From a virus, in the IMG/VR virus record IMGVR_UViG_3300012936_000167, positions 1-23,784 of that record: a stretch of 23,784 bases of DNA. One strand, 5' to 3'. The translations under genes and the position numbers were made by a program. Positions 1-23,784 of this stretch are shown here, piece by piece (positions within the stretch are counted from its first letter, which is position 1; each line of letters opens with the position of its first letter). The notes below the pieces were generated by a model. That model made no database searches. It was not told the origin of the DNA and saw nothing but the letters and a program-made list of their open reading frames with translations.

Positions 1-525
1 ACTCATGTTTGTGACGACATTGTAAATCTTGCAAAACAGTATCAAACACAAGAAGCTGTTGTTGGTCACGGTAAAGATACTGAGATTAGAAACTCTAGAG
101 TTTTATGGTTAAAAGAGCCATGGATTTTTGATTGGATAGATGGATTGATTCATCAAATAAACTCTCAATACAATTGGGATATACATATCTCTGGAAGAGA
201 AGATGCTCAGTTTACTGTATACAAAGAAAATCAGTTTTATGGATGGCATCAAGATTCTAACTTTGTTAAAGAGGGAGAAGAAAGAAAAATTTCAGTAGTA
301 GTTCCTCTTTGCGAATCAGATGAGTATGAAGGTGGAGATTTACAGTTTTACGATCATTTATCTAAGCCTAGTTCAAAAAAAGAAAAAATATTAACTGATG
401 AAAATTTTAGAAAAAAAGGAAGTGCAGTTATATTTCCTAGTTTTACATATCATCAAGTAACAAAAGTAACGAAGGGGCAAAGACTGTCTTTAGTTATTTG
501 GTATAGAGGAGAAAGATTTAGATGA
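1..525 (+). CDS. 2OG-Fe(II) oxygenase, PKHD-hydroxylase type (5' partial)
   Basis: This is the C-terminal 174 codons of a 2-oxoglutarate/Fe(II)-dependent dioxygenase. The frame is open from base 1, so the start lies outside the window; a TTG at 145 is internal to the domain and is not a credible start. The iron-binding HxD is seen in WHQD (His 247-249, Asp 253-255). The distal His is in TYHQV (451-453), and the 2OG-binding Arg follows in GQRLSLV (481-483). The EGGDLQFYD strand and the VIFPS strand before the distal His fit the double-stranded beta-helix of the PKHD/prolyl-4-hydroxylase group. Such enzymes hydroxylate protein, nucleotide or small-molecule substrates; the substrate here is unknown. 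The stop overlaps the next gene's start (ATGA), so the two are translationally linked. Assignment to the superfamily is firm; any role in phage or host modification is inference. Confidence 0.85.
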   Translation, partial: THVCDDIVNLAKQYQTQEAVVGHGKDTEIRNSRVLWLKEPWIFDWIDGLIHQINSQYNWDIHISGREDAQFTVYKENQFYGWHQDSNFVKEGEERKISVVVPLCESDEYEGGDLQFYDHLSKPSSKKEKILTDENFRKKGSAVIFPSFTYHQVTKVTKGQRLSLVIWYRGERFR

Positions 526-1148
526 GTACAATATTTGAAAAAAATAATTATGTTGTTGTTGAAGAGGCTGTTTCTAAAGAAATTGCAGAATTTGTAAAAG
601 AGTATTTTCTTCTAAAAAGAAAATGCGTACAGGCTATGTTTGCTTCAAAAACAATATCTCCTTTTGTAGATTATTTTGGAGTATGGAATGATCCACAAGC
701 CCCAGATACTTATTCTCATTATAGTGATTTTGCGATGGAAACTTTATTAAAAGGATTAAAAAATAAGATGCAAGAAGTAACAGGCCAAGAACTTTACGAA
801 AATTATTCGTATGCAAGAATCTATAAACACGGAGATCAGTTAACTAGGCATAAAGATAGATTCTCTTGTGAAATATCGACAACATTAAATTTAGGAGGAG
901 ACCCTTGGCCTATTTATTTAGACCCCACAGGAGGAACAAATAATGAGGGACTAGAAGTATTGCTAAGGCCAGGAGATATGCTAGCGTATAAAGGTAATAT
1001 ATTGGAGCATTGGAGATATCCATTTTTTGGAAGAGAGTGTATTCAAGTTTTTTTACATTATAATTCAAAAAATACCTCTGGGGCAGAAGAAAATAAATAT
1101 GATAAAAGAGAGTTTTTAGGGCTTCCTGCATGTTTGAGAAAGAAATAA
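522..1148 (+). CDS. 2OG-Fe(II) oxygenase
   Basis: This is a 208-residue dioxygenase of the double-stranded beta-helix superfamily, unlike its neighbour in sequence. The likely iron ligands are His110 and Asp112 (RHKDR) and His163 (LEHWRY), with Arg171 eight residues later as the probable 2-oxoglutarate anchor. The segment EISTTLNLGG just after HxD and the LRPGDMLAY strand before the distal His are typical of the fold. It starts at ATG inside the ATGA overlap with the upstream oxygenase and overlaps the next gene by 19 bases, so it sits in the middle of one transcript. The ending (YDKREFLGLP) suggests an extended C-terminal arm. The substrate cannot be read from the sequence. The family call is confident; the enzyme may act on a virion protein, host protein or metabolite. 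Confidence 0.82.
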   Translation: MSTIFEKNNYVVVEEAVSKEIAEFVKEYFLLKRKCVQAMFASKTISPFVDYFGVWNDPQAPDTYSHYSDFAMETLLKGLKNKMQEVTGQELYENYSYARIYKHGDQLTRHKDRFSCEISTTLNLGGDPWPIYLDPTGGTNNEGLEVLLRPGDMLAYKGNILEHWRYPFFGRECIQVFLHYNSKNTSGAEENKYDKREFLGLPACLRKK

Positions 1149-1840
1149 AATTTTCAGCGCAGTTTTCGAACGACCTCCTTGCTCCTGTGCCAATAAAAAA
1201 GCTTGTTCCAGATTGGTACAAGAAAATGGAAAATTATATAAACAATGATAAACTGAAAGAAAGAGTTACCGTTAAGAAGTGTGTGCCTGTTTTAGATACT
1301 TTAACTTCAGGATACGTCATATTAAATCAAGTTGATTATTTATTTTCTAAAAATAATAGAGGAGAAATTTGTTGGCAAACTCACAAAGGGCTTCCCAATC
1401 TTGAGCCTTGGGGAATAGGCATGGGTGCGCATGGTCTAGAGCAAATTTCTGATGATATGGTGCGTCTTGATGAAGAGGGTATTCCATTAAAATGGGAAAA
1501 CTCTTGGACTATTTCTACTCCTAAAAATTATAGTTGTCTTTTTACGAATCCTTTTAATCAAGGTAAAACAAAATTTAGAATATTAGACGGAATTGTCGAT
1601 ACAGATATGTATAATCTTCCTATTAATTTTCCTTTTTTCTTAAAAAAATTTAAACAAGATGAAACGGTTCATATTAAGAAAGGAGAGCCTATTGCTTTAG
1701 TTTTTCCTTTTCGTAGAGAAAAATGGAAAATGGTTGTTGAAGAGCAAAAAGAACCAAACATAACTCGTAAAATGAGATTTTTTAAAGCAATAGAAGATAA
1801 TTACAAAAGACAAGCTTGGAGAAGAAAAAAATATGATTGA
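1130..1840 (+). CDS. DUF6065-like protein of unknown function
   Basis: This 236-residue protein has no catalytic motif I can name. Its segment order reminds me of the DUF6065 family: an N-terminal PVPIKKLVPDWYKKM, a CVPVLDTLTSGY segment, then STPKNYSCLFTNPFN, a GIVDTDMYNLPINFPF segment and an IKKGEPIALVFPF strand. Relatives of this layout occur in marine phages near oxygenases and glycosyltransferases. The repeated short beta segments suggest a compact beta-sandwich. The basic tail (NYKRQAWRRKKYD) is lysine/arginine-rich. The start overlaps the upstream oxygenase by 19 bases and the end overlaps the next gene by 8, so it is part of the same cassette. The family link is from memory of motif order, not from a search, and the function is unknown. 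Confidence 0.6.
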   Translation: MFEKEIKFSAQFSNDLLAPVPIKKLVPDWYKKMENYINNDKLKERVTVKKCVPVLDTLTSGYVILNQVDYLFSKNNRGEICWQTHKGLPNLEPWGIGMGAHGLEQISDDMVRLDEEGIPLKWENSWTISTPKNYSCLFTNPFNQGKTKFRILDGIVDTDMYNLPINFPFFLKKFKQDETVHIKKGEPIALVFPFRREKWKMVVEEQKEPNITRKMRFFKAIEDNYKRQAWRRKKYD

Positions 1841-2285
1841 TGAATTGAATGAATTTATCTATCAATGGGATATTGAAGATTTTTTAAAAAAAACAGGGAG
1901 AACTAATCATATAGCGGGTGAAGTTTTTTTAGAAGCAGCTAGACTTATAGCAAATAATTTTTATTTCAAACCTCTAAAAGTTCAAACCGCAGAAGATCAA
2001 TCTAAAATTATTGAGTTTAGAGAAAAAACAGAATGGGTATTAGATTCACAAGATAGATCAATTAATATATTCTACCCTATTGACTGTTCTGATTTAGGGC
2101 TTTACGTTGTCTATAAAGACAAGTCAGAAGGAATACAGGTTAAAAAAAATAAAATATATGCAATACCTTATTGGATGACATATCAGTTTTTATCTCATGA
2201 TAAAGATACAGAGCAAAAAGTGTTAAACTTTTGGTTTTGGACAAGTCAAAGGTTACAAAAAAGAGAAAAGGATATTTGGTGGTAA
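1833..2285 (+). CDS. Small hypothetical protein, possibly degenerate jelly-roll (150 aa)
   Basis: I do not recognise this gene with certainty. It has a helical N-terminal half (residues 1-45) and a beta-rich C-terminal half. The segment IQVKKNKIYAIPYWMTYQFL (about 101-120) followed by VLNFWFW (130-136) has the rhythm of the last strands of the phage 2OG-oxygenase fold, in which a strand such as NxLLxFPSxLxH is followed by a hydrophobic SxxFNF strand. The iron ligands are not evident: no HxD or HxH precedes it, and the distal position is occupied by Tyr/Gln. It may therefore be a non-catalytic relative or an unrelated protein. Its ATG overlaps the preceding gene by 8 bases, and the glycosyltransferase gene starts one base after its stop, so it is expressed with both. 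Confidence 0.6.
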   Translation: MIDELNEFIYQWDIEDFLKKTGRTNHIAGEVFLEAARLIANNFYFKPLKVQTAEDQSKIIEFREKTEWVLDSQDRSINIFYPIDCSDLGLYVVYKDKSEGIQVKKNKIYAIPYWMTYQFLSHDKDTEQKVLNFWFWTSQRLQKREKDIWW

Positions 2286-2286
2286 A

Positions 2287-3105
2287 ATGATTAAATCAGA
2301 AGAACTAAAAGATAAAAATTTTAAAATATTTTTAGGAATGCCAATGTATGGTGGTATGGTTTCTGAAGCAACTGTACACGGTTTATTGGAGCTTCAACAA
2401 TATAGTATGTCAAAAAACGTTGGTCTAAGATTTCAATCAATGGGCAATGAAAGTTTGATAACCAGAGCTCGAAATACGATAGTTTCCATGATGATGGATC
2501 AAACAGATTTTGTAGCAACTCACCTTTTATTTATTGATGCAGATATAGGTTTTACATGGCAAAACATTGAAAGATTACTATGTGCAGATAAAGATGTAGT
2601 TTGTGGTATCTATCCAAGGAAACACATTTATTTAGAAAAAGTAAAAAAAATACTAGAAGAAAACCCTAATGCAGAGCCAGATGAAATAGAAGCTAAAGCC
2701 TTAGGATATAATGTTAACTTTGATGATCCCTTAAATCTGAAAGGACAGAATGGATTTTTTAAAGTTAACGAAGCAGCCACAGGTATGATGCTAGTTAAAA
2801 GAGAAGTGTTTCGCACGATGATGAAAAAGTTTCCAGAGCGTAAATATGATTCTGATCAAATTGTAAATGGTGGATATTATAAATCTGATAATTGTTATGA
2901 TTTATTTGCGGTGGGTCCCTACAATACTCCTAAGGATGGAAAACCACAAATTAGATACTTATCAGAAGACTATTATTTCTCAAGATTATGGACTGAGGAA
3001 TGTGGTGGCGAGATTTGGGCTGACTTAGCAATGCCATTAACACACTTTGGTAATAGAGCATTTAAAGGTCATGTAGGAACTCTGGTTGCTAAAAAAAATA
3101 AATGA
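2287..3105 (+). CDS. GT-A fold glycosyltransferase-like protein
   Basis: This is a 272-residue protein of the GT-A glycosyltransferase type common in large and marine phages. The N-terminal strand KIFLGMPMYGG is followed by ITRARN (about 58-63) and then LLFIDADIGF, whose DAD at 84-86 is the expected metal/nucleotide-sugar binding DxD. AATGMMLVKREVF (about 158-170) and SEDYYF (from 226) match the usual acceptor-side and catalytic-acid positions, and LTHFG near the end supplies a late His. It has no membrane segment, so it should act in the cytoplasm on a soluble acceptor. It starts one base after the preceding stop and ends in an ATGA overlap with another oxygenase gene. A two-step hydroxylation and glycosylation pathway is an attractive inference, but the sequence does not prove it. 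Confidence 0.75.
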   Translation: MIKSEELKDKNFKIFLGMPMYGGMVSEATVHGLLELQQYSMSKNVGLRFQSMGNESLITRARNTIVSMMMDQTDFVATHLLFIDADIGFTWQNIERLLCADKDVVCGIYPRKHIYLEKVKKILEENPNAEPDEIEAKALGYNVNFDDPLNLKGQNGFFKVNEAATGMMLVKREVFRTMMKKFPERKYDSDQIVNGGYYKSDNCYDLFAVGPYNTPKDGKPQIRYLSEDYYFSRLWTEECGGEIWADLAMPLTHFGNRAFKGHVGTLVAKKNK

Positions 3106-3659
3106 GAATTGAGGTAATCCAAACAGATTGCTCAGCGATAAATAGCGTTTATATCTATCATGATTTTTTAGAAAAAGAGGAAGAATTAGTTTTTTTAACT
3201 GATAAAGTAAAAAAATACACTGAAACTAATAGTCCTCTAGACTATCAAACCAATGTTCAAGCTAAAATGACCGATTGGAAAACTCTTTTACAAGATCAAG
3301 ATTTTAATTTTATTCATCAAAAAATATTAATGACTTTATATAATACTATAAATTTGAGAAATCCTTGTGCTAATGAAAGACTATTTTTATCTTTTACGGA
3401 TTCATGGGGCATGTCTCATAAACAAGGAGATTTTACTAAAAATCATATTCATAATTTTAATGTCTGGTCTGGAGCTTTTTACTTGGAGGTTCCTCATGAA
3501 ACTAAAATGTGGTTTGAGGATTATCAATCTGATGTTTCGTTAAAAAACAACATGTTAGTGCTTTTTCAAGGTGCTACGAAACACAAAGTACTTCCTCATA
3601 TAGGCGATAAAAATAGATATTCTATGGCGTTTAATATTAGTATAACATCTCACCAATAA
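3102..3659 (+). CDS. 2OG-Fe(II) oxygenase (2OG-FeII_Oxy_5-like)
   Basis: This 185-residue protein matches the pattern of the phage 2OG-Fe(II) oxygenase group often labelled 2OG-FeII_Oxy_5 (PF13759). The key run is NHIHNFNVWSGAFYLEV with His115 and His117, where an HxH pair precedes an SGxxYL strand. A KNNMLVLFQG strand leads to the distal His161 (TKHKV), and Arg172 follows eleven residues later in NRYSMAFNI as the likely 2OG anchor. The acidic partner of a classical HxD is not obvious, which is usual for this group as I know it. It starts within the ATGA overlap with the glycosyltransferase gene and is the last gene before the 40-base gap that precedes the large virion gene, so it closes the first accessory cassette. 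Confidence 0.78.
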   Translation: MRIEVIQTDCSAINSVYIYHDFLEKEEELVFLTDKVKKYTETNSPLDYQTNVQAKMTDWKTLLQDQDFNFIHQKILMTLYNTINLRNPCANERLFLSFTDSWGMSHKQGDFTKNHIHNFNVWSGAFYLEVPHETKMWFEDYQSDVSLKNNMLVLFQGATKHKVLPHIGDKNRYSMAFNISITSHQ

Positions 3660-3699
3660 ACACTCTTTAATTAATGAATTTTTATAGTATATTGGCAAA
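3660..3699 (+). promoter_or_regulatory. Possible promoter upstream of the large virion gene
   Basis: This AT-rich 40-base gap is one of the few real gaps in the left half. It carries TTTATAGTATATTGGCAAAA just before the ATG at 3700, with a -10-like TATAGT (3683-3688). TATAGTAT recurs just before the gene at 7859, which also follows an oxygenase cassette and continues with GGCAAAA. There is no clear -35 box and no strong ribosome-binding site. This is a weak inference from two sites in AT-rich DNA. Confidence 0.3.
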
Positions 3700-5526
3700 A
3701 TGCCATTAGTTAATTTTAGACCAGCACCAGGCATCAATAAAGAAGTAACCGACTACACAGGCGAAGGCAAGTGGACAGACGGTGATAATGTTCGCTTTTT
3801 TCAAGGATTGCCACAAAAGATCAAAGGATGGGAGAAGTTTATCTCTACCACTTTGGTGGGCGTGGCTCGTGATCAGCATGCTTGGGTAGCTTTAGATGGT
3901 ACAAGATACAATGCTATTGGCACAGACAAAAAACTCTATGTCATAGAAGAAGGTCTAGCTTATGACATTACACCTATAAGAGAAACACAGGCTCTTACAA
4001 ACCCTTTTACCACCAATGCTACAACCTCGGTTGTTGTAACCGATACATCTCATGGAGCACAGAAAGGTGATTTTGTAACCTTTGATTCTTTTTCCACAAT
4101 TGATGGATTAGATATGAATCAAGAATTTGAAATTACTTCAGTTGCTAACAGCGATGCTTATGTGGTCACACATACGAGCACTGCCTCAGGTTCTACATCA
4201 GGGGGTGGTGGATCAGGTAATGCACAGTATCAAATATCAATAGGTCCTGAGCTCTCTACATCAGCTTTTGGTTGGGGTACAGATGGTTGGGGTTCTGGAA
4301 CATGGGGCACTCCTTCGACTGTTTCCAATGTTACTTTAGAAGCTCGACAATGGTCCTTAGACAATTTTGGTGAAGATTTAATTGCAACGGTTTTAAATGG
4401 TGGAGCTTTTCAATGGGATACTTCAGTGGGCGTAAGCACTAGAGCTACTGCTATATCTGGAGCCCCTACTGCATCAAGATTAAGTTTAGTTTCCACACCT
4501 GATAGACATTTAGTTTTTATGGGCACAGAAAATACTATTGGCACTGCAAATTCTCAAGACGATCTATTGATTAGATTTTCTGATCAAGAAGATATTACTA
4601 CATATCAACCAACAGCAGAGAATACCGCTGGTTCTTTACGTATTGCTGATGGATCACGAATCGTGGCCGCAGAGCGATCAAGAGGACAAATACTTGTTTG
4701 GACAGACACATCGTTACATGCAATGCAGTTTATTGGTCCACCATTTACTTTTGGTTTAAGACAGCTTGGACAGAATTGTGGTATCGTGGGTATTCACGCA
4801 GGGCTTGATTTAAATGGTGTAGCCTATTGGATGTCACAAGACTCATTCTTCCTGTTTGATGGTACAGTTAAAAAATTACCGTGCACCGTGGAACAATTTG
4901 TTTTTGATAATATCAACATTACAGGATCTGAAAATGCCTTTGCGGGACATAATGGTGAATTTAATGAAATCATGTGGTTCTATCCAAGAACAGGATCGGA
5001 TCAAATAAATGCAATCGTTGCTTATAATTATTTAGAACAAACTTGGTGGACAGGAACTCTGTCTCGAACAACATGGATTGACCGTGAAGTTTATGATAAT
5101 CCTGTTGGAACTGAATATCTGTCAACCACAACAGCGAACAATGAAACTATTTTAGGTTTAACAGATGGTGCTACTCAAATGTATTTACACGAAACAGGTA
5201 ATGATGCTGATGGAGAAGCCATGACCGCATTTGTAAAATCTGGATCAGTTGAAATTGGAGAGGGTAATGACATACTTTTTGTACAAAAATTAATTCCTGA
5301 TATTCAAAATCAATCAGGGACATTAAATATGAAATTAGAATTTAAATATTATCCTAATACAAGCACTAGCACTATTAAGACCGCAACGTTTACCGATACA
5401 ACTGATTTTGTGAGTTTACGTGGAAGAGGCAGAGAGTTTACAGTGAATGTTGTATCAAACACAACAGGCACAGCTTGGAGATTAGGAACACAACGTTTTG
5501 ACGTGCAACCTGATGGTAGAAGGTAA
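3700..5526 (+). CDS. Large beta-rich virion protein, possibly tail/connector component
   Basis: This 608-residue protein resembles a structural protein I associate with marine podovirus-like genomes. It begins with the recurring opening VNFRPAPGINKE and GKWTDGDNVRFFQGLPQKI, followed by many short beta segments and turns. These include the GWGTDGWGSGTWG run, SLVSTPDRHLVFMG, GQILVWTDTSLHAMQF and GVAYWMSQDSFFLFDG, whose spacing suggests blades of a beta-propeller. A flexible Gly/Ser linker (SGSTSGGGGSGNAQ) sits near residues 164-177. The C-terminal part (GTLNMKLEFKYYP, RGRGREFTVNV) is a further beta domain. There is no signal peptide or membrane segment. By position and fold it may be a tail nozzle, head-completion or stabilisation protein. 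The structural assignment is fairly safe; the exact role is not. Confidence 0.65.
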   Translation: MPLVNFRPAPGINKEVTDYTGEGKWTDGDNVRFFQGLPQKIKGWEKFISTTLVGVARDQHAWVALDGTRYNAIGTDKKLYVIEEGLAYDITPIRETQALTNPFTTNATTSVVVTDTSHGAQKGDFVTFDSFSTIDGLDMNQEFEITSVANSDAYVVTHTSTASGSTSGGGGSGNAQYQISIGPELSTSAFGWGTDGWGSGTWGTPSTVSNVTLEARQWSLDNFGEDLIATVLNGGAFQWDTSVGVSTRATAISGAPTASRLSLVSTPDRHLVFMGTENTIGTANSQDDLLIRFSDQEDITTYQPTAENTAGSLRIADGSRIVAAERSRGQILVWTDTSLHAMQFIGPPFTFGLRQLGQNCGIVGIHAGLDLNGVAYWMSQDSFFLFDGTVKKLPCTVEQFVFDNINITGSENAFAGHNGEFNEIMWFYPRTGSDQINAIVAYNYLEQTWWTGTLSRTTWIDREVYDNPVGTEYLSTTTANNETILGLTDGATQMYLHETGNDADGEAMTAFVKSGSVEIGEGNDILFVQKLIPDIQNQSGTLNMKLEFKYYPNTSTSTIKTATFTDTTDFVSLRGRGREFTVNVVSNTTGTAWRLGTQRFDVQPDGRR

Positions 5527-6078
5527 TTGTTAAAAGAAATACCTAATCAAAATTACTATCACGGAAAACTAAATGAAAGTGTAGTAAACGAAGCTGTGTC
5601 TTTTGTGAATAAAACAAAAGATAGATACACAGACAAAAGTTGGGAATGTGATATTAAAACATCGTTTAGTTTAACTGATAATATTTTAAACTGTAGAGAA
5701 CTTAGTTCTTTAAGACTCAATGTTTTAAGTGAACTTGATAACTTCATGTATTCTAGAGAAGTTTACTTTAACGGATACATAATTGACTCTTGGATAAATA
5801 TTTATGAAAAAAACTTTTATCAAGAATTTCACAGGCACGTAGATGAAACTAGGGTTCATTTTTCAGGTGTATTGTATTTATCAGAAAAAAATTCTGATAT
5901 TGAGTTTGATGTCAATTCTTTTAGTAGAATTAAAATTACTCCTCAATTAGGAGATATTATAATATTTGATGATAACTTACTGCACCGTGTTTGTTCAAAT
6001 CAAGAAGAATGTTTAAGAGTTAGTTTGGCTTTTAACTTTGTTAAAAAAAGAAGGTGGTCAGGGATAAAGCATGACTAG
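5527..6078 (+). CDS. 2OG-Fe(II) oxygenase (2OG-FeII_Oxy_5-like), TTG start
   Basis: This is a 183-residue dioxygenase. HRHVDETRVHFSGVLYLSE holds His102, His104 and Asp106 (H104-x-D106 is a complete HxD), followed by the SGVLYL strand at 113-118. LGDIIIFDD leads to the distal His153 (LLHRV), and Arg164 lies eleven residues on in CLRVSLAFNF. The start is TTG directly after the stop of the virion gene, with the purine-rich end of that gene (GGTAGAAGG) serving as the ribosome-binding site; no better start exists before the first conserved strands. It overlaps the next oxygenase gene by 8 bases. The gene is markedly AT-rich compared with the virion gene before it, which supports acquisition as a cassette. 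The substrate is unknown. Confidence 0.8.
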   Translation: MLKEIPNQNYYHGKLNESVVNEAVSFVNKTKDRYTDKSWECDIKTSFSLTDNILNCRELSSLRLNVLSELDNFMYSREVYFNGYIIDSWINIYEKNFYQEFHRHVDETRVHFSGVLYLSEKNSDIEFDVNSFSRIKITPQLGDIIIFDDNLLHRVCSNQEECLRVSLAFNFVKKRRWSGIKHD

Positions 6079-6724
6079 AGCTTTTCTCCAGCATTATTTA
6101 TTTGAAATAAATGATAATCTTAAAGTTGAGCAAAACAAAATAGGACCTTATGAGTATTTATCTATAGATAACTTTTACAAACGACCAGAAGAAATACACA
6201 CGATGTTAACAGAGTCTTGGACTCAAAGTTGGAAAAATAGTATTAATGGAAATAATTTCAGAGAGTACTTTGATTGTAGATCGTCTTTTCCTTTAACGCA
6301 GTATGGCTTTGAGAATGAATCTAAAACAACAGATTATTTAAAAAGTATTCTCCCTCTAGAAGGATTATCCTGTAATTGTATTTGCACCAATATTTTTAGT
6401 TGGATAAATACTCCTTCCTCAAGCATTCAACTTTGTCCACATCAAGACTTGTCTTTAAATATATTAATTTATTTAGATAAAATTAATTCTGGGGGAACAG
6501 CTCTTTATGAAAAAATGCCTAATGTAGAGCATTCTGAGGAAATTGATATCAGATTTGATATATCTAAAGAAAATATTAATCATTATGTTATTCCTTCTAT
6601 TTTTAATAGATGCGTTATTTTTGATGGTAGTATACCTCATGGAGGATTTATCGAAGATCATAGCAAATATTCAAATAGAAATTGGAGATATAATACCGTA
6701 TATTTCTTTGAAAAGGAAAATTAA
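6071..6724 (+). CDS. 2OG oxygenase-like protein of the DUF6445 type
   Basis: This 217-residue protein has the layout I associate with DUF6445, a 2OG-oxygenase-like family. CPHQDLSLNILIYLD supplies His124 and Asp126 (HxD), followed by GGTALYE at 141-147. RCVIFDGSIPHGG gives the distal His190, and Arg203 or Arg206 in NRNWRYNTVYFF is a candidate 2OG anchor. The N-terminal half (YEYLSIDNFYKRPEEIHTML) is the usual 'pleasing-to-the-iron' lead-in, describing a flexible helix before the core. Its start overlaps the upstream oxygenase by 8 bases (ATGACTAG). The downstream small membrane protein has its own AAAGGAA-type ribosome-binding site inside the end of this gene. Family membership is likely, and activity is plausible because all expected ligands are present. 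Confidence 0.75.
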   Translation: MTRAFLQHYLFEINDNLKVEQNKIGPYEYLSIDNFYKRPEEIHTMLTESWTQSWKNSINGNNFREYFDCRSSFPLTQYGFENESKTTDYLKSILPLEGLSCNCICTNIFSWINTPSSSIQLCPHQDLSLNILIYLDKINSGGTALYEKMPNVEHSEEIDIRFDISKENINHYVIPSIFNRCVIFDGSIPHGGFIEDHSKYSNRNWRYNTVYFFEKEN

Positions 6725-6725
6725 T

Positions 6726-6839
6726 ATGTTTTTATTATGGCACACACTTTTAATTATTGGTTTTCTAGGAATAGCTTTTATTCTTGGATTTTTAACAGGT
6801 AAAAAATATGGCAAAATTAACTTTACAAAGATTTCCTGA
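6726..6839 (+). CDS. Small single-span membrane protein (37 aa)
   Basis: This short gene is easy to miss. Its ATG at 6726 follows a good ribosome-binding site (AAAAGGAAAA) and lies directly after the stop of the oxygenase gene. The 37-residue product is one hydrophobic helix (about residues 2-23, LLWHTLLIIGFLGIAFILGF) followed by a basic tail with three lysines (TGKKYGKINFTKIS). This gives an N-out, C-in single-span topology by the positive-inside rule. It overlaps the next small gene by 32 bases in another frame. It could be a small holin-like or other inner-membrane phage protein, but it sits far from the endolysin, so a lysis role is only a possibility. Confidence 0.6.
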   Translation: MFLLWHTLLIIGFLGIAFILGFLTGKKYGKINFTKIS

Positions 6840-6975
6840 TCCTAGACCTGAGTATGATGCTCAACAGTCTGCTGAATTGATCAGACAATTAGAAGAAATG
6901 ATACAGCAATTGAACACTCAATATACTCAAGACACACAAGAGGAAGCCACAAGAAGATCGTGGTTTTTTAGTTAA
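6808..6975 (+). CDS. Small hypothetical phage protein (55 aa)
   Basis: This short gene fills the gap before the virion-type gene at 6975. It starts at ATG 6808 inside the end of the membrane-protein gene and ends in a TAATG overlap with the next gene, the same 1-base coupling used throughout the virion block. The product starts MAKLTLQRFPDPRPEYDAQQ and continues as an amphipathic helix rich in Glu and Gln (AELIRQLEEMIQQL), ending in RRSWFFS. The helix-only, acidic character and the position between virion genes recall small proteins found near head-tail genes in marine podoviruses. I cannot assign a function. The coupling at both ends makes it a real gene rather than a chance frame. Confidence 0.7.
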   Translation: MAKLTLQRFPDPRPEYDAQQSAELIRQLEEMIQQLNTQYTQDTQEEATRRSWFFS

Positions 6976-7328
6976 TGGCAGACGTATTTAAAAGATTTAC
7001 ACAAAAGGCAGCTAACACCGATGTTATCACTATCTTTACAGTGCCAACTGCGAACGTAGCGGCGACACCTCCAACACCTGTTTCTACATTTATCGTTAAG
7101 ACAATTGTCCTTCATAATGACTCTGGTTCAGGAACTGTTAACGCAAAAATAACTCACAACAATGGAACAACGGATATTGAGATTAATAATATTGATGTTG
7201 CTCATGGCTCTACACAACAGCTTAACGGACCCTTTGTTTATGAGGCGGGAGACTCATTGAAGATTCAAGCATCGACCACGGATCTCTGTTCAGACATCTC
7301 TGTTCTAGAAGTTAAACAACAACAATAG
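6975..7328 (+). CDS. Small beta-sandwich virion-type protein (117 aa)
   Basis: This 117-residue protein is made of alternating beta segments: TDVITIFTVPTANVA, STFIVKTIVLHNDSG, TVNAKITHNNG, TDIEINNIDVAHGSTQQL and DSLKIQASTTDLCSDISVLEV. The series suggests an immunoglobulin-like or jelly-roll domain of the kind used as head decoration or tail accessory proteins. It has no membrane segment or catalytic motif. The start is the ATG of a TAATG overlap with the 55-residue gene, and its stop overlaps the GTG start of the next oxygenase gene (TAGTG). Its composition and less AT-rich codon use match the virion genes more than the flanking oxygenases. A virion role is inferred from fold and position. 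Confidence 0.6.
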   Translation: MADVFKRFTQKAANTDVITIFTVPTANVAATPPTPVSTFIVKTIVLHNDSGSGTVNAKITHNNGTTDIEINNIDVAHGSTQQLNGPFVYEAGDSLKIQASTTDLCSDISVLEVKQQQ

Positions 7329-7819
7329 TGAACTATATTTTTAGAAGCAAACTTTCTAATCATTTAGAAGTTAAAGATAAATTAATAGAGCAAATAAACT
7401 TAATACCTAAAAACCCTTATATCGATAAAAAACAAAATATACTACATACCGACTGGAATCTTCCTCGTGCGATGCATAGAGAATATGCAAGTTTATTTAT
7501 AGAAACAGTTACCCCTCACCTTCACATGATGGTTGAATCTTTAAAGGTAGATAAGGTGGAGATAAACAACTTTTGGTTTCAACAATATGGAGAAGTAGGA
7601 GAGCATAAATGGCATACGCACTCTAAAACCAACTATGCGAACGTTTATTTTTTAGAATGTCCTAAAAACTATAGCACTAAATTTAAGCACTTTACTGAGG
7701 ATTGTGAAGAGGGAGATATACTGAGCTTTCCTGCTTTTTTACCTCACTGTTCTCCTCCTATAAAAACTAATATGATAAAGACGATTATAGCTTTTAATAC
7801 TAGTTTTGATTGCGAATAA
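7328..7819 (+). CDS. 2OG-Fe(II) oxygenase-like protein, GTG start, Lys in place of Arg
   Basis: This 163-residue protein belongs with the phage 2OG-oxygenase-like proteins. KWHTHSKTNYANVYFLE contains His96 and His98 before a strand, EEGDILSFPAFLPH carries the distal His140, and IIAFNTSF forms the final strand. The position eleven residues after the distal His, where the 2OG-binding Arg is expected, is Lys151 (NMIKTIIAF). Lys is known to replace Arg in some members of the wider superfamily (for example the JmjC and FIH groups), so activity is not excluded. The GTG start overlaps the stop of the virion-type gene by one base. The gene ends before a 39-base gap, so it closes the second oxygenase cassette. 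Confidence 0.72.
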   Translation: MNYIFRSKLSNHLEVKDKLIEQINLIPKNPYIDKKQNILHTDWNLPRAMHREYASLFIETVTPHLHMMVESLKVDKVEINNFWFQQYGEVGEHKWHTHSKTNYANVYFLECPKNYSTKFKHFTEDCEEGDILSFPAFLPHCSPPIKTNMIKTIIAFNTSFDCE

Positions 7820-7858
7820 TCGGTTGATTTCATAGCTTTTCGTCTATAAAACTATAGT
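7820..7858 (+). promoter_or_regulatory. Possible promoter upstream of the virion block
   Basis: This gap holds TTGATT (7824-7829) and TATAAA (7845-7850), a loose -35/-10 pair with a 15-base spacer. It then has TATAGTAT (7853-7860), which runs into the ATG at 7859. No Shine-Dalgarno sequence precedes that ATG, so the transcript may be leaderless or nearly so. The motif resembles the one before 3700. Evidence is weak. Confidence 0.3.
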
Positions 7859-8110
7859 ATGGCAAAAATTGTAGATGAACCCGTTATCTTGAGATATGAC
7901 TCGATCGACGGTAAGAAAGTCCCAGTTTATAGTGCTAAAGTAGAAACTACAATTACGAACACTAGAACGGGCACTGAGTATAACTCACATGAGGAGTGTC
8001 AGGCAGACATTGACAATCCTGAAACTGAAACAACCGAAGCAGATATCAGAAGAGATGTTCACGTAACAGCTCCAAATGTATTCGCTGGAGCACACACACT
8101 ACCGGAGTAA
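7859..8110 (+). CDS. Small hypothetical virion-associated protein (83 aa)
   Basis: This is an 83-residue acidic protein (MAKIVDEPVILRYDSIDGKK, then TITNTRTGTEYNSHEE). The first two thirds alternate short strands, and the last third is loop-like (NPETETTEADIRRDVHVTAP). I do not recognise a family with certainty. It begins the block of virion genes, two bases upstream of the first internal-protein gene, so a structural or assembly role is likely by position. The start is ATG with no visible ribosome-binding site and a TATAGTAT motif directly before it. Confidence 0.6.
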   Translation: MAKIVDEPVILRYDSIDGKKVPVYSAKVETTITNTRTGTEYNSHEECQADIDNPETETTEADIRRDVHVTAPNVFAGAHTLPE

Positions 8111-8112
8111 AG

Positions 8113-9111
8113 ATGTTAAAGAACTTTATCAAAGGCATTAAAGAAGCTCTTCCTACTGTAGGAGCTATGATTGGTTACAGTGTTGCTGGACCACTAGGTG
8201 CTGGAATTGGTTCTGGCATAGGCTCTTTAGCTGCTGGTAAAGATGTAGATGACTCTCTTAGAAATGCGTTGATCGGAGGTTCTTTAGGTTATGCTGGTCA
8301 AACATACTTTGGTAGAAACCCTGCTAGTAATCCGTTGGGTATAGGTTCTTTCTTTAGAGAGGGTACAATACCTGGAGTAAGTAATATTGTAAAACCCTTT
8401 GGTCAAAGAGGAGCAGAGTCATCTTTTGCTAAGATGGCTAATATAACTGCTCCGAAAGCAAAGATTGGCGCGGCTCAAATGTCTTTGGATGATTTTGTAA
8501 AAGGTGAAGTAGCTAAGGCTGGCACTACTGATCCTGCGGTATTAGAAATAGTAAAAGAAAAAGCTGTTGGCGATTACTATAGCAAAGCAAACAAATTTGA
8601 TGTCAGTGACTTTTTCATGAATAACGCTGGTTACATTGTTCCTAGTTTAATAACAGCGGCAGCTGCTGGTGGTTTTGATGAAGAAGATATTAATTTACCG
8701 ACCGCTCCTGAGGCAGGTAGTCAAGGACAATTACAAACAGGAGTTGCAAATTTAGTTAATCCTATTTTGAATCCTGATGGGTCGTACACTTATCCAGTAA
8801 AAGACGGTGGTATCATGCAAGCAAAGAACGGTAGTATTGCTTCTTTTCAAGAGAACAGTCCAAGAAGAGATTTATTTTTAGAGAGAGAAGGTCCGATATC
8901 CGATGACCGTGGATCACCGAACAAGGACACTGTTTATGCTAAATTAGCTGACGGTGAGTTTGTTGTTAACGCAGACACGGTAGCTGACATAGGTTATGGT
9001 ATGGGCGCAACAAGTTTAGATCAAGCCAAAGAAATGGGCGGCTCTTTCTTTTATGGCTTACAAGATGCACAAAAACAAGGTATATTAGGCAATATGGTAG
9101 GTAGAGCGTAA
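8113..9111 (+). CDS. Internal virion / DNA-ejection-type protein with glycine-rich hydrophobic N-terminus
   Basis: This 332-residue protein opens with a Gly/Ala-rich hydrophobic stretch (TVGAMIGYSVAGPLGAG and on to GSLAAG, about residues 15-42), like glycine-zipper segments that insert into membranes. A second hydrophobic stretch lies at GYIVPSLITAAAAGG (about 176-190). Near the C-terminus, DTVYAKLADGEFVVNADTV (about 272-290) matches the 'GEFVV' motif that recurs in phage tape-measure and internal virion proteins. No lysozyme or transglycosylase signature was seen. It is coupled by a TAATG overlap to the next gene. These features fit a protein that leaves the virion with the DNA and helps form a channel through the host envelope. 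The general class is likely; the exact role is inferred. Confidence 0.6.
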   Translation: MLKNFIKGIKEALPTVGAMIGYSVAGPLGAGIGSGIGSLAAGKDVDDSLRNALIGGSLGYAGQTYFGRNPASNPLGIGSFFREGTIPGVSNIVKPFGQRGAESSFAKMANITAPKAKIGAAQMSLDDFVKGEVAKAGTTDPAVLEIVKEKAVGDYYSKANKFDVSDFFMNNAGYIVPSLITAAAAGGFDEEDINLPTAPEAGSQGQLQTGVANLVNPILNPDGSYTYPVKDGGIMQAKNGSIASFQENSPRRDLFLEREGPISDDRGSPNKDTVYAKLADGEFVVNADTVADIGYGMGATSLDQAKEMGGSFFYGLQDAQKQGILGNMVGRA

Positions 9112-10013
9112 TGGCAGTCACGGAACAAATTATTAGACAACCTCAGTTTATAGAGCAAAGAACAGAACAGCTTCTTGAGTCTGTCTTTGGTCCTCAGGGT
9201 GTTGCTAATACAGCTATGACAATACCGTCTGCTCAGGTAGCACAGTTTACTGCTCCTCAAACAACTGCAGCTAACCTAGCAACTACAGGTGTGGGTGCTT
9301 ATCAACCTTATTTAGAGTCAGCCGCTAACACACAAGTTATGGCAGCTAACACTGCTTTAGGGGCAACTCAAATGTATGACCCTAACATTACATCACAATT
9401 TATGAATCCATATCAGCAACAAGTTACTCAACAAGCCTTAGCTGAGATGGACAGACAAGCGGCGATCGCACAAAACCAGGCCGCAGCTCAAGCTGTAGGC
9501 GCAGGAGCTTTTGGTGGTGGTCGTGAGGGTGTTGTTCAAGCAGAACTTGCTAGAAACTTACAAGATATAAAAACAAGAAGAATATTTGAAGATGCTTCAA
9601 GAAACTATTTACAAGCACAACAAGCTGGATTAGCCGCTCAACAGGCTCAACAACAAAGACAATTACAAGCCGCTGGTATTTTAGGTGGTGTAGGCGCACA
9701 ACAATTAGGTTTAGGTCAGTTTGCACAAGCTGGATTGCAGGGTGACATTCAACAGTTATTAGGTATTGGTGGCATGCAACAAGCACAAGATCAAGCTCAG
9801 TTAGATGTTGCACGTCAAAACATATTAGAAGCTCAAAGAGAGCCTTTTGGTCGAATACAGTTTGCCTCTGATATTTTAAGAGGTGTGCCTTCAGGACAAC
9901 AGGTCTTTACAACACAACCCTCTCCTTCACCGTTATCTCAATTACTAGGGGCAGGAGTTAGTTTAGCGGGCATTGGTTCGTTGTTCGGTGGTAATTCAGG
10001 AATACAGTTGTGA
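9111..10013 (+). CDS. Ala/Gln-rich internal virion protein
   Basis: This 300-residue protein is extremely rich in Ala, Gln and Gly and mostly helical. ITSQFMNPYQQQVTQQAL and MDRQAAIAQNQAAAQAVG lead into a glycine turn (GAGAFGGGREGVV), then a second long helix (QAELARNLQDIKTRRIF to NYLQAQQAGLAAQQAQQ). This pattern, including the GAFGGGREGV turn, recurs in phage proteins placed among DNA-ejection proteins. The C-terminus (LSQLLGAGVSLAGIGSLFGG) is a hydrophobic glycine-rich stretch that could insert into a membrane. It starts at the ATG of a TAATG overlap and stops one base before the next gene. Repeated CAA/GCA codons make the DNA low in complexity here. Confidence 0.65.
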   Translation: MAVTEQIIRQPQFIEQRTEQLLESVFGPQGVANTAMTIPSAQVAQFTAPQTTAANLATTGVGAYQPYLESAANTQVMAANTALGATQMYDPNITSQFMNPYQQQVTQQALAEMDRQAAIAQNQAAAQAVGAGAFGGGREGVVQAELARNLQDIKTRRIFEDASRNYLQAQQAGLAAQQAQQQRQLQAAGILGGVGAQQLGLGQFAQAGLQGDIQQLLGIGGMQQAQDQAQLDVARQNILEAQREPFGRIQFASDILRGVPSGQQVFTTQPSPSPLSQLLGAGVSLAGIGSLFGGNSGIQL

Positions 10014-10014
10014 T

Positions 10015-12678
10015 ATGGCAAATGATATACTTAAACGAAAAATGTTTGCTAAAGGGTTTCAACCTGGAGGTCAAATAGGTGGTCCTGGATCTGGACCTAT
10101 AGACATTATTCAAGGCAGCTTCCCATTTAAAATGGGTCAAACTTTTGGTCAGGAGTTAAAGCAAGGACTTCAACCCGGTTATTTGTCTAATGTAGCTGGC
10201 GCAGGTGTAGGCTCTGTTTATGAAAATTTAGGTAATATTCAAAATTATTTTTTATCTCCTGTTTTTGATGTAGGTAAAAGAGCGATCAATGAGTTAAGCA
10301 CAGGTTTTTTAGGAACAGATAGAACAGAATTTGCTCCAACTCCTCGAGTTGCAACAAGCGGTAATCCTTATGGTTTACCTGTTAATTTATTAAATGAAAT
10401 AACTCCAAACACTTTTGATACTTATTACCCACCAGGAACTCAAGTTAGAATTTCTAAGATTGCTGACATCTATGCTAAAGGCGGTGGTGACTATCTCAGA
10501 AACACATTGGGTGTTTCAGGTGAGGAACTACAGGCCGCAGGTGTTTTAAGATTACCTAACACACCACCTCCAGGAACTGAAATGAGATTGGCTGGTGGCT
10601 CTGATTTCTTAGATTCAGAAATGATTTTAGCTCAGGCTACGGATACTGATAAATCAAGCAATCAGGTTGAGGCAGAAACAAAACAAGTTATTGAGCAAAC
10701 GGGTGGAGATGCTTCTGTCATGGAAGAAGTAATGGCACGAAGAGATCAAATATCAACCGACATAGGTGAGTACCCTGAGGGTGTGCCAGCAGGTGGTCAA
10801 GACTCTGTTACAAGCATGGAGCAAGAGCAACAAAACAAACAAGATAATCAAAATAAACAAGAAGAAGAATTTAACTTTGGCGCAGAAGTTGAAAAATTAA
10901 AACAAGAGTTACAAAAGGTTACTGGTCCTGAAAACTCAACTGATGCCGCTTTGCTTTTATTGAAGCTAGGTTCAAACTTAATGAGTGGTAAAACTTCTGA
11001 AAAAGGACTGACTGGTTTCTTAGATGTGTTAGGTCAGGCAGGAGCTCCTGTGGTAGACACAGCAATTGCATTAGCTGATAAAAGAAGAAGCGAGGAAAGA
11101 GAATTAGCTCTGACTGCAGCTGGTATTGTTCAAGACAGAAGAGAAAAACAACTAGACAGAGAATATAGTTTACTCGAAGTACAGGCTAAAAACCTTGGTG
11201 AAATAGGTGACAATAACTATGTGTATGAAATACAGTATGACATGGATCCAAACTCACCTACTTATGGTCAAAAGTTAGCTGATACAAATATCGGTCAAAG
11301 AGTTGATAATCCAAATGATTTACTAGGTTATAAAAAATCGAATGTTGTGTTCGAAATAGAACAGCCTGATGGAACAACCATCATGATAGAAAAACCAAGA
11401 TACAATGTGTTAGATACACCGCCATGGGAGATGAAATACAACTGGGCTGGTTTAATGGATCCTGAAGGCGATAAGTGGACCACGGACCAATCACGTTTGG
11501 GAAGAATTAAAAGTTCTATTGGCAAGATTGATCAAGTTTCAGCGATGTTTGGTGACGGTAATGAGATCGGTTTCTTTTACAATCCAAAAGCTGCTGTTTA
11601 TACAATTGGAACTATTTGGAATCAATTAAAAGGTCAGTATCAAGATGCAGGTAAGTCATTACCTAACCTGAGTCAACAAGAAGTTGAAATGGCATACAAC
11701 CAAATTGCTAATGATCCTAATTTAAATGAAGAGGCAAAAGCGATAGCCTTACAAAACCTTGAACAAGTGGTTACAGGTAAAGGTATTTATAGCGATCAAA
11801 ACTATTTTGGAAACAAAGATTACTTATCTTATCAAGATACCTTAGCACAATATCTTAACGCTGAACTGAACGACAAATTAGACGTTGCTGGTGGAATGTC
11901 AATTAACGATTTACAAGTAGGTAAGACTGAATACATCATGGGTCAGATGCCTTTTGGTGGCGACGACACAATGAAAGACATCAGAGCGATCAGAAACAAA
12001 GGATATTCAGGAACATATTTTGATGTTAACTCAGGACAAAACGTTCCTTACGATGGTGGAGACACTATTGGTGAATTAGCTGACGACAAGTTTGAGTATT
12101 TAAATGATACTGCTGAAAAGTTTGGTTTAGTGTACGATCCCTCACAAAGAAAGTTTGTTCCTAGTTTTGACTCTGTTACTGCTCCTGATGCAGACAGATC
12201 AATCACTCTTAACTTAGGTGGCAAGGAAGTTGTTATTCCTTCTACAATTGCTGCTGTTGACATTTATGCAACTATTCTTGGTTTTGATTTCGCTAGATAC
12301 ATTCAGCCTGAGCAACGATTATTGAAAGATACAATTCAATCTTCTGTTGGTAAGTTTGATTTAACTGGTCAGTTCTCTTCTCCTCAAGTTTTATTATCAA
12401 GGGTTAGAGGTTTTAAAAATCAATTAATTCAAGAATACAATGAAACAATAGATCAAAACTTTTTACCTCAATATCGTGCAAGACATTATTATAAGCCTGA
12501 TGGTTACTTACCTACTACCACTTATGATTATGCAAATCCTGAAATAAGATATGATGGACAGATTGAATCTTCTGCCTCAGGGGCAAACGCAGCTGCCGAT
12601 CCTGATAACTTATTGAAGTTCTATGACATTGATGTAGATTTAAATTTAAACGCACCAACAGGAGCTAAGTTACCGTAA
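10015..12678 (+). CDS. Large internal virion protein (887 aa)
   Basis: I place the start at ATG 10015, one base after the upstream stop, rather than at a GTG 42 bases earlier, because the product then begins MANDILKRKMFAKGFQPGG and does not overlap the previous gene. The 887 residues comprise a Gly/Pro-rich N-terminus (GGQIGGPGSGPIDIIQ), an acidic Gln-rich linker (around 265-285) and a coiled-coil-like helix (EVEKLKQELQKV). A long DKRRSEERELALTAAG to DREKQ region and a beta/loop-rich C-terminal half follow. No enzymatic motif was recognised. By size and position it fits the second of the large ejection or internal-core proteins of podoviruses. The function is inferred. Confidence 0.6.
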   Translation: MANDILKRKMFAKGFQPGGQIGGPGSGPIDIIQGSFPFKMGQTFGQELKQGLQPGYLSNVAGAGVGSVYENLGNIQNYFLSPVFDVGKRAINELSTGFLGTDRTEFAPTPRVATSGNPYGLPVNLLNEITPNTFDTYYPPGTQVRISKIADIYAKGGGDYLRNTLGVSGEELQAAGVLRLPNTPPPGTEMRLAGGSDFLDSEMILAQATDTDKSSNQVEAETKQVIEQTGGDASVMEEVMARRDQISTDIGEYPEGVPAGGQDSVTSMEQEQQNKQDNQNKQEEEFNFGAEVEKLKQELQKVTGPENSTDAALLLLKLGSNLMSGKTSEKGLTGFLDVLGQAGAPVVDTAIALADKRRSEERELALTAAGIVQDRREKQLDREYSLLEVQAKNLGEIGDNNYVYEIQYDMDPNSPTYGQKLADTNIGQRVDNPNDLLGYKKSNVVFEIEQPDGTTIMIEKPRYNVLDTPPWEMKYNWAGLMDPEGDKWTTDQSRLGRIKSSIGKIDQVSAMFGDGNEIGFFYNPKAAVYTIGTIWNQLKGQYQDAGKSLPNLSQQEVEMAYNQIANDPNLNEEAKAIALQNLEQVVTGKGIYSDQNYFGNKDYLSYQDTLAQYLNAELNDKLDVAGGMSINDLQVGKTEYIMGQMPFGGDDTMKDIRAIRNKGYSGTYFDVNSGQNVPYDGGDTIGELADDKFEYLNDTAEKFGLVYDPSQRKFVPSFDSVTAPDADRSITLNLGGKEVVIPSTIAAVDIYATILGFDFARYIQPEQRLLKDTIQSSVGKFDLTGQFSSPQVLLSRVRGFKNQLIQEYNETIDQNFLPQYRARHYYKPDGYLPTTTYDYANPEIRYDGQIESSASGANAAADPDNLLKFYDIDVDLNLNAPTGAKLP

Positions 12679-15530
12679 TGAAAACTTTTACACAATTACC
12701 TGATTTATTAAGAGCTCGAATGGAGTTCATGCAACAAAACAGCAATCCTGAGGTGTTTCCTTCTTATACTTTTGATGATGTTGCAAAAATATCAGACGCT
12801 GGTTTCGATCAGGTCAGAGGTTTTGCTACAGGCGATCAAGTAAAAAAAGAAGAGGATGACAAACCTCAAATCTCTCCTGATCTTCCACCAGGTTCTCCTT
12901 TACCAACATTTATGGGTATGGAACAAGCCGCAGAATCTTATGGCGGTACAACAAGAGAAACGGGTGCAAGCATACCGATTAATCAAATGCAATCTATATT
13001 GGTGCAAATGGCAGAGAACGGTTTGAAAAAAGGATTGCCTCAAGCTCAAATTATTAATGATATGGAGAGAATGAAAGCTGAATACGGATATACCGATGCG
13101 ATGATGCACCCACAAACAGCTAGTATTGATGATATCAATGACACTGGTGGTTATTTAAATGGAAGACCTAATCCATTTCCTATGTTAAAGCTTTCTTCTT
13201 CTGTGCTTTCAAGCATAGCGGGAACTTTAAAAGGAGCTAGAGTTGGAGCTTTAGCAGGTCCTTTAGGTGCGGTTTTTGGAGGATTACTGGGTGGAACTGC
13301 TGCTTATGTTTCTAACTTAGCTGGTTATGAAGGATTATTGTCTTATTTAAATGGCAAAGGTTTGTTGTATACGCCAACTTATAACGAGTATGGTGAGTTC
13401 ATGGGACAACAGAAAGGTATCTATAGACCAACTGTTGATGAACAAGTTGATTATTTGAAAAGAGAGGCTTTGATTGACCTTGCTTTTGGCGGTGCTTTCT
13501 TATCTGCAAGACCTGCTCTAGGTTTGTTTAAAGCTGGTTTGAACAAAGCAACAGGTGTCAATAAAGAGGCTTATCAAAAACTAAAAGCGATAGGAATAGA
13601 TCCAGGTCGCTCTGAAGTATCAAACATGTTTATTTTTAATTCTCTACCTAACTCAATAGGTAGAACACCTTTCTTTGGTACTGTGTTTAGAAAAGCCTAT
13701 GAGAAAAACGTTGAAAAATATTTGAAGAATGTTGATAAAAACGTTATTCCTGGTTTTGACCAATTAGTACAAGCTATGAATGGCCAGGGGCTTGCACCTA
13801 AAAGCATGATCGCTGATATGGGTTATGACATGGCAACCACAGTCAGTAAATATACCAAACAGGCTACCAAAGATATTAACAAAGTTTACACTCAATCTAG
13901 AGGTTTAGCTGAGAGTTTAGGAGATGTATTCTCTATCAAAGGTGCTGGTAATCAAGCAAGAGAAATTGCAAAGTCAATCTTTAAAAATGCACCTAAGGAT
14001 GACGCTGGAAAGTTTTTAAATAAAGCAGATGAGAGTGTTTACAGGTTTTTAAAAGGATTAGAAAAAGACGCTGTTGAAACAGGAACCATAAACTTTGGTA
14101 AAGTAGACGGTTACATGAATCAGATTGACAACTACATGCAACTTGATTTTAAACAAAAATCTTCGATTAAAGATATCTCAGAGAAGGTTAAAGGTGTGTT
14201 AACTGAATTAGAAAAAAGTTTAGGTGCTCCTGTTCCTTCTTTAAAAAGTATTACAGGTAAATCAAACACGGCTATAAAAGAATACATGAACTCCTTGAAT
14301 CAAGCAGATCAAGTTTACAGAGATTATGCAGTTCTTTTTGGTGGTCCTGATGGTAAACATTTCAAAGGTATTACTAAGTTTCAGTTCTTCAACGAGTTTC
14401 AACAACAAGGAAGTAAGTACGTTGAGGACTTGTTTAAAAAAGCATTTCGATTAGAAACTAAAACTTCTGTCGAAAACATGTCTAAAATGTTAGGTCCTGA
14501 TAAGTTTAAAGACGCTGTAAGATTAAGAATTGCTGATGCTTTTCAAAAATCTTTTGAAGGATCTCCAGGTTTCATGAGATCTGCAAAAGACAGAACAGAT
14601 GATTTTTTTGGTCAATTAGCTGATATGAAGTTCAATGTTAATTCGTTTAAAAATAATTTAGGTCTTGATCAAATTATGAAGTTTGATGCTAACAAGCTAG
14701 TAGCTATGGATGAGGCTTTAAAAAGAGCTGGCTTAGGTATCGGTGTTGAAGATTTAAAGAAATTTGCAGATGCCTCTGAACAATTTTTCAATAATAAAAA
14801 CTTTAACTTATCAACTTACTTGGCTCGTAGAACACAATTGGGTGGTATTAAATCAACCTTGCGTGCGATATCAGGAGGCTTCTTGTTCCCTGGTGGAGCC
14901 GCCGCTGGTGCAGCTGCGGTATCAGGTAGTGTGGGTTTATTAAACGCTGTTACTTTCTTGGTTCTTGGTAAGTATGCTACAAAAATATTTTCTAATCCTT
15001 TTAGTATTAATCCAATCAAAGATGCTATTTCTACACAAGCAACAAACATTAAAGGTGTTCGTAAAAACTATTTAGAGTTGGCCAGGACACTAGAAAAACT
15101 TTTGAATGAAAACCCTGACTTAGAAGAAAATTTAGAGAACGATTTTAATTCTATTCAAAGAAGAATTAACACAACCGTTGGTAACTTCGCTCCTTTAAGT
15201 AAAGGATTCAATGACTTTCAAAAAGGTAACAATCAAGAGTTAATGGAATTTTTAGAAGGCTTCAAAGACATACCAGACACGAATATTGAAACACCAACCG
15301 TGCCCGCAGAAGAAAGTCAAGAGCCTGAGTTCAGAGAACAAGTCACTCCTATTCCTCAAGAAACAGGAGTAGCAAGTAATGTTCAACAAAATGAACCACG
15401 CTTTACTGATACTAGACTTGCTTCTGTAGATGATCTTTTAGCTTCACCCACAGATACATCTGCTAGAAATGCACAGGATTTATTTCCTCAAGACGCATTA
15501 TTACAAGCAGCATTAAGGAGACAAGCATAA
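12678..15530 (+). CDS. Large internal virion / DNA-ejection protein with two hydrophobic segments (950 aa)
   Basis: This 950-residue protein is mainly helical and is the largest product in the window. Two long Gly/Ala-rich hydrophobic stretches stand out: residues about 173-217 (ALAGPLGAVFGGLLGGTAAY) and about 731-771 (FPGGAAAGAAAVSGSVGLLN, then FLVLGKYATK). Between them lies a long charged region with many Lys and Phe residues (SVENMSKMLGPDKFKDAVRL). The tail after 880 is acidic and Pro/Gln-rich, as in disordered ends. The arrangement fits an ejected protein that lines a channel across the host membrane. It starts at the ATG of a TAATG overlap and ends in another, so it is translationally linked to both neighbours. 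No enzyme motif was seen. Confidence 0.65.
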   Translation: MKTFTQLPDLLRARMEFMQQNSNPEVFPSYTFDDVAKISDAGFDQVRGFATGDQVKKEEDDKPQISPDLPPGSPLPTFMGMEQAAESYGGTTRETGASIPINQMQSILVQMAENGLKKGLPQAQIINDMERMKAEYGYTDAMMHPQTASIDDINDTGGYLNGRPNPFPMLKLSSSVLSSIAGTLKGARVGALAGPLGAVFGGLLGGTAAYVSNLAGYEGLLSYLNGKGLLYTPTYNEYGEFMGQQKGIYRPTVDEQVDYLKREALIDLAFGGAFLSARPALGLFKAGLNKATGVNKEAYQKLKAIGIDPGRSEVSNMFIFNSLPNSIGRTPFFGTVFRKAYEKNVEKYLKNVDKNVIPGFDQLVQAMNGQGLAPKSMIADMGYDMATTVSKYTKQATKDINKVYTQSRGLAESLGDVFSIKGAGNQAREIAKSIFKNAPKDDAGKFLNKADESVYRFLKGLEKDAVETGTINFGKVDGYMNQIDNYMQLDFKQKSSIKDISEKVKGVLTELEKSLGAPVPSLKSITGKSNTAIKEYMNSLNQADQVYRDYAVLFGGPDGKHFKGITKFQFFNEFQQQGSKYVEDLFKKAFRLETKTSVENMSKMLGPDKFKDAVRLRIADAFQKSFEGSPGFMRSAKDRTDDFFGQLADMKFNVNSFKNNLGLDQIMKFDANKLVAMDEALKRAGLGIGVEDLKKFADASEQFFNNKNFNLSTYLARRTQLGGIKSTLRAISGGFLFPGGAAAGAAAVSGSVGLLNAVTFLVLGKYATKIFSNPFSINPIKDAISTQATNIKGVRKNYLELARTLEKLLNENPDLEENLENDFNSIQRRINTTVGNFAPLSKGFNDFQKGNNQELMEFLEGFKDIPDTNIETPTVPAEESQEPEFREQVTPIPQETGVASNVQQNEPRFTDTRLASVDDLLASPTDTSARNAQDLFPQDALLQAALRRQA

Positions 15531-16372
15531 TGGTAAGAAGAGCACCAAAAGGATTTAGAGATAAAGCTAAAGGCGGTAAAGGTAAAAGTCTTAGTAAGTC
15601 TGCTATCAGTAGAATTATGGGAGTTGCTGACAGTAGCATACCTGGTGGTTCTTTTTCTGAGTTAGCTAGAGCAGATAAACAAAATCAAGTAAAATACGAT
15701 AGACCTGGAAATTTAAAAGATTTTATGGACAAATCTGCCTTGTATCAGGAAGGCATTGGTCTTGGTGGTCGAGTAATGGAAGATGGAACTTTACAGATGG
15801 CTGGTTTGCGGGATGCAGAAGGCAATCCAATAGTTCTTAAAAAAGACGGTCAAACTATTTTATCAATGCGTAAACCTGGTATTACTGCGGTAGCACCTAG
15901 AAATTTTCAAGAGTTTATGGGCGATGTAAAAAGAGCTTTTACAGGATACAATACTCTTTCTTATGATCCCAATGCTGTAGGAACTCCTAGTACAACAGGT
16001 GGTACAATAGTTAGAAACGAAGGTATATTATCTAACATTGATCCGCTTTCTTTTATTCCTGGAGTCGGAATGGCGAAAAAATTTATTGAAGGTGCGAAAG
16101 GTGTTTATGACTTTATGTTTCCAAAACCTCCTGTTGTTACTTATGGAGGAAGTAGTGATATTACAGTAACTGAAGAACCTAGCGGAGTGATAAATGCTCT
16201 ACCAGATACGTCTTCAATAAAGTTTGAAGACTTACCTAGCATCACTGATACGACAGTTTCACAGTTTGATCCTTTAGGCAATCCAGCTTTGTACGGAGAT
16301 GGTACCTTCTTTGATAGATTTGATGAACAGTTGGAGGCATTAGGAATTGAACAAGATCCTCTTTATTCTTAA
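15530..16372 (+). CDS. Virion-associated protein of unknown function (280 aa)
   Basis: This is the last gene of the virion block, again begun at the ATG of a TAATG overlap. The 280-residue product has a strongly basic N-terminus (VRRAPKGFRDKAKGGKGKSL) that could bind nucleic acid or a membrane surface. A hydrophobic loop-helix (SFIPGVGMAKKFIEGAKGVYDFM) lies near 174-197, and the C-terminus is acidic (QLEALGIEQDPLYS). I do not recognise a family. The location directly before the endolysin suggests a late, virion-associated protein. The function cannot be stated. Confidence 0.55.
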   Translation: MVRRAPKGFRDKAKGGKGKSLSKSAISRIMGVADSSIPGGSFSELARADKQNQVKYDRPGNLKDFMDKSALYQEGIGLGGRVMEDGTLQMAGLRDAEGNPIVLKKDGQTILSMRKPGITAVAPRNFQEFMGDVKRAFTGYNTLSYDPNAVGTPSTTGGTIVRNEGILSNIDPLSFIPGVGMAKKFIEGAKGVYDFMFPKPPVVTYGGSSDITVTEEPSGVINALPDTSSIKFEDLPSITDTTVSQFDPLGNPALYGDGTFFDRFDEQLEALGIEQDPLYS

Positions 16373-16413
16373 AAGATTATTTGATAAAATACGGCCTCAG
16401 AAAGGAGAACCCG

Positions 16414-16440
16414 ATGAACATCAAGAACATTGGGGTATAG
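16414..16440 (+). CDS. 8-codon minicistron before the endolysin
   Basis: An ATG with a strong ribosome-binding site (AAAGGAG, 16401-16407, about 6 bases before it) opens a frame of eight codons (MNIKNIGV) and stops at TAG 16438-16440, four bases before the endolysin ATG at 16445. The endolysin has only a weaker purine run (TATAGG) of its own, so ribosomes ending the short frame could restart on the endolysin. Whether the peptide itself matters is unknown. It might instead be the relic of a longer N-terminus. Confidence 0.35.
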   Translation: MNIKNIGV

Positions 16441-16444
16441 GATC

Positions 16445-16894
16445 ATGATAAAAATTACAGACGAACTAAAAGCACGAGTACAGGACCATGAAGGCCTGCG
16501 CACACAAATGTATCTAGATTCGCTAGGCAAAGCCACTGTGGGCATAGGACATTTGATACAACCGCATGAAAGAGAGAGATTTGCTGAAGGAGTAGAGATA
16601 CCAATGGAAGAGATCTTGGAACTGTTTGAAATGGATTTAAACAGAGCTGCAGCAGGAGCAGATATGTTGATACAAGATAACATCGGACACGACTTACCAC
16701 AACACGTAGGCGAAGTTATACTTGAAATGGTATTTCAACTCGGAACTACCGGTGTATCAAAGTTTAAAAAAATGTGGAAAGCGATGAGAGTCAAGCAGTG
16801 GGAAACTGCAGCGGCTGAAATGAAAGATTCCAGATGGCATTCACAAACACCGAAGCGCTGTGAATCCCTAGCTGAAATTGTAGCAAATACTTAA
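16445..16894 (+). CDS. T4-lysozyme-type endolysin (GH24 muramidase)
   Basis: This enzyme cuts the beta-1,4 bond between N-acetylmuramic acid and N-acetylglucosamine at the end of infection. The 149-residue sequence follows T4 lysozyme closely: Glu16 in DHEGLR, Asp25 in MYLDSLG and Thr31 in ATVGIGH have the same spacing (9 and 6 residues) as Glu11, Asp20 and Thr26 of T4 lysozyme. The C-terminal lobe shows MVFQLGTTGVSKF and RWHSQTPKR, also matching T4. There is no signal or anchor sequence, so it should need a holin, none of which is recognisable next to it. I chose ATG 16445; a TTG at 16430 would add five residues without a better ribosome-binding site. The stop overlaps the converging - strand gene. 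Confidence 0.92.
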   Translation: MIKITDELKARVQDHEGLRTQMYLDSLGKATVGIGHLIQPHERERFAEGVEIPMEEILELFEMDLNRAAAGADMLIQDNIGHDLPQHVGEVILEMVFQLGTTGVSKFKKMWKAMRVKQWETAAAEMKDSRWHSQTPKRCESLAEIVANT

Positions 16895-17070
16895 AGAGTT
16901 CTTCTAATATAGTTAGGTAGTGTGCCTTCTTCTAAATACCAAGCGTACGCTGCTTTCCAGTCTTTCTTATACTCTGTTTTTAAGAAGTCTATTAACTCTT
17001 CTTCTTTTTTATCATCGCTCTTAAAAAGATTTAAGAAGTGTTGTTTTGCCTTATTAGTTAAGTTGTACAT
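16891..17070 (-). CDS. Small basic hypothetical protein (59 aa)
   Basis: This gene on the - strand occupies what looks like a gap after the endolysin. Its ATG (complement of 17068-17070) has an ideal ribosome-binding site, AAAGGAG (complement of 17078-17084), seven bases upstream. The 59-residue product is helical and charged (KAKQHFLNLFKSDDKKEEEL, then DFLKTEYKKDWKAAYAWYLE) and ends NYIRRTL. It is the last gene of the - strand operon. Its stop meets the endolysin stop tail to tail, with three to four bases shared. I do not recognise the family. The perfect start signal and full use of the space make it a real gene. Confidence 0.75.
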   Translation of the reverse strand: MYNLTNKAKQHFLNLFKSDDKKEEELIDFLKTEYKKDWKAAYAWYLEEGTLPNYIRRTL

Positions 17071-17102
17071 TATAATTCTCCTTTGTCGTGGAGAATATAC
17101 AT

Positions 17103-17342
17103 TTATTTTTTCTTTTTAGATTTGCGATTATAGGATAGCTGATGTTCTTCTACAGCTTTGTAAACTTCGACCTTGGACCAATGAGCCATCGCAGCTTTGT
17201 GAATATCTTCTTGTAAAACCTTTAATGAACCAATAGGTATTTCTATAGGTGCTCCAATATTATCATAAGCACGTTGACACTCCTCTTTTGTTAGATGCAA
17301 TGTAACCGCTCCATCCTGATAACATATTCTCAAACTCCACAC
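17103..17342 (-). CDS. Small hypothetical protein (79 aa)
   Basis: This is a 79-residue protein on the - strand. It starts at GTG (complement of 17340-17342), 13 bases inside the end of the PAPS-reductase-like gene, with GAAGGGA just before it as ribosome-binding site. The first part is beta-like (SLRICYQDGAVTLHLTKEEC), the middle helical (SLKVLQEDIHKAAMAHWSKV), and the end very basic (YNRKSKKKK), as in small nucleic-acid-binding proteins. I do not recognise a family. Co-transcription with the helicase and PAPS-reductase-like genes is clear from the overlaps. Confidence 0.65.
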   Translation of the reverse strand: MWSLRICYQDGAVTLHLTKEECQRAYDNIGAPIEIPIGSLKVLQEDIHKAAMAHWSKVEVYKAVEEHQLSYNRKSKKKK

Positions 17343-18175
17343 ATCCCTTCACAATCATTAACTGTAACGCCACCTAATTCATCAAACATAGACATCTGAC
17401 CATTGTCTTTTGCCTTTTCGTCAATATCAATTTCACTTAAAGGTTTACCTTCTTTAGTGACGAAAACAGTGTAGCCCTCACGCATACCTTTGAACCCACC
17501 ATTAATCTTTTTTTCAAACTCAATAACATGTTGAAACTCTTCTGGTGAATTATCTTTCAAATACTTCCATTCTGTCCAAGTTTTATAAGGACAAAAAGTA
17601 CAAGCTGAACGTGGTGGCTTTGGCATATCATGATCTTCAAACCACTTCTTACACATCGCTCTAGTGATGTTTCTATCAACCAAAGGATAAACATTTTTAA
17701 TCCAAGGCTTCCTGGCCTCTTTAACACGATAGGTTTCGTCACGAGATATACCCATGATCATTTCAACAACAGTGCCTTTTTTCACACGTTGTCCTTTTTG
17801 ATATCCCATTTGAGTTCTAATAAACTTGTGAATGGGTTCAATCTTATAGTGGCCTGTGCACTGCCTGGTCAAGATACCCATGCTGTGTTTCTTTGGATCT
17901 TTTGTAAAGAAAGGAGGTGTTCTTGAAGTGTGCAAACCCTCCGCAGCTTCTATTGAATCTGTTTCAATGTTACCAGCACTAATCACATGAATAGGGTAAT
18001 TTTTAATTTTACTCTTCATCCAATCAAACCAGTCATAAACTTCTTTTGGTTCTGCCATTGTATCTGCAAATACTGCATAATCTGGCATAGGACCTATTTC
18101 TCCTAGGTCATACATAAATGCTAAAGTGCTTGATTGCACTCCCGCTCCTAAAGATAATACTCTTAAATCAGCCAT
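17330..18175 (-). CDS. PAPS reductase-like / N-type ATP pyrophosphatase
   Basis: This 281-residue protein belongs to the adenine-nucleotide alpha-hydrolase-like group that includes PAPS reductases. The nucleotide-binding PP-loop is at SLGAGVQSSTLAF (about residues 8-20), followed by ADTMAEPKEVYDW, with the family's acidic position. RQCTGHYKIEPIHKFIR (104-120) matches the conserved C-terminal-half motif. SACTFCPYKTWTEW carries Cys192 and Cys195, a CxxC-like pair typical of phage members, and the protein ends CEGMCGV. Such phage proteins adenylate a substrate and may pass sulphur. A role in sulphate assimilation, tRNA thiolation or DNA phosphorothioation cannot be decided here. The start overlaps the helicase gene by 13 bases and the end overlaps the 79-residue gene by 13. 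Confidence 0.8.
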   Translation of the reverse strand: MADLRVLSLGAGVQSSTLAFMYDLGEIGPMPDYAVFADTMAEPKEVYDWFDWMKSKIKNYPIHVISAGNIETDSIEAAEGLHTSRTPPFFTKDPKKHSMGILTRQCTGHYKIEPIHKFIRTQMGYQKGQRVKKGTVVEMIMGISRDETYRVKEARKPWIKNVYPLVDRNITRAMCKKWFEDHDMPKPPRSACTFCPYKTWTEWKYLKDNSPEEFQHVIEFEKKINGGFKGMREGYTVFVTKEGKPLSEIDIDEKAKDNGQMSMFDELGGVTVNDCEGMCGV

Positions 18176-19605
18176 TGTTTCAGCTCCTCTCCCATGACTT
18201 CTGTCGCTAAGTTAATCTTATTCCTTAAACTTTGTACAATCTTCTCATCTACAGTGCCTTCGGTTACTAGGTCAACATAAGTGACCTTTGATGTTTGTCC
18301 TATGCGGTGCACTCTATCCTCCGATTGTAGTCGGACTTCTAAGTCATAAGAGTTACTATAGTATATCACAGTGTGACTCTTGGTTAAAGTCAAACCATAA
18401 CCACCTGTTTTTGGATTACCAACAAAATAACGAAGGTCTTCGCCATTCTGAAAGTCATCTATAATTTGTTGTCGGTCTTCACTTGACGTGTCACCATAAA
18501 AAGTAGCTACGGATCGTGGACCATGTATCTTTGAAATTTCTGTTGCAATTGTTTGAATGTCATGTCTATAGTTTGCCCATATAAGAACTTTGCCTGATGT
18601 CTCTTCTAAAATATTCAATAACTCTTTTAGTCGGTTATTTTCTACTGGCTTTACTTCTCCGTTATCTAATTTTACGTGCCCGCACACTATCTGATGTAGC
18701 CGTAGTATTTGGGTTAGCGCTGATAGGGCTGTCAGCCTTTCTCCCTCTAACTCAGCTATGGCCATACGTTTCATCGTAACATACATCTCTAATTGTTTTG
18801 GAGTCATTGATACGTTTCTTACTTGATATATTTTTTCAGGTAGATCTAAACAATCATCTTTTAAAACTCTATAAGAAAAACTATCTAATTTATCTGCTAG
18901 TTCTCCAAGTCTTTGATAACTCACTATCATGTTAAACTGGTGTGTTGGCATATTTCTTTTTACCATGACACAATATCTATTCTTAAAGGTCCAAAAAGAA
19001 CTAAAGCCTAATAAGTCTTCACTCAAGAAAGCACATTGTGCATAGAGATCAATCGGTGAACGAGTCACTGGTGATCCCGTCATAATGCGTCGGTATTTAA
19101 TAAGTGGTGAAAGTTTTAAAATGTTTTTAGTTCTAGCTGCTGTAGGATTTTTTATAGTCGTACTTTCATCAATCGCTACCATGGCTTTGTGTGCTAATAA
19201 AAATTTCTTTGCAAAGTCGACACCTTTTTTTGTGCTGAAAGCTTCTACATTCATCAATAATATTTTAAAATTATCGTTAGGTAAAAAAACTTTGTCTAAT
19301 TTTTTTCTGTCTTCTGCTTTATTGTCCGAGCCCCACACAAAAATGTCTGGATTAATGTGTTCAGGTAGATGACTTTTAAGTTCTCTCTTCCAGTTCTTGT
19401 AAACAGTTTTAGGTGCGATAACCATTAGGGTTTCAATATGACCCTGATCCCAAAGCCAACTAGCATTATATATAGCTACCAGTGTTTTACCTGTGCCCAT
19501 TTCCATGAACCAAGCAAATTCTTCCTTATCAAGGGAAGCACCCAGCGCAGCTAATTGATGAGCAAAAGGCTCAGTTTTAAACGGATAGTCCTGTAATGTT
19601 TTCAT
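18163..19605 (-). CDS. SNF2-type DNA helicase/translocase
   Basis: This 480-residue protein is a superfamily 2 ATPase of the SNF2 group, which moves along double-stranded DNA using ATP. Walker A is MGTGKT at 36-41, motif II is DEST at 146-149, TGSPV at 176-180 is motif III, and QSEDRVHRIGQ at 427-437 is the SNF2-typical motif VI with both arginines. Substituting DEST for DEAH is normal in this group. It lacks extra domains, so it is a minimal two-lobe phage version. It is the first gene of the - strand operon, starting at ATG (complement of 19603-19605) behind the sequence ATTAGAAAG. It likely remodels DNA or protein-DNA complexes during replication, repair or defence. The family is certain; the exact role is not. 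Confidence 0.9.
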   Translation of the reverse strand: MKTLQDYPFKTEPFAHQLAALGASLDKEEFAWFMEMGTGKTLVAIYNASWLWDQGHIETLMVIAPKTVYKNWKRELKSHLPEHINPDIFVWGSDNKAEDRKKLDKVFLPNDNFKILLMNVEAFSTKKGVDFAKKFLLAHKAMVAIDESTTIKNPTAARTKNILKLSPLIKYRRIMTGSPVTRSPIDLYAQCAFLSEDLLGFSSFWTFKNRYCVMVKRNMPTHQFNMIVSYQRLGELADKLDSFSYRVLKDDCLDLPEKIYQVRNVSMTPKQLEMYVTMKRMAIAELEGERLTALSALTQILRLHQIVCGHVKLDNGEVKPVENNRLKELLNILEETSGKVLIWANYRHDIQTIATEISKIHGPRSVATFYGDTSSEDRQQIIDDFQNGEDLRYFVGNPKTGGYGLTLTKSHTVIYYSNSYDLEVRLQSEDRVHRIGQTSKVTYVDLVTEGTVDEKIVQSLRNKINLATEVMGEELKQWLI

Positions 19606-19607
19606 AT

Positions 19608-19672
19608 CTTTCTAATTTTTAATATAGTGCTTGTAATTTATATATCAAGTATTATATAATTCCATTAGAAAG
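19608..19672. promoter_or_regulatory. Divergent promoter region with 9-base inverted repeat
   Basis: The gap between the two operons (19606-19682) holds promoter-like sequences in both directions. On the + strand, TTGTAA (19631-19636) and a consensus TATAAT (19655-19660) are 18 bases apart and would start transcription near 19667. On the - strand, TTGATA (complement of 19643-19648) and TATATT (complement of 19621-19626) are 16 bases apart. The two overlap, so they may compete. CTTTCTAAT (19608-19616) and ATTAGAAAG (19664-19672) form a perfect inverted repeat, which also places near-identical purine runs before the starts of both operons. The promoter strengths are inferred. Confidence 0.55.
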
Positions 19673-19682
19673 AAGGTAAACA

Positions 19683-20000
19683 TTGAGTAAAGTATATGTA
19701 GTACAAGAAATGCCTGGTAAGGATATTTTATCTGCTGACAAGTATGGTGAACTTATCCCTGTCATGCCACCAAACTATCAAGTGGTCCTAAGTCCAGGAC
19801 CAGCTGTTGCTAAGATGAAGCGTGCAATCAAAACGTTTACTGACGATGATTACATACTTTGTATGGGCGATCCTTCTCTGATAGGCATTGTATGCGCATA
19901 TTGCTCAGAGTTGAATGGTGGTAAATTTAATCTGTTGAAGTGGGATAAAAAACATCAAAAGTATTATCCTATATCAATAGAACTTTATAGGAGAACGTAA
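19683..20000 (+). CDS. Hypothetical protein, first gene of the replication operon (105 aa)
   Basis: This 105-residue protein starts at TTG 19683, six bases after AGAAGG (19671-19676), so a rare start with a good ribosome-binding site is preferred over any later one. Its sequence is a compact alpha/beta mix: KVYVVQEMPGKDILSADKYG, YQVVLSPGPAVAKMKRAI, TDDDYILCMGDPSLIGIV and NLLKWDKKHQKYYPISI. The last segment resembles a strand-turn-strand end. No catalytic motif is seen and I do not recognise the family with certainty. It is the first gene downstream of the proposed + strand promoter and couples to the next gene through a TAATG overlap, so it is an early gene by position. Confidence 0.65.
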   Translation: MSKVYVVQEMPGKDILSADKYGELIPVMPPNYQVVLSPGPAVAKMKRAIKTFTDDDYILCMGDPSLIGIVCAYCSELNGGKFNLLKWDKKHQKYYPISIELYRRT

Positions 20001-20566
20001 TGACTAACGCATCTATACTTGAGTCTTTAGAACAATCATCTAAGGATTTAGGTAAACTTGATGACGGATCTTTGTCCTCATTGGGCTCGAAGTGTCATGA
20101 AATCGAATCAACTGTAGCTGAACTTGAAAACATTGAGGCACACAAAAAAGGTCTCAATCAAAAGTTACAGAAGTTGTACGATGAGACAGCCGAGTTGCTT
20201 AGGGCTAAGAATCTAACATCACTTACCTTGGCTAATGGATCAAAAGTCACTGCTTCCGAAAAAGTAGTAGCACATATCAAAAAAGAGATTCAATCTGAAG
20301 CTTTTGATATACTACGAAATAAAGGATTCGGTGATCTGATCAAGCGTGAGGTAAAAGCAAACTTCGCTAAAGGCGAAGATTCTCAAGCGGAAATGTTCAT
20401 ACGTGCAATCGAAGAGCAAGGACTTCAACCGGTGGATGATGCCAAGATACATCCAAGCACTCTTAAAGCTTTTTTTAAAGAGCAATTGGATAAAGGCAAC
20501 CCGCACGAACTACCTTTAGATCTCTTCGGGGTACACGTTTTGAACGAAATAAAGATAAGGAGATAA
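20000..20566 (+). CDS. Conserved phage protein with HPxTLKAF signature (188 aa)
   Basis: This 188-residue protein belongs to a recurring phage family I know by pattern but not by function. An N-terminal coiled-coil (VAELENIEAHKKGLNQKL and onward, about residues 38-70) leads to TLANGSKVTASEKV, then a helical region, a strand-loop GFGDLIKREVKANFAKGED and a C-terminal HPSTLKAFFKEQLDKGNP followed by LPLDLFGVHVLNEIKI. Members often sit beside ssDNA-binding protein genes in T7-like and marine phages, as this one does. It starts in a TAATG overlap and the SSB-like gene follows two bases after its stop. It may help DNA replication or protect DNA ends, but that is inference. Confidence 0.65.
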   Translation: MTNASILESLEQSSKDLGKLDDGSLSSLGSKCHEIESTVAELENIEAHKKGLNQKLQKLYDETAELLRAKNLTSLTLANGSKVTASEKVVAHIKKEIQSEAFDILRNKGFGDLIKREVKANFAKGEDSQAEMFIRAIEEQGLQPVDDAKIHPSTLKAFFKEQLDKGNPHELPLDLFGVHVLNEIKIRR

Positions 20567-20568
20567 TC

Positions 20569-21399
20569 ATGCGTAAGCAAAAAACCGTAAATAAAAAAAG
20601 AATGTCTGCTAAGGCAGTACAGGAAACAAAGACACAGGCAGTTGCAGCTGTGACTCTTGATAGCTTAGAAGCTCTCAGTGGAAGAGGTCTTCAAAATGTA
20701 TCTAACGATACAATGGCTACACCAAGAATAAAAATATTAATGCAACTTTCACCAGAACTCGAAGAGATAGAAGGTGCGAAGGCAGGTATGATTTACAATA
20801 CCGTGACTCAGGAACTTTACAAATCTGAAGAAGGTTTAAGAGTTGTGCCCTGTTACTTTCAGCTTCAGTATGTTGAGTGGGCGGATCGTGGCCAAGGGTC
20901 AGGTGCACCTATCAATGTATATGATGCTAACTCTGACATTCTGATGAAAACAAAAAGAGATGATATGAATAAGGATAGGCTCGACAGTGGTAATTACATT
21001 GACACTTGTCATAACCATTTCGTATTGGTTATTGGTAAAGACGATGTGCCATCACCTGCTGTGATTACATTTAAGTCTACACAACTTAAACACAGTAAGC
21101 GTTGGAACACCATGATGAAGAGACAGTTCCTTAAAGGGAAAAATGGAAACTTGTTCGCAGCTCCAGCATTCGCTCATATCTATAAGTGGACGACTATGAA
21201 GGAGTCAAACGACAAAGGCACTTGGTACGGTTGGAATGGTCCGACCAAGGAAGCAGTTCTCACCGAACTACCTAACGGTGGTGAGTTGCTAAGTATGGCT
21301 AAAGAGTTTGAAGAGAGTTGTAGAAAAGGTGAAAGAAATGTTTCTTATGAAGAAACAGAGACTTCGTCTAACGACTCGGATTCAAGCATACCGTTTTAA
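20569..21399 (+). CDS. Putative ssDNA-binding protein with SSB-like acidic tail
   Basis: This 276-residue protein has a likely beta-barrel core (NTVTQELYKSEEGLRVVPCY, then QLQYVEWADRG; HFVLVIGKDD; AVITFKSTQLKHSKRW). Its C-terminus is an acidic, disordered tail ending in NDSDSSIPF (268-276). An acidic tail ending in IPF is the hallmark of bacterial SSB tips that recruit repair and replication proteins. The basic N-terminus (RKQKTVNKKRM) could also bind DNA. The ribosome-binding site AAGGAG (20557-20562) is at a good distance from ATG 20569. The gene is followed at once by a strong terminator. SSB-like function is a reasoned inference from the tail, the neighbours and the core pattern. Confidence 0.65.
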   Translation: MRKQKTVNKKRMSAKAVQETKTQAVAAVTLDSLEALSGRGLQNVSNDTMATPRIKILMQLSPELEEIEGAKAGMIYNTVTQELYKSEEGLRVVPCYFQLQYVEWADRGQGSGAPINVYDANSDILMKTKRDDMNKDRLDSGNYIDTCHNHFVLVIGKDDVPSPAVITFKSTQLKHSKRWNTMMKRQFLKGKNGNLFAAPAFAHIYKWTTMKESNDKGTWYGWNGPTKEAVLTELPNGGELLSMAKEFEESCRKGERNVSYEETETSSNDSDSSIPF

Positions 21400-21406
21400 A
21401 TATAAC

Positions 21407-21434
21407 AAGGGGGCTTTATGCCCCCTTCATTTTT
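21407..21434 (+). terminator. Rho-independent terminator after the SSB-like gene
   Basis: AAGGGGGC (21407-21414) pairs perfectly with GCCCCCTT (21420-21427) around a five-base loop (TTTAT), and CATTTTT follows. The hairpin of eight pairs, six of them G-C, with a T-run is a classic intrinsic terminator and the clearest in the window. It lies seven bases after the stop of the SSB-like gene and only ten bases before the primase start, so it probably lowers primase and methyltransferase output relative to the SSB-like protein. Confidence 0.85.
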
Positions 21435-21444
21435 GGGAGTGCAT

Positions 21445-22947
21445 TTGAGATACGAGAAATTTAGAGAGATATTTAAAGGTTTAGATAGAGCCTATGGTGT
21501 CTATTATAAAGGTGAAACAAAGGAGAATGGTAAGCTATCTGGTAAAGCTTACATCAAAAAAGAACCTTTGTTTGATCAATATTATGACGCTCATCTAGAC
21601 GGCAAAGACCCTGGCTTAGGGATTATTCCTATTATGGATGATTCTAATTGTTATTGGGGTTGCTGTGATATTGATAAGTATCCTCTTGATTTCAAAGCAA
21701 TAATAAAAAAGTTAAGAACTAAAAATATTCCTATGATTGTGTGTCGTTCAAAGAGTGGCGGGGCACATCTATTTCTTTTTGCAAAACAATCTGTGCCTGC
21801 ATCTTTAATGAGAAGAAAGCTATCAGAGATAGCTGCATCTTTGGGATACGCTGACTGTGAAATATTTCCGAAGCAAGAAGAGATTAAAAAAGACAGAGGA
21901 GACACAGGTAATTTTTTAAATCTACCTTATCACGGTGGTGATGAGAGTATGAGATATGCTATGGATGATGAGGGTAATTCATTATCTGTAGAAGAGTTTT
22001 ATCAATTATATGATAAATATGTTTTGACTCCAAAAGAACTGAAAGATGTAAAGGTTGTTGAAGAGTCAAGAGAGTTAAAGGATGGTCCACCTTGTTTGGA
22101 AACTTTGATGGCTGAGGGTTTCCCTGAAGGTACAAGAGACAATGCTTTGTATCAATACGCAGTGTATGCAAAGAAAGCTTTTCCTGATCACTGGCAAGAC
22201 AAGATATCTGAGTTCAACCATAAATACATGGACCCAGCTTTATCTGTTAACCAGGTAAACAAAACAATCAGACAACATGAAAAGAAAGAGTATGCGTACA
22301 AGTGTAAGGATCAACCAATGTGTTCACATTGTAATTCTAATTTATGTCGTCAAAGACAATTTGGTATTGGTGTAGATTACGAACACAAGTTTGGTGACTT
22401 AACAAAGTATCAATCCGATGAATCTGTTTGGTTTCTAAACGTTGATGGTAGGCGTTTGGAGTTAACCACAGATAGCCTGTTCGAGCAGTCTAAGTTTCGA
22501 AAAGCTTGTATGGATAATTTGAATGTACTCCCAAATCCATTGAGTAATAGAGACTGGACTGCTCGCATACAGCAGCTACTACAATCAGTCGAGATAATCG
22601 AAATGCCCAAAGAGGTTAGAAAGGAAGGACGGTTTGAACAACACTTGGATAACTTTATTAATGACCAAGGTAAGGCACTCAATATTGAAGAAATACTTAT
22701 TGGAAAAGCTTGGTCAGAAGAAGGAAAAATCTACTTCAAGATGTCTTCACTAGAAGAATACTTGATGAAGAAAAGATTTACTGAGTTTACAACAACTCAG
22801 ATGGGGGCACGTATCAAACAAATAGGCGGTGGTGATACTCGTAAAAGAGTTCGTGGTCGTCTAGTTTACATGTGGTATGTGCCCGATCAGGAGAAAGAAG
22901 AGGTCAACCTAGACTTGCCTTCAATGAAGGAGGAAATACCATTTTAA
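21445..22947 (+). CDS. Archaeo-eukaryotic-type primase with Cys-rich motif and SSB-tip-like tail
   Basis: This 500-residue protein makes primers for DNA replication. The N-terminal domain has the archaeo-eukaryotic primase pattern: GCCDIDKYP with Asp75 and Asp77 as metal ligands, RSKSGGAHLFLF (101-112) with His108, EIFPKQ (139-144) and GNFLNLPYHGG (155-165). A Cys motif follows (CKDQPMCSHCNSNLC, Cys287, 293, 296 and 301) with RQFGIG just after, probably a metal site. The C-terminus ends PSMKEEIPF, like an SSB tip. I chose TTG 21445, five bases after GGGAG, because the ATG at 21418 lies inside the terminator hairpin; either is possible. The MTase start overlaps its end by 7 bases. The fold assignment is confident; a helicase domain is not seen. 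Confidence 0.82.
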   Translation: MRYEKFREIFKGLDRAYGVYYKGETKENGKLSGKAYIKKEPLFDQYYDAHLDGKDPGLGIIPIMDDSNCYWGCCDIDKYPLDFKAIIKKLRTKNIPMIVCRSKSGGAHLFLFAKQSVPASLMRRKLSEIAASLGYADCEIFPKQEEIKKDRGDTGNFLNLPYHGGDESMRYAMDDEGNSLSVEEFYQLYDKYVLTPKELKDVKVVEESRELKDGPPCLETLMAEGFPEGTRDNALYQYAVYAKKAFPDHWQDKISEFNHKYMDPALSVNQVNKTIRQHEKKEYAYKCKDQPMCSHCNSNLCRQRQFGIGVDYEHKFGDLTKYQSDESVWFLNVDGRRLELTTDSLFEQSKFRKACMDNLNVLPNPLSNRDWTARIQQLLQSVEIIEMPKEVRKEGRFEQHLDNFINDQGKALNIEEILIGKAWSEEGKIYFKMSSLEEYLMKKRFTEFTTTQMGARIKQIGGGDTRKRVRGRLVYMWYVPDQEKEEVNLDLPSMKEEIPF

Positions 22948-23784
22948 AACATTTAGATTTATTTTCAGGTATAGGTGGATTTAGTCTTGGCTTGGAGGAG
23001 GCGGGACTGGTTGATACAGTAGCTTTTTGTGACTGGGAACCATACTGTCAAGAAGTATTAAAAAAACACTGGCCAGGAGTGCCTGTGTATGGAGATATAA
23101 AGGAGCTAACACATGAAAGACTCAGATCAGATGGAATTGATTCCATCGACATCATTACAGGAGGATACCCCTGTCAACCCTTCTCAGTCGCTGGACGTCA
23201 AAAAGCTGAGCAGGATCCGAGACATCTCTGGCCAGAGTATTTTAGACTTATCAAAGAACTCAGGCCCACTTGGGTTATTGGAGAAAACGTTAGTGGACAC
23301 GTTAAACTCGGTCTCGACACCGTACTCGAGAACTTGGAGAGTGAAGGCTACGCCACAAGGACGTTTAGTATTTCAGCTTCGAGCATCGGTGCAAACCATC
23401 AAAGAGAAAGGATCTGGATTATTGCCAACTCCAACAACACAGGAGATAGAACATCCGAACATGAAATTGACAAAGACAGGGAGAAGACTGTCGAAGGACG
23501 GAAAGAGCAGCCACAGCTTAAATCTAGCCGACACAGTAAGGATATGGAGAACTCCAGACGCTCACAGTGGCCGTGGAGCTTCGAGCAAGGAGAGGATGAA
23601 AATGAAACTGAAGAAGGGAATGCCAATCAGTTTGAACGATCAGGTAGCTCATCCGAACCTGATGTGGCCAACACCAAGAGCGTCAGCAGCTATGGCAGAG
23701 AACATCGAAAATATACAGAGGAGGGGGACAGAAAGAGGGAAGTTGGAAGAGCGGGTAGCCCTGAGGTGGCCGACTCCGACAACG
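22941..23784 (+). CDS. 5-methylcytosine DNA methyltransferase (3' partial)
   Basis: This enzyme transfers a methyl group from S-adenosylmethionine to carbon 5 of cytosine. The visible 281 residues carry motif I DLFSGIGGFSLGLE (6-19), motif II CDWEPYC (30-36), motif IV GGYPCQPFSVAG with the catalytic Cys78, motif VI ENV (115-117) and motif VIII QRERIWIIA (154-162). The region after 163 is hydrophilic and probably belongs to the target-recognition part; motifs IX and X lie beyond the window. The only start that keeps motif I intact is ATT 22941, seven bases after a perfect AAGGAGG. The next possible start, a TTG at 22996 or so, would remove motif I. It overlaps the primase by 7 bases and probably protects phage DNA from restriction. 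Confidence 0.88.
   Translation, partial: MLKHLDLFSGIGGFSLGLEEAGLVDTVAFCDWEPYCQEVLKKHWPGVPVYGDIKELTHERLRSDGIDSIDIITGGYPCQPFSVAGRQKAEQDPRHLWPEYFRLIKELRPTWVIGENVSGHVKLGLDTVLENLESEGYATRTFSISASSIGANHQRERIWIIANSNNTGDRTSEHEIDKDREKTVEGRKEQPQLKSSRHSKDMENSRRSQWPWSFEQGEDENETEEGNANQFERSGSSSEPDVANTKSVSSYGREHRKYTEEGDRKREVGRAGSPEVADSDN
23113..23784 (+). CDS. Overlapping gene in +1 frame of the methyltransferase (3' partial)
   Basis: A second frame, shifted by one base from the methyltransferase, is open for all 224 codons to the window edge. It starts at ATG 23113 behind an ideal AAAGGAG (23099-23105, seven bases upstream). The protein has a plausible composition and repeated motifs: SRTWRVKATPQGRLVFQLRA (about 72-91), then LLPTP (103-107), IWRTP (144-148), LMWPTP (183-188) and LRWPTP (217-222). 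I recall phage proteins with the same TPxGRLxFQL and LLPTPT or WPTP pattern that are found with or annotated as cytosine methylases. A new overlapping gene or a conserved dual-coding region is therefore likely. A lone sequencing frameshift is less likely because the methyltransferase frame is also open throughout. No function can be stated. Confidence 0.6.
   Translation, partial: MKDSDQMELIPSTSLQEDTPVNPSQSLDVKKLSRIRDISGQSILDLSKNSGPLGLLEKTLVDTLNSVSTPYSRTWRVKATPQGRLVFQLRASVQTIKEKGSGLLPTPTTQEIEHPNMKLTKTGRRLSKDGKSSHSLNLADTVRIWRTPDAHSGRGASSKERMKMKLKKGMPISLNDQVAHPNLMWPTPRASAAMAENIENIQRRGTERGKLEERVALRWPTPTT

Follow-up and report, generated by a model that had tools for sequence, protein, structure and literature searches.

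The +1 reading frame that runs inside the cytosine methyltransferase gene at the end of the window is a real gene, and the locus is dual coding. The window is the complete virus record IMGVR_UViG_3300012936_000167 (23,784 bases), the end of which truncates both genes; we name the outer methyltransferase frame alpha and the inner +1 frame beta, and alpha stays open over the bases of beta, one base behind it. Together the two frames probably specify a split methyltransferase of the M.EcoHK31I kind, the nested subunit of which would be a combinatorial target-recognition array. The parts of the locus are listed in Table 1.

Table 1. Parts of the alpha/beta locus in the window.
Feature	Position	Strand	Evidence
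Alpha, C5-cytosine methyltransferase catalytic subunit, motifs I-VIII (probable start)	22941..23784	+	PF00145, phrog_363 and M.HhaI matches
Shine-Dalgarno AAAGGAG of beta, within alpha codons I-K-E	23099..23105	+	AAG Lys codon kept
Beta, nested +1-frame subunit, truncated	23113..23784	+	phrog_1008; conservation in comparable loci; kept ATG
Region I, with genuine dual coding: beta N-terminal domain (STPYSRTWRVKATPQGRLVFQL and adjacent sequence) under motifs IV-VIII of alpha	23113..23414	+	substitution rates, stop counts
Beta module 1, type m03 (LPTPTTQEIEHPNMKL...NLADTVRI)	23422..23544	+	type also found elsewhere in other arrays, e.g. third in L060
Beta module 2, type m00 (WRTPDAHSGRGASS...DQVAHPNLM)	23545..23664	+	commonest type, 43 loci
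Beta module 3, type m05 (WPTPRASAAMAENIENI...EERVALR)	23665..23766	+	
Beta module 4, WPTPTT, truncated by contig end	23767..23784	+	m09 in the closest relatives L006/L007/L009

Alpha matched phrog_363 and the C5-cytosine DNA methyltransferase catalytic domain PF00145 (E 3.5e-45), with motifs I, IV (PCQ), VI (ENV) and VIII. M.HhaI was the best match in both sequence and fold: its residues 14-182 were matched by the alpha sequence of the relative L006, and the confident part of the AlphaFold2 model of alpha is an M.HhaI-like catalytic domain, residues 1-166 and 340-360 being mostly confident and residues 182-339 predicted disordered. Full-length alphas (L086 and L006) carry motifs I-VIII and X; motif X (LGNSVVP) lies in the alpha frame past the contig end of the window, as seen in L086, and motif IX scoring found no canonical motif IX in the full-length alphas. 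Beside motif I of alpha, ATG, GTG and TTG are absent in the window and in about ten relatives, and the start is probably the ATT at 22941, behind AAGGAGG, with GTG 22872 as a possible alternative. At positions 22935-22950, and also in L006, L007, L095 and L129, GGAGG is followed by a conserved ACC-ATT-TTA, which suggests an ATT start of alpha overlapping the stop of the upstream primase gene (phrog_21866), although this conservation could alternatively be due to the end of the upstream gene itself (IPF-stop). The starts of alpha and beta are 169-172 bases apart.

As the original prediction had stated, beta is stop-free from its ATG at 23113 to the contig end, over 224 codons, with AAAGGAG seven bases upstream, while the methyltransferase frame with its PF00145 match is open across the same bases; the protein-like segments pointed out in the second frame (LLPTPT and LMWPTP) are present. 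When the synonymous codons of the methyltransferase were permuted, the +1 frame was open with P=0.0002 against 6.6 expected stops. Using the codon usage of the phage, it was open in 0 of 5000 trials (11.2 stops expected), and the full-length relative L086 likewise gave 0 of 5000. Stop-free +1 runs in the other genes of the window extend over only 23-62 codons.

The inner frame was then followed across two sets of loci, the first comprising 164 loci on viral contigs that were searched with each frame separately, and the later one 151 loci obtained either with only the methyltransferase frames of distant loci or, in bacterial genomes, with an alignment of methyltransferases. A beta relative was found in the +1 frame at 164/164 loci of the first set, at 147/151 of the later set (the remaining four being truncated or without a usable frame) and on 80/80 bacterial contigs, all these loci being mutually related, so that the counts are not independent events or samples. 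By record titles, the bacterial loci belong to Bacteroidota, Bacillota, Pseudomonadota, Planctomycetota, Acidobacteriota, Chloroflexota and others. In no case was the +1 frame broken by stops beside an intact methyltransferase; it was intact in every relative long enough. Several loci are unusual in other ways. Five apparently near-identical alpha/beta copies occur in one Roseovarius MAG chromosome (OX638333.1, L238-L242) and three in Lihuaxuella thermophila (L248-L250), perhaps as repeated prophages, and in L273 (1871-2882) part of the beta N-terminal domain replaces motif VIII in the alpha frame, which suggests either an assembly error or a pair of indels that shift the frame.

Selection was read from substitutions counted by alpha codon position (1:2:3) in 42 disjoint locus pairs. 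Before the overlap the counts were 172:90:488, the pattern of alpha coding. In region I, from the beta start to motif VIII, they were 192:68:315, at a rate of 0.046 compared to 0.108 before the overlap; in region II, between motifs VIII and IX, they became 967:559:515, a figure that includes swapped non-homologous modules diluting the signal; they were 69:17:50 at motif IX and 87:59:176 past it. Region I is constrained in both frames, because alpha third-position substitutions per site drop from 0.21 upstream of the overlap to 0.075, and the codon positions of the +1 frame are constrained; beta-frame stops in this region numbered 0 against 64.4 expected. Between the window and L086, region II differed by 32:6:2, corresponding to 32 synonymous and 4 non-synonymous changes in beta codons compared to 2 and 36 in alpha, so that in its middle part the methyltransferase frame is under hardly any selection at the protein level. 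In the four closest full-length relatives, identity is 89-92% for the +1 product and only 78-81% for the methyltransferase, and the disorder predicted for alpha 182-339 agrees with the low constraint in region II. These comparisons demonstrated that selection between motifs VIII and IX tracks beta, with alpha nearly free there. The claim of real dual coding accordingly stood in that both frames code, but in the middle of the overlap, past motif VIII, clear amino-acid selection was found only on beta.

Although alpha is nearly free in region II, it is kept open. With beta codons permuted synonymously, 553.6 alpha-frame stops were expected in the 12,985 codons of this region and 0 were observed, whereas the unused third frame held 1023 stops versus 961 expected, and the +1 frame before the overlap 344 versus 343. 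Alpha is therefore translated through the region to motif X. Long genes do have overlapping open frames by chance, but it is almost inconceivable that the +1 frame is such a chance or composition effect, with coding confined to the methyltransferase frame, given a probability of openness of 0.0002 or less, the frame present in all comparable relatives, and coding-type substitutions in region II falling in the +1 frame and not in the methyltransferase frame.

The start signals of beta are themselves conserved through alpha codon choice. The Lys codon under the Shine-Dalgarno sequence is AAG in 89/89 loci versus 130/912 (14%) in the rest of these genes, and T is the last base of the alpha codon containing the AT of the beta ATG in 88/88 loci versus 986/2231 (44%). 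Synonymous choice in alpha thus protects the ribosome-binding site and ATG of beta, which argues against a product made by frameshifting only, that is, a programmed +1 frameshift that fuses the catalytic part of alpha to the beta frame and yields one conventional chain without a separate beta. Such a fusion would account for the fact that both frames together hold the parts of one methyltransferase in canonical order, but conservation in both frames covers about 100 beta codons ahead of the modules, a second shift would be needed because alpha again encodes motif X, and alpha is kept stop-free across the array; we regard this reading as very unlikely indeed.

Beta matched phrog_1008, annotated 'DNA methyltransferase', with E 1e-20 for the window and 2e-28 for a full-length relative, in line with the likeness to phage methylase-related proteins that had been pointed out. 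The full-length relative is 281 aa long and ends in LNPTWVEWLMAYPKGWTDL, which is motif IX-like. Using a canonical motif IX derived from one-chain enzymes encoded in the same host genomes (RRLTPRECARLMGF/Y), the best match lay in 48/48 betas at the C-terminus, LNPxWVEWLMGYPxGWTDL; the match is short and scored 15.5 versus 6.1 +/- 4.3 for shuffles. IX-like motifs were also read by eye in most distant betas. In two bacterial loci, L288 (about 3341-3491) and L312 (about 2770-2910), motif IX immediately precedes motif X in the alpha frame and is missing from beta, and this motif order, as in a one-chain enzyme, strongly supports the identity of the beta motif as IX. By their sequences, these two loci would be a natural intermediate between the split and one-chain forms.

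Searches of Pfam, NCBIfam and PDB sequences with beta returned nothing usable and matched no solved structure, and an AlphaFold2 model of beta built with 48 relatives was too poor (pLDDT 50, pTM 0.24) to display a target-recognition fold. A beta that has neither a solved nor a predicted fold might be an independent protein, for instance one with a regulatory or anti-restriction function, whose gene simply happens to overlap that of the methyltransferase. However, motif IX is missing in alpha and carried by beta, L288 and L312 have that motif in the alpha frame and a beta without it, and alpha and beta co-occur in every comparable locus, so we consider an independent protein very unlikely. We strongly infer that alpha and beta form one two-chain enzyme.

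M.EcoHK31I, like M.EaeI and M.CfrI, is a C5-methyltransferase of two polypeptides, and its chains are likewise encoded in alternative frames, the starts of which lie about 160 bases from each other, comparable to the small-chain gene nested in another frame here. Its large chain carries motifs I-VIII and X and its small chain motif IX alone (PMC3404938), the same division as that of alpha, with I-VIII and X and without IX, and beta, with IX as indicated by the short motif. The predicted recognition domain of M.EcoHK31I was placed in the large subunit (prediction cited in PMC3404938); our data do not support this placement for the alpha/beta family, in which the variable region is selected in the small-chain frame and forms a shuffled multi-module array, while the copy in the large chain is a nearly unconstrained, predicted disordered, stop-free tether. 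M.AquI is also a two-subunit C5-methyltransferase naturally split within the recognition (variable) region, but its small chain carries both IX and X (PMC3404938), whereas here alpha retains motif X and one gene lies inside the other.

The part of beta that separates the N-terminal domain from motif IX is made up of an array of units, mostly 30-50 residues long and starting with (W)xTPx; these WPTP modules, ~40 residues each, number two to six per array. Among 93 loci, 57 module types in 67 arrays were distinguished, with types recurring at differing array positions, and the m03-m00-m05 array of the window with its truncated fourth unit is the same as in L006, L007 and L009. The modules of beta are shuffled: where the N-flanks are at least 97% identical, arrays differ in 45/88 locus pairs; L057 and L064 have identical N-flanks and arrays that differ by one module lost; and L020 and L123, at 99.6% flank identity, have zero units in common. 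L095/L153 and L102/L094 are further natural pairs with a one-module difference. At the unit starts lies an almost invariant DNA sequence, TGTGGCC.AC.CC, which is a plausible recombination seed. In L015, L019, L141, L149, L154 and L158, beta is open far beyond motif IX with more WPTP units and alpha continues beyond motif X, which gives the impression of another array or another enzyme further downstream.

Beta holds its two to six tandem swappable modules at the position of the recognition region, where they are candidate recognition domains. Multispecific Bacillus phage methyltransferases (SPR, SPbeta, phi3T and H2) contain tandem recognition modules (PMC8936443), in one chain and one frame, unlike the array in a second, nested gene described here. 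The position between motifs VIII and IX, the exchange of cassettes on constant flanks and this Bacillus phage precedent together make target recognition the likeliest role of the modules, and it is fairly likely that they read DNA targets. Alternatively, beta could be a true nested subunit whose modules serve as repeats that provide spacing or stability or that evade an enzyme-binding host factor. Their shortness and lack of sequence likeness to known recognition domains would suit such repeats, but the modules sit between VIII and IX/X, the recognition region of C5-methyltransferases, the exchange of cassettes while the flanks stay nearly identical is typical for determinants of specificity, and tandem recognition domains do exist in the Bacillus phage enzymes; this role is possible but doubtful.

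The expectation that database entries differ in the frame recorded was borne out. Two overlapping CDS are annotated in Paenibacillus larvae phage Shelly (gp55 and 'g55 internal gene', gp55/gp56) and in Xanthomonas phage PhiXhv-5, and only the outer CDS is listed in the records of Fitz, Lilo, R9.1 and C72C1. The gp55/gp56 pair, the PhiXhv-5 pair and PHROG 363 and 1008 have the same alpha/beta arrangement and carry no annotation beyond 'DNA methyltransferase'; for none of them did we find an account of the motif split, of the module array or of selection. A text search for phrog_1008 returned only another family number starting with the same digits, and no description of a nested-frame array, a frame switch of selection or the shuffling was found in open-licence literature. 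A homing insertion in a phage methylase gene similarly provides an alternate-frame protein with the host frame open across it, but it occurs in only some phages, whereas the inner gene here is universal and would provide one part of the enzyme. Split overlapping methyltransferases and multi-domain recognition arrays are each already known, and the shuffled array in a nested frame appears to be new.

No restriction endonuclease gene was seen adjoining the methyltransferase, and therefore an orphan, anti-restriction role, as judged from phage biology, is likely. Downstream of the locus, L086 has a helicase-like ORF (judged by eye). Elsewhere in the window, a ferrochelatase-like gene (522-1145; phrog_2954, E 1.7e-45) is an unusual metabolic gene for a phage, and two large adjoining ORFs of 901 and 950 codons (9973-15530) have no PHROG match.

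In the mechanism that we propose, a split C5-cytosine methyltransferase would have both of its chains encoded by one locus, in two frames. Alpha would supply the catalytic domain (I-VIII), a long low-constraint tether and then motif X; beta, translated from its own ATG and ribosome-binding site inside alpha, would consist of the N-terminal domain, two to six WPTP modules and motif IX, and in the assembled enzyme would provide the target-recognising small domain missing from alpha. Modules would be gained, lost and swapped as cassettes, probably via recombination at the near-invariant W-P-T-P DNA, and each cassette would need a length divisible by three and no alpha-frame stop for alpha still to get to motif X. 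Most likely as alternative target-recognition domains, the modules may allow the phage to change or add methylated sites and thereby escape host restriction.

On balance, we favor a frame-interleaved enzyme family in phages and many bacterial phyla, in which the nested +1 gene carries combinatorial swappable target-recognition domains and the outer frame serves as a sequence-free tether across any modules. As an example of dual coding on one strand, the locus is large and clean, and the switch of selection from one frame to the other can be seen along a single gene. In many database 'cytosine methyltransferase' sequences, the middle part arises as a by-product of another frame, and therefore alignments, trees and recognition-site predictions that draw on it are misleading. 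The modules also constitute a natural library, with at least 57 types in 67 combinations that may be linked to methylated sites.
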